A stretch of DNA of 64,000 nucleotides from Ochromonas danica (lineage: Eukaryota; Sar; Chrysophyceae; Chromulinales; Chromulinaceae): the NCBI GenBank assembly GCA_015146655.1, contig VKHL01000057.1:69840-133839 (forward strand), in the 5' to 3' direction. Below are positions 1 through 64,000 of the stretch, in pieces. Both the position numbers and the translations under genes were made by a program. Numbering within the stretch: the first letter of the stretch is position 1; every line of letters starts with the position of its first letter. The notes under the pieces were generated by a model. It saw only the letters and a program-made list of their open reading frames with translations. It did not search any database and was not told the DNA's origin.

Positions 1-1
1 A

Positions 2-1534
2 CCAAAAAGCAGAAAAGGTTCATCTTCGAAGAGTTCTACTACTGGTGCAGCTTCAAAGAAAGGAAAAGGCTCGGCGAAAGCTCGGGGCATCGGTTACAGT
101 AGTGGCCATGATGATGGAGGTTCTCGTGCTTTACCTACAGAAGGTCGCACTATGATATTATTAGAGAAGTTAGCAACGAAGATGGAACGTGTGAGACAGA
201 TGGTGCGGTCGCAAAGGCGTTCTTTGTCGTGGATACTCTATTCCCCTCTCCCTGAAGTGCTCTTCGCTGTTCTACAAGAATATTCTCGCGAGGAGACCTT
301 TCGTCATAATGCACATATCGAGATGATTTTCATGATGGTGTGGGCAGTTGAGCTGGTGATGAGAGACTGCTGGGGTAGAGAGAGTGTTGAAATCTCTGCC
401 GCTGACCTGCCTGCTCGACCTCCGACACCTCCAGATGAAGACGAGGGCGAGAATGATGAAGAGAGTGATGTTGGAAATGCACTTGATAATGCAGTTGTTG
501 AAGGATCAAGCGATACGAGTCAGTCTTTGGATCGAAAAGTCTCCCTGTACTACACTTTGATAGACCTCTATGGCAAGCTGCAATGGATCGAAACTGGAAA
601 TCTGATTGAAAACAGCAGAGCTGAATGGCTACAGACTATCAGATCTTCCAGCAAGCTTTATCAGAGTGCTAAAAAAGTAATCGAGCTGGACATGGGTGAA
701 GAAGGGAAGGAAACTCTGCCCAAAGTTGTTCACTGCTCTGATCTCCTTTCTGGACATGTTTTCTATCGATTGAATAGCAACGTCGCTGCCTGTCGATCAT
801 GGCTACGGGAGCTATCCTTCATTGCTGACAATTTACCTGATGAAGTTTGTTTGTTTGTCTCGGATGAACACCCTAACTACTTAGTGGTGGCGATGATGAT
901 TGCCAATCCGGATTGTCCTTATTATGGCGGAGTCTTCCTCTTTCATGTGCTTGTACCGTCGGAATATCCTCGCATTTCTCCCTCTGTCAAGTTGATCACG
1001 ACAGGTGATGGTTCGGTGCGATTTAATCCAAATCTCTACAATTGTGGCAAAGTCTGTCTTTCACTCTTGGGTACTTGGTCTGGCGAACCTTGGGATCCGA
1101 AAACGTCTAATGTCACCCAAGTCATCATGTCTATCTTATATTTGATCTTCACGGAGGAGCCGTTTTTCAACGAACCTGGCTATCAACAATCTCGAGGATC
1201 ACCGAGTGGGACCAAACAAAGCTTGTGCTATGATTGGAACATCTTCCGCTCTACCATCCAGTCAGCCATTCTTTATCATCTTCAGAAGCCTTCTTCATTC
1301 TATGGCGATTCCGTTTCTTCCCGTATCTGGAACTATTACGTTGAGAATTGGGAAGAGAAACTGCGTCCTGCATTGACAAAGAAATATGAACAACTTAGCA
1401 CCCAGTTGACACAATTGTCTGTCGCCAACTGTCCTGCGTATTCCAGATCCTCCTTTGATTCGCAGATGGGGACTATTTCTGCTCTGGTAGCTGAGCACTC
1501 AGCTCATCGAGGCATAAAAGGAACGCGCAAGTGA
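2..1534 (+). CDS. BIRC6/UBE2O-type giant E2 ubiquitin-conjugating enzyme, C-terminal part (5' partial)
   Basis: The frame is open to the left edge of the window, so this is the C-terminal end of a longer protein; the first ATG at 152 is internal. A Ser/Lys-rich stretch and an acidic linker lead into a UBC fold. Counting from the ATG at 152, the fold covers about residues 200-400. The catalytic site is the Cys near residue 302 in the motif CGKVCLSLLGTW, preceded by FNPNLYN. After it come FFNEPGYQQSRGSPSGT and an aromatic tail, the signature of the E2 module of BIRC6 (Apollon) and related UBE2O/UBE2Z enzymes. The family transfers ubiquitin from E1 to substrates, and BIRC6 does so as a hybrid E2/E3. 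Whether this protein carries a BIR domain cannot be seen. The family call is firm; the exact orthologue is not. Confidence 0.85.
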   Translation, partial: PKSRKGSSSKSSTTGAASKKGKGSAKARGIGYSSGHDDGGSRALPTEGRTMILLEKLATKMERVRQMVRSQRRSLSWILYSPLPEVLFAVLQEYSREETFRHNAHIEMIFMMVWAVELVMRDCWGRESVEISAADLPARPPTPPDEDEGENDEESDVGNALDNAVVEGSSDTSQSLDRKVSLYYTLIDLYGKLQWIETGNLIENSRAEWLQTIRSSSKLYQSAKKVIELDMGEEGKETLPKVVHCSDLLSGHVFYRLNSNVAACRSWLRELSFIADNLPDEVCLFVSDEHPNYLVVAMMIANPDCPYYGGVFLFHVLVPSEYPRISPSVKLITTGDGSVRFNPNLYNCGKVCLSLLGTWSGEPWDPKTSNVTQVIMSILYLIFTEEPFFNEPGYQQSRGSPSGTKQSLCYDWNIFRSTIQSAILYHLQKPSSFYGDSVSSRIWNYYVENWEEKLRPALTKKYEQLSTQLTQLSVANCPAYSRSSFDSQMGTISALVAEHSAHRGIKGTRK

Positions 1535-2159
1535 TAGTACGGACTCACTTAGTGCAACCTTTTCTGCTTGTGCGAAATCCTTTGATGCATAACTCCAACG
1601 AACCAGTTCTTCGCTTTGTGCAGTACATTCTGGCTGCTGTCTGAACAAACAGAAACGAGTGTAATGGCGATGCGTATAGTTGTTTGTGTAAGCTCAGAAT
1701 ATGCAAGTTTTCTTGCATTTTCTGTTGCTCTCTCATTATCATTGATGCTGCGTTCAAGTTTGATACTTGTCGAGTTAAAACTTGGTCTCTTCTTTGACGT
1801 CCCGGATGCGTGGTGCATTCGCTGCTGGCAAATACCATGTCTGTGACGTCACTACAGCTCAATGGAGTACTTCTCTTATTGATATTTGCTTAGTCATGTC
1901 AATCAAAAATAAATTCTTTGACTGTGGATATATATAGTGTGTAACTTTTAAACTTCCAAACAGTTGTGGTAAAACGGCTAAAAAGGTGGTAAAACGGCTA
2001 AAAGTGGTAAAACGGCGCTGACGGAAGGCACTCCCTCTTCACCAAGAGCAATAAAAGAAGAAATAACGTCCTCCTCTGTGTTCTAAGTCAACCAACCTAC
2101 TGAATCAACCTATATCATTACTATCATTTCCAATACTAGATTGAGATTTTTGAATCACC
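1535..2159. other. Intergenic gap with a short direct-repeat cluster
   Basis: This gap separates the 3' end of the E2 gene from the Kintoun gene. Its reading frames are short, overlap on both strands and lack any recognisable motif. The only clear structure is the three-copy repeat near 1966-2015, listed separately. Confidence 0.6.
1966..2015. repeat. Three direct copies of a 15-bp motif
   Basis: The motif gtggtaaaacggcta occurs at 1966-1980 and 1986-2000, and a truncated third copy starts at 2004. The spacing is about 20 bp. It lies about 150 bp upstream of the Kintoun start codon, so it could be a regulatory repeat or simply a tandem slippage product. Confidence 0.7.
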
Positions 2160-4966
2160 ATGGATGAAAGCTCTTTTCAAAGACTTTTTGATAATGCACA
2201 ACGAAACCCACAGGGAGAGTTCAAATTCTCTGAAGCAGAGGCTCGACGATTTAAAGAAGCCTTTGCTGATCCTGAATTTCGTAAAATGTTTGCACAATAT
2301 ATTGATGAGATGCAAGATCCTAAAAATCGAGAAGAGACTGAAGCTTATATAAGTCAACTAGAAGGAGAACAAAAAGTTCCAGAAGGCAAAGAGTTGATCA
2401 GGTTAGTCTCTTTCTCTCCTAGTCTCCATCTCTGTCTGCACGCTGTGTGCTCTAGCCCTCTTGTTCAACTCTTCTTAACTCTCTCTTGTATGGTTTTGCT
2501 TGTAGACCTCGACCAGGATTTGTGGCGAAAACACATAAAATTATTAAAAGTGGGGCAAGCAATGAAAAGGTTTTTCTGAACATCGTTCAAAGTGAGAAAG
2601 TTGCTTTACCATCAAAGACAAAGGCATCCAAGGGTGATTGTTGGTCTATTCCTTACACTGTGGGACCACCTCATATGGAGAAGGACAAGAAAGGCGAAAA
2701 TGCGAGCTGCTTCGACGTCTGCTTTCATCCTGAAGCACTTGAATTAAGTGAAGATCATCAAGATTTCAGAGATCTTTTAGTTACAACAGCTATGGATGGT
2801 GTGGAAGAAATGTGTAAAAGGCAAAGAGTGGAAGTCCAATTGGAGCGAAAGTTTCATATTGTGAAAGGTATTAAATACAAGGAGGGACAAGTGCTGACAA
2901 TGATGATTGCTTCACAGCACAAAGAAAGCTGGAAAAATTCTTCTCCGTCAGGTTCTTCTTCGAACATTTCCCCTTCAGCTGAGTCTTCTACTACAGTATC
3001 AAGTGGAAAGAAGAGTTCCACCGTTGATTCATCGGCTGCTGGCGTTGATGATCAACCAAAGAGTGACAAGACTTCTTCTATTAATGCCACCTCGAAAGGA
3101 AACGGTAGTGAAGCTGCAAGTCCTGTGAAACCTACTACTCCTAAAAAGCCTGCGAGTACAGGTCTTCGCAGGGGTTTCTTAAATTCTCCCAAAGCGTCTC
3201 TTTATCCGGAGAAAATTCCTACTATTCGTCCCTCTGGAAGTGGAGGCTATTCTTCTGCTTCTCCTTCCAGTCCTATTCCTCAACAGCCTATTGGCGCTGT
3301 AGTTGATAATGAGTCAAACAAAGTCAGCACAGCTGCAGTAGCATCCATGCTAAATACCAACACATCTTCTGCGAGTGGGAATCAGAAAGAGACAGCTGTG
3401 TCTGACGCTGACCTTAAAGCAGTCTCCTCGAAGAAGATAACCCGCTCTTCGCAGTCACCAACACAGCAGTCCTCTGATGTATCTCCTTCACCTCAATCTG
3501 ATGGGCCTGTCAAGCCTTTAGTGGTTTGTAAGCATCGAGAAGATGTGAGTTTGGGCGATCTCGATGGTATAAAGTCCCAACAAGTCCATTCATCTCGTCC
3601 CAATGAGTTGGTTTATGAGATCCAGCTCCCTCTTGTTAGTAGTGCAAACAACATTGCCTTAGATCTTTCCGAATCAAAACTAGTTCTGACTTATGAGAAG
3701 ATTTACCACCTCGATCTCAAGCTACCTTATCGTGTCGTGGATCAAAAGGCGAAAGCCGCTTTTGACAAGATCAAGAAGACATTGACTGTTCGTTTACCAC
3801 TTGTGAAGGATGATGCTGTCAGTACCATAACCCCTCCAGTGCGAGAAACCTCCAGCATCGAAGAGATAGATCAAAGCGTGCCAGCTGCTGATGTGACAAC
3901 CAATGATGATAACAAAACTGCGAGAAAGCAGCCATCCAAAGATCACAGTCGATGGGTTGAAAGTGGAAAACAAACGGGTGATGGGGACAAAAATAACGAC
4001 AACAGTCTTTCTGAAGAGGTCCAAAGACAAGCCGCAGCTGCAAAGGAGCGAGCGAAGGAGATCGTAAAGGGTAAAAGTGCATCTTCAAAGCCTCGATCAG
4101 CTGTCGGTACTTCCTCCTCTGAAGATTTCGGTAGTGGATTGGATTTTATGCCTTTTGCTGAGTTCTCTGGTTTTCGATCTGGTTTTGTGTATAAGCGTGG
4201 TGATCAGGGCTTAGGCTATTATCGTGACCATGGCAAAGCAGCGCCTGCTCCAGTGACATCTCCCATTGATCATAGTGTCGAAGTGGAAGATGGTGGATTA
4301 GTTACAATGCCATTCCCCCCTGAAGGAATAGAACTTCATGCCATCCCGTATGAAGCAAGGGAATCTCCGAAGACATTGGCTATACTACTGCAAATCCCTT
4401 GCGTAGTGGCTGATTCTCTGTTGATTGATATCACTGGTCCTCATACGATAGAGGTACGGTGTATTGCCTTAGCTGGACAAGGACAGGGCCCTCAAAATGG
4501 AAGTAATTGTGCTGTTATGAACAGCAACGGTGTCGCCAAGATCTATTATGGTCAAGGATTTGATCTCGATCCAGATTGTTGTCCTGGCGGAATCGATGCT
4601 AAATCGTTGCGCTTTGATGTCGCAGGAAAGAATACGGCTATCGTGATATACAAAGTCCTTCCGAATGAGGTGTGGAAGACGACTGAATCCACTTGGCTTC
4701 GAAAAAGGGAATATCGCGGAAGTTTGACCATGAAGGCATCTGCCGCCGCCGTCACTGATAATTCTGTTGGCAGTGTTCCGGACTCTTCTGCATCCTCTCG
4801 ACAAGCGTCTTCTACACCCTCCAGCAAAGAGTCTACAAAGCAGACAAATACAGAAGGATCTGGGGAAGAAGCTGAACCTGTAAGTAGTTCACATGCAATC
4901 GAAGCTGCAGCAATGGCAATGTCCTCGATGCGATTCCACACGGATCTGTTTTCTGAACTTGACTGA
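2160..4966 (+). CDS. Kintoun/DNAAF2-like PIH1-domain dynein assembly factor
   Basis: Two exons, 2160-2401 and 2506-4966, encode about 900 residues; the 104-bp intron has gttagt and ttgtag ends and restores the Arg of the motif RPRPGFV. The PIH1 domain spans about residues 75-205 and begins with RPRPGFVAKT. A long Ser/Thr/Pro-rich linker follows. A CS/p23-like domain lies near residues 445-510 (NELVYEIQLPLV, then ALDLSESKLVLTY). The C-terminal third holds a further conserved-looking region and an Ala/Ser-rich tail. PIH1 plus PIH-type CS domain in a protein of this length matches Kintoun (DNAAF2), an HSP90 co-factor that pre-assembles axonemal dynein arms in the cytoplasm. This implies motile flagella. 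A different PIH1 paralogue (PIH1D3 or PIH1D1) is less likely because those are much shorter. Confidence 0.85.
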
Positions 4967-5218
4967 TTGGTAGACTGCTCTGTGTAAAGCTCGATCTCAT
5001 AGTAATTCTTCACTTCGCTTCTGCCACATCCACACACATCAAACCCCCGCCTACACACACTACACTACCTTCCTCCTAAAAGGCTCCTTTCTGGATTTTG
5101 AAGTTCAAGTTCAAGTTGTTTGTGGTGGTGGGTTTGGCTCACACACAGCACTCTACTGTACACTGTACAGCACCACTTCTTCACCTTCAATTTCATCACA
5201 ACCAAATCCTCCCTACTG

Positions 5219-7477
5219 ATGAGGTCTTCCCCCATGAGTGTCTTCTTCATTTGCTGTTTGGTACTACTTCAAGTGTGCTTTACGTCTGCTACATCCTCCT
5301 TTTATCGTATTGATGGAAAAGGATTCTCTGATAAAATCGGTTATGACGTTGCCAGTGCTGGTGACTACAATGCAGATGGCTATGAAGACTTCTTAGTATC
5401 TACTGGTAGCCAAAACAAGGTGTATGTTGTTCTAGGTAATGGTCTCAACTCTCTCCCTAACGTGAGCACTCTGTCCTCCGACCGCGGGTTCGCTCTTCTA
5501 GGTGGTGGAAAGATGATCCTTTCATATTTAAGTGGCGCAGGTGATATCAATCACGATGGTTATGACGATTTTCTGATTGGAAACCCTGATGCAAACCATT
5601 CTGTTGGCATGGTCTATGTTATCTTTGGGAGAGCAGGCAATTCTTTCCAAACCGTCAATCTCACTGATCTAGGTGATAACCTTGGTTCCCTTGGGTTTAT
5701 TATTCGAGGTGATTATTCTTCAAATGGCAATGGCTATTATGGCAATTTTGGTTCTGCTCTTTCTAAGGCTGGTGATGTCAATGGTGATGGTGTGGACGAC
5801 TTCATTGTTGGTGCTCGTGGTTTTGGAGCTGGAGCCTCGAATACCCTCTCTGGAGCTGTTTATGTTTTCTTCGGCAAAAGTAGTGGCAGCTTTAGTAATC
5901 TGCGAGTAGATAGCAGTTTATCCGCTTCAACAGGTATAGTTTTCTATGGAGTTGCTGCAAACGATGCCCTTGGGGCTGCAGTGACTGGTGGCTGTGATAT
6001 CAACAAAGACGGCATCAGTGACTTTGCCTTCTCTGCGCCAACCAAAGACGCTGGTCTTGGTACTATCTATGTGATATTTGGTCAAAGTGAGACGAGCAAA
6101 TTTGCTGAGATCTCCTTGTCCTCTGGCTTCACAGATGGCCAGGGATTTGCCATTTATGGCGAGAGATCTGGAGTACAATCCGCTAATAGACCTGGTGCTA
6201 ATCTACACTGTGGAATGGATACGAACGGAGATGGATATGCAGATATTGTTATGGGTAGTGGTGGCAGTAAAGGATTTGGCTACTTGGTATTCGGAAAGAA
6301 TAATATTGATACGGTGTATTTGTCAAGCAGCAGCTCGAGTACCTCAATCACATTATCCGCCCCACTCAACGCCTATTCCTACCATACATATTCATTCAAA
6401 CTTCTTGGTGACGTTAATGGAGATGGATACGGTGATGTGGCTATCTTAGGGCAAAATGGAGATGTGGCATCGATTTTGAACAAGTACTTCATCACAGTAG
6501 TCTTTGGAAGAGCTGCAGCAGATTGGACCAATATCGATGTGACATCTTTTCCTGCAAGTTCTACAAATGGCTTCACTATAACGGGATTTCTTAGTCCAAA
6601 TAATGCCAATGGAGTGTCTTTGGATTTCAATAATGATGGTTATGCTGATATTGTCTCAGGAGCAATTCCTGGAAACCTGAGAGACAATGTCACTGGATCA
6701 GTCTTCTTAATTCCAGGTCATAACGGAGCCGTGTCGGATATCGTTGTCGACTATATAGTGCCCCTTCAACATCCTTCGATGGCTCCAACCCGTGTGCCAA
6801 CTGTTGTGCCAACTAAACAGTCCCCAACTGCCTCCCCGACTCTGATGTTTGAAGTGACTTTGTTAGTTAGTTCTTCCTACACAATGACCGTGCTTACATC
6901 TTCTGCGACTGGAGGTCTTTCCGATGCGGATATCTTGGCAATCCGACAAGCCACAGCAACATCGTTGGGACTGGCCTTGCGTAATGTGAAGTATGTGAAT
7001 TATGTGGTAGCTTCCTCTGGAGCTTCTTTGAGAGTCGCATCCTCCGCAGGACATGCATTAAGTGAAAGCTGGCAGGCGGTGGTGGTGAATGTGGAAATCA
7101 GTTATCCTTTGGTCGACTATCCCAGCTATGAAGGGGATCTGGAAGGTTTTTATGAGACCAAGAAAGCGGAGATAGAGACCTCAGTGAGCTCTGGTGCGTT
7201 TTTGCAAGCTTTATTGTCTTATGGGAGGGATGTAGGAGCTTCAGCATACTTCGGTTCTGATGGCACGGAAAGCAATGTTTCCTCCGTTTCTACCTCCTTC
7301 ACCACGGCCCCATCGAAGTCTCCATCTCACCATCGTTATGATGATGGGTTATCGAATGGTGATGTAGGGGCCTTAGTGGTGGTGCCAATCGTGGGCACGG
7401 CTCTGTTGGCTTGCTTAGCCTATTGGGTATTTTCTTCCTTGGCAGCGAAGTCATCTGTAGCCCAGCCAACAGCGTGA
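5219..7477 (+). CDS. FG-GAP (integrin alpha-like) type I membrane protein
   Basis: The protein is about 752 residues from the ATG at 5219. I prefer that start to the in-frame upstream ATG because it opens a clean signal peptide (MRSSPMSVFFICCLVLLQVC). The ectodomain contains seven or so FG-GAP blades, each with a Ca-binding loop of the form DxNxDGxxD, for example GDINHDGYDDF, GDVNGDGVDDF, CDINKDGISDF, MDTNGDGYADI and GDVNGDGYGDV. A PT-rich stalk follows (APTRVPTVVPTKQ), as is common in stramenopile surface proteins. Then comes a roughly 140-residue domain I do not recognise. A transmembrane helix sits about 35 residues from the C-terminus (GALVVVPIVGTALLACLAYW), with a short cytosolic tail. 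It is probably a cell-surface adhesion or matrix protein. There are no introns. Confidence 0.85.
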   Translation: MRSSPMSVFFICCLVLLQVCFTSATSSFYRIDGKGFSDKIGYDVASAGDYNADGYEDFLVSTGSQNKVYVVLGNGLNSLPNVSTLSSDRGFALLGGGKMILSYLSGAGDINHDGYDDFLIGNPDANHSVGMVYVIFGRAGNSFQTVNLTDLGDNLGSLGFIIRGDYSSNGNGYYGNFGSALSKAGDVNGDGVDDFIVGARGFGAGASNTLSGAVYVFFGKSSGSFSNLRVDSSLSASTGIVFYGVAANDALGAAVTGGCDINKDGISDFAFSAPTKDAGLGTIYVIFGQSETSKFAEISLSSGFTDGQGFAIYGERSGVQSANRPGANLHCGMDTNGDGYADIVMGSGGSKGFGYLVFGKNNIDTVYLSSSSSSTSITLSAPLNAYSYHTYSFKLLGDVNGDGYGDVAILGQNGDVASILNKYFITVVFGRAAADWTNIDVTSFPASSTNGFTITGFLSPNNANGVSLDFNNDGYADIVSGAIPGNLRDNVTGSVFLIPGHNGAVSDIVVDYIVPLQHPSMAPTRVPTVVPTKQSPTASPTLMFEVTLLVSSSYTMTVLTSSATGGLSDADILAIRQATATSLGLALRNVKYVNYVVASSGASLRVASSAGHALSESWQAVVVNVEISYPLVDYPSYEGDLEGFYETKKAEIETSVSSGAFLQALLSYGRDVGASAYFGSDGTESNVSSVSTSFTTAPSKSPSHHRYDDGLSNGDVGALVVVPIVGTALLACLAYWVFSSLAAKSSVAQPTA

Positions 7478-7856
7478 GTTGTTTGCTGGTTGAGATCACG
7501 TCAAGTTTGTTGTGATGGGGTCTGACAGACCTGTTAATTCTGCATTGGACCATATTAATATATTATTATTATCTTAGAGCATAGTGCTAATTGAATATTC
7601 CATTACTATTAATAGTAGTCTGAGGCTAGTTTCATGTTGATCACACCACGTCGTACGTTATTCTCTAATAATGTTTGATCTGCTTGATATCGCTTTCAGT
7701 TTAACATTCCTCATAATTCTATACGCTAAGTTCAACAGAAACTTCTTGATTCATAAGCTTGAGACAGTCTTCATAGCATTACATGTGAGTTGCTTACTGA
7801 GATCCTTGTAGTCGGGGCGATTCTAAACAATCAACGGAAGGACTTTCCCTCCAACA

Positions 7857-8108
7857 ATGCACTTCTGTCAATCACTAATTCCAACATCTTTTAATCGTCG
7901 TTCATTCGTAGGTCAAGCAGGGGCGGATCTTGTGGAGCAAGCCCTGGTACAGGCCTTTGTTGACCTGGATCGTGTTCAGCGAACTGTGCCAGTGAAGGAG
8001 GATAGCGAGGGGATCGAGGTGATCAACGAGGCAGGCTGCGCTGCCGTCTGTTCCCTCATCACGCCACCAGCTCAGAAGGCAAAATATAGTCTTCTCATTG
8101 CTTTTTAA
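7857..8108 (+). pseudogene. Possible PP2C-type phosphatase fragment
   Basis: The 83-codon frame contains EQALVQAFVDLDRVQ and, about 30 residues on, GCAAVCSLITPP. The spacing and pattern (an AF..D helix, then GCTA/GSTA followed by a strand ending in LI) resemble the N-terminal half of PP2C phosphatases. Neither the metal-binding DGHGG motif nor the GDSR motif is present nearby, and the frame stops soon after. The stretch around 7900-8060 is richer in G+C than its flanks. I read it as a relic or an isolated exon. It could also be chance resemblance. Confidence 0.25.
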
Positions 8109-8358
8109 GCTGGAAGCTCTTCTTCAGCTTATGAAAAAGGAGAGAGAGAGAGATCAATTTCAGCAATCATACTTCACTGACTCATAGAAGATGACTAATC
8201 AAGGAAGTTGAGAATCATGGGAATCAAAATGACACAAAAGTGAGCTCTGTATAAGGCAACTACTTATCTGAGCATGACAGATTCGTTGAAGATTGATAGA
8301 ATGACCATGAAACAAGAACAAGGCTCAATAAGAGAGATCTCAACAAAATGATTGATGA

Positions 8359-8781
8359 GGGAGGACTCTACCACCAGCACCAGCACCAGCACTAACCGTT
8401 TTAGCTGTTGGCATTCCATCCATCACCATTTCCCCCCCAAAAGCAGAGAGAGTACAACCATCGATTCGATTTGATCCCACCACAACCAAGAACTACTACT
8501 CTGTACTGTGCTCACTTCTTCATCTCAATCTTCGTACAGGGGTACGCACTAATAGAGCTTCCGTCAAGAACACGGTTGCGGGACTGGATTTATGGAATTT
8601 CACAAGATTTAGTGAAATACACGTTCTCCCCGCACACATCCTCTCCTCCGCTGCGGACTTTTGGCACCTCCGGACCTCAACTGTTGAGGAAGGGCACGCG
8701 GTAGTGCTTCCTGCTGCTCCTTTGGGAGGGCGAAAAACAGCTGCTTTTGGTGAAGTTAACGGCTCTGAACCCACAGGTTGA
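8359..8781 (+). pseudogene. Coding-like open frame of 140 codons without ATG
   Basis: After tandem TGA codons the frame stays open for 140 codons to a TGA at 8779-8781, with no ATG anywhere in it. From about 8541 onwards the translation looks protein-like, with motifs such as VAGLDLWNFTRFSEI, AADFWHLRTSTVEEGH and LPAAPLGGRKTAAFGEVNG. Base composition there is richer in G+C than the flanks. I do not recognise the family. It may be an internal exon of an unmodelled gene, a decayed gene or a transferred fragment. Confidence 0.3.
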
Positions 8782-9095
8782 GAGGTGTTTCCATCTCTCC
8801 GCCTGTGTTGCACCCCATCAAGAAAACTCTTGACCTTCTGTTTACTTACACTTAGCCAGACTACCTGTCCTTCTTTTATATTCTTTTCTCATCTCCTTAC
8901 CTTTCACAACGAAATCACAATCTATAACATAGCAATCAGGTCTTTTGCTTTGTTATTAATCATCTTACGAAGGATTTGTCTTTCGCTCTCTCACGCTATC
9001 TGAAGAAAAGATCTTTTAAATTGTTGATCTTTTGACCTTGTTACTATTAAGAATCTTTTGACTCCTTTACAATTTTTAATAAGAACACGACTAGT

Positions 9096-10702
9096 ATGAA
9101 TCATCAGGACCATCTGGGTTTGAATAACCAAACGCTGAATTTTACTTCTCCTCAATCTTGCATTACCCTGCAAGTGAATGCCTTGCCAAAATATTGCGAT
9201 GAGAATGAGTTATCTCAACTCTTTGCTGGATTTCCAGACATTGTTCAGACTCGCATGTTGAGCAGAAATGCTCTTGAATCTACGGGAATTGTCATCTTTG
9301 CCTCCGTCAATTCTGCTCTTGTGGCGAAGAGTCAAATAGATGGACTTTTCTTCCATGGAAGAAAGCTCAGGTAAGCTATGCTCATGACTACCTTTTTACC
9401 ACCCTAATTTATTTACCTTACCTCGATTAATGGTCAACAGAATTGATGTGATGAACGAACAAGATATTTCTCAAGAACTAGCGGCGCATCAAAAAATTAA
9501 CTCCGTGTATATTCGTTACTCCTCCAAAACAGTGAGTTTCCTTCTCTATTAAGTACTGTGACACCTTGATTAATCGACACATGGTTTATAGTATCGTCGT
9601 ATTATCGGAGAGGAGGATCTGCAGCCAATTTTCGCTCTTTATGGCCCTGTTCTTGAAGTCTGTATCAAAGATGCCAATCAAAATACGGTCAGTTTGCTGT
9701 TTACCGCTTCTTTCGTGTTCTGCTTTCTCATGGGAGTTGTGCATTGATGAGTAGGAAACGGGCCGTCAGACTGGATTGGGCTTCGTACATTTTCAATCAT
9801 CCCAAGAAGGTTTACAAGCCGCTTTCAAAGCTGTCGCTTCATTGGATGGAGCTGTAGTTCGGGACATTCATTTCCGCGTTGAATTGTCTCGTAACTTACT
9901 CAGACAATTCAACGATGGAATGCGCCAAGCTGCTCAACAACAACCTTGGGGCCCTCCATCAATGCCACCGCAAGCTGCTCGTGAGCAGCAACAGTTCCCT
10001 ATGTCGCGTGGGTTTCCCGGCAGGGGCATGCCTGACCAATATTCTAACTTCCCGACTGGCAGTGATCGCTTTTCCCATCCCAGTCCCCGAACTTCTTACA
10101 TGATGCAGCCTTCCACGGCTATGTCTTCTGTCTCAAGTGTCACGGGGCAGTCAATTTCTTCTTCAAGCTCCGTTGGAATGTCTGCTCTCTCGTCTGTTGG
10201 CTCTTCTCTAAGCTCCTCTTTAAGCGTCGACTTAGATTCTGCGCCTTTTCATGCAATGCCTAGCATTGGAATAAACTCTTCGAACCAGCCGTATCCCCAT
10301 CGCCACCTGAAAGGTGCCACCTCGATTTATAATTCAAAACCGCATTTTCCTACGTCCAATCCTTTCAAGGACGCACCAGGCTATCCTCTATCCAGTTTCA
10401 ACCGATCCAACAATTCATCAGGTTTTATGTATGATTCTGCGCAACTTCCTCTTCCTTCGGCTCCTCACCATCGCCATCATCAGCAATCGTCGATGTTTCC
10501 GCCTGCTCCGCAGGGATCTGCGAAGCTTACCGGCTTTACTGGTGATGGTGCTAGTGATGACCTCACTTGGGGGGATGATGCTTACCTGTACGGTGGTAAG
10601 CCATTCTTTGGAGGTAATTGTGTATCGAATCCCAATGTTTATGATAGATTTGGTTCTATGTATGACCAATCTCAAGCCTCGAATCATCACGATGTCCGTT
10701 AA
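9096..10702 (+). CDS. Two-RRM RNA-binding protein
   Basis: Four exons (9096-9370, 9441-9531, 9592-9687, 9755-10702) encode about 469 residues; the three introns are 60-70 bp with gtaagc, gtgagt and gtcagt donors. RRM1 spans about residues 25-97 (ITLQVNALPKYCDENELSQL to HGRKLRIDV). RRM2 spans about residues 112-200; its RNP2 is SVYIRY and its RNP1 is GLGFVHF. The remaining 270 residues are low complexity, rich in Ser, Pro, His and Asn, and likely disordered. Tandem RRMs with a disordered tail are typical of mRNA-processing or mRNP-granule proteins. I cannot assign an orthologue. Confidence 0.85.
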
Positions 10703-11765
10703 GCACGTTTAAACATTTGTATGTTTATGTATGTTTGCCGCTATTTGTCTCATTTGACAAAAGAAGGCAATTCAAGGCTCCATTATCAACCTCCTCGGGA
10801 CTTTTTTTAATGCATCGTAGTAGTATCTTCTTCTGTGAGTTTGTCGTCTTTCCCTGCAGACGATGATATTGTGATTGTGTCTTGACCTTAAATAGATACT
10901 GGTTTGGATTCTATTTCCCTATACCTTGCTCTGCATACTGTGTTGTGATGTTAGTAAAATCTTTTCCGCTTGTGAAAACCTCTCTACTTTATGATGATAT
11001 GGTCAATTCTTCTTGGTTGATTGAATCATTTGTTATATGTCTCTACTACTTCAAATATTCTACTTGTTCTCATGTTACTAAGGGGGTTTGATCAGCCTCT
11101 TCTGCCGGCATGTAATTTCGCTCTCTCTTTGATCGGTGTCGCCCTGCACTTATCCTCGTGCCATATGCTTCTCCTAACTCTACCCCTTAGTTAATCCTGC
11201 CTGTAATAAATTAGCGATAGTTTTAGAATGCTATTACATCGCCTGCCTTGAACACAATTCCATATCGATGCGGATAGGGTGTGGTGTGAATACAATGCCC
11301 TTACTATGTATGCTTTTTCATTTTCCTTCGGGCGAGATACGTTACCTTAAAGATAGATATTGTAGTTGCTACCATAGGGTAAGATATGCTATCAGTGGTG
11401 TTAGTTTGAAAGGAAGACGTCAATACGTGAAAAGTTCATGCCGTGGTGCAGTTGCACCACACTCTCAATTTGAGTATGAATCGACTACATGTCTGAATGT
11501 CTCGCTAATGGAACGCTGGATTTGAAATAGTGATTTGATTGCGAGTCTACACAGATAGATGCCTGCAATTCTCTCTATACATCTTGTTTTGTTTTTTCGC
11601 GCTGTCTAATGAATGTATGGCCAACCTGAACTGCCTCTAATTCATGATTGATGGCTGCTTTGATGTTTTCTTTTGATGTTATCGGCCAGCGATCCTGTAA
11701 TATCCTAATTATCAATCACATCAACCATATTGGTGGGAGTTTGTTGTTGAGAAAGTTAGTTAATA
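10703..11765. other. Intergenic gap between convergent genes
   Basis: The RRM gene and the Elongator subunit 2 gene converge here, so both 3' UTRs lie in this stretch. The small reading frames have no motif or coding-like composition. I see no RNA gene or repeat. Confidence 0.6.
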
Positions 11766-14517
11766 TTAGTGTGTGGTTAGATGCAGTCGATGAAGTCGAA
11801 CAGTGTGGTCGGCACCCGCAGAGGCCCAGTCCCAATGAGATCCACCGTCATCGTTCTGAGATCTACGAGGATACCAAGCAATGCGTGCCACTGCCTTGGT
11901 ATGATGCTGGCCTGAAGATAAAGCATTCACTCTCTCCACTTGAACGTCTTCTTTTCCATGACCTTCATCAAGTGACCACAATTGCAACTCTCCGCTTTCT
12001 CCACCAAGAGCCAATAACACCTTTCCATCAAGTAATTGAGGACAGCAAGAAACAGCCGTCACACTACCTCCTCCGAAAGGGGCCGTGCTTGTCAAACAAT
12101 TCAATAGACCGCTCGAGCTGTCTTGTTGCACAGCCCATACTTTGATCTGTCCATCTCGACTACCAGTGACCAATCTCTCTTCTTCTGTGAACGTCCAAGA
12201 AAGATCCCAAACAATGCGCTTGTGGGAGTTAGCAAGGACGACAAAGGGCACATATCGATCATCTGGAGATTGCACATATCGAAACACGGCAAGTCGACGA
12301 TCTTTTCCAGATGTGGCCAGGAACTTTCCCGAAGGACTGAATGCAAGACAGACCACGGTGGACTCATGACCGGAAAGCTGCCCCAAGGCTTCATAGTCAC
12401 CAATCTGCGTTCTTTGACGCCAGAGCAACATGACACATGCCGCTCCATAACGAGCCTTGCTTGAAGAGGCTAAGAAACGTCCATCAGCACTTATGGCGAC
12501 TGCCAAGACATCATTGTTATGTCCAAAGAGCTGTCGGCTTTCAGGCCATAGAGTGAGATCTGCCAGTTGACTCTCCAAGGGAGGACTTGTCCAATCCATG
12601 CCAAGTACTCCACGATTTTCCTAAAGAGATTCATTGCTCGTTAACGAAAGAAAGTCACATGATGATGAACGTTCCAACCTGCTCTCGTTTTTCTTCCTCT
12701 GTCATATTCTCCGAGCCTTTGTTGGACAATCCAAGTTCTGGCAGAAATGCCTTTTCAACGAGACTCTCGCCAGAAATCGTCAAACCACAAAGCTTCAACA
12801 AACCTCGACGAACTCCGTTAGGCATGGAGAAGACGCGCAATGCTTTCTCTTCACCAGCTGTGATGAGGTCACACCCTGGAGGATGCAATGCTGCTATAGC
12901 ATGTAGAGCATGGCCATGAATTTGTGGACGTGACACCTCAACCCAATGATCCTTATCGCCTGTCGGTCTAACAAGAGGAGCAAAGGCGCGACAAGTCATA
13001 TCCTTAGAGACGGAAACAAGCAGGCCTGACCCACGAGAGGATGAAGACGATTCTACAGAAGTCCATGTCAGATCTGTCACTTCATCGAAGTGTCCACTGA
13101 GAAAAGAGCGAGGCATCCATCGACTTTCTCTCTGTTTCTCATCTGTTTTGCTAGACTCCTGTTGCCAAAGATGGAAAGAACCTCCAAAGCCTATTCCTAA
13201 GATTGATGCACTGTGTGGAGATGGGCAACCCGATGTAAAGCCCAATAAGTTACCACCAACACAGCCACCTAACGCTCCTCCCAAATCTCCCACGCGAACT
13301 CCCGGAAGCCATTGTCCTTCTCCAAATCCACCAGAAAGTGTTTCTCCCCACAATATCATATTGCGATCCATCGATGTGGAGAAGAGAGTGAAAGGAGATG
13401 GACACAAAGGATTGGCTGCAAGTGCATGGAGAGACGTGACTGCATCTTCATGTCCAACAAGCAGCGCTTCCAGATAGACGCCGTAACGAACACCTTCGGA
13501 GGTCTGAAAGTGTAATCGCACTTCATGACGATGGGCTGTTTCATCATCGACTATTGGAGGAGGCACTTGCTCGCCTTCTTCGTCACCTTCTTGTTCACAT
13601 AGATCTTCATCTTCATCATCTTCTGCATTTGCTGCTTCAACGGCGACAGAAGAGGAAGAGGAAAGTGGCAAAATCTTCCACAATCGGATCTTACTGTCAT
13701 GTGATCCAGAGGCAAGGAAAAGCGATGTGGAAGGAAGTGAGTGAGAAGTAAGACAACTAATCCAATCCTCATGACCTGAAAGATGACCAGCTGCAACCAT
13801 TTCTTTCTCTCCAATGAGGAAGAGGTAGAGGCGGCCGTCAACTGCACCCACAGCCAGCAGGTCCTGCTTGGCATCCAAAGTGGATATATGGATGGTGTTA
13901 GGTAGTTGAGAAGGGTGGAATTGCTCTCGTTTAATAAGATCCACAGTGCTTTTATTCCAAACCCAAACCATCAAGGCACCTGAGATATCAATTGCTGCCA
14001 GCACCACTCGACCTGCACCACTTGTTCCATAATTGGCTGAGAGATAGGTCACAGCTTTGCCTTCCATACACAATGACTGAAGAAAGTGGACCTTCAATCC
14101 TGAAGGAGTAAGACATACTCGCCACAGATGCAGGAAGCCTTTGTCACCCCCAGCGATGAGAAGCACTTCGTCTTTCGCACTGGTGGAGTAGGTGTAACAG
14201 ATCGCATTAACACGACTTTCTTCTTTGGTTAATGGTAAAGTAAATAACACGCTCTTGGACTCGACATCGACCATAGCCACACTATTACTACAAGCATAGG
14301 CCAGAAAGTCCTGTTGTGATGGTAACTTTCCTACTTGGTCAGAGAGTGGTTCCGCACTATCGTCCACTTTAGGATGAAGAGTAAACCAAGCTACTGCTTG
14401 AGCAACAGTATTAGCTGCAGCTGTTATGAAGACAGTAGAGCAGTTCATGGTCTTCACTCGATATTCCTGAATTGATTTGGATGGCAAAGAAAAACCCAAA
14501 GACAAGGCGAAGGACAC
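11766..14517 (-). CDS. ELP2: Elongator complex subunit 2 (Elp2), double WD40 propeller
   Basis: Two exons on the minus strand, 14517-12679 and 12620-11766, give about 897 residues with a 58-bp intron (gttgga to tttag). Fourteen or so WD40 repeats form the two propellers of Elp2. Diagnostic segments are LSGHEDWISCL, the block EALLVGHEDAV, LSGHFDEVTDLTW, RPQIHGHALHAIA, the loop LPELGLSNK before the intron, and LWPESRQLFGH after it. Elp2 is a core scaffold of Elongator, which makes cm5U modifications at tRNA wobble position 34. A 35-residue Asp/Glu-rich insert lies within the first propeller. The start is uncertain: a second ATG 23 codons downstream would give an N-terminus more like that of other Elp2 proteins. 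Confidence 0.92.
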
Positions 14518-15793
14518 AGCGTTTCTACAAAGTGTTTTATCAGAAAACGCGTTGCATCAATCATTGGATCAAACACGAACGTACATCTATCTGAATCTAT
14601 TTTAATCTTCTTATTTGAAGCATGTAAGATGACTTATGGAAGTGCAGGACAATTTGTATTTATATCATTTAAAACATCAGTATGGGCTACTTGCTGACCA
14701 ATAATTATTTCTTATCAACAATTTAAAAGTGACCAATGGTAATTAGTAATGATCTACATGCTTATGCGCGGTATATCAATACGATCATGCTGCTAAGCTT
14801 TTCATAAGTTGTTATAATAGTTGCACGATTATTTTTGGGTTCAAAGCAAGATGTCCCGAAGCACGATTGATTTGACCCTCGTTCGTCGCGTTCTCCATAC
14901 AAACACCGTCTGCCTAAAGCCCCGCATTCAAAAAGTTACCAATCCAACAGTTTAATAAAAGCCAATCAGCACATGGACAGGCTAGGTACCAACAGGAGGT
15001 TCCTCACAACTCTTGCAAAACAACAACAAAGAGCATATTATTTTATTGCACCGAGTCCCTTCTTTGCGATTTCATAATGGAAGGAATGATCTTCACATTT
15101 TTGATTGGCTTGTTGGTTCCGTGGAGCTTCGTTGAAATTTCTCAGATGAAAATTAGAAGTTCACAGGAAAGACTCGCCAAAATGCCATTTCAGCAACCAA
15201 TGGTCATTTAATTTTTTTCATAGTGAAGACAATCCAAATGGCCCTTCACAGCAAATACATCACACAATCCATGGTCATCCAGCTCAACCTTTCTTTCTTT
15301 TGCCCAGTCATCATCTTCCACTTCCACAGAAGTCGTCGTCACACAGAAACAGCAACACGAGCAGCAGGTTGAGGAAGTTGAATGAAGTCGCTGGGCGCTG
15401 CCGCGTTTCGTCTGTGGGACTTTTCGTGTTTTTGTATTTGTGCGTGCGTGTAGGTGGGAGTGGTGGAGGGAGTTCGGAATTTCGCACTGTGCGACAGGGC
15501 GTGACAGTGCTGCACTCCACCACTCCTTCACTTCGTCTTCAAGTCCCGCGCCGTCCTGCTTGAGGTTGAATTCAACCATGAAGTACGGAATTCTTTCCTT
15601 CCGCCCAAAGTTCAGCCAAACCATCACTTCCAACTTCGCTTCGGCAGGATCCAGCAACACGAACAGAACCCTTTCGAAGAGCATTTCCAAGAAGACTTTC
15701 TTTTCTCATTAACATTCTAGGATCAAATTGTCTTTCACTATCAGTTGGGATATTTTATTTTGTTGTTGAAAGAGAATTTTATTTGATTAAATT
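14518..15793. other. Intergenic gap between divergent genes, with one doubtful small frame
   Basis: The Elp2 and zinc-finger genes diverge from this 1.3-kb stretch, so both promoters should lie here. A 160-codon minus-strand frame at 15690-15208 begins with a protein-like stretch (YFMVEFNLKQDGAGLEDEV) but ends in Cys/Ser-rich sequence with no family match. I do not call it a gene. The segment at 15300-15560 is more G+C rich than its flanks. Confidence 0.4.
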
Positions 15794-16871
15794 ATGGATT
15801 CAACTAGTCTTCGCGAAGATGTTGGAGCCGCTGAAACATCTGCCTCCAGTACCTCGAGGTAAATACATTCCGTCATTTTTGACCTGTAAAAATATTTAAT
15901 TTTATTTTTGTTTTGATAGATTTCAAATGCCTCCTGAGCCAATGGCGGAGCACAGAATTTCTTGCCATCGATGCGGGAATATCCGAAAGCGGAAGATTCT
16001 TTGCTCGAACAGATCATGTCCTCACATTTATTGTAGCCGATGTGCGGATAAAATGAGAGCAGAATATGGCACCGACGCATTTAAAGAAGGGTGCCCAGTC
16101 TGCAAGGAACTTTGCTGCTGCAGCAACAAGACTGTGAACTGCTGCAGAATTAATCATTGCTATCGAAAATGCCCGTCGACAAAAGCAAATCAAAAGCTGT
16201 GTTGCACCAGTTCCAGCGATGATTCTGCTTCCCAAGAGACGGAAGAAAATTCTTCCAAGCGATTGAGTGAGCTGTCGTCGATTCCTATCTGCCGACAAAG
16301 CGTGTCTTCCCTCACAGTTGAACCCAGCACGGGAAAGCGCGCCTCCCCAGTCGAGCTTGACAAGGATCTAGAAAAAGACACGCATGTGTCGAAAGCTGCG
16401 AAGATGCATAATGAGTGGTTAGATCGGACCGTAAATTCAATGGCAAGCCAATCTCGCGGTCGGGACTGGCTCTACTGGTCGCCCGAATGTTCCGCTGGTC
16501 AGGCATATTTTGCCAGGCCCCCTCCTCATTCTTCGCAAGCATTATTTTCTCATGTTCCCATGGTTACTGCTTTTCATCCTCTTTCCGTCTGGTACAATCA
16601 TTTATCGGGGGCGGGCAAAGATCCTCTCCGCGGTTATGATGCCAGCGATTATACCAGTTCTTATTATTCTGCATTTCATTCCGTTTGGCCAGCACAAGAA
16701 GCTGCTGGCACGCAATCTTTAAGCGAATCCGCTCCGTCGACGCAGAAAGCGAACGTTGCGGAGCAACATGAGGATTCATGTAGTGCTATTAATTTCTTGG
16801 CCATGGTCTCGAGCTATAATTATACTCTTGAGCAGTCAAAGCTTAGTGGGGATGGCTCCGTAAAAGCGTAG
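15794..16871 (+). CDS. CDCA7-type (zf-4CXXC_R1) zinc-finger protein
   Basis: Two exons, 15794-15858 and 15920-16871, encode about 338 residues; the 61-bp intron (gtaaat to gatag) joins TSR to FQMPPEP. Near residues 32-100 a Cys-rich domain begins CHRCGN and continues through CSNRSCPHIYCSRC to GCPVCKELCCCS. This order matches the 4CXXC_R1 zinc finger of CDCA7 proteins, which bind DNA and partner with the HELLS remodeller in DNA methylation and chromatin control. The rest is Ser-rich and disordered, with several Tyr/Phe-rich patches and a possible nuclear localisation. A second Cys cluster (NCCRINHCYRKC) follows the main finger. The domain call is good; the cellular role is inferred. Confidence 0.7.
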
Positions 16872-17121
16872 TTGTTGTGGTAATGTAGCGGAAAATGGTC
16901 CAGCTTCCTCGTTTGATGTTATGTACAATGCGGACTTGTGCGTGAAAGTTGATTTACATTAGTTTGTTAAGGTGGCTTCGTTTAATAATCCACATTTTAG
17001 ATTACCTAATTTACAGTTGGCGCTGTGTGTATAATTTGCAAAAGTTCAATGACTTCTTCATCATTCTTTCACGATTGGTTTCTTCTCACACGATTTGACT
17101 CGTAACACACACTGCCAATCT

Positions 17122-17162
17122 TGTTTATGTAAATGCCTAATAACGGTTTATGTAAATGCATA
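17122..17162. repeat. Tandem near-duplicate of about 20 bp at a start codon
   Basis: The sequence gtttatgtaaatgc occurs twice about 24 bp apart. The first copy contains the ATG chosen for the following gene. The duplication makes the start ambiguous. Confidence 0.6.
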
Positions 17163-20130
17163 ATACCACGTAGTCTTCTGCATCGATTACCAGGATTAGT
17201 GCAATCAAATCAAATCAAAACATATGAAATGAAAGCCGCTGATCTCTCCAGAGAATATCTAAAATCCCCAACAGGGGTTTCTCTGCAATGCTGGTGTACT
17301 AGTTTCAACAATATCTCCTCAATCTCGTCTCTAACTGATCAGCTGCGCAAAACCAAAACAATCATATCACATCCTTCTTTACCTGTACTAGCCTCTCTAG
17401 AAAATGACACAAAACAAAGCACTTTAACAACCATTCGCATATGGAATTATGAGTTAGGTGTTTTATTATGGAGTAAGACAGCTGGTGAAGTCTCAGCGGA
17501 TATGAACGCCAACACCAGCAAAGAAGTGGGAATTAAATCTTCTTTTTTCCGTCAAGGCACTTCCTTGCCATCTCAAGGAACGACACTTCACTTCTATCAC
17601 AATACTCCACAACCAAAAGCTAATAGTGTCAGTCGTGTTTCCACACGAAACACTAACTCTGTTAACTTGACTTCCCTCACAGCCGCTAGCAGCAGTGGAA
17701 GTGGAAATACTAATATCAAAGAGATCAAGTTTGCCTTTCCAACATCCGCCATAAGCATGAAAGTTCAGTCATTGAATGATTTGCGCCTTCTCGTCCTCAC
17801 TGACAATGCCGTTGTGCTCTACAATTGCACTACACAGAAACAACATCAAACAGTGACCTTTGCCAAGAGACCTTCTGCCATGGAAATGATCGATCACCAT
17901 CTTCTCCTCATTGGTCTTGTAGATGGAAGTTTAAAGCTATGGAATACTGACAGCAACCGTGAGGAGCTATTAATCCCATCCAATGGCAATAAATCAGAAA
18001 TCTCTCAATTATTGTTAATCCCGTCGAAAGGGTAAGTGTCTTAATAGAATTAGTACTCTTCATGTGTTGCTTCTTATCTTACGCATGATACATTAACAGA
18101 GAGGAAGGTAATGGTGGTGGTCATCGTTTGATCGTGTTGACCTCCGATGGAAGTGTATTTCTCTACAACACGTCATTTCAAGACTTTCCTATCAAACTAG
18201 GCGATGGTCTACTTCTTGCTAATCAAGTGATTCCTTTATATGACTTTGATCAGCAACTTCTCTTCTTAGCAAACAATGATCATAAAGTGACTTTCTGGGA
18301 TCTCTCTGAAGGTCTCTCTGCTAGTGTAACACCATCTTCCTCCATGCAGAGAACAGCGTCTAATCGATCCTCTATGAATCGAAGACTGTCAAACTTCACG
18401 TTTAAACGAAGTGAATCAACCTCATCTGCTGGTATTTACAAACTCGATAAAGCTGTGCCATCGCAATTAGCAAAGATTGAAAGCCTGGCCAGCTGCTATC
18501 ATCCTGGACTACCCGCGCATTGCTTCTTCCTTGCTTCTCATACCTCTTCTATTGCTATTCTACAACAACAAGGAAGTGGTGGAGGTCAAGAAGATGCAGA
18601 CTCTGTTTCTAATGCAGGTGGACCAGAAAAGGCAATTCGTCTGAAAGTATTGCAGGAAATCAATGTGTTGGATATCCTCGTAGATCATCTTGTACGAAAT
18701 AATGGTATTGATGATGGACTAACAGTGGAGGATGGTGGGCAGCATCTCAATGCAATGAGATCATTGAAGATTTATCGTGTACTTTCATCTCCTCATCGAC
18801 TTGATCAGCTCCTTCTTGCCACATCTTATGGTCCTCTTGTCCTCTCCTTACATATCCTACGAGAACCTTTGGTTGGTATGCATCCTCAATGGACAAAAGG
18901 TTTGCGTCTAACAGTACAAGAAAATCATCTCAAGCTCTATCGAATACCATCAGTTATTGCAGATTCAGTCGATACGGCAGAGTTGCTGTTGACAGATCAA
19001 CGATTGGCTAGTCTCTCTACAGAAGCCTCTGCTTATCGACCATCCATCCTTCCTTCTCCTTCAGGTTCCTTTGTAATCCTTCATTGGAAGAGTTCTCAGC
19101 GGTATGGAGTCTTTGATTGCCGTGTTTTAGCATCAGGTCAACGATCCAATAATTTGAATATCTCCCTCACAGAGATTGAGTTTGGCTATGCCTCGGATAT
19201 TGCATGGGTGGGTGGTCAAGACCATTATCTAGTAAAAGTACCACCTTTCTATCTCCTCACAGAGCAAAAGAGACGATCTTCAATCTTTGGAATGAAGCAA
19301 GCAGCTCCTGTTAGTAAAGTCTTTCAACTGTCAAGTCTAATGCTAAAGCAGATTACCTCTGCAGGGAAAGTAAAAGAAATTGAGACACTGACTAGTTTAG
19401 GAGAAGAAGTGATATCTCAGAAGGTTGTTGATCTCTTTGGTGGATCTGTGCTATTAGTTAACTATCTTCAAGGACCACCAAGTAATGAGGAGTTAATGAG
19501 ACCGAAATGTATGGATGCCAAGAAGATAAGATCGTGTTTCTTTCTCTTTGGAGGTGGAGGAGAAGGGAAAGAAGATGTAACAAGTTGGGAAATCTGTTCT
19601 GGCAAACGACCACCAGTCTTACAACATGCTTGGAATTATGATCAATCTACTTGTGTGTTATTACATGTTGATCATACCATTAGTGTGTTCTTGATGCAAA
19701 GTCATCATCAATCAAACAAGTTCAGAATGGAAGCATCTTTGAATATCATATTGCCTCCTGTGCAATATCCTATTCATTCCATCTTCTCTTCTAACAATAT
19801 GTGGGTATTCACTAGTTATGGAGGTCTTTCCTTCTACTTGTTGAAACCTGCTAGTAATAATGTCGATACTCATGAGATGGATCATGTCGATCTGTTTGAT
19901 CATGTTCGACAATCAGCATGTCTACAAGTTCATGATCTATTAGATGTTGATCAAAGTCGAGCTATGGTATTGACAAGGTTAGTTAGATATCTTTCTTATG
20001 CTGTTGATGGTAATTGATTTGCTCTTATTTCTTCTTTGTATTTGATAGAAATGGATCCATTCGAGTTGTGCCATTCAATACTTCTGATGATCATTTAGTA
20101 CAGACTCTTTCTTCTCTTATGAGAGATTAG
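17133..20130 (+). CDS. Large WD40 beta-propeller protein, possible TSET TTRAY subunit
   Basis: Three exons, 17133-18031, 18100-19977 and 20049-20130, encode about 952 residues; the introns are 68 and 71 bp. The N-terminal half is a WD40 propeller: HPSLPVLASLEND followed by IRIWNYE, then LLIGLVDGSLKLWN, VLTSDGSVFLYN and KVTFWDLS. After a Ser-rich loop, the segment QLAKIESLASCYHPGLPAH resembles the region following the propeller in TTRAY/TWD40 proteins of the TSET complex. The following half is a second, diverged propeller (SPSGSFVILHWKSSQRYGVF, then SDIAWVGGQDHYLVK). TSET is an AP/COPI-related trafficking complex at the plasma membrane. The TSET assignment rests on layout and a few motifs only; a generic double-propeller protein is the alternative. 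The start could also be the ATG at 17227. Confidence 0.55.
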
Positions 20131-20291
20131 CTAACTAGTCCAGCTAATAACTACTAGCTACCAACAATTAATTAACAAAGGTTTTTCTTTTGTCTAAACA
20201 CAATCAATTAATGACGATGAATGAAGAAATTGGTTTGATAGAAAGGTTGTGGTTGTTATTATACAAGTAGTTTAGTTTGCTTAGCCACGAA

Positions 20292-21002
20292 TTAATTAGA
20301 AGCATGGTAGGTAACAACAAAGACACAACATGCAACAAATAGAAGAGTAAAGCCCATGGCAACAAAGGCTGGCCATAAGGAGAAGATCTCCACACGATCG
20401 CCATCATTGCAGATATCATCCAAACCCATGACTCCTCCTTGTTGGGAAGGTTGCATCATAATGGGTGCGGATGATGTCAAGACAGAGATATGGAAGGGAG
20501 CTATGCTGTAATCATGCTCGATGACTTCTCGTTGTGAAACATCGCGGATCACTGGTGGACAGCTATTAGAGATCTTCATCTCATGGAAAGATTCTCTTGT
20601 TGTATTGTCTTGTTGAGGTTCTATTGCATTGCTTTCAATGTCATCTGCTTGGTTGATTGCACTTTGATTTTGTCTGCTTGTATCCACCATTGCGTTATTA
20701 TCAACCTCAGTGATACGACCTATGATGTTGTCATTAGTGTTAGTCATATCAGTTGTGAGACTCAAGGAAATGATTTCATTTGAGACAGATGATTCGTGTT
20801 GATCCAAGGCATCAACCTTGATGCTCAACAATTCTTCTTCATCAATATCCAAAAAACGAAATGTTTGTTTCTGATAATCTTCCATAGAACTAGGTCGTCT
20901 TTCTAATATCACACAATGACCTTTCTTTCCAATAGTATGAGTCAAAAGGCAATTAACTATCTCACAGTGGTTTGACTTGCCAATCTGACCCTCCAATCTC
21001 AT
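20292..21002 (-). CDS. Predicted tail-anchored membrane protein, unknown
   Basis: About 236 residues from the ATG at 21002. An in-frame alternative further upstream would lie inside the adjacent ggata/gaata repeat, so I reject it. The body is polar, rich in Asn, Asp, Glu and Ser, and has no recognisable domain. One hydrophobic helix ends the protein (FVAMGFTLLFVACCVFVVTY) with only a few residues after it. This is the layout of a tail-anchored protein inserted from the cytosol. It converges with the propeller gene and precedes the kinase cluster. No function is proposed. Confidence 0.55.
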   Translation of the reverse strand: MRLEGQIGKSNHCEIVNCLLTHTIGKKGHCVILERRPSSMEDYQKQTFRFLDIDEEELLSIKVDALDQHESSVSNEIISLSLTTDMTNTNDNIIGRITEVDNNAMVDTSRQNQSAINQADDIESNAIEPQQDNTTRESFHEMKISNSCPPVIRDVSQREVIEHDYSIAPFHISVLTSSAPIMMQPSQQGGVMGLDDICNDGDRVEIFSLWPAFVAMGFTLLFVACCVFVVTYHASN

Positions 21003-21150
21003 GAGAGTAGGATAGGATAGAATAGGATACAATAAGATATAATATAATAGGATAGGATATAGAATAAGATAGAATATAATAGGATAGAATAGGATAGAAT
21101 AGGATAGAATAGGATAGAATAGGATAGGATAGGATGGGACAGGATGGGAA
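21003..21150. repeat. ggata/gaata pentamer tandem repeat
   Basis: A microsatellite of imperfect pentamers, including four exact 10-bp units aggatagaat at 21081-21120. It sits immediately upstream of the start codon of the tail-anchored protein gene and would be in its 5' UTR or promoter. Confidence 0.85.
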
Positions 21151-21328
21151 GAATAAGAAACACTTTCCTCTTCTCTTTCAAATAAACAAAATCGTAATAG
21201 TTACTTTACATCTACTATTATGTCATAAAGACTTTCTACTGTTATGCAAACGTATTGTAGAGCAATAGAGGAATGCTGATACCAAGAACTGCTGGACAAG
21301 AACTTTGTACCTCACGTCGTGATCATAA

Positions 21329-21362
21329 GAAAATAAACAAACAAACAAACAAACAAATAAAC
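21329..21362. repeat. (aaac)n microsatellite
   Basis: A run of six or so aaac/aaat tetramers, about 100 bp beyond the 3' end of kinase HHK-A. Confidence 0.8.
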
Positions 21363-21462
21363 ACAAAGAAGATATGTCATATCGCCCACAACACAAACAA
21401 CATCATGACTACTTCTATCATAACTCAATATCATGCACTACATAGAGAAACACGAGTTGAGT

Positions 21463-24241
21463 CTAAGGCACTCCACTCACAACATACTTCAGACCATCGC
21501 AATGCTGATTGTAAGTCTGATAAAACACATCAATAGAAAATGGCTTCGATATAAAAGCATCTACTCCTGCAGCAAAGGCTTCATTCATCGTATCAGTGTC
21601 AGAATTGGCAGAGATACCGATGATAAATTGATGAATCTTTGATGCATTGAACACAGGTAAACTTCTCTCCAAACCTGGAGCTGTAGCATCGTCACTTCCA
21701 CTCCACGAAAAGCTCGAAAGCAAGAGCAAACGATGTGTGAAACTTAGCTCTGAAACAACATGAGAGTGGTGGTTAGTATTCCTTTGAGCCAGCATATTCT
21801 CACAGAACAACCGCTCAGCCTCTCGAATCCTGCGAGTTGCTTCCAACCCATCCATCACTGGCATCTGCAAATCCATCAACACAACATCGTAAGCTGGAAA
21901 CCCTTCCTCGACCTCATTGTAAGCTCTCGTCACCAAGCTCAAACCACTCACTCCATTGTCTGCTTGATCCACATTATGGCCATGGCGACGCAACATCATG
22001 CTCATCATCTTCTGGATAGAAGGAGCATCGTCCACAATGAGAATAGTCAATGGATCGCTCTCTTGAGATCTGAAACGACGTTCTGGCCGTCTCCAAGGCT
22101 CCACTTCATTGGAAGAGGAATCATGTATGCCCTTCGAAGTGCGTGATACGGTGTTAGCAAACTCGTTCTTTGAATGAATAGAATTGTCATTTTCCACACG
22201 TACACTGAAGAAATTAAGGGGAGCGCGGGAAGTTATGGCATGTTCTAATGTTGCTGTTGCTGCTTCTGCAAATACAGCGTCTGGACGATAAGGAATCGCG
22301 AACCAAAATACTGACCCTTGAACTCCATCTAGACGCTTCCTCACCCCATACGACCCTCCCAATGCCTCCACGCGACGAGCTAAGGAAAATAATCCCAAAC
22401 CCGTCCCTCCTGCCAGCTTCTGAGCTTGCTTGAAAGCATTGAACAACGTCGCCATTCCTTCCTCCGTCAGACCTATTCCTGTATCCTCGATCTCCACCAA
22501 CAGAAACAACTCGCCTGAACTCGATATATTCGCAATTAAAGGCTGTTCTGCCAGATCACGGGGACTTGTGATGGGCAAGCTGTTCTCATCCACTCGACTT
22601 ACCGTCGAAGTACTTCGATTAGAACTTGCCGACAAAGCGGAAACTGTAGGGATTCGACGATTCCGACGAATCATGTCAGATGCGGAGTGGGCCCTATTCT
22701 CGCCCTTAACACGGGGGGCTATACCTGACGCCACAGATGCTTTTGCACTCTCATCGCTGTCCCGACAGGATGACTGCATAAGACCGCCTGGCAACTGACA
22801 GACACTTCCTGGACCGATCTCTCCCACTCGCTTCAAAGACACACGACCATTCACATTACCTCCCGCTGAATACTTCACCGCATTGCTCAACAAACACAGA
22901 ATATTCTCCTGCAACCATTGCTTGTCCGTTATCACATGACTGCAGATGTCCTTGCTCAGTTCCTCCAGATGAACATGCACCTTCTGAGACACATCCTTCA
23001 TACACTTGAAAGGAAGCGACAACGTCTCCATCAACTCGATCGTCTCATACTTTGGAACCAGCTTCAGACCTTTGCTGGCTTTCGTGTAGTCGATGCAACG
23101 ATTGATCGTCATCATCATGAAGTTGTTCACATTGTGACTGTTCTGCACTGAACACAGCACACCTTCCAACCAACCTCGCACTTCCTTCGCCAGATGCTTG
23201 TAGTGACTCCCATCGTACAGCGCCATCTCTTCCGAGCAACAGTTATCAATGGAAGAAAGCTTGCGCAACCCATCCTGAGCGATGTCAGCGACCATATCCA
23301 AACCGCTCACGAATGAAGCAAGAGGCTAAAGACAATCGAACGAAAGTCATTGACAAAACCACACATCAGACACATCACCATATCAGCAAGCAACAGATAA
23401 AGTCAGGATTCACACTCACCGTCTTCAAGTCATGAGCCACATTCCCGATCATGTGCCGCAGCTCATTGGCTCTCAGCTCTTCTGTCATTTCTTCATTCTG
23501 TTTGATGACAGCCGCGAGCTGCTGTTGGATGACAAAGCTGCGGACATTTTGCAATTGATTGGAGTATATTGCAGATGCGGTGCAAACTGGAATAACAAAG
23601 GCTATACCTAAGTTAGTCATATTCATGGGTTGATATTGGATCACGCAGTAAGGTATTGTGACTGTTGCAATCAGCCAGTTTAGCACAATGGCATTCCAGT
23701 CTGTGTCTCGCATGATGATGGCGAACATTATGGGTGTCCAAACGACAGACAATAAGCTACCCTCGGGAAGTCCTTTGGTCGAATGGTTAGGATTGCAAAA
23801 CGCTTGCTCAGAAATAGAATTTCCTTTACACTCTCCATAGGCCATTCTAGCACACAGTTGTACTGCCAGTGACAAAGTGAGGAGATTGGAATAGAGATTC
23901 TGAACCATGCTACCTATGTAGCGCTTGGTTGCTGTCATTGTTTTCGGGCAGTGCTTTTCACAGTAGCGAAAATATAAAGTTAACCAACATAATATAATGA
24001 CAGGAATATTGAGAGCACCGGTCACTTTCACAAGCACTATTTGGCTTGTCTTCTTGTCTTCATCAAATGTGTAAGCCAACGAACCCACCGTCGGAAATGC
24101 ATACAAGGTCGTCAGCAGAGATAAAACAGCTAACGCGCTTAATGGAAGCTCACGAGAATTGAATTCACGGAAAGGTGCTGTTAGATGCCCAGGCAATCGT
24201 ACCACCCCTGAGATAGAGACATCACTTGGTTGAGGTTTCAT
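21463..24241 (-). CDS. Hybrid histidine kinase HHK-A (6-TM sensor, HisKA, HATPase, receiver)
   Basis: Two exons, 24241-23420 and 23325-21463, with a 94-bp intron, encode about 894 residues. Exon 1 is a six-helix membrane sensor opening FREFNSRELPLS, with a Cys pair in YGECK and CNPN and the motif MRDTDW. A helical linker (IYSNQLQNVRSFVIQQQ) leads to the H-box NVAHDLKT; the phospho-acceptor is His270. The intron falls directly between DLKT and PLASF. Exon 2 holds the N-box (LCLLSNAVKYS), G1 (EDTGIGL), F-box, G2 (GGTGLGLFSLARR) and a receiver (ILIVDDAPS, MDLQMPVMDG, ISANS, SKPF). The receiver carries an insert of about 60 residues of the type shared with HHK-D. This copy is the most diverged in its intron. 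Confidence 0.92.
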
Positions 24242-24290
24242 TCTATCAACTAATCACCTTCTTGCATAAATATGTCACTCATTCAACAAG
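24242..24290 (-). promoter_or_regulatory. 5' leader shared by HHK-A and HHK-B
   Basis: The 49 bases upstream of the HHK-A start codon are nearly identical to 27988-28036 upstream of HHK-B, and homology ends abruptly after caacaag. This marks one edge of the duplicated unit and preserves the proximal leader and perhaps part of the promoter. Confidence 0.7.
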
Positions 24291-25064
24291 TGCCTAGCAT
24301 GGAATATTTCTATTTTGATGTCATCTGATAACTGATCCTCTATTTCATCGTCACCTTCTCTGTTCTGCCTTGTGCCACTCCATCAAGTCAAATTCGAAAA
24401 TCAGAAAGTCACAAAAGCAGCCTCAGAACTCACAATTCCGGCATTCAAGATCCGGACGAAGGCATGTTGATTGTAATCATTTGATTGCCCCTTTAGTATG
24501 CTCATATTCCATAGAGTAAGGCAATGTACCCTCAACCAATGCCAAGAAATGAAAGCCTGGTACTTTCGTCTTGGCTCATTCAACTAGCGAAAGCCCATAA
24601 TTCTATAGCAAAAGCGTTTTCTTGTGTATCTTGGCATGTACTTCGGGAGAGTATGCAGTTCTGCCCAAATTATCTTGCAACGGCGCAAATAATGACAACA
24701 GCGATTGCTTAGAATTGCACAATGGCAATAACTTCCACTGTCACAATGCTTTATGAATACAGAGCATAATACCACGTAACTTAAACTTTATATCATTTAA
24801 ATATCTCTAATGCTAATAAAACAATAACGTATTATAATCGCAACAACACATAACATCACAACGAAGCGACATGTAATACTCACCATCATTCTTAACAAAA
24901 TAACCAATCTAAAATTCAATACCAAGAAAACAAGAAAAGAATAAACACAAATAAAACAACAACCACTCAGAATATCACAAATAACTACTTTGCTGCTACC
25001 ATCGTTCGTTGTACTTCAAATAACAGTAGACATGTAAACAAAATTAACAGAACGGGAAAAGGAT
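24291..25064. other. Intergenic gap between HHK-A and HHK-B
   Basis: This AT-rich stretch lies upstream of HHK-A and downstream of HHK-B. No coding frame has motifs and no repeat of note is visible. It should contain the HHK-A promoter. Confidence 0.6.
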
Positions 25065-27987
25065 TTAGGAAACTCTACTCCCAACATACTTTAAACCATT
25101 GCAATGCTGGTTGTAAGTCTGATAAAACACATCAATCGAGAATGGCTTCGATATAAAAGCATCTACCCCTGCAGCGAAGGCTTCATTCATCGTATCAGTA
25201 TCAGAGTTGGCAGAGACACCGATGATAAATTGATGGATTTCCCGCATCATAGTTGGATGAACACGTCGTACATCAAAGCTAGCGCTTTGCTCATTTAAAT
25301 GCACCGACATAGTACGAGCATGGGAGACGACTGGAAAATTAGAATCCAGACCTACACTGTCACTTCGACCACGGGCGCTATTGGTGTGGATGCTGTGACT
25401 GTGACCTAAACTACTCAGAGGTGGCGCATCTAACACCTGGCCTATCTTTTCCATCAAATTAGTCACAAACGTCTTCCTGTTCCCAACACGAATAGAAGAG
25501 CTATTCTTATCCTGACCACCAGATGATGAACAACCCGACAATACTAACTCAGACATCGCCTTTGCAAACTTCTGTTCAGCCTCTCGAATCCTGCGAGTTG
25601 CTTCCAACCCATCCATCACTGGCATCTGCAAATCCATCAACACCACATCATAAGCTGGAAACCCTTCCTGAATCTCATTGTGTGTGCTCGTCACCAAGCT
25701 CAAACCACTCGCCCCATTGTCTGCTTGATCCACATCATGGCCATGGCGACGCAACATCATGCTCATCATCTTCTGGATAGAAGGAGCGTCGTCCACAATG
25801 AGAATAGTCAATGGATCGCTCTCTTGAGATCTGAAATGAGGTTCTGGCCGTCTCCAAGGTTCTACTTCACAGAGAGAGGAAGAATGCACGCTCTTCGAGG
25901 TGGGCGAGTTGGAGGAAAAATAACTCTTCCTCTTTCGAGAGGTTCTACATCCTACATGCGGTGAACCTGTTTTCTTTATGGGCGGGGCGTAGGAGGGTGT
26001 GGTGTGCTCTAATGTTGTTGTTGCCCCTGCTGCTTCTGCAAATACAGCGTCTGGACGATAAGGAATCGTGAACCAAAATACTGACCCTTGAACTCCATCT
26101 AGACGCTTCCTCACCCCATACGACCCTCCCAATGCCTCCACGCGACGAGCTAAGGAAAATAATCCCAACCCCGTCCCTCCTGCCAGCTTCTGAGCTTGCT
26201 TGAAAGCATTGAACAACGTCGCCATCCCTTCCTCCGTCAGACCTATTCCTGTGTCCTCGATCTCCACCAGCAGAAATAAATCACCTGAAGTTATAAGATT
26301 GTCACTCCTCTTTGGGAACTCTATCGGTCTTTTTTGTTCGTTCTCATCCGATGCAGAATTATAATCAAGACTATGAACAGCACGATTTGTTGATGGCACA
26401 GATGATGGATGAACAAACCTGGTTGGCGAAGACATAACGCAACCATCCTCCTCAAACGCATAAAGACTCGGTCTCTCACAAACCGGAAAATCACTCAAGC
26501 TCAACACAGATCTGGTCACGAGTCCCACTGGCAACTGACAGACACTTCCTGGACCGATCTCTCCTACTCGCTTTAATGACACACGACCATTCACATTACC
26601 CCCAGCTGAATACTTCACCGCATTGCTCAACAAACACAGAATATTCTCCTGCAACCATTGCTTGTCCGTTATCACATGACTGCAGATGTCCTTGCTCAGT
26701 TCCTCCAGATGAACATGCACCTTCTGAGACACATCCTTCATACACTTGAAAGGAAGCGACAACGTCTCCATCAACTCGATCGTCTCATACTTTGGAACCA
26801 GCTTCAGACCTTTGCTGGCTTTCGTGTAGTCGATGCAACGATTGATCGTCATCATCATGAAGTTGTTCACGTTCCGACTGTTCTGCACTGAACACAACAC
26901 ACCTTCCAACCAACCTCGCACTTCCTTCGCCAGATGCTTGTAGTGACTCCCATCGTACAGCGCCATCTCTTCCGAGCAACAGTTATCGACTGAAGAAAGC
27001 TTGCGCAACCCATCCTGAGCGATGTCAGCGACCATGTCCAAACCGCTCACGAATGAAGCAAGAGGCTAAGCACAATCAAATGAAAGTTTCATACAAAGAC
27101 AAAGAAACACATTAGACACATCACCCTATCAGCAATCAACAAACAACACCAGGAATCACACTCACCGTCTTCAAGTCGTGAGCCACATTCCCGATCATGT
27201 GCCGCAGCTCATTGGCTCTCAGCTCTTCTGCCATCTCTTCATTCTGTTTGATGACAGCAGCGAGCTGTTGTTGGATGACAAAGCTGCGGACATTTTGCAA
27301 TTGATTAGAGTATATTGCAATTCCACTGTAAATTGGAATAATAAAGGCCACGCCTACGGTGGTTGGTGTTAGTTGTTGGCAATCGATCACACAGAATATT
27401 ACGGCGATTGTAGCAATCAGCCAGTGCAGAATAACTGCAATCCAATCTGTGTCTCGCAATATCATAGGGAACATTATGGGTGACCATACGACAACCACCA
27501 ATGTATCTTCCGGAAGACCATGAGTCGAATGATTAGGATTGCAAAATGCTTGCTCTAAAATAGAATTTCCATTGCACTCTCCATATGCCATTCTAGCACA
27601 CAGTCGAACTGCTAGTGACAATATGAGGACAATGGAATAGAGATTCTGAACCATGCTACCCATGTAACGCTTGGCTGCGGTCATTCTTTTAGGACTGTGC
27701 TTCTCATAGTAGCGAAAATATAAAGTTAGCCAACTTAACATGATAACAAGAATGTTTAGAGCACCAGTCACTTTCACAAGCGCTATTTGGGTTCTGCTCT
27801 TGTCTTCATCAAATGAGAAAGCAAACGAACCCACCGTCGGAATGGCATACATGGTCGTGAGCAGAGATAAAATAGCCAAAGCGCCTAATGGAAGCTCTTG
27901 AGAATTGAATTCACGGAAAGGTGCTGTTAGATGCCCAGGCAATCGTACCACCCCTGAGATAGAGACATCACTTGGTTGAGGTTTCAT
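25065..27987 (-). CDS. Hybrid histidine kinase HHK-B
   Basis: Exons 27987-27166 and 27065-25065, with a 100-bp intron, encode about 940 residues. The sensor exon is closely related to that of HHK-A (FREFNSQELPLG, YGECN, CNPN, LRDTDW); the H-box His is residue 270. The kinase core matches the other copies. Two modules do not. The linker before the G1 box is unique to this copy (RSVLSLSDFPVCERPSL), whereas A, C and D share another. The receiver insert is the long type shared with HHK-C (VLSGCSSSGGQDKNSSSIR) and makes the receiver unusually large. The intron is almost identical to those of C and D, not to that of its neighbour A. Confidence 0.92.
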
Positions 27988-28036
27988 TCTATCAACTAAT
28001 CACCTTCTTGCATAAATATGTCACTCATTCAACAAG
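27988..28036 (-). promoter_or_regulatory. 5' leader shared by HHK-B and HHK-A
   Basis: Near-identical to 24242-24290; beyond 28036 the two upstream regions are unrelated. Confidence 0.7.
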
Positions 28037-29002
28037 TTTCAAATTACAGCTATCTTATTTCGAGGTCAAGGAAATCGGCATTGGTGGTGACGGAACGGAA
28101 CAACTCCCATGATGGAAACGGAGTGTTGGTGGAGAGCGCACAGCACACCGCCCTGCGGAGGACATGTCAACAAGTATCGTCTACAAGCAGTATTTAATTG
28201 CAACCAAAATAGACTTCGACTTTGTAGAAAAGTTTCTGCAAAGTTTCATTGGGAACAAAAAGGCAATCAAAGAAGCCTTTACTAACAAGCATTTGCATCA
28301 AAATTTAAAGGGTGACTGGAAAGCTACGAGAATGAAGGTTAAGTGAATGCGGAACTCACGCAGAGACTATCCGAGATTGGCCCTCTCATTTTGGTCCAGT
28401 GGCTAAAGAGCCAGCCGTCTGCCGTCTGTCTGCCCGTGTCGATGCAAGTGGATGGAACAATCAGGCAGACCCGTCGGCAAACTGCCACTTGGCTGCCTTG
28501 AAGGCACTCCTAAAGGCTGACCTGTGGGCTGACCGCTCCACAAGGCTGAATTGCGTGAAGCCGTGGTGTGAAATTGAGGCCGACAAGTTGGTCCATAACG
28601 TTATTATTGAAGAAGGGATTGTAGAATTAGAAATGGCGAAAAGAAACAGCGTGAAGCCGAAGAAGAACAGCGTTTTGCAAGAAGACTTGAAAAAGGCTGA
28701 AGTTTTCAGCTTCAACGAAGCAGTGTAGCCTGTCCGCGCCAAGAGCGCGCGATTAGTGGACAGAAAGAGAGCTGCAACAGGAAATTGTACGTAAAACGAT
28801 ACAAAGAGGGGATTACCACTGAGCTAACCAGGCTCGTGCACCTCTCTCGCAGAGACGTATATCATACGTCCATGATCTTTCGTCACAATAGCGAAGGATG
28901 CTCCCATTGTTTAAGAAGTCTATGAGGTTATTCTCTTCATGGCCAGTCTAAAATCAGCCATACGCTGCTTCGCCGCGCAGCAAGATATTAACACGAATTT
29001 TA

Positions 29003-29085
29003 GCGGCTTAAAATGAAACAACCAAGAGTTGAGGCTACCTTCCATAATTAATTATTTATGGAGGGTTGCCTGCATTTTAAGCCGC
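29003..29085. repeat. Two-part inverted repeat (hairpin)
   Basis: The outer arms gcggcttaaaatg (29003-29015) and cattttaagccgc (29073-29085) are perfect complements. Inner arms at 29033-29047 and 29056-29070 pair with two mismatches around an 8-nt loop. The two stems are separated by 17 nt on the left and 2 nt on the right. Confidence 0.8.
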
Positions 29086-29221
29086 CGAGATTCTTGAGCT
29101 AGATGATAACAACATTTAAAATATTTGGCACTTTATACCAACCGTAGCTTTCCATGCGTCAAAATTATAACTATACTCTGCTGGTCGGTGTTAACTTAAG
29201 ACACATTTTTGGTAAATCGTT

Positions 29222-29384
29222 GAAGGTATTTCCAATGTTCTTTCCATTTCATCTCGTAAAGCAAACCTGCCTTATGAAATGCCTCACAAAGCACTTTATT
29301 GCGTGGATTGAGATGTTTTGTACAAGTCCATGGCTTCTGACAAATCGTGAAATGTGCTGTGTAGACTTCTTCAGGATCTGATGG
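29222..29384 (-). pseudogene. Fragment of a GT8-like glycosyltransferase gene
   Basis: On the minus strand this stretch is roughly 97 percent identical to 47475-47636, near the 3' end of the intact glycosyltransferase gene in this window. It encodes the region around TICQKPWTC. It carries a one-base deletion, has no start, and homology stops sharply at both ends. The intact gene has no introns, so a cDNA origin and a genomic duplication cannot be told apart. Confidence 0.85.
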
Positions 29385-29690
29385 AGTATGAACGGCTAAG
29401 ATCTTAAGTTAACGCCCTAGTGACAAAAGACACAATAGATTTTGCTTGTTTTAATGCTCCATACTTTATGAAAAAACGGAATAAGCGATTATTTGGTGTT
29501 TTCATTCCATTAATTTGCTAGCTATTGTAGTTAGGTTTGCTATTGTTCATTGTTATAGAAGTATTTTGCTATTTTCAAACACCACTAGAAAGTGAAAGAA
29601 TAGCAAGGGCATCATATGAGAAAAGAAAATAGAAAGAAACATCACCAGAAAGAAGAAACAAATTTTGTCATCTTGTGATAGAGCTAGTTA

Positions 29691-30063
29691 CTAACACTGG
29701 AGAGAACAAATCTGTGCATAAAAAAGAACGTCCAAAAGATGTATTGCATGAAGAAGTTCAATTCTCTTGCACATTCTTTGACCAGTCGAACTGGCCTTCA
29801 TGAAGGGATCGTCTGGAAACTTGAATTCTCCTTCTTTTGTTCCCACCAGCGGTATCAACTGGGCCGCTTGCTCCGGAGACAGCTCGACAGCTTTTGGACT
29901 GGATACGTTTTGGCCTCCTTTGCCATCATGCATAAACTTAATAAAGGCAAACTTGTTGCCTTTCTATATTTCCGTTGCCTTCATATTATAGGCGATTTTC
30001 ATGGCAAAGGTAAAGAGGTTGTTGCGAAGGAATGTGAGGAACCATCCAAACAAGAGCAATCAG
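29691..30063 (-). pseudogene. Decayed coding frame of unknown family
   Basis: One minus-strand frame reads as coherent protein over about 110 codons (FLTFLRNNLFTFAMKIAYN, later SPEQAAQLIPLVGTKEGEF) but is interrupted once and has no credible start. I do not recognise the family. Confidence 0.35.
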
Positions 30064-30399
30064 CATCCACAGGTCGATGCTTGCGACATTAATCGACAGT
30101 AAATCCAATTTTTAAACTACACAAACTTTTGTGTGTGGAATGACATCACCGTTCTTACAATATTTGAAAATTATCTTTCGACCACCTTGTGGGGTTCGTC
30201 GAAGAAGTGAACGTTTTACGAAAAACGGGTCTTAACAATTAAAGTTGAAGTTCTCCCACCTCACAACCCAAAGGGAAGCGCTTCGTTTCCAGCAGTCCGA
30301 GATGCCTTGTTACCGACCCCTGCTCGATTTCAGATTTGGTTTCCATTAGTCTAATCATTATAGATATTTCCAACTATTATTTATGTTTCTCTTTTTATT

Positions 30400-33292
30400 A
30401 TGAATCCACCTCTAGCAATCAAACGAAAACCATCGGAAAGTGCATTCAAAATGCTTTTACAACCTCCCAAACATATGACCCAGTCTTTTCGGGCATTTCA
30501 CTCGAGAGAATTACCTCTTGAACCTCTGACCGCAATTATTCTTTTCCTTACTATGTATTCTATATTTTCGTTTGGATCACTTTTTGGAGACAATCATGCC
30601 CCTCCAAGTAAATCCCGAGTGATAACTTGTGGCAAGATTGTTATTTTTGGCTTGAGTATTGTCATTGCTGTCTTGGGCTGGGCAACAGTATTCTACAAAT
30701 ATAACTCCAAACGTAGATTAAATTTGATGACTCTTGGAAATTGGAGAAGATACGGTCATTATTTCCAAAACATCTTTTTTGTACTCATGGTTGTTGTTTT
30801 AGGACTTCGATTTCTTGTCCGGATCTATTACGGGGCTTGCCAAACCGATTCATTCAGTGAATTTCTTTATTGTAACCACAATGCGAAACAAGAGGGCTTT
30901 CCTGAGGATAGCTTGATTACCCTGGCTTTCACGCCTGTTATTTATCCAATATTACTGCGGGATACTGATTGGACTGTTGTTCTGATCACCTGGATAATAA
31001 GTATTATATTCTTGTTCATTGGTGCAGCGATTAATTATCGACACAATCCTCTGATGTTTCTACTGATAGGAGTAATTGCATTATACACGGGTGTGGCAAT
31101 ATACTCTAATCAATTACAGAATGTCCGCAGCTTTGTCATCCAACAACAGCTCGCGGCTGTCATCAAACAGAATGAAGAAATGGCAGAAGAGCTGAGAGCC
31201 AACGAGCTGCGGCACATGATCGGGAATGTGGCTCACGACTTGAAGACGGTGAGTGTGATTCCTGGCGTTGTTTGTTGATTGCTGATAGGGTGATGTGTCT
31301 AATGTGTTTCTTTGTCTTTGTATGAAACTTTCATTTGATTGTGCTTAGCCTCTTGCTTCATTCGTGAGCGGTTTGGACATGGTCGCTGACATCGCTCAGG
31401 ATGGGTTGCGCAAGCTTTCTTCCATCGATAACTTCAGTTCTGAAGAGATGGTGTTGTATGACGGAAGTCACTACAAGCATCTGGCGAAGGAAGTGCGAGG
31501 TTGGTTGGAAGGTGTGTTGTGTTCAGTGCAGAACAGTCGGAACGTGAACAACTTCATGATGATGACGATCAATCGTTGCATCGACTACACGAAAGCCAGC
31601 AAAGGTCTGAAGCTGGTTCCAAAGTATGAGACGATCGAGTTGATGGAGACGTTGTCGCTTCCTTTCAAGTGTATGAAGGATGTGTCTCAGAAGGTGCATG
31701 TTCATCTGGAGGAACTGAGCAAGGACATCTGCAGTCATGTGATAACGGACAAGCAATGGTTGCAGGAGAATATTCTGTGTTTGTTGAGCAATGCGGTGAA
31801 GTATTCAGCTGGGGGTAATGTGAATGGTCGTGTGTCATTAAAGCAAGTTGGAGAGATCGGTCCAGGAAGTGTCTGTCAGTTGCCAGGCGGTCTTATGCAG
31901 TCGTCCTGTCGAGATAGCGATGGAAGTGCAAAGGCATCTGTGGCACCCCGTGTTGAAGGCGAGAATAGAGGTAACTCCACATCTGATATGATTCGCCGCA
32001 ATCGTCGAACCACTGCAGTTTCCGCATTGGCAGCAGGTTCGAATCGAAGTACTTCGACTGTAAGTCGAGTGGATGAGAACAGCTTGCACCTCACAAGTCC
32101 TCGAGATCTGGCAGAACAGCCGTCAATAGCGAACATGTCTAGTTCAGGCGATTTATTTCTGCTGGTGGAGATCGAGGACACAGGAATAGGTCTGACGGAG
32201 GAGGGGATGGCGACGTTGTTCAATGCTTTCAAGCAAGCTCAGAAGCTGGCAGGAGGGACGGGGTTGGGATTATTTTCCTTAGCTCGTCGCGTGGAGGCAT
32301 TGGGAGGGTCGTATGGGGTGAGGAAGCGTCTAGATGGAGTTCAAGGGTCAGTATTTTGGTTCACGATTCCTTATCGTCCAGATACTGTGACTGCATCGTT
32401 AACTGAAGTAGCATCAGAGAATGAAAGTTCTAATCGGGTGGTATCGTTTGTGAGGAAAATAAGTTCTTCTTCTTTCCGAAATTCTCGGAAGAGGATTAAT
32501 TCTTCTTCTTCCACCAAATCGCCCACTTCGAAGGCCGTGCATTCTTCCTCTCTTTGTTTCAGATCCCGAGAGAGCGATCCATTGACTATTCTCATTGTGG
32601 ACGACGCTCCTTCTATCCAGAAGATGATGAGCATGATGTTACGTCGCCATGGCCATCATGTGGATCAAGCAGACAATGGGGCGAGCGGTTTGAGCTTGGT
32701 GACGAGCACACACAATGAGGTTCAGGAAGGGTTTCCAGCTTATGATGTGGTGTTGATGGATTTGCAGATGCCAGTGATGGATGGGTTGGAAGCAACTCGC
32801 AGGATTCGAGAGGCTGAACAGAAGTTTGCAAAGGCGATGTCTGAGTTAGTATTGTCGGGTTGTTCATCATCTGGTGGTCAGGATAAGAATAGCTCTTCTA
32901 TTCGTGTTGGGAACAGGAAGAAGATATTTGTTACTAATTTGATGGAAAAGATAGGTCAGGTGTTGGATGCGCCAACTCTGAGTAGTTTAAGTCATAGTCA
33001 TAGTGGTCGTGAAAAGAGTGGTCGTGAGTGCAGCCTAAGAACTGTTTCCTCACCTGTCACTGAGATTAATGGCGTTGTTAGGACTAATTCGTTTCATAAA
33101 CGCCCTTCTTCAGTGCCGGAAATCCATCAATTTATCATCGGTGTCTCTGCCAACTCTGATACTGATACGATGAATGAAGCCTTTGCTGCAGGGGTGGATG
33201 CTTTTATATCGAAGCCATTCTCGATTGATGTGTTTTATCAGACTTACAATCAGCATTGTAGAGGGCCTAAGTTTCGTCTTGTAGCGAAGTAA
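30400..33292 (+). CDS. Hybrid histidine kinase HHK-C
   Basis: Exons 30400-31248 and 31349-33292, with a 100-bp intron, encode about 930 residues. The sensor is a different six-helix version but keeps the family marks FRAFHSRELPLE, YGACQ, CNHN, GFPED and LRDTDW. The H-box NVAHDLKT places the phospho-acceptor at His279, with the intron right after it. The kinase core and the linker before G1 match HHK-D almost exactly, apart from a 4-residue gap (KASVAPRV against KASVASGIAPRV). The kinase-receiver linker and the large receiver insert instead resemble HHK-B (SPTSKAVHSSSLC; VLSGCSSSGGQDKNSSSIR). All catalytic residues of the kinase and receiver are present, so it looks functional. Confidence 0.92.
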
Positions 33293-35232
33293 AAGCTTGT
33301 AGCTATTTCTCTATTATTTTGCCAATATTTGTTATAAGGTATTCCTTTTCCTGATTTGGTTTACGTTTCTTTAATGATAATTATATGATGTAATACTAAT
33401 ATATGGCAGTACTGTTTGTATTATCAGCGTACTAATTTTCACTTTTAGGCTTTCGAGCGCTTGTCTGTTCCGCCTGGATAATTTTCGGTTCCCCCAGCAA
33501 TGATTGATTATTAACCATTAGCAACATCCGGACATGCATTGTTGGTATATTTTGATTTGTGTATCATCGCCACCGACTTCATCTATATCCTGCGTAAGAA
33601 CCATGAAGTGTTGACAGTACATTGTGGGTGCTTAACACTTCATTGTCGATGTGGTCCATATCAGGTATCAAATCTAGAAATCCATGGAAATGCTCTCAAT
33701 CTCCACACGTCCGCAAAGCTCCAACTTCCGCAAAACCCCAACCAAACTCCATAAATTAAACATCAACATAGTTTTGCTCTTTTGGTCTCTTTCTTCATGT
33801 ACATCAAAACACTTGCCAATGAAATGACAGAAGTCGATAATGGTAAGTTTAGGTCTCACTTGGTGGTGATTGGGCCACTAATTGTTCTCTTTTTATTCGC
33901 GTTTTGCAGGGTCTGAGTTGCTCGACAGGGTCACCAGATTCGGTGACTATTCTGCCCTGGCACACTGCGGACAACAACAAAAGAATAATGGAAGTTTTCT
34001 ATGAGTCCAAAAAACAATTTTGTAGTTTTATAACGACCACAATTTACGTACTGACACTCTGAAAGACTGGAAGGTGAAGTACGGCCGGTGGAAGGCCACA
34101 GGAGGGGACGACTTTCATGAAAAAGCAGTTGGCCCTCATAATGGACAAGATAAAGCCCAGCCACCAGGAAACCGACAATGACCACTAACTTTTGACATAG
34201 CAATGGGAAAATACACATCAGTACTGCATCAGGAGCTCATCCAGACCGATACTGGATATATATGAACACAGGTACCGAAATTGGCGGAGCTATTTCGGTC
34301 TAATGGGCAGGTCACGGAGAAAGGCCTGGATAGCATCAACATTGTCAGCGCAGATAAAGTCACCAAAGCCACGGACGAGCAAAGCCTTCACCAACAGCAA
34401 GCTGTGCTGCTGAATAAAGAAGATACTGCAGCACGATTCAAGCTCCACAAGACGAAGAAGGTGCTGGAAGCAGCGGCCAAAGCGGCGGTCGAGCAGCAAA
34501 GAGAGACAGCGAGGCAAACTCGACAAGCACCGAACCGCCAAAAGCAGGTCTACCAGCAGTGGCATAAAGGCCTGATCAAAGCTGAACAGAAGGCAAAGTT
34601 GGGGAGTAGTAAAGCTGCCCAGCGGACCAGCAATTTGTCATCTGAACAAGCACTATTGCTCTCCGATAAAAATGAGCTCATCTTTGCTTCTCAATGTACC
34701 TTTAAAAGAAAAATAGACACTGCAGGCATCATTTCCACAAAATGCGACACATAATATGGCATTCTCGGTGGAACGAGTTGGCCTTTGACTTCATTCTTCA
34801 AAGACTTCAGCTCTGGAAGTGGGCATACGCCGTATGACAGGTCTTGCACAATTTTGGTCAATAAATCATCAACCACAACAAAACATCCCCACATATGCTA
34901 TATCATTCGAAAGCTCAGAACATTTCGATTGAAGGACCGGGCGAAAATGGCTCCAAACTGACGACATTGGCTTTTAAAGTGAATTTTGTTTGTCAGCAAA
35001 GTCGCTAAAAACCCGTTGGAGGGTTGGGGTTTTGCGGAAGTCCGGAAGTCGGGGCTTTTCACGCATGGACGCGCAAGTTCCGCTGCTTGCTGTCGGACAA
35101 GTATTTGTAACAAGAAAGGAAATTAAATTTACTATACTGCATGTGATCAAATTATTGAGTTTTGGAGAGCTAACGAAGTAATCAATATTAGAAAGATTTA
35201 GGTTGATTGTGTTTGATTGTTGTTAACAAAAA
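33293..35232. other. Intergenic gap between HHK-C and HHK-D with an inverted-repeat element
   Basis: A 1.3-kb segment bounded by a perfect 20-nt inverted repeat (33724-33743 and 35022-35041) fills most of this gap and is listed separately. The flanks have no coding frame with motifs. The HHK-D promoter must lie at the right-hand end. Confidence 0.5.
33724..35041. mobile_element. Possible relict DNA transposon bounded by inverted repeats
   Basis: The ends carry acttccgcaaaaccccaacc at 33724-33743 and its exact reverse complement at 35022-35041. Weaker complementarity extends outward (caaagctcc on the left, ggggctttt on the right). Inside, a plus-strand frame at about 34263-34754 encodes a Gln/Lys/Ala-rich helical protein fragment (LAELFRSNGQVTEKGL). 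That could be the tail of a transposase or a disordered host protein. No DDE motif is visible and target-site duplications are not obvious. Confidence 0.4.
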
Positions 35233-37945
35233 ATGCTTTTCAACGAAGAAATGTTACAATTTCCACGACGACGGAATGAATCATCCAAAGAAATGCTTCG
35301 ATCTCATCTTCGATTACCAAATCACCTTTCTATTTTATTTCGAGAGTTCCATTCTAAAGAGTTGCCTTTTGAAGCAATGGCCATACTCTTGTTTATAATT
35401 ACAATCTTCGCAATAGTGACGATGGCAGCAATGTTTTCCGGCCAACTTGGTCGCGATCGACCGCGTGGTGCTTTGATCAAATTATCATTGGTGTTGGGCT
35501 TCCCCATGTTAATATCTGGTTGGATAGCTCTCTACTTGAAGTTTTTAGCCAAATATCGTCCACTGAAATGTGGACCGCAAGTTGTATATTGGGCATCATT
35601 CATGCAGGGGATATTTGCCATTGCCATGGTAATTTTCTGTGGTATGCGACTCTATGCGAAGACCAAATACGGCCCGTGCGTAACTAACTCTGTTCGCGAG
35701 ATTATGTATTGCAATCCCAATGCTGCTTCTGGTGGATTGCCAGAGGACAACCTTGTTGCCCTGATTCTTATACCAATTCTCTTCCCTATCCTCCTTAGAG
35801 ATACAGACTTCAATGTTGTCATCATGACATGGCTTATGGCAATAATTTTCTTATCAATAAGCATTATTCATGTGGGAATAAATTCCGGCAAAGCGGCAAT
35901 TATAATTTCCTATTTCATCATTAGTGGCATCGGAATATATTCCAATCAATTGCAAAATGTCCGCAGCTTTGTCATCCAACAACAGCTCGCTGCTGTCATC
36001 AAACAGAATGAAGAGATGGCAGAAGAGCTGAGAGCCAATGAGCTGCGGCACATGATCGGGAATGTGGCTCACGACTTGAAGACGGTGAGTGTGATTCCTG
36101 GTGTTGTTTGTTGATTGCTGATAGGGTGATGTGTCTAATGTGTTTCTTTGTCTTTGTATGAAACTTTCATTTGATTGTGCTTAGCCTCTTGCTTCATTCG
36201 TGAGCGGTTTGGACATGGTCGCTGACATCGCTCAGGATGGGTTGCGCAAGCTTTCTTCCATCGATAACTTCAGTTCTGAAGAGATGGTGTTGTATGACGG
36301 AAGTCACTACAAGCATCTGGCGAAGGAAGTGCGAGGTTGGTTGGAAGGTGTGTTGTGTTCAGTGCAGAACAGTCACAATGTGAACAACTTCATGATGATG
36401 ACGATCAATCGTTGCATCGACTACACGAAAGCCAGCAAAGGTCTGAAGCTGGTTCCAAAGTATGAGACGATCGAGTTGATGGAGACGTTGTCGCTTCCTT
36501 TCAAGTGTATGAAGGATGTGTCTCAGAAGGTGCATGTTCATCTGGAGGAACTGAGCAAGGACATCTGCAGTCATGTGATAACGGACAAGCAATGGTTGCA
36601 GGAGAATATTCTGTGTTTGTTGAGCAATGCGGTGAAGTATTCAGCTGGGGGTAATGTGAATGGTCGTGTGTCATTAAAGCAAGTTGGAGAGATCGGTCCA
36701 GGAAGTGTCTGTCAGTTGCCAGGCGGTCTTATGCAGTCGTCCTGTCGAGATAGCGATGGAAGTGCAAAGGCATCTGTGGCGTCAGGAATTGCACCCCGTG
36801 TTGAAGGCGAGAATAGAGGTAACTCCACATCTGATATGATTCGCCGCAATCGTCGAACCACTGCAGTTTCCGCATTGGCAGCAGGTTCGAATCGAAGTAC
36901 TTCGACTGTAAGTCGAGTGGATGAGAACAGCTTGCACCTCACAAGTCCTCGAGATCTGGCAGAACAGCCGTCAATAGCGAACATGTCTAGTTCAGGCGAT
37001 TTATTTCTGCTGGTGGAGATCGAGGACACAGGAATAGGTCTGACGGAGGAGGGGATGGCGACGTTGTTCAATGCTTTCAAGCAAGCTCAGAAGCTGGCAG
37101 GAGGGACGGGGTTGGGATTATTTTCCTTAGCTCGTCGCGTGGAGGCATTGGGAGGGTCGTATGGGGTGAGGAAGCGCCTAGATGGAGTTCAAGGATCAGT
37201 ATTTTGGTTCACGATTCCTTATCGTCCAGATACTGTGACTGCATCGTTAACTGAGTTAGTGGAAGAAAGGGTAATTGAGTTGAAGTCGAGTTCTACTGAT
37301 AATCCTGTTGATTCAATGGTGGTTTCTGACCTATCATGTGATCGATTAACTATTCCTTCGAAAATTTCTAACGACAGGAGAAAGATGCGTATCCTAATTG
37401 TGGACGACGCTCCTTCTATCCAGAAGATGATGAGCATGATGTTACGTCGCCATGGCCATCATGTGGATCAAGCAGACAATGGGGCGAGTGGTTTGAGCTT
37501 GGTGACGAGCACACACAATGAGGCTCAGGAAGGGTTTCCAGCTTATGATGTAGTGTTGATGGATTTGCAGATGCCAGTGATGGATGGGTTGGAAGCAACT
37601 CGCAGGATTCGAGAGGCTGAGCGGTTGTTCTGTGAGGGTATGCTGGCGCAAAGGAAGATTAACCTCCATTCTCATGTTGTTTCAGAGCTAAGTTCTAAAC
37701 ATCGTTTGCGCTTGCTTCCGCGCTTTTCATCTAGTGGAAGTGACAAAGCTACTGTTCCAACGTTGGAGAGTTGTATGCCTGCGTTCAATGCCTCAAAGAT
37801 TCATCAATTTATCATCGGTGTCTCTGCCAATTCTGATACTGATACGATGAATGAAGCCTTTGCTGCAGGGGTGGATGCTTTTATATCGAAGCCATTTTCT
37901 ATTGATGTGTTTTATCAGACTTATTATCAACACGCCGATAGTTGA
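35233..37945 (+). CDS. Hybrid histidine kinase HHK-D
   Basis: Exons 35233-36084 and 36185-37945, with a 100-bp intron almost identical to those of HHK-B and HHK-C, encode about 870 residues. The sensor is again distinct (FREFHSKELPFE, YGPCV, CNPN, LPEDN, LRDTDF), with six helices and a helical linker into the H-box (His280). HisKA, HATPase and receiver motifs are all intact (EDTGIGL, GGTGLGLFSL, ILIVDDAPS, MDLQMPVMDG, SKPF). The kinase-receiver linker is unique to this copy (DSMVVSDLSCDRLTIPS). The receiver insert is the short type otherwise found only in HHK-A (MLAQRKINLHSHVVSELS), the most distant gene in the cluster. Confidence 0.92.
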
Positions 37946-38530
37946 TTCGGATATGCCCTTTTCTTATTTATTTCGTTCTTCACGCGTTGTCGTGGTGCTG
38001 TTCTATGTTAATTATTGTATTATTGGTGTGCCTGATGCTCTTGATGCGTTGTGTTGTAGTATTTGTTTTAGATAAGCGATGGGTGTTTTGTTATTATTTG
38101 CATTGTATGTACAGGGAGCATGTTGAGCAGTCATCCTCAGATGCACACAAGATAGCAAATCCAAAATATTCTAGTCTTCATCGATCGTTGTTCTTGTTGT
38201 TGCTGTAGTTGTTCTGTAGTTGTCAACGTTTGTACATTGTTCATGACCACAGCATATGTGCGCGTATCAATGTGTTGTTGAATCCTGGTGAATAGTGTTT
38301 TTATACTTATGGTATTTGAATGTGGTTCATAGGGGTTAAATGTGAGTGTGTGAAGTGGAGATTGTCCTCAACCTAAGTGAAGCATAAACTGTCTATATGG
38401 ATAAAACCGCTTGATAGTTCCATGGAATTTACATATGTGTCCATGGAATGGATTTGTTGGGTGCACCTGCACGCATTGCATTCACTTATCTTCAGACTAC
38501 CATCCTCTTCACCACCGTCGACATTGAATA
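37946..38530. other. Intergenic gap downstream of HHK-D
   Basis: T-rich and G/T-rich sequence without a convincing gene; it holds the HHK-D 3' UTR and the HisC promoter. Confidence 0.6.
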
Positions 38531-39904
38531 ATGACAACCTTCGTTGGCACTCCCTTCGTTTTGGAAAATGTAGCGAGAAAGAATATTCTCGAGTTGACGC
38601 CTTATCGCTGTGCTCGTGATGTAAGTAAGAACCATCTGCCGCATTGAATAGACAGACCACTACCGCCACCATCACACCCCACCATATTAATGTGACTTCC
38701 TAGCCTGAACATTTCCCTAACGTACCATGCAATGCATGCCGTCATTGTCGGGTATTTTGCATGTGTGTTCGACTCTGATCGAAATGTTGTCATTCTCACA
38801 CTCATTCTTGCCTCACTGTCTTATGCTGGAGATAGGATTATTCCGATGGTGTACTGTTAGACGCCAATGAAAACAGCTGCGGATCTGCCTCCAATAAACA
38901 CGAAGAGCTGGTGTTGAACAGGTAGCTCGTATTAAATCACACTGTTTCTGCAGTTTTATTCATTCTCTTGGATATGTTCTGTTAGGTATCCTGACCCTCT
39001 CCACTATGAAGTGAAAGAACACATTGCAGAGTTTCGTAAGGTGAAGAAGGAGCAAATCTTCCTTGGTGTCGGTAGTGATGAAGCAATCGACTTGCTGGTT
39101 CGCATTTTCTGCCAGCCTGGTGTCGACAATCTTGTTATCACGCCACCTACTTATGGCATGTATAAAGTGTGTGCTAAGATCAATGATGTTGCTGTGAAAT
39201 CAGCTCCGTTGACTCCTGACTTTGATGTGGACCTGGCAGTGCTGTTTCAGAATATTGATGCTAAGACCAAGCTAGTCTTTTTGTGCTCTCCAGGCAATCC
39301 AACATCCAAAGCTATTCCTCTGGAGGTGATCGAAACTGCATTGCAGAATTTTACCACTGGTGTGCTGGTTGTAGACGAGGCCTATATTGACTTCTGTAAA
39401 ATCCCCAGTGCGGTCGTCTTGCTGGAGAAATATCCCAACTTGGTTGTCTTGCAGACTTTGTCCAAAGCCTTCGGCCTGGCAGGTATCCGTTTGGGCATGG
39501 CATTTGGTCGTGAAGATATCATTCAGCTCATGAACAATGTGAAAGCTCCCTATAATGTGAACAAACTTACCGCAGATGTTGCTAAATCTGCCTTCGGAAA
39601 TCTCGAACTCTTCGTGCAGAATCGTGACTATCTTCTGGGTGAACGTGATTTTCTGGAAGAAGAGTTGAAGAAAATATCTGTAGTAAAGAAAGTCTATCCT
39701 TCTGATGCCAATTTCATTTTGTTCGTCTTGCCGAGGGCTCTCGAAGTCTACAAGATCATGGCGGATCGAGGAGTGGTCTGCAGGTATCGGGGCAGCGAAC
39801 TGCACTGTACGGATTGTCTTCGTGTGACGGTTGGCACGAGAGATGAAAACACTCGCTTTTTGGAGCTTTTGCGCACCGTGACTACTGAGTTAGGTATCAA
39901 TTAG
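38531..39904 (+). CDS. hisC: Histidinol-phosphate aminotransferase
   Basis: Three exons, 38531-38620, 38836-38921 and 38986-39904, encode about 364 residues, the normal length for HisC. The first exon gives ENVARKNILELTPYRCARD, the second LLDANEN and the third RYPDPLHYEVK, all in the canonical order. The PLP-binding lysine is Lys219 in TLSKAFGLAGIRLG; CSPGNPTSK and VVDEAYIDF are the other cofactor motifs, and RVTVGTRDEN closes the fold. The enzyme transaminates imidazole-acetol phosphate to histidinol phosphate, using glutamate. An in-frame stop lies just upstream of the start, and the start leaves no room for a signal or transit peptide. The first intron (215 bp) is the longest I modelled in the window. 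Confidence 0.93.
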
Positions 39905-40485
39905 TCTCGCATGTTGATATGGTGCTTGAGGAATGATGGGTGAGATGTATGAGCGCATTTAAAAGGACGATTTTGCAGGATGCTTATGTGAAACGTTAAA
40001 TCGATCTTCTTATCACTTCAGATTTATCCGTCATGGAGATGCACATGCCATAATAATTTGTTTTGGGGGGACTTTGGACACACTGGAATTTAAGCACTGT
40101 ACTTCACTGTTGTTCAGTGAGGATTTCTCCGATTTCTCCCCACTCCCTTGTTTTCTCACGATCCATTGCAATTTGTACGCTTTCAAGGCCACCAGGAAGT
40201 TGGGCAACCTGTAATTGACTACATTGTAGAATCGTCCAAAGGAGCGGGAAAATTGACAAGTGGCAAAGGATTTTGGATTTTCCCACCTTTTACCGCCTTT
40301 TCCCACCGCCTGCTGCGCATGTCTCTGTGCTGGCTGGGGCTCAAGGGCTGCTTGCCTTGCAACTTCATTGACTGGCCATCATAAAAACTTGCCCAAGGAG
40401 ACTCACCTTCTTGCAATTGCACTACTTGAATCTAATTATCTTTAATTATTTTATTGACTCCGACCTGTGGTCGTGATTGAAAATA
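39905..40485. other. Intergenic gap upstream of the S1-repeat protein gene
   Basis: No gene is supported here. Small overlapping frames on both strands have no motif. Confidence 0.6.
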
Positions 40486-43400
40486 ATGTTTCAACGTGCT
40501 TTCTATTTTCTTGCGGCCATCTTTGTATGCAATGCTTTTCTATTTAACTTGCGCCCTTTTGGGCTATTCCGGAATCAGCATTCCATCAAACGAGATATGT
40601 CGCTCTTTAGCAAGCTTTCAATTGGTCAGAGCGTAATTGCTGAGGTGGACGATGTGGGAGGAAGCTTCAAGGATCCTCAAGTCTTCTTTCGGGTACTTCA
40701 TTTCCCGTTCTTACACTTAGCGTTGCTTCTTTTGCAATTAACTTCCACCTTGTCTTTATCTAGATTAAGACAGATGACAATGAAGTAGTTCCAGCTCGCA
40801 TGTCAGCCAAGACATTAACTGCTACTGAGAGGTTGGCTTTCCAAAGTGGAGCTGTGGTGAAAGTCAGTGTTATCGGAGAGGACAATGGTAGCTATCGGGT
40901 TACTATCCCTGACCGAAGGCTTGATGGCTTGAGCTCTGTGTCAGGTCCACAAAGTGAAGCGAAGAAAGCTCCAAAGAAAGCAGGCACTCCTCCCGGTGCA
41001 TTGATTAGTAGCTTGAAGACAGGCATGCCTTTGCAAGGTACTGTGAGCAGAACAGGCCCTTACGAGGCTCATCTTGATGTGAAAATCTTTCGCCCCGCTA
41101 AGGGAGGCACTTTTGCCCCTGTTCTAGCCAAGCTGGATAAGGATGATATAACATCTTCAGTGCGTAAGAGCTTCCAGCATGCCAACATGGGAAGAAATAT
41201 CTTACCTAAAGGTGCTCAATTGCCTGTTTTTGTCAAGGAAGTTTACAAGAACTCTGGGTAAGAAGATTCTTTCTGTCTTTTTGCTTTGGTTTATGCTGAT
41301 CATTGTTTCCTTCTAGACAACTCACCGTAACGACCGATGCCTCTGTGGATAAGGCAACAGTGGTAGCTGGCAAGGTTGAAGGCAGATTGCATAGCCTCCA
41401 ACGTAGACAATCCCGGCGCGTTCGTAGACAGTTGGACAAATTCGAAGTTGGACAAACTGTGTCTGGTGTTGTGCAGGGAGTAGCACCGGAAGGAGTTCTT
41501 GTTAATGTTGATGTTGATTTCCCACTCAACATCACTGCTCTTCTGGGAACACGAGATTTGCCTGAACAGTTCGCAATTCCTGATGGTATGACGGATGTTC
41601 ACGTTCAACAGCTCTTGAGTCAGGACTTTGTTGTTGGCAGACGCCTTTCTGGAACTATTTCCAAGATTAACCCAAAACCCAGTGTGACCGCAAAGTATAA
41701 CTTGAAGCTTGTTTTGGAAGAATTAGATCCAGTTCCTACCGATGACTTTATTATAACTGATCGCTTTGATACAGAAGGTGAAAGCTTCAAGAAGCAATAT
41801 TATCGTAAGACAAAAGAAGCCGAGAAAATCAGTGACGAAGAAGATGAAGATGATGAGGAAGGTGATGACTATTTAGTATCGGAAGAAGATGCTCATGAAA
41901 TTTATGATGAACTGAAAGGAGAAAAGAATGCCATGAACGAAGACGATCTCTTTGCATGGGCTGACCTTCAGGATATCATTGCGGAAGGCAGTGTGTCTGA
42001 AGACTATGTACGATCTGTAATGAGATCTGCTGGTGTGAAGCAAGGAGGGGCAATCAGCTTCTCTCAATTCTTTGACATTATTACCAATGTTCAAGACAAG
42101 GTTTTCCTTGACGACGATGTACCTGAGGAGTGGATTGATGACGAAGCTGATGAAGATGATGAAGATCAAGCTGAAAGAAAAGAGCAAAAGCCTGTGGTAG
42201 AAGAAGAGGAGGAAGATGATTTTGGCGAGGAAGATAGTGAGGAAATAATTAAGGAAATGTATGACGATCTTCGAGGAAACGCGAAAAGATTGCACGTGAA
42301 GTCCTTCAAGAAGTGGGAAGATCTTGTGGAGCTCTTGCAAGAAGGAGTTCTGGATGAAAACCAACTGGAGAAATTTTTTCAAGAAGCCAAAGTGGATGGA
42401 AAGAATGGCATTACTTTCGAACAATTCAAGATACTTGTTGATAAGATCGACGAAGCGGCCACAATTTTTGAAGAGAAGAAAGCCGCCTTACCCTCGAAAT
42501 CAGGCGACAAGCAGCAAAAAGAAAAAGAAAACGCCATTGAGGAAAATGAGAGCGACGATGTGCGCATAGAGGATGATGAAGACGACGATGATGACTTGAG
42601 TGAGATTTTCGCCTCATTGAGGAATAAGCAGGGCAAAGTGACCGTTGAGTCCTTCAAACAATGGGAAGACATCGCTGAGCTCATTACCAGTGGCGAACTA
42701 GAGGAATCTGATCTCGATACCATAATTGGCGAAGTACTGGGCAAGGAGGTGACCAAAAAGAACTCAAAAAGCCTCGTAATGAGTTTGGAACAGTTTGAAG
42801 AGATTTTTGATGGTTTGTCTTCTGCTCTAAATAACTCTTCGGATGAAGAGGACGTGAATGAGGAGGAAGACGATGAAGATGAGAAGGCTTCGGAGGAACA
42901 TGATGATTTGGATGTCAAGTTTATCTTCGATGAGCTGAAGAACGAAGCTGGCAAGGTTACGGCTCAAGCTGTGCTGGATTGGGGAGATATCCAGGCGTTA
43001 ATAACAACCAATGCTGTCACACAAGATCAAATCGACAACCTCTTCGCCAAAGTACTGGGTAAGCAAGTGACCAAGAAGAATGCTGCTACCATCACCTTAA
43101 CTTTGAGTCAATTGGAAACCTTCCTGGCTGCGCTTGATGGGCTAGTGGATGATCGAGAGACGACTGAGAACGCTGAACTAGAGCAAGACGACGTGGAAAT
43201 TGAAGAATCCGCCGACAAGATCTTTGCTTCTCTTAAGGACAAGCAGGGAAAAGTGACAGTGGAGGCGCTCAAAGGATGGGAAGACATTGTTGGACTTCTG
43301 CAAGAAGGCGATCTGGACGAGGCCGGACTCGATGGTATCATTAGTGATGTATTGGGTAAGAAGGTGACCAAGAAGAACGCTAGTAGTCTCACAGTGAACT

Positions 43401-46183
43401 TGGCGCAGTTTGAGGAAATTGTGGATGCTGTTGAGAGCCATGTGAAGTCTTCTATTGAAGCTTCCACAGCCGGAAAGAATAACCAGAAAGATGACAAGGA
43501 CGGTCAGGATGAAGCCGCTTACAGTGATGAAGAAAACGTTCTAAGATCTTATTATGATGACCTCAAGGATAAAACTGGCAAAGTCACCGTCAAGTCTTTC
43601 CGTGAATGGGATGACCTCGCTGAGCTGATGAGGGACAATTTGCTGAAAAAGGAAGACATTGAGGAGGCAATTAAGTCAGTCTTGGGGAAATCTGTTGATA
43701 AGAAGAGTGCTGAAACTGTACGTTTGTCATATGAACAGTTCAAGCAGCTGGCAGATGAAATTGATGCTCGTATTGCGGATTCTGACGAAGAAGAATCACC
43801 TGCTGTTCGTTCTGCAGATAGTCCAAAAGAGGCCAATAAGGTCATGGAGTTTGATGAAGAAGATGAAGGTCAAGATAGTGATGCGGAAGAAAGCAGTTTG
43901 ACTGAGATTTTCGAATCCCTGGCCAACAAGCAAGGCAAAGTGACTGTGGCATCTATTAAGCAATGGGATGATTTAAAACAACTTGTTGACGAGGGCTTTT
44001 TGACAGAAAAAGATGTGGATGACATTGTGGATGAAGTGATCGGCAAGAAAGTGAACACGAAGAATGCCGCGACCACCGTGTTAACCTATGATCAATTTCA
44101 GCAGATTGTTGATGAAATGGACAATCGTGCTGGTGGGGAAGAAGAAGATGAAGAAGATGATCAAGGCAGCGATGATAGTGAGGAAGAGGAAGGTGCCCCA
44201 CCTGACGAAGAGATCTTTGAAGAGCTCAGTTCCGATGGAAAGACAGTGAAAGTTCAGGATTTCTTAGCTTGGGATGAACTCCAGGAGCTTCAGACTGAAG
44301 GATACATTACTAAGAAAGACATCTTGGAAATGGTTCGTGCAGTTGGAGCCCAACCGAAAGGAAATCTAACACTGCCTCAATTCAAAGCGCTGATACGCAA
44401 GGTAGAGGAACTAGTTGAAGAAGAAGGAAGTGATGAAGATGGCGAGGATGATGATGAAGACATCGATCCTGAAGTCTTCCGTGCTGACTTCGACAAGTTA
44501 CGTGGAAAGGTTAGTGGCATCATATAGTTCTTGTATGATATCACATATAACTTATTGGTTACATTTGCTCCTGTTGGTGATTTCAGAATGATGCTGTCTC
44601 AGTGAAGGCTTTGGACAAATGGGCTCCTTTGCAATTGGCGTTATCTGCTGGTGCTATGAGCGCAGAAACGCTAAATCTGATGATCGATGGAGTGACGGAC
44701 AAGAAGAAGGCCAAGACTCTCACTTTCGACGAATTTGCTCAACTGGCTGGACTTGTCCAGCAGATTTCTGCGTCCAGCGAAGAAGATGGAAGCGAGGCTG
44801 CCGTTCAGAAGGAAATAGATTCCTTTCTTGACACTTCCTTTGACGAACTCAAAGGCAGCAAGAACAGCGTTAGTCTTGATCGCTTCCGCGAATGGGAGGA
44901 GATCCAAGACTTGCTCAAGAGCGGTGCCTTAAAAGCAAGTGCGTTGGAGAAGACTTTACTCAAAGTCGTGGGACCCGATGGAGAGAGCATGTCGCGTTCT
45001 CAATTCAAAGAAGTCTTCGAACTTCTTCAGAAATTTGTGGACATGAGCAATTTCGACTTTGCCTCTCTTGAGAAAGAGTTACAGGCTGCTGAAGCGCGCA
45101 GAAACACCCCCGTCAAGAAGGAGAAAGAAGAGAAGACCAAGAAGGAGGCAACCGTTGCCAAGCCAAGTGCGCAAGTGTTGACTTTTGACGACGAGGTGGC
45201 TGAAGATGTCTCTGGAGATGACGAGAATGATTCCATCCAAGAGGAGGAAGAAGACGATGGCTCCAATGGCTTGTTGGAGGAGATGACTCCCGAAGAAGCT
45301 GCTCGAGAGATTTTCGATGAACTCGCTGCCAAGAGCGGCAAGAAGAAATTAGTGCGTTTAGCAGACTTTATCGCCTGGGAAGAAGTCCAAGATCTTCTTC
45401 AGTCTGGATCACTTACCAAGGATGATCTCTCCAAGGCGATTTCTAACTCTGGTGTTGATATTGATGACCAAAAAGCCAGAAACCTCGAAGACTGCACGAT
45501 GGACTTTGATACGGTACGCTTCTTTCCTTCTTTGTTAACTGCTGCTTGTTCTGTGATGGACTAATCTTGTTGTCATGTAGTTCTATGATTTGTTGCAGAT
45601 TATTGAGAACTTCATTGACAAGGAGAAGCTGCAAGAACTTCAAGACATCATTCTTGAGAAGAAGGTCGATGTTAACATGCACGATCCCCAGCAACGGACT
45701 CAAGCTTTGGCTCATGTGAATACCTTAGAGAATCAATTAGACAAGGCCTTGGACAATGATTCCAATGAACCCGCGGATGTGAAGGTGAGCTATACCGATA
45801 GCCGCGGAGACAAGAAGGCAGAAGCCATGGAAGCCTTGCGTGCCTTGCATGACGAGTTGGTTGAGATGGAAGATTCCCTCGAGACGAGTGACAAAGAAGT
45901 AGAGGATATGTTCAAATCTCTGAGTCGTGGCAAGGGCTATATTACCGAGAAGGCCCTGCGCAACTGGGATGAGTTGAAGGCTTTGATGGATTCTGGCATT
46001 GTGAGCAAGAAGATGGTGAGCGACTTCATTGAGCAAATCGACGTAAAAGACGGACGCCTTAGCTTGGACAACTTCCGTCAGTTTATGGACTTATTGGATA
46101 GTGTCTTTAGCGAAGGCTTTGATGAAGATGATGTGGATGAAGATGAACTTGCTGACAAGGAGATTGACGGAAAAAAGAAATAA
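40486..46183 (+). CDS. Giant plastid-type protein with S1-like domains and 12 acidic EF-hand-like repeats
   Basis: Five exons (40486-40692, 40764-41257, 41317-44509, 44587-45513, 45581-46183) encode about 1807 residues. The N-terminus is a signal peptide ending VCNAFLFNL, then a basic stretch, as in bipartite plastid targeting sequences of secondary red-lineage algae. Residues about 45-420 contain three or four OB/S1-like units (SIGQSVIAEVDDVGG, GMPLQGTVSRTGPYEAH, EVGQTVSGVVQGVAPEG). Residues about 420-1800 hold twelve repeats of 65-80 residues, each of the form IFDELK-KQGKVTVESFKQWEDI, then a helix, then LGKKVTKKNA, then LTLEQFEEIVD. They are separated by very acidic linkers. Each repeat looks like a degenerate EF-hand pair without full Ca ligands. 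The last acceptor could also be 18 nt later, in frame. I know of no matching named protein. Confidence 0.85.
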
Positions 46184-46432
46184 GCGAGGAAGGTCCTTCA
46201 CTTCGTTCTTTTAGATATGAATGAAAGAACAGCTTTTGTTGTATGTACTCGTATATAACTAACTTGCCAACCAACCGATTAGCTAACCTTGCTAGCATTG
46301 TCTCTACCATAGATGTTATGATTATAATTTGCCAGGCCACCATTGTCTTTTCATTTCCCACGCACCGCAACAATATCTGACAACTGCTTCTTGTCTCAGA
46401 TATCGATGATGAGAAAGAATGTGGAATAGGAA

Positions 46433-47758
46433 ATGAAGAAAACTAGCAAATCTTGGTTCACTATCTCACCAGCAAAATGTGTTGTTTACTTTGTCGTCAC
46501 CATCATAGTGATCTTTCTTCTGGGGATATCAAGATATGTTCTGCTGGAGACGTGGTCTTCCTCATCATCTGCCCAGCAGCCAGCGCTGCGAGGAGAAGGA
46601 GAACCACAACCACCTCCTCCACCTCTTCAGCCAACCTCTACCCTCCCTGATCATTCATTGAAGATTGACCCGAACCCTGTAGTAGAAGAAACACAGCAGG
46701 CTAGAGCATCTGTTCCTGTCACTGCCTCGCGACCCAAAGTAGCCGTTGCGATCACAGTGACCAAAGATGGTCCCTTTGTTGACGGTGCCCTTGTACTAGG
46801 CTATGCTGCGAAGAAGTATCACTCAGCTAACCTGGGCTATCCTTCACGCTTTGATATCGAACTCGTCGCCTTCGTCACAAAGAAAGTCGTTACCACCCGA
46901 CCCATCCTATCCAAGTTTGGATGGAAGATCTTAGAACGTGATCTACCTGTTGCTTTATCAGAGATTGGGAATCAAGATTATGCTCAACGTATGCGTGATT
47001 CTGGATGTTGTGGTGCGGATGAATTTTTGAAACTTTGGGCTTACACGCTAACAGAATATTCGCGTGTATTACATTTTGATATGGACTGTATCATCTTTAA
47101 GAACTTGGATACTCTCCTTAGTATTGATAAGGAGTTGCTCTATACAGGTGACTATAATATGAAAGGTCATTCTCCTGTCCCGCCTGTCCAAGGAGGATTC
47201 CTTGTCATTCGACCATCCATGGAACGATTTCATGAATTTCAAGCAATTATCCGCAAAGGAGACCATGGTACTAAAGGTTGGGGTGGATCAAAAATAGGCA
47301 ATTTCTGGGGAGGACAGACCATTCAAGGAATCATGCCATATTTCTATCATATCGTCCATCCAGGCGATGGCGAGGAAATGAATCGTTGCCAATATAACAA
47401 CATGGTTGACAATCCTTATTTCCCTAATACTGTCAGATGTATTAACGGTCAACCACAGTGTGAAGATTGTCGAGCATCAGATCCTGAAGAAGTCTACACA
47501 GCACATTTCACGATTTGTCAGAAGCCATGGACTTGTACAGAACATCTCAATCCACGCAATAAAGTGCTTTGTGAGGCATTTCATAAGAAATGGTTTGCTT
47601 TACGAGATGAAATGGAAAGAGCATTGGAAATACCTTTAACCTATCGGTCAAAACAGACTCGATTTAAAGAGTCTTTGGGAATGTGTCGAGGATATGGTGA
47701 CAAGAAATACTTGCCCATGCCAATCGATCTCGTGCAAGACCCACAGGGCAAATATTAG
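46433..47758 (+). CDS. GT8/glycogenin-like type II membrane glycosyltransferase
   Basis: A single-exon gene of 441 residues. An N-terminal signal anchor (VVYFVVTIIVIFLLGISRYV, residues about 18-37) and a Pro/Ser stem precede a catalytic domain that starts near residue 100. The metal-binding DxD motif is DMD near residue 215 (VLHFDMDCIIFKNLDTLL), and GGFLVIRPS follows about 40 residues later. Both are typical of GT8 glycogenin/galactinol-synthase-like enzymes. Several Cys residues in the last third (CRASDPEEV region, TICQKPWTC) suggest disulfides and a Golgi lumenal location. Donor and acceptor cannot be predicted. A near-identical 162-nt fragment lies at 29222-29384. Confidence 0.85.
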   Translation: MKKTSKSWFTISPAKCVVYFVVTIIVIFLLGISRYVLLETWSSSSSAQQPALRGEGEPQPPPPPLQPTSTLPDHSLKIDPNPVVEETQQARASVPVTASRPKVAVAITVTKDGPFVDGALVLGYAAKKYHSANLGYPSRFDIELVAFVTKKVVTTRPILSKFGWKILERDLPVALSEIGNQDYAQRMRDSGCCGADEFLKLWAYTLTEYSRVLHFDMDCIIFKNLDTLLSIDKELLYTGDYNMKGHSPVPPVQGGFLVIRPSMERFHEFQAIIRKGDHGTKGWGGSKIGNFWGGQTIQGIMPYFYHIVHPGDGEEMNRCQYNNMVDNPYFPNTVRCINGQPQCEDCRASDPEEVYTAHFTICQKPWTCTEHLNPRNKVLCEAFHKKWFALRDEMERALEIPLTYRSKQTRFKESLGMCRGYGDKKYLPMPIDLVQDPQGKY

Positions 47759-47852
47759 CGACTTTACTCACTCTCTCACAAAGAGAGAGTCGCTGAATAG
47801 GAGTAACGATCATGTTAATAGTTAATGAGGTCTATGACTTAGATTAACTACT

Positions 47853-49241
47853 TCAGCTGCTGCCACTAGTATTATGGTTATCATCGCCCCCACTGCTAAA
47901 TCCTGCAGTAGTCTTGCTAAGACCACCACTACCTTCTCTCCATTGCCGCAGCACTTCGAAGAGGACAATCGGTGCAGCAGATGCTACATTCAGTGAGTTC
48001 TTCAATCCATACGTAGGGATCTCAGCCAAAAGATCCGCTTCTTCCATGACTTTAGCATCGACGCCTATGAGCTCATTGCCCAAAACCAGAGCGACTTTCT
48101 GCGGATAGACTACCGAGCTATAGACTTGAGACCGAGATGTAGTCTCCATCGCCACGATGGTATATCCATCCTTCTTTAACACAGCCAATGCTTCTAGAAC
48201 GCTGTCAAAGTGTCTAGATGGAACATTCTGCACCGCGGAAAATGCAGTTTTGGCTACTTTGGGATGTGGTGGATGAGGAGTGATACCACAGGTGATCACT
48301 TCCTCCACACCTGCTGTCTCTGCAGAGCGAAAGATACTACCAACATTAAAAGCAGAACGTAGATTATCCAAGACAAGTACAATAGGATGGCGAGGAAGGT
48401 TTTGTGTCAAATCTGCTGGGCGATCAACATTACGTAGATAGGTTGCTTGATCAGCTCGCCATTGACGTAATGCTAATTCAATCTGTTGTGCAGCACGTTC
48501 AGCTGCTCGTGGGATAGGTTCCACAGTGAAGACAGCGCGTGGATGAGGACAGATGAATGAGCGATAGATGCGCGAAGGCGAAGTGCCGAGATAAGGTTCT
48601 GCTAAGAGCTCTGCACCAGTGATACTTCCATGTTTCTTTAATGCCTCCTCCAAGGCAGCTAATCGAATAGGATCTAGTTTACGTTCTTTCTCTGTAAAGG
48701 ATTCACTCGTTTGTTGAGCACGAGGATGAAAGACCAACAGAATGAGTCGAAGAGTTGATGCAGTAGTAGTAGAGGTGGAAGGAGAAGAAGGAGAAGGTGC
48801 ACAGAGGTCAGAGCAGTAGGTGACATGCTGATGTTGAAGCATTCCTCCATGTAGAGGTAGGAGGAGGTGGTGGCTGGGCACGAGGAGGAGAGCATTCTCA
48901 GCTGTTGCGGGGAGGAGCACTTCCTTCTTCTGCACGGCCTCGTCAATACGTGCTACCACTGCAGCACCATCTGTATTAGCTAATGGAGTCGTGATGGGCA
49001 AGTCAATGATTTGAGTCCAAAAGCGACTGTTTGGTTGAGGAGATGATGTTGTCGATGTTGTTGATGATGCTGTGGGTGTATTGCTGGCGCTGCTGGGGGT
49101 TGAGGTAGTCAGACATTGCAGTCGAGAAAAAGCAGGGAGGCGATGGAGACATCCTCTTGAGAACGGGTTTACAAAGTGGAAGCCAGTGACTAGCAAAGGC
49201 AGCAGTGAGAAGGTCAGATGGAAGGCAGGCCTCGTCATCAT
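47853..49241 (-). CDS. SpoU/TrmH-family RNA 2'-O-ribose methyltransferase, probably organellar
   Basis: A single exon of 462 residues. The SPOUT methyltransferase domain covers about residues 285-434 with the three family motifs: LDNLRSAFNVGSIFRSAE, VALVLGNELIGV and SLNVASAAPIVLFEVLRQW. The second and third build the SAM-binding knot. These enzymes methylate ribose 2'-OH in rRNA or tRNA. The N-terminus is hydrophobic followed by aromatic and basic residues (LLPLLVTGFHFVNPFSRG), which suggests plastid targeting through the secretory route. A Ser/Thr-rich low-complexity segment follows. Residues about 80-280 form a poorly conserved N-terminal extension, perhaps for RNA binding. Confidence 0.9.
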   Translation of the reverse strand: MMTRPAFHLTFSLLPLLVTGFHFVNPFSRGCLHRLPAFSRLQCLTTSTPSSASNTPTASSTTSTTSSPQPNSRFWTQIIDLPITTPLANTDGAAVVARIDEAVQKKEVLLPATAENALLLVPSHHLLLPLHGGMLQHQHVTYCSDLCAPSPSSPSTSTTTASTLRLILLVFHPRAQQTSESFTEKERKLDPIRLAALEEALKKHGSITGAELLAEPYLGTSPSRIYRSFICPHPRAVFTVEPIPRAAERAAQQIELALRQWRADQATYLRNVDRPADLTQNLPRHPIVLVLDNLRSAFNVGSIFRSAETAGVEEVITCGITPHPPHPKVAKTAFSAVQNVPSRHFDSVLEALAVLKKDGYTIVAMETTSRSQVYSSVVYPQKVALVLGNELIGVDAKVMEEADLLAEIPTYGLKNSLNVASAAPIVLFEVLRQWREGSGGLSKTTAGFSSGGDDNHNTSGSS

Positions 49242-49488
49242 TCCCTTTCCTTCTCAATCACCACTTAATAGGAAAAACGCGATTGTTCAAGTACAACAAA
49301 CAGTTTCTCCAAAGTACAGTGTCAAGGGTCAGCGTGAGCTTTGGTTAGATACAGCAGCTACCTGGTATAGTACTACCACTACAACTATAATGGAAGCAAA
49401 GCAAGAGACAAAAAAGGAGAGAGTAGAACGTGAGAAGAGAAACTAAACTGTACAGGGAGAAGGAGGTAGAAGAAATGTCTTCTTCCCG

Positions 49489-50831
49489 CTAACCCCAGCG
49501 GATGACAGCCGCACCCCACGACAATCCCGCACCAAAGCCACTCATTGCGATGATGTCGCCCTTCTTGACCAATCCAGACTTTACAGCCTCACTCAATGCC
49601 AATGGGATAGAACCTGCTGAAGTATTTCCATACTCTTCGATATTCCTCAAGACACGGTCCATAGGAATGCCCAAAACTTTGGCGGCATGTTCCATGATGC
49701 GAATGTTAGCTTGATGTAGAAGCAACCAATCTACATCATTGGCAGTCAATCCTGCATTAGCTAAAGCTTCTTCCACCACCGAAGGCACTTCATTGACAGC
49801 AAACTTGTAGACTTCAGCACCATTCATAGTGATTTTACCGTAACTTCCCTGGTCGACAATAGTTTCCTCACGATTCTTCAAGGCTTCCGATTGCGATTGG
49901 AATGCTAACTTGAGATTCGCGTAACGTTCACCATCACTATGAATAGCAAATCCTAAGACACCAGAGGATGTTTCAGACTCTGTGGCTTCTAACACCTGCC
50001 CAGGACATCCAGTCATTATTACCATTTGTTTGTTAGTTCGTGCGGACAAGGGACGGGATAGTTTACAAGGCGAAGGTCTTACTCACCATAGCACCAGCAC
50101 CATCACCAAACAAAATGCATGTTCCTCGATCAGACCAATCAAGGAAACGTGTCAAAGCATCACCACCAATCAAGAGGACACGTTTGTAAGTACCCGACTG
50201 AATGAACTGAGAGGCTGTCACTAACCCAAACACAAATCCAGAGCAAGCAGCAGTTAAATCAAAAGCAGCTGCACCAGTCGCACCAATTGCAGCTGCTACA
50301 GATGGAGCATCACCAAAGAGATCATCTGGAGAGCTAGTGGCCATTATCACCAAATCAATATCTTTGCCTTCTAATTGGGCAGATGCTAATGCTTCCTTAG
50401 CAGATTGAACAGCAAGTTCTCGCAAGGAAGAACCCTTTTCAATAACATGACGGCGATGAATGCCTGTTCTCTTGGTGATCCAGGCATCATTCGTGTCGAC
50501 CAAAGTCTCGAAAGCGTCATTTGGAATGACTGATTGACCAGGTGCAGCCCCGACACCCACGGGTCGCACCCTCAACCAACTCTTGCCTTTCACAGCTCTC
50601 CCTATAGCAGTGGAGGAATCGACTTTGCCACTGACATCATCAGAATTAGTTTGCATCACCCAGTGACGACTTCCTCGAAAAGTAGAATCACCCAATCGGA
50701 AAGACTGTGGAGGTCAATTGTCAGTCACGATCAGAACATGAATTCAAGAAGATGTGACAAGGAAGCAAAGGCGTCTGACTAACCTGAACAACATATAGTA
50801 GACCAAGCAAAACAAAGATTCGCAACAACAT
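49489..50831 (-). CDS. fabH: 3-oxoacyl-ACP synthase III (KAS III), plastid-targeted
   Basis: Three exons on the minus strand, 50831-50784, 50704-50087 and 49995-49489, encode about 390 residues; the introns are 79 and 91 bp. Exon 1 is only 48 nt and supplies the signal peptide (MLLRIFVLLGLLYVVQ). The protein then continues SFRLGDSTFRG, an ochrophyte-type plastid presequence. The catalytic triad is Cys170 (LTAACSGFVFG), His316 (LLLHQANIRI) and Asn346 (YGNTSAGSIPL). The second intron splits the GDGAGAM-VLEA motif in frame. KAS III condenses acetyl-CoA with malonyl-ACP to start type II fatty acid synthesis. It is divergently paired with KAS II. Confidence 0.95.
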
Positions 50832-51334
50832 CTTTCTTCTCTATATTGCTAATAAATAATAGAATCTGACTAGTAAGAAATGGTATTTTGATAACCACTA
50901 ATTAATAACGTTCTTCCTCTCCTTTTTATCGGATCACTATCCTCTTGAAGAATAGCCAAAAGGGAAGGCAGAAGGGAAGTCTCAAATCAATCAATCGATT
51001 GCTTCTCCCAATAACCCCCACAGCATCATCATTTCGCCGGTTAGACAGAAAGTCACCTTTCTCACTGAGAGAAGGTGTAATTTGGAAGATAAAAGTCGAC
51101 CTGAATGACGCCATGGAGGGTGATGTGTATTGGTCATGCTTCTGCTGTGTTGGGATTGCAGAGATTTGCTTTGCCTCGACCACATCGAAACAAACCCTTT
51201 TAAGGCGAAACAAAGGCGTTGTTGCTGGTGTTGTTATCGTTTGTTGTGATTATTAATTTGTTTTTGGTTATCAATAAATCTATCCCATTTGGATCTGTTA
51301 GTAAATAAAAGAGAGAAAAAGTTGGATAAAAAAA
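50832..51334. promoter_or_regulatory. Shared divergent promoter region of the KAS III and KAS II genes
   Basis: The two start codons face away from each other across 503 bp. Both promoters and 5' UTRs must lie here. I see AT-rich stretches near both starts but cannot identify specific factor sites. Small frames inside it have no coding support. Confidence 0.6.
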
Positions 51335-52935
51335 ATGCTGTGGATTGCTACCTTGTTGACACTATTGGCTGCTGATGCGCTTCGATTAGATGGATCCATG
51401 AATCTTGTGATGTCTGCAAGCAAGAAGAAGGTAAGATCTTCTTGGATTTCCTGCAACAGTATCTTCGCCATGCAGTAACCAATGCCTGATGGATTTGGGT
51501 CAGATCGTTGTCACTGGCTTAGGTGCCGTTACTCCTTTAGCCATTGGTGCCCATGAATCATACAAAGCTATGTGTGAAGGCAAGAATGGTATCTCTCGTT
51601 TACCTTCTTGGGCTGATGAATATCCTGCCAAGGTGAGTGAGTGACGACGCAAGCTGCTGGCTTTTCTCATTGCTAATAAAGGATCGTTTTCTCTATCTGT
51701 CTCGATCGTTTTCTCTTAGTTGGCTGGCTTGGTGGATTTCGACCCTAAGGCTAATGGATTGAAAGGAAAGCTCATCAATCGCAATGGTCGTTACACTCAC
51801 TTCGCTTTGGTTGCTGCTCGCCAAGCCATCGCCGATGCAAATCTTGATGTCAAAGCCATCGATGGAGATCGTTTTGGATGCATTGTTGGCTCCGGTATCG
51901 GTGGTGTGGAGTGGTTTGAGAATAACTGCAATTCTTTCACAGCTGCAGGGGGTGGATACAACTCATTACGAGCTGTCGATCCGTTCCTCATTCCTGCCCT
52001 CATTTCCAACACTGCTTCGGGAATGATCGCCATTGAGCATGGCGCGAAGGGTCCAAACTATTGTGTTACTACTGCTTGCGCTACTGGATCTCATTCTATT
52101 GGTGCTGCTTTAAAGCATCTGCGTGACGGAGATGCTGACATCATGCTTGCTGGAGGATCGGAAGCTGCCATTACTCCTCTTTGCTTTGCTGGCTTCTGTG
52201 CTTTGACTGCTATGGCCACCAAGTATAACGAGACCCCCGAGAAGGCCTCGAGACCTTTTGATAAGGATCGTGCTGGCTTCATCATGGCTGAAGGCTGTGG
52301 TGTCGTTCTGCTTGAGACCGAAGAGCATGCTCTTGCTCGTGGTGCTAAGATCTACTGCGAGCTGGCTGGATATGGTGCAACTTGTGATGCCTACCATATT
52401 ACTGCCCCAGCTCCTGGTGGTGTTGGCCTCCAGCGTTGTATGGAAATGGCCTTAAAGGATGGTGGGGTGAAGCCTGAGGAGGTCGGCTACATCAACGCCC
52501 ATGGCACTTCCACTCAGCTCAACGATAAGACCGAAACTGAGGCAATCAAGCAAGTTTTCAAGGACCATGCGTATAAACTCAAGGTCTCTTCCATCAAGTC
52601 CATGATTGGTCACTCTCTGGGAGCGGCTGGTGGTATCGAGGCTGTAGTGTGTGCGAAGGTCTTCGAAGATGGTGTTGTGCCTCCTACCATGAATTGTGAC
52701 AATCCCGATGTTGAGGCTGGATGCGATTTGGATTATGTCCCCAACAAGGCGCATGTCTACAAGCCCGAAGAGATCCCCACTGCTATTTTGAGTGACAATC
52801 TGGGTTTTGGTAAGTTCAAAGATCTTTGTCTCAGTGTTATTTGAGTGGCAACGTGTGTGACATTCTCTTCATGATGCTTGTACAGGTGGACACAATGCAG
52901 CTCTGGTCTTCAGGAAGTATGTTAAGTCTGCATAA
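51335..52935 (+). CDS. fabF: 3-oxoacyl-ACP synthase II (KAS II), plastid-targeted
   Basis: Four exons, 51335-51430, 51504-51632, 51720-52809 and 52886-52935, encode about 454 residues. Exon 1 encodes a signal peptide (MLWIATLLTLLAADALRL) and a short presequence; the mature enzyme begins near IVVTGLGAVTPL. The catalytic residues are Cys195 (VTTACATGSHS), His336 (INAHGTSTQLND) and His373 (SMIGHSLGAAGG), the Cys-His-His set of KAS I/II. The last intron splits the glycine-rich GFGGHNAAL motif. KAS II elongates acyl-ACP to C16-C18. Its coupling to KAS III fits a shared plastid pathway. Confidence 0.95.
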
Positions 52936-53157
52936 GTAGAGAGGTACTCGATTTTGGCATTCGAATGTTATCATACTGGCGATGGTTGGAAAAGCATAGA
53001 CATCCACCACTTTCACAATATACATGAATAGATAGTCCTTTTCTCCCTCTCTCAACCACTTTAACAACCATTCCCTTTTAGACAATTGCAGTTTCTCTCG
53101 GCTTTTTTTTTTTGGCTTTACACAAAACATAACGTGTATTTCGTCACAGTCAATTCT

Positions 53158-54543
53158 CTACTGACCCGAGGGGGTCGAACGATAACCTCGTCCTTTATAT
53201 AGGTCTTTATTTTTCAAATGACGAGTAGGAAGACGCAGAATGTGGAATGGTGCCTCCTCGGTGATGTTCTTTCCTGCTAGGCGCAAATGGAGAGCAGAAT
53301 TGGTGACATAGAGGCCATCAGGTCCAAAGCTCAGCCCATCGGGCCAACGAAGAAGGTTTTGTGATTGAACAGCCTTCACAACTGTAAAAAAGGGATTGGA
53401 GGACTTGTCTTTGGAGGAATAAAAAGGTACTGCGACAACGAGTGCACTATGTTCCACAGCAGTCATCCAGATATTACCAGCTGTATCTGATGTTAGTCCA
53501 TCTGTAACAGGCTTTTCAGTGCAAGCCACAATCAAGCCACTCCCGAGCGATGATGTGGACCCATTACTCTTCAGAACCTGCAGCACTTGTGTTGTATCGA
53601 TTGCATATAGCCGATCACCCGTCAAAGCTCCCAGATAGAGCCAACGACCATTACGATCTAATGCTATACTATCTACATGAATCTTAATCCCTAGAGGACC
53701 CCAAGCAAAAGGCTTAGACAGTGTGGGGAAGTTCAGAAAAGTGGACAGACCGTGTAGTGCAGGCTCGTCGTCTAAAACTCTCCAACTGCGACGATCGGTG
53801 ATTGAATAGATAACCAAAGCAGGTCGTACACCTAGGATAGATGTGTCTGCAATGTAGATCCACTCACCTTTAGGATCTACTTGAAAGTCATTTAACATGG
53901 ATCCAAATCCAGCAACTTCTGCTGGAAAGACATATTCGTGAATGATCTCTCCTGCTCCATTTCCCGCTACATTCAGCGCATACAAACGAGGAAGACCACT
54001 AATACCATGGTTAGCAAAGTCTAGCAGCCATAAACGATCCTTACTGTCAACTCGCATGGAGAGGACTGTAGAGAGCTGACTCTGAAAGGAAGCATTGGGG
54101 AAGGCATCCGCTTGTCCATTCTTCCACTCGGCAACTTTAATAGGAGGATGATATTCTGGATGATAGGTAAAGAATAAACGCTTTTTGGATGTCACAGCAA
54201 TATTACCAGGTGGCCAAGAGAGTTCCGCGACCACTTCCAGTGATGATTCGGGCAGAATGGCAGGACCTGTGGTGAGAAAAGGTTGTGGTGGAAATAGTGC
54301 ACCAAAACCTAATCTTGTATAGAGTAGATAGAAGAGTGGAGAAGAGAGAAGACAGGAAATCAAGATGGAATAGGTGATCAAGGAAGTCCACGGCCATCGA
54401 GAGGAAGAGGAAGAAGCAGAGCGTTGATTTGTTGATTTCTCTAAACCTGCTGCTGATCGTAAAGCCTTGATCGCTTCTATAGAGTCTTTCTTTACTTCTT
54501 CATCCTTTTTATTTTCTGTTGAAGGAGCTGATCGACGAAACAT
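53158..54543 (-). CDS. MRJP/Yellow-family propeller protein with N-terminal membrane anchor
   Basis: A single exon of 461 residues from the ATG at 54543. A Ser/Lys-rich cytosolic start leads to one transmembrane helix near residues 45-70 (LITYSILISCLLSSPLFYLL). The rest is a six-bladed propeller of the major royal jelly/Yellow family: KRLFFTYHPEYHPP, DSKDRLWLLDFANHG, LNDFQVDPKGEWIYIADTS, VDSIALDRNGRWLYLGALTG, DTAGNIWMTAVEHSAL and RWPDGLSFGPDGLYVTN. Family members occur in insects, fungi and bacteria, and their chemistry is mostly unknown. SMP-30/lactonase-like activity is a possible alternative. The 3' end converges on KAS II. Confidence 0.8.
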   Translation of the reverse strand: MFRRSAPSTENKKDEEVKKDSIEAIKALRSAAGLEKSTNQRSASSSSSRWPWTSLITYSILISCLLSSPLFYLLYTRLGFGALFPPQPFLTTGPAILPESSLEVVAELSWPPGNIAVTSKKRLFFTYHPEYHPPIKVAEWKNGQADAFPNASFQSQLSTVLSMRVDSKDRLWLLDFANHGISGLPRLYALNVAGNGAGEIIHEYVFPAEVAGFGSMLNDFQVDPKGEWIYIADTSILGVRPALVIYSITDRRSWRVLDDEPALHGLSTFLNFPTLSKPFAWGPLGIKIHVDSIALDRNGRWLYLGALTGDRLYAIDTTQVLQVLKSNGSTSSLGSGLIVACTEKPVTDGLTSDTAGNIWMTAVEHSALVVAVPFYSSKDKSSNPFFTVVKAVQSQNLLRWPDGLSFGPDGLYVTNSALHLRLAGKNITEEAPFHILRLPTRHLKNKDLYKGRGYRSTPSGQ

Positions 54544-54688
54544 GATGATAGTTGATGAAAACAATACGATGACATGTTGATGACAGAAGATTGCATGGAT
54601 TCCAACATAATAGGGATCATTCCATGGAACTGCGATGAAGGTGTGTTTACATTTATATTACAAGGTGAAAATTATCACAATAGCTATC

Positions 54689-56455
54689 TTATCGACTCTC
54701 ACCTAACGCTTTGATTTGATAGTGTGCTTCAAGAGCTTTCGCTTTATATGCTTCAGCCCTCTTACGCTCTTTAGCAAGAGCAGACTTCATTTTGGACTGC
54801 ATAACATCAATTCGTTCTTTGACATCAGGGGCCACACTTCGCAGATGGTTGAGGAAGTCAGCTTTCATTGTATCTACTTGAAGCAAAAGTTGATTATAAC
54901 GATGCTCTAATTGGTCATATCTATCCCGAATCTGATTTCGATCTCGTTCAATCTCACCATTCTTTGTGGTGAGACTGGTGACATTGTTTTCCAATTGAAT
55001 AGCGCGTGTCATTGCATCACGAGCTTTCTTCTCTGCCGCAGTAACCTTACTTGATTCCTCTTGTTGAGATGCTAGTTGCTTCTTCCTGAACATCTCATTA
55101 TTGTTTTCAGCTTCACGTAGTTTTGTCAGAAGAATTTCCTTTTCTTTGCGAATGCGACTAACTTCCGATATCAGCGATTCTTTATCAAACGCTAGTTGCT
55201 CTTGTTGACTAAGAAGCTGATCTTGTAATGAACGGGCATTTTGAGTTGCATCAGCTAACTCCATCTCAGCTATGGCAGCTTTCTTGCGCACTTCTTGCAG
55301 CTGCAGCAGATGAGATCGTCTCAACTCCCGCTCCATGCCCTCCGCCCGCATCTGCACTTCTGACGCCTCGCGTTGTATCTGACGAAGCGATTCTTCTCTT
55401 TCTCTCAGAAGGCTTCGAAGTTGCTGGACTTGATGAGCATGCTCATTGGCAATCAACTGTGCAGTGGATTGACTGGACTCAATTTGACGACTCATCTCGA
55501 TCTTAAGAGATTGCACCATTCGTTGAGAACTTTCATATTCTTTTTGACAGTTCTCAAGACGATTTGATAGTTCTTCAGTGAGCAATTTCGATGCTTGAAG
55601 GTCATTTTCTTTCTCTCCAAGTTGTTTCTCGAGATTAGACAAACGCTGTTGTAAGGCCTGCTTTTCTCCCTCCAATGAAGCCAAAGAAGCTTTCAACAGA
55701 ACATGTTGAGCTTCTCCTTGCTGAGAAGATAAGGTTAAAGCACTTTGTAAGTCATCTCTTTCATGACGTGCCACTTTCACCTCTTCTCGCAGTAGTTCCA
55801 CTAAATGACTCAGTTCAGCTAATTGGGAGGTTTGCTGCCGCAACTTGTCGTCTTTGGTTGAAGTTAGATCAACATATCGATTCTTCACAGATTCACTACG
55901 TAATGCATCTGTTAGTTGTTCTTTCTCTTGTCGTAAAGAGTTAATCTCATTTTGTTGATTTTGTAACAAGGATTGGTATTCTACACGCACTTTCTCCGCA
56001 TCACGTCTCACCGCAAAACTACGCTCTCGTTGATTTTCTAATTCTTCTTCCATTGATTTGATCTCTTGCTTATGTCGAATCTCTAACTCTTCTTGTACTT
56101 TAATACGTAACTGATCAATATCATGTGGAATGAGATCATCACGAATTTTCTCGAATTCTCTTGTTTTTTCTTGTAATTGACTTTTCAAACGATCAATTAG
56201 TGCTTCATGTTGTTGTTCTGCTTCAAACTTCTCTGCTGCAGTGGCTAAATAGCTTTCACGAGCTTCTTTATATTTCTTTTGTATAGTGTGGGACTCTTCT
56301 TTGCTGTGTTCCACGGCATGGCGAAGTTGATCATTCTCATCTTGGAGGGATTTTAATTTCAATGAAGTTCGCTCTAGATCAGAACGCAACTCAGAAATGG
56401 TTTGGATCAGCACAGCATAGTGGTTGGACAGGTCACTGGAGGAAGATTTCTCCAT
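54689..56455 (-). CDS. Long coiled-coil protein, possibly CEP83-like
   Basis: A single exon of 588 residues, almost entirely heptad coiled coil, with only a short Ser-rich N-terminus. The segment DIDQLRIKVQEELEIRHKQE and the C-terminal block MQSKMKSALAKERKRAEAYK recall CEP83 (CCDC41), a distal-appendage protein of centrioles that docks basal bodies to the membrane. Coiled coils are easily over-matched, so a generic centrosomal or tethering protein is equally possible. A CEP83 identity would fit the flagellar signature of the window (Kintoun at 2160). Confidence 0.5.
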   Translation of the reverse strand: MEKSSSSDLSNHYAVLIQTISELRSDLERTSLKLKSLQDENDQLRHAVEHSKEESHTIQKKYKEARESYLATAAEKFEAEQQHEALIDRLKSQLQEKTREFEKIRDDLIPHDIDQLRIKVQEELEIRHKQEIKSMEEELENQRERSFAVRRDAEKVRVEYQSLLQNQQNEINSLRQEKEQLTDALRSESVKNRYVDLTSTKDDKLRQQTSQLAELSHLVELLREEVKVARHERDDLQSALTLSSQQGEAQHVLLKASLASLEGEKQALQQRLSNLEKQLGEKENDLQASKLLTEELSNRLENCQKEYESSQRMVQSLKIEMSRQIESSQSTAQLIANEHAHQVQQLRSLLREREESLRQIQREASEVQMRAEGMERELRRSHLLQLQEVRKKAAIAEMELADATQNARSLQDQLLSQQEQLAFDKESLISEVSRIRKEKEILLTKLREAENNNEMFRKKQLASQQEESSKVTAAEKKARDAMTRAIQLENNVTSLTTKNGEIERDRNQIRDRYDQLEHRYNQLLLQVDTMKADFLNHLRSVAPDVKERIDVMQSKMKSALAKERKRAEAYKAKALEAHYQIKALGESR

Positions 56456-56853
56456 CTTCGCTATAGTTTGAGAGATGATCTGATTTGACTCTTCGCCGAC
56501 CTTAACTTAAGGAGAGATTGTAGCCCAGAAGCCCAACGGTCACTGGAAACGGCTTGTCTGTCCCACGCAACCTAACAACAATATAATAATAATGGCAACG
56601 GCAATATAATAATTGAAGACAATATAATAATGATAAGATAAGAAACGACTTAATCACTAAACTACGCTCATAGCACTAGCTGACTAACTTATAATAATAA
56701 GCAGAAAATAACACATACACGATGAATCCATATAAACATGTCTACATCACAAGATGCTTCAACACGTGCGACGCCTACAGGATATGGAAATGGATAACAA
56801 CACACCTTATGCTTTCTCAAGCATCAACTTAACACAGAATAACAGACACATCG
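56456..56853. other. Intergenic gap between the coiled-coil gene and the MELF array
   Basis: AT-rich sequence. From about 56700 it shares the 3' flank (agaaaataacacataca and ggatatggaaatggataaca) that recurs after every MELF copy, so the repeat unit of the array begins here. Confidence 0.6.
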
Positions 56854-57998
56854 TCACAGATTAGAACTTGGTCGTCCCATTCTCAACGATTCATACTTGT
56901 CCACGGAAAAACCTTCCATGTCCAAGCGATAGATTCGATTATCATTATCCAACCAATATGTCATCACTGATATGATATCCACTTCATAAGAATTGGTAGA
57001 ATTCGTACGCATATCTGAACATAAAGCATCGAACGACAAACCACCTCCAGCAGCCAGAACTGTCTCCAGCTTCTCGCCACTCATCAGCAAATTGTCCCAA
57101 AGTCTCACAGGAATCTTACGTAATATCTGATTCTCGTCCAACAGCTCCATCATATAGTCCTCCACTCTCGTTCCTTGCGCACGGCAAGTCAAGACCAACT
57201 GACTGCCCGCACGATTAAGATGTTGTTTGATTTTCGCATCCTTCAATCGCATCGCAAAGTCAGGACAAGATCCCATACATCCAGACATCACAGACAATAT
57301 CTGATTCAAACCATCCAAACGACGAATAGGAATCTTGCCAAAATCAGGACGCTCTTGACCCTCTTCCCTTAAATAACTGTTCATATGGCAGCTACCCACA
57401 CTGAAATTCATGAAAAATGTACAAACCGTCTGTGCATCACGTGAATTGAAGACATTCATCATCATGGTAGGAAAGTCACGTCGAATATCTCGCTTCAAGA
57501 TGCGTGGAAGAGGATTCACGCGACGCCAATCCCGACGAGATTTCGTTCTGGGAGCCAGATTTACATCACTGCCCACAGTGAAGTCCACAGCCGTTGAGGT
57601 CGAAGTCGAAGTAGTGGGCGAGGTGATGTCAGAACAGATTTCTTTTGCCACTCGCTTTCGCTCGTTCGACTTCTTACTCTTCTTCTCACTCACCACCAAA
57701 CTGTAGTCATCATATCCAAAGCACGGTGAGTCTGGAAGTACAGTGTGACAACGAATAGAATGGATGATACATACCTTAAGCCCGATGAATCTGTCGAGGC
57801 CTCATTTATATCATTTGCAACATTATCCTCCTCGTAATCTGCAACAGCAACAATCCAATGAAACAATGAGTAGAAGGAGTGTGGATGAACATGATAATGT
57901 TGATTACCAGCCAGCCATTCGAAGAGATCGTTCATTTCCTCTTGACCAAAGCTTTCATGAATGTCAAGGATAGGTGTTGAGATTGAGAACAGCTCCAT
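56854..57998 (-). CDS. MELF-family protein, copy 1 (unknown function)
   Basis: Three exons, 57998-57908, 57838-57775 and 57700-56854, encode about 333 residues; the introns are 69 and 74 bp. I place intron 1 (gtaatc to ttgcag) because the same boundaries recur in all four copies while its length varies (69, 69, 65 and 76), which would break the frame if it were coding. Intron 2 ends at actacag and restores the frame into LVVSEKKSKK. Exon 1 is the conserved MELFSIS and GQEEMNDLFEWL. A basic Ser/Thr stretch follows, then the conserved domain RRDIRRDFPTMMMNVFNS, KIPIRRLDGLNQIL, MELLDENQILRKIPVRLWDN and TYWLDNDNRIYRLDMEGFS. The basic stretch suggests a nuclear protein. The alternating end segment could be an NTF2-like fold. 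I do not recognise a named family. Confidence 0.75.
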
Positions 57999-58462
57999 TT
58001 TACTTATTTTTCCTTGTTGTTCAAGACTAATTTTAATTGGAATGGGCAGGTGAAGTTTGGTTTGGTTTTACTGGACGAAACTTGCAAATACTACGATGCG
58101 AGAGAAAGGAGCGGAGAGGCAAACAATGTTTGGCTGTAATAATCGACGCAAGCTTTAGGTAAATCGCTTTAATATAACATTTCTGTTTAGGGATGACTAA
58201 ACTACGTTTTACGAGTGCAAATAGTTCTGTTTGAATGACTGTAAATAAGACTGGGAATGGCTTTTGATTGCAATTTAAAAATACAAAAAATCTGCCTATC
58301 TACCGCATATTGAGCATCTAATTGAAAGATACCTTATAATATTGAAGTCAAGACTTATCGAGTAGCCTTTACCAGAAAATAACACATACACTTCAACACG
58401 TGTGATACCTATAGGATATGGAAATGGATAACAACACACCTTAGACTTTTTCAAGCATCATC
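57999..58462. other. MELF array spacer 1-2
   Basis: Spacer between copies 1 and 2. The segment at about 58185-58255 (tacgagtgcaaata-like core, then gaatgactgtaaata) is repeated at about 60035-60110 in the next spacer, so the spacer was duplicated with the gene. Confidence 0.6.
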
Positions 58463-59622
58463 TTAACATGGACTAATAGGGACGTCGTCACAGATCAGCA
58501 ATCCCTCGGCCCTTATCATCGATTCATACTTGTCCACGGAAAAACCTTCCACGTCCATGCGATAGATTCGATTATCATTATCCAACCAATATGTGATCTC
58601 TGATATGATATCAACTTCAAATGAATTGGTGGATGCAGTATCTGAACATAAAGCATCAAACGACAATCCACCTCCAGCAGCCAGAACTGTCTCCAGCTTC
58701 TCGCCACTCATCAGCAAATTGTCCCAAAGTCTCACAGGAATCTTACGCAATATCTGATTCTCGTCCAATAGCTCCACCATATAGTCTTCCACTCTCGTTC
58801 CTTGTGTACGGCAAGTCAGGACCAACTGACTGCCCTCACGATTGAGATGTTGTTTGATTCTCGCATCTTTCAAGTGCATCACAAAGTCAGGACAAGCTCC
58901 CATACATCGAGACATCGCAGACAATATCTGATTCAAACCATCCAAACGACGAATAGGAATCTTGCCAAAACTGGGACCATCTTCCTTCAAATAACTGTTC
59001 ATATGGCAGCTACCCACACTGAAATTCATGAAAAATGTACACACCGTCTGTGCATCACATGAATTGAAGACATTCATCATCATGGTAGGAAAGTCACGTC
59101 GAATATCTCGCTTCAAGATGCGTGGAAGAGGATTCACGCGACGCCATGCTCGACGAGATTTAGGTCTGGGAGCCAGATTTACATCATTGCCTACAGGGAA
59201 GTCCACAGCCGTTGAGGTCGAAGTAGAGGTCGGAGTTGAGGGCGAGGTGCTGTCAGAACAGCTTTCTTCAACAACTCGCTTTCGCTTTTTCGACTTCTTA
59301 CTTTGCTTCTCACTCACCACCAAACTGTAGTCATCATATCCAAAGCACGGTGAGTTTGGAAGCACAGTGTAACAACGAATAGAATGGATGATACATACCT
59401 TAAGCCCGATGAATCTGTCGAGGCCTCATCCATACCATTTGCAATATTATCCTCCTCGTAATCTGCAATAGACACAATCCAATGAAACAATGAGCGAAGA
59501 AGGTGAGTAGGACGTGTGAAGTGTTGGTTACCAGCCAGCCATTCGAAGAGATCGTTCATCTCCTCTTGACCAAAGCTGTCTTGAATATCCAGTACAGTTG
59601 TTGAGATTGAGAACAGCTCCAT
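58463..59622 (-). CDS. MELF-family protein, copy 2
   Basis: Exons 59622-59532, 59462-59399 and 59324-58463 encode about 338 residues, with introns of 69 and 74 bp at the same sites as copy 1. I chose the MELF start at 59622 because it is conserved in all copies; an in-frame ATG lies 24 bases upstream. A potential nearer acceptor in intron 2 is lost (ccaa in place of ccag), which supports the actacag acceptor used in both copies. The conserved domain is complete (RRDIRRDFPTMMMNVFNS to DNDNRIYRMDVEGFS). The C-terminus differs from copy 1 and ends in ICDDVPISPC. Confidence 0.75.
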
Positions 59623-60358
59623 TTTACTCATTTTCTCGTTCTTCAAGTCTTTAAATTGAGACTACGATGGAAGGAACCTTGGGAACAGGCCTAGTTTGTG
59701 TGTTCGATCTCATTTCCATTGCCAGGTTTGATTCCGGAGGTGCTGTGATGTGCTATGCTGTGATGTGCTATGCTGTGATGTGCTATGCTGTGATGTGCTA
59801 TGCTGTGATGTGCTATGCTGTGATGTGCTATGCTGTGATGTGCTATGCTGTGATGTGCTATGCTGTGATGTGCTATGCTGTGATGTGCTGAGTAGTGTTG
59901 TGTTGGTGGGTGGGTGGTGCACAAATACTGCCTTGCGAGGGAACAGAGACAACAAATTTTGTTGTGCGAACAGAAAATCCAAAGCAGATCTTAAATCTCT
60001 ACACAAGTTTTGTGAATCGTTGAACTATATCATTAATGATTAGGGATGAAAACTCTATGGTTTTCGAGTGCAAATAATTCTGTTCGAATGACTGTAAATA
60101 ACTCACTACTGTTGGTGACCAATCTTTGCTTTTCTTTAACAAATCAGAAAATATGTTTTTCTACCACATGTTTAGCATCTAATTGAAAGGTGCCTTATAC
60201 CAATAAAGTACAAGACTTGTCGAGTAGCATTAACTAGAAAATAACATATACAAAAATCCATACAAGCATCTCCACATCTCAAGATGCTCCAATATGTTCG
60301 ACGCCTGCAGGATATAGAAATGGATAACAACACAACTTATAGTTTACCGAGCATCATC
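59623..60358. other. MELF array spacer 2-3 with a minisatellite
   Basis: Apart from the 15-bp minisatellite at 59741-59890, this spacer carries the duplicated flank segment near 60035-60110. The repeat-encoded open frames are not genes. Confidence 0.7.
59741..59890. repeat. 15-bp minisatellite, 10 units
   Basis: Ten near-perfect copies of tgctgtgatgtgcta occupy 150 bp. The array lies 119 bp upstream of MELF copy 2, so it may sit in its promoter. Because the period is a multiple of three, all frames stay open and give repetitive peptides. Confidence 0.95.
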
Positions 60359-61500
60359 TTAACATACAATAACAGACACGTCGCCACAGATCCGCACCTG
60401 GCCGTCCTCCATAATTGATTCATAGTTGTCCACGGAGAAGCCTTCAACGTCCATGCGATAGATTCGATTATCATTATCCAACCAATATGTCATCTGTGAT
60501 ATGGAATCAACTTCATATGGCTTGATGGATGCCTTATGTCTATCTACAGAAATAGCATCAGGCAACAATCCACCTCCAGCAGCCAGAACTGTCTCGAGCT
60601 TCTCTCCACTCATCAGCAAATTGTCCCAAAGTCTCACAGGAATCTTACGCAAAGCATTATTCTCGTCCAACAGCTCCACCATATAGTCCTCTACTCTCGT
60701 TCCTTGCGCACGGCAAGTCAAGACCAACTGACTGCCCTCGCGATTGAGATGCTGCTTGATTCTCGCATCCTTCAATCGCACCACAAAGTCTGGACAAGAT
60801 CCCATACATCCAGAGATCACAGACAATATCTGATTCAAACCATCCAAACGACGAATAGGATGCTTGCAAAAGCGAGGGCCATCTTCCTTCAAATAACTAT
60901 TCATGTGGCAGCTACCCACACTGAAATTCATGAAAAATGTACACACCGTCTGTGCATCACATGAATTGAAGGCATTCATCATCATGGTAGGAAAGTCACG
61001 TCGAATATCTCGCTTCAAGATGCGTGGAAGAGGATTCACGCGACGCCATGCTCGACGAGATTTAGGTCTGGGAGCCAGATTCACATCATCGCCCACAGGG
61101 AAGTCCAAAGCATTCGAGGTCAAAGTAGAGGTCGGAGTTGAGGGAGAGACACTGTCAGAACAGCTTTCTTCAACAACTCGCTTTCGCTTGTTCGCCTTCT
61201 TACTCTTCTTCTCACTCACCACCAAACTGTAGTCATCACATCCAGAGCGCGGTGAGGAGTCTGGAAGCACAGTGTGACAACGAAAGCCCGATGAATCTGT
61301 CGAGGCCTCATCCATAGCATTTGCAACATTATCCTCCTCGTAATCTGCAAAAGACACAATCCAATGAAACAATGAGCGAAGAAGGCGAAATTGCGATAAT
61401 GTTGGTTACCAGCTAGCCATTTAAAGAGATCGTTCATCTCATCTTGGCCAAAGCTTTCATGAATGTCAAGAACAGGTGCCGATATTGAGAGCAACTCCAT
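60359..61500 (-). CDS. MELF-family protein, copy 3, with an exonised intron
   Basis: Exons 61500-61410 and 61344-60359 encode about 358 residues; the single intron (65 bp, gtaacc to ttgcag) matches intron 1 of the other copies. Intron 2 is absent as an intron: a deletion of about 23 bp has removed its 5' splice site, and the remainder is read in frame as FRCHTVLPDSSPRSGCDDY before LVVSEKKSKK. The conserved domain is intact (RRDIRRDFPTMMMNAFNS, RKIPVRLWDN, TYWLDNDNRIYRMDVEGFS). The C-terminus ends ICGDVSVIVC, close to that of copy 4. It is apparently a functional paralogue with an altered linker. Confidence 0.75.
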
Positions 61501-62017
61501 TTTACTTATTTTGCTTCAGCTTCAATCAGCATCAATGAGTGTCATTGGGTTGTCCTGATGTGTTCCAAGAGAGTGTTGGCTTTGGTTCTCACTTTGGTGC
61601 AAAAGCAAGAAGTTCATTTTCGTTTCCGTTTGTTCGGCTTTTGTGTCAAGCATCACGTGGTTTACGGCACTGATTACAGTGCAGACATTCTTGAATAAAA
61701 CCGTGTGTATAATGATTATACATTAACTTTTGCCATATAAAACACTCTTGAAAGTGAATTGGAGAAGACGGTGACATCTATCTATCTCTTATTGAAATTG
61801 GCTGAAGTCATATTTATTCATCTCTTGTATTCATATATTTACAGATAATAATAGCAAGTGGCCATTAAGCCTTAACGGGTAATAAAAACCAGAAAAAACA
61901 CATACAAAAATCCATAAAAGCATGTCCGCATATCAAGAAGCTGCAACATATAAGATGCCAACAGGATATGGAAATGGATAACAACACACCTTACAACAGA
62001 ATTTCTCAAGCATCATC
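61501..62017. other. MELF array spacer 3-4
   Basis: The spacer holds the 37-bp conserved upstream element of copy 3 (61605-61641) and the recurring 3' flank of copy 4 from about 61880. No gene is seen. Confidence 0.6.
61605..61641 (-). promoter_or_regulatory. 37-bp upstream element of MELF copy 3
   Basis: Identical over 37 bp to 63249-63285 upstream of copy 4. It lies about 105-141 bp before the start codon, and the surrounding sequence is much less similar. On the coding strand its core reads gccgaacaaacggaaacgaa. It is probably a promoter or 5' UTR element. Confidence 0.55.
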
Positions 62018-63137
62018 TTAGCATACAATAACAGACACGTCGTCACAGATTAGAACTTGGTCTTCCTTTATCATCGATTCATACTTGTCCACGGAAAAAC
62101 CTTCCACGTCCATGCGATAGATCCGATTATCATTATCCAACCAATATGTCATCTGTGATATGATATCAACTTCATATGGCTTAGTAGATACAGCATGCAT
62201 ATCCGAACATAAAGCATCGAACGACAAACCACCTCCAGCAGCCAGAACTGTCTCCAGCTTCTCGCCACTCATCAGCAAACTGTCCCAAAGTCTCACAGGA
62301 ATCTTACGCAATATCTGATTCTCGTCCAATAGCTCCACCATATAGTCTTCTACTCTCGTTCCTCGTGCATGGCAAGTCAAGACCAACTGACTGCCCGCAC
62401 GATTAAGATGCTGTTTGATTCTCGCATCTTTCAATTGCATCACAAAGTCAGGACAAGATCCCACACATCCAGACATCGCAGACAATATCTGATCTAGCCC
62501 GTCTAAACGACGAATAGGATGCTTGCCAAAACTGGGACCCTCTTCCTTCAAATAACTGTTCATTTGGCAGCTACCTACACAAAAATTCATGAAAAATGTA
62601 CAAACCATCTGTGCATCACATGAATTGAAGACATTCACTATCATGGTAGGAAAGTCACGTCGAATATCTCGCTTCAAGATGCGCGGAAGAGGATTCACGC
62701 GACGCCAATCCCGACGAGATTTCGTTCTGGGAGCCAGATTCACATCATCGCCCACAGGGTTGTCCACAGTCGTTGAGGTTGAGGTCGAAGTAGAGGTCGG
62801 AGTTGAGGGAGAGGCACTGTCAGAACAGCTTTCTTCAACAACTCGCTTTCGCTTGTTCGCCTTCTTACTCTTCTTCTCACTCACCACCAATCTGTGGTCA
62901 TCACATCCAAAGCGCGGTGAATCTGTCGAGACCTCATTCATACCATTTGCAATATTACTCTCCTCATAATCTGTCATGAACACAATCCAATGAAACAATG
63001 AGCGAAGAAGGTGAGAAGGAGTGTGAATGAACATGATGTTGGTTACCAGCAAGCCATTCGAAGAGATCGTTAATCTCCTCTTGACCAAAGCTTTCTTCAA
63101 AATCAAGGATAGGTGCTGAGATTGATAGCAGCTCCAT
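62018..63137 (-). CDS. MELF-family protein, copy 4, with a collapsed second intron
   Basis: Exons 63137-63047 and 62970-62018 encode about 347 residues; intron 1 is 76 bp (gtaacc to gacag). The first exon is MELLSIS and GQEEINDLFEWL. Intron 2 has lost its first half by a deletion different from that in copy 3, joining TDSP to RFGCDDHRLVVSEKKSKK in frame. The conserved domain is complete, with substitutions such as MIVNVFNS and CVGSCQMNS. An alternative is that this copy is decaying, but no stop interrupts the spliced model. Confidence 0.7.
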
Positions 63138-63474
63138 TTTACTTATTTATCTTCTGCTTCAATCTTGTTGATTGAGGATCGAGTGTCATTTGTCTTGATG
63201 ATCGTGGGTGTTGGCTTTCGTTTTCACTTCCCGGGGTGTGCAAAGCAAGCAAGAAGTTCATTTTCGTTTCCGTTTGTTCGGCTTTCGGGTTTTGTTTGGG
63301 GGGGAAAAAGCGAGGTTTATTAGTCTATGGGTTTTAACCTCACCATAGACATTCATGGTGTGTATAATGATTGATACATTAACTTTTGTCATAGAAGGTG
63401 ACATTTATTTAATTATCTCTTGTATTTATATATATTTACACATAATAATAGCAAGTGGCTATCATTAAATGACA
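63138..63474. other. Upstream region of MELF copy 4
   Basis: Contains the 37-bp element shared with copy 3 and an AT-rich stretch that probably also carries the 3' UTR of the next gene. Confidence 0.6.
63249..63285 (-). promoter_or_regulatory. 37-bp upstream element of MELF copy 4
   Basis: Exact match to the copy 3 element at 61605-61641, 112-148 bp upstream of the start codon. Confidence 0.55.
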
Positions 63475-63999
63475 TTATCGTAAAAACGTATCACTTGGTT
63501 GCACATGTGATCTCAAACCTGATGCACCCTTTGCATAATCTAATAGATCGGCTGCATCAGAGAGCATGGAAATGTCGAATATATCACTTTCTTCAGACAC
63601 TTGTGAGTCGAACGAAGCATTTTGCTTCGCCCTTTCAGAACTATTTGGAGCGCTTTGTTGCTTACTTCGAGTTTTGCGCAAAGCTTGATACACATTTTGG
63701 TAGGTACTGTTAGGAAGCAAAGTCTCTTCCAAATGGTCACGACTTCCTCGACTGCCAGTGCTGCTACCAGTACCTGGTGTGCTTATATGCGATATGTTGA
63801 TACTACGCTCAGGTGTGAATAGAAGACTGTGACCGACTGCCGCTTCTGACTCTTGTAGCCTGTTGACTAAACTCGCTTCGTCCTGTCGACTAAAAGAAGC
63901 TTCAAATAAGTCCCTACTTGCTGATGAAGACTTGCCAGAAGCGGAGTTATCGTGTGATGTTCGAACGAAGTCGTCTGCTTCCAAAACTTCAACACGTCG
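63475..63999 (-). CDS. C-terminal part of an unknown Ser-rich protein (5' partial)
   Basis: The minus-strand frame is open to the right edge of the window, so only the last 174 or so codons are seen. The sequence is rich in Ser, Asp, Glu and Gln and looks disordered, with short helical patches (QNVYQALRKTRSKQQ and MLSDAADLLDYA). No domain is recognised. Confidence 0.6.
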   Translation of the reverse strand, partial: RRVEVLEADDFVRTSHDNSASGKSSSASRDLFEASFSRQDEASLVNRLQESEAAVGHSLLFTPERSINISHISTPGTGSSTGSRGSRDHLEETLLPNSTYQNVYQALRKTRSKQQSAPNSSERAKQNASFDSQVSEESDIFDISMLSDAADLLDYAKGASGLRSHVQPSDTFLR

Positions 64000-64000
64000 T

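What the first reader, a model, noticed from the sequence alone, without database searches (positions are those of the whole stretch)
21463..37945. Four hybrid histidine kinases in a 2+2 divergent cluster with mosaic modules
The kinase cores are nearly identical, but each module groups the copies differently. The sensor pairs A with B and separates C and D. The start of the dimerisation helix pairs A+B against C+D (CCSEEMALYDG against FSSEEMVLYDG). A nearby segment pairs A+D against B+C (SHNVNN against SRNVNN). The linker before G1 unites A, C and D and excludes B. The receiver insert pairs A+D and B+C. No single tree explains this. Repeated gene conversion or unequal exchange across an inverted cluster would, giving a combinatorial sensor-kinase family that keeps one core and swaps inputs and linkers.
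Basis: partly seen in the sequence, partly recalled or inferred. Interest (0 to 1): 0.8.

Follow-up and report, generated by a model that had tools for sequence, protein, structure and literature searches.

The report
Patchwork sensor kinases with shared core
An alga's genome carries a cluster of four sensor proteins whose signalling engines appear to have been copied over one another while their sensing parts stayed different, which may show how a cell keeps many detectors wired to the same output.

Summary
The window is from a ~31 Mb photosynthetic eukaryote. Each gene is longer than read: exon 1 (membrane sensor, coil, H box) plus exon 2, split by a 94-100 nt intron inside the H box. From coil to stop, two-two sites split 52 AB|CD, 62 AD|BC, 7 AC|BD, strongly clustered (P<=5e-5). 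Sensor, linker and receiver-insert trees reject one another. Silent and intron sites point to gene conversion: C and D have saturated sensors but dS 0.01-0.10 in DHp-N box, G boxes and first half of the receiver; introns of B, C, D are 99-100% identical.

Relatives on other contigs (C11, C114, C5) carry the sensor, linker and insert types of A, B and C; the catalytic core is what was overwritten. The insert grouping needs an older exchange. Among 37 gene models, 24 of 26 pairs with recently similar cores have higher silent divergence in the sensor (19 significantly, one pair significantly opposite; 15 of the 26 are the window's own subfamily). Nearest precedent: protocadherin clusters.

The parts
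23420..24241 (-). gene A exon 1: N-terminus, membrane sensor, coil, H box
23326..23419 (-). gene A intron, 94 nt, GT-AG, phase 0, inside the H box
21463..23325 (-). gene A exon 2: rest of DHp, HATPase with ~100-aa insert before G1, HK-REC linker, receiver with short insert
27166..27987 (-). gene B exon 1
27066..27165 (-). gene B intron, 100 nt; 100/100 identical to D, 99/100 to C
25065..27065 (-). gene B exon 2; the odd linker type before G1 (shared with C114) and the long receiver insert
30400..31248 (+). gene C exon 1
31249..31348 (+). gene C intron, 100 nt
31349..33292 (+). gene C exon 2; linker before G1 shared with D, long receiver insert shared with B
35233..36084 (+). gene D exon 1; sensor without a close off-cluster partner (other matches at most 38% identity)
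36085..36184 (+). gene D intron, 100 nt
36185..37945 (+). gene D exon 2; short receiver insert shared with A
36040..37176 (+). C-D shared tract in D (gene positions 808-1944; exact matches of 62, 272, 401 and 386 nt)
   Evidence: runs test
35944..36258 (+). B-D shared tract in D (315 nt exact, from the start of the coil through the intron into exon 2)
   Evidence: runs test
36270..36301 (+). short A-B against C-D block (10 consecutive two-two sites, the CCSEEMALYDG segment), as placed in D
32721..32921 (+). B-C shared tract in C: end of the first half of the receiver plus start of the long insert (201 nt exact)
25472..25672 (-). B-C shared tract in B, counterpart of the above

Best explanation
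These are four membrane hybrid histidine kinases, with catalytic residues in place, from old duplications. Non-allelic gene conversion repeatedly overwrites the stretches where the copies still match (coil, H box and intron, DHp to N box, G boxes, first half of the receiver). The sensor, much of the loops, and the receiver insert have diverged and mostly escape. Shown: the mosaic, its statistical support, silent-site and intron homogenisation, lineage-linked variable modules, and recurrence in other groups of the genome. Inferred: that conversion is the mechanism of transfer, that loss of homology stops the tracts, and that the result is useful because many inputs then talk to one phosphotransfer partner.
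For: Two-two site runs P<=5e-5. AU tests on 7 genes: the sensor tree is rejected by 5 of 7 other segments, the linker tree by 6 of 7 and the insert tree by 6 of 7, at P<0.05. Runs test: C-D 162 polymorphic sites identical in a row, B-C 38, B-D 27, and A-B 10 inside the core, global P 0.0005 each. C-D dS 0.014 in DHp-N box while the sensor is saturated; partner pairs in that segment 0.21-0.61. Introns B/C/D 99-100% against 68-78% to C11, C114, C5. Control: A-C11, a lineage pair, has similar sensor and core pS (0.256, 0.210, P 0.38), so sensors do not simply mutate faster at silent sites. 619 of 666 model pairs have core pS >=0.6, so silent core sites are free to change. Same design on C20 (sensor pS 0.80, core 0.03) and between C143 and C78 on different contigs (exact islands of 325, 219 and 287 nt between highly diverged linkers). 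Core GC3 excess over sensor is larger in the 19 models with a recent partner than in the other 18 (0.16, 0.04, P 4.5e-4).
Against: The C146 pair is opposite (core 0.148, sensor 0.076, P 0.04) and C141/C132 shows no difference; three C53 pairs are not significant. C-D dS in the coil is 0.27, not low. The G boxes of the C143/C192/C78 genes have GC3 of 0.07, against a simple GC-bias reading. Off-cluster genes are not clean references: A shares a significant fragment with C114, the first receiver half puts A with C114 (bootstrap value 99), A's linker is closer to C and D than to C11, and B-C114 and C-C5 are not uniform along the gene. D has no partner, so its combination has no independent check. 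The runs test does not fully separate conversion from rate differences between segments. One strain; no reads.
Confidence: 0.85

Rival explanations
1. Combinatorial shuffling of inputs and linkers: a shared core gene acquires different sensors, linkers and inserts by recombination.
For: Insert type crosses sensor type (A,D short; B,C long), and segment trees conflict. Some module exchange is therefore needed.
Against: C11, C114 and C5 keep the sensor+linker+insert types of A, B and C, and downstream flanks (150/300 nt) go with them: A-C11 68/63%, B-C114 72/72%, C-C5 59/53%, the other 18 pairs 46-55%. Upstream flanks do not discriminate. The core is what departs from lineage.
Confidence: 0.12
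2. Assembly artefact: near-identical cores made the assembler join the wrong sensors and tails.
For: Cores are near-identical over about 1 kb, the kind of repeat that causes chimeric joins; no reads were available.
Against: The A, B and C sets are reproduced by copies on three other contigs; copies carry private changes (singletons from gene position 700 on: A 72, B 127, C 18, D 44); a like pattern recurs on C20 and other contigs. D remains unchecked.
Confidence: 0.05
3. Selection alone: the catalytic core is highly constrained, down to nucleotides, while sensors evolve fast.
For: Core dN is low; the coil protein is conserved even where silent sites are saturated (C5).
Against: Silent sites are more alike within the cluster than to lineage partners, and B, C and D share an almost identical intron; 619 of 666 model pairs have core pS of 0.6 or more; groupings conflict inside the core.
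Confidence: 0.03
4. Exon shuffling through the H-box intron joins one kinase exon to different sensor exons.
For: All 37 gene models have an intron at that place (the model finder required it, so this is not an independent count).
Against: The switch from unrelated to identical lies inside exon 1, 140 nt before the intron in B-D, and the intron itself is part of the shared tract.
Confidence: 0.03

Closest known systems
Regional gene conversion in clustered protocadherin genes (fugu, PMC1852091; passages seen)
   Same: Clustered receptor-type paralogues with one part homogenised at nucleotide level (there >99% identity) and another part kept diverse; raised third-position GC in the homogenised part.
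   Different: Here a hybrid histidine kinase family in an alga; several separated islands per gene with diverged linkers between them; inverted neighbours and genes on different contigs take part; an intron is included in the tract.
Fungal multistep phosphorelay with one HPt protein (Ypd1; PMC3846623, passage seen)
   Same: Hybrid kinase to HPt to response regulator; one HPt family match found here too.
   Different: The passage describes yeast with a single hybrid kinase; here up to about 78 kinase-core loci. No conversion is mentioned in the passages seen.
Bacterial two-component paralogues that diverge at specificity residues to stay insulated (recalled, from no call)
   Same: Duplicated histidine kinases under constraint from partner recognition.
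   Different: Here conversion keeps the partner-facing domains alike, the opposite outcome.

Membership tests
Hybrid histidine kinase | HATPase_c domain with N, G1, G2 boxes | tested here: met
   Pfam HATPase_c 1.4e-12 to 2.2e-12 in all four; motifs in all four
Hybrid histidine kinase | HisKA/DHp with phospho-accepting histidine | tested here: inconclusive
   HDLKTP present in all four once spliced, but Pfam HisKA on spliced D is 16.4 bits, under its 26.9 cut-off, positions 2-29 of 66 (only D was tested spliced)
Hybrid histidine kinase | C-terminal receiver domain with DD, D and K | tested here: met
   Response_reg 5e-21 to 4.2e-20; residues in all four
Hybrid histidine kinase | Phosphotransfer activity | not testable with these tools
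   needs biochemistry
Regional concerted evolution by gene conversion | Paralogues more alike at silent and non-coding sites within the cluster than to their lineage partners, in part of the gene only | tested here: met
   (A's intron is the exception: 77-78% to B, C, D)
Regional concerted evolution by gene conversion | Significant shared fragments and conflicting segment trees | tested here: met
Regional concerted evolution by gene conversion | Raised GC at third positions in converted parts | tested here: inconclusive
   0.50-0.60 in islands against 0.28-0.44 elsewhere in A-D; larger excess in genes with recent partners, P 4.5e-4; but G boxes of C143/C192/C78 are at 0.07
Regional concerted evolution by gene conversion | Paralogues alike within a species against orthologues of another species | not tested
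   no related genome is held
Known membrane sensor domain | Match to a Pfam family or a solved fold | tested here: not met
   no Pfam family over its cut-off in 4 of 4 exon-1 proteins; no PDB fold at E<=0.001 from a model of C exon 1 with mean pLDDT 75

The most novel reading that the evidence does not exclude
The genome maintains a common signalling chassis by conversion: many different membrane sensors, including ones on different contigs, have their kinase and receiver surfaces repeatedly reset to a shared sequence in several short islands, so that they stay matched to what may be a single HPt protein. That is the reverse of the insulation described for bacterial paralogues (recalled).
Probability: 0.3. 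Interest if true: 0.75.

Novelty: new variant of a known kind. Interest (0 to 1): 0.55.

Why it matters
It gives, within one genome, receptor paralogues at what look like different stages of escaping gene conversion, with the islands still exchanged. It makes testable whether conversion keeps a large sensor array tied to one output, and it warns that trees of such kinases built from the core will give wrong relationships.

Tried and rejected
Exon shuffling at the intron, selection alone and misassembly were considered and are placed among the rivals. Positive selection on sensors: dN/dS in the A-B, A-C11, B-C114 and C-C5 sensors is 0.17-0.41 and in 7 of the 8 pairs it is 0.45-0.90 (the C20 pair is saturated), so no excess over 1; the loops range from about 0.2 to above 1. 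Sensor identity by Pfam and by fold search gave nothing usable. The exon-2 model was useless (mean pLDDT 34). The Rfam gathering scan of the window found nothing. Organism naming: the light-harvesting protein matches, among others, fucoxanthin- and violaxanthin-type chlorophyll proteins, suggesting an ochrophyte-type alga, but it was not named; the small-subunit rRNA search failed twice. Pfam Hanta_Gn-H on C exon 2 (5.1e-5, under its cut-off) is taken as chance. Ten paper searches listed nothing that I recognised as gene conversion among histidine kinases; they cover open-licence PMC only, and I saw listings only, except passages of two papers.
Full report
Setting. The window is part of contig C57 of a 31.2 Mb, 337-contig genome. 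Introns and 47 light-harvesting matches, fragments included, mark a photosynthetic eukaryote; the protein resembles, among others, fucoxanthin- and violaxanthin-type antenna proteins.

What the genes are. Each of the four kinase ORFs is preceded by an ORF ending at the H box. A 94-100 nt GT-AG intron lies between them, and splicing gives HDLKT|PLASF and proteins of 894 (A), 940 (B), 930 (C) and 870 aa (D) with no stop inside. There is no transcript evidence. Architecture: a membrane part with six long helices in the model of C exon 1 (mean pLDDT 75; no membrane-helix predictor was run), coil, DHp, HATPase with a ~100-aa loop before G1, variable linker, receiver with a variable insert between its two halves. 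Catalytic residues are present in all four. Pfam HisKA stays under its cut-off on the spliced D protein, so the DHp is an unusual one. A pattern-based finder that required this intron gave 37 gene models: 4 in the window and 33 from 29 of the 40 stretches fetched; 11 stretches gave none. A core search gave 79 matches, two of them adjoining pieces on C230, so up to about 78 loci, some weak or fragmentary. One HPt match was found (six-frame, so possibly incomplete).

The mosaic is real. Sliding identity shows sensors C and D near random against each other and against A/B, near-identical coil-to-N-box DNA, a linker shared by A, C, D, and receiver inserts shared by A,D and by B,C. From the coil on, two-two sites are 52 AB|CD, 62 AD|BC, 7 AC|BD in 32 runs against 67.5 expected (P<=5e-5). 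With C11, C114 and C5 added, segment trees conflict: the sensor tree is rejected by coil-DHp, linker, RECn, insert and REC-C data (AU P 0.037 or less), not by G boxes (0.20) or the HK-REC linker (0.105); the insert tree is rejected by all segments but REC-C. The runs test places shared tracts in C-D, B-D, B-C and A-B with global P 0.0005, some inside the core itself.

It is conversion rather than constraint. In DHp-N box dS is 0.014 for C-D, 0.088-0.17 for the other cluster pairs, and 0.21 (B-C114), 0.27 (A-C11), 0.61 (C-C5) for the lineage partners, while C-D, A-C, A-D, B-C and B-D sensors are silent-site saturated. The coil is less even: dS 0.07 for B-D but 0.27 for C-D. B, C and D introns are 99-100% identical, A's is 77-78% to them, and pairs involving C11, C114 or C5 (without C225) are 67-78%. 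A-C11, a lineage pair, has about the same silent divergence in sensor and core. Among all 666 model pairs 619 have core pS of 0.6 or more, so silent sites of the core are not held fixed.

Direction. C11 matches A, C114 matches B and C5 matches C in sensor, linker type and insert type; downstream flanks agree for A-C11 and B-C114, weakly for C-C5. Upstream flanks do not decide: A-B 56/55%, A-C11 40/58%, B-C114 58/52% over 150/300 nt, and A and B are alike just before their start codons. Most flanks inside the cluster are at the level of shuffled sequence, about 52%. So the variable modules mark descent and the core is the part overwritten. C5's coil is saturated at silent sites against A, B, C and D although its sensor is nearest to C's, which fits replacement of C's coil by a cluster copy. 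Off-cluster genes are not wholly outside the exchange: A shares a significant fragment with C114 and the first receiver half groups them. The receiver insert crosses sensor lineages, so an older exchange is needed there; its dS among A, D and C11 is 0.16-0.21.

Elsewhere in the genome. Of 26 pairs with core pS under 0.30, sensors have the higher silent divergence in 24 (19 with Fisher P<0.05); 15 of the 26 pairs belong to the window's own subfamily, so they are not independent. By group: the window family, C33, C174, C20 and C143/C192/C78 show it; C53 shows a non-significant trend in 3 of 3 pairs; C141/C132 no difference; C146 the opposite (P 0.04). The inverted pair on C20 repeats the window's design: sensor, both linkers and receiver insert highly diverged, exact identity over 458 nt from the end of the intron to the N-box region, and over 286 nt of the receiver. 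C143 and C78, different contigs, share exact islands of 325, 219 and 287 nt between highly diverged linkers. In the youngest pairs (C33, C174) the edge of the identical part lies inside the sensor, so module edges look like places where homology has run out rather than fixed breakpoints (inference). Core GC3 excess is higher in the 19 models with recent partners than in the other 18, but the G boxes of the C143 group, at 0.07, go against a simple GC-bias account.

Likely working. Each protein should read a signal through its membrane part, phosphorylate its DHp histidine, pass phosphate to its receiver and on to an HPt (established scheme for hybrid kinases; inference here). Homogenised DHp and receiver surfaces across members with different sensors would give many inputs with one output; the single HPt match fits but does not prove this.

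Known parallels. Regional conversion in protocadherin clusters is the nearest precedent found (PMC1852091, passages). I recognised no paper on conversion among histidine kinases in the listings of ten library searches, which is a limited search.

Changes after checking.

Noticed in passing
G000 contigs, e.g. L028 (C174), L015 (C33), L030 (C53): Other near-identical tandem or inverted kinase pairs; the C174 pair shares 2080 nt exactly.
   Followed up: partly
G000:C224:8673-16382: Four equally scoring light-harvesting matches spaced about 2.4 kb apart in tandem, possibly another homogenised array.
   Followed up: no
G000:C62:40222-40398: The only HPt family match found in the genome (40.4 bits), against up to about 78 kinase-core loci.
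   Followed up: partly
window 21008-21149: Degenerate TAGGA/TAGAATAGGA tandem array near the 3' end of gene A.
   Followed up: no
L019/L020 (C146): Pair with sensors closer than cores at silent sites, the reverse of the rule.
   Followed up: partly
window 2486-4966: ORF with PIH1 and PIH1_CS domains, a family tied to dynein assembly (recalled), hinting at a flagellate stage.
   Followed up: no
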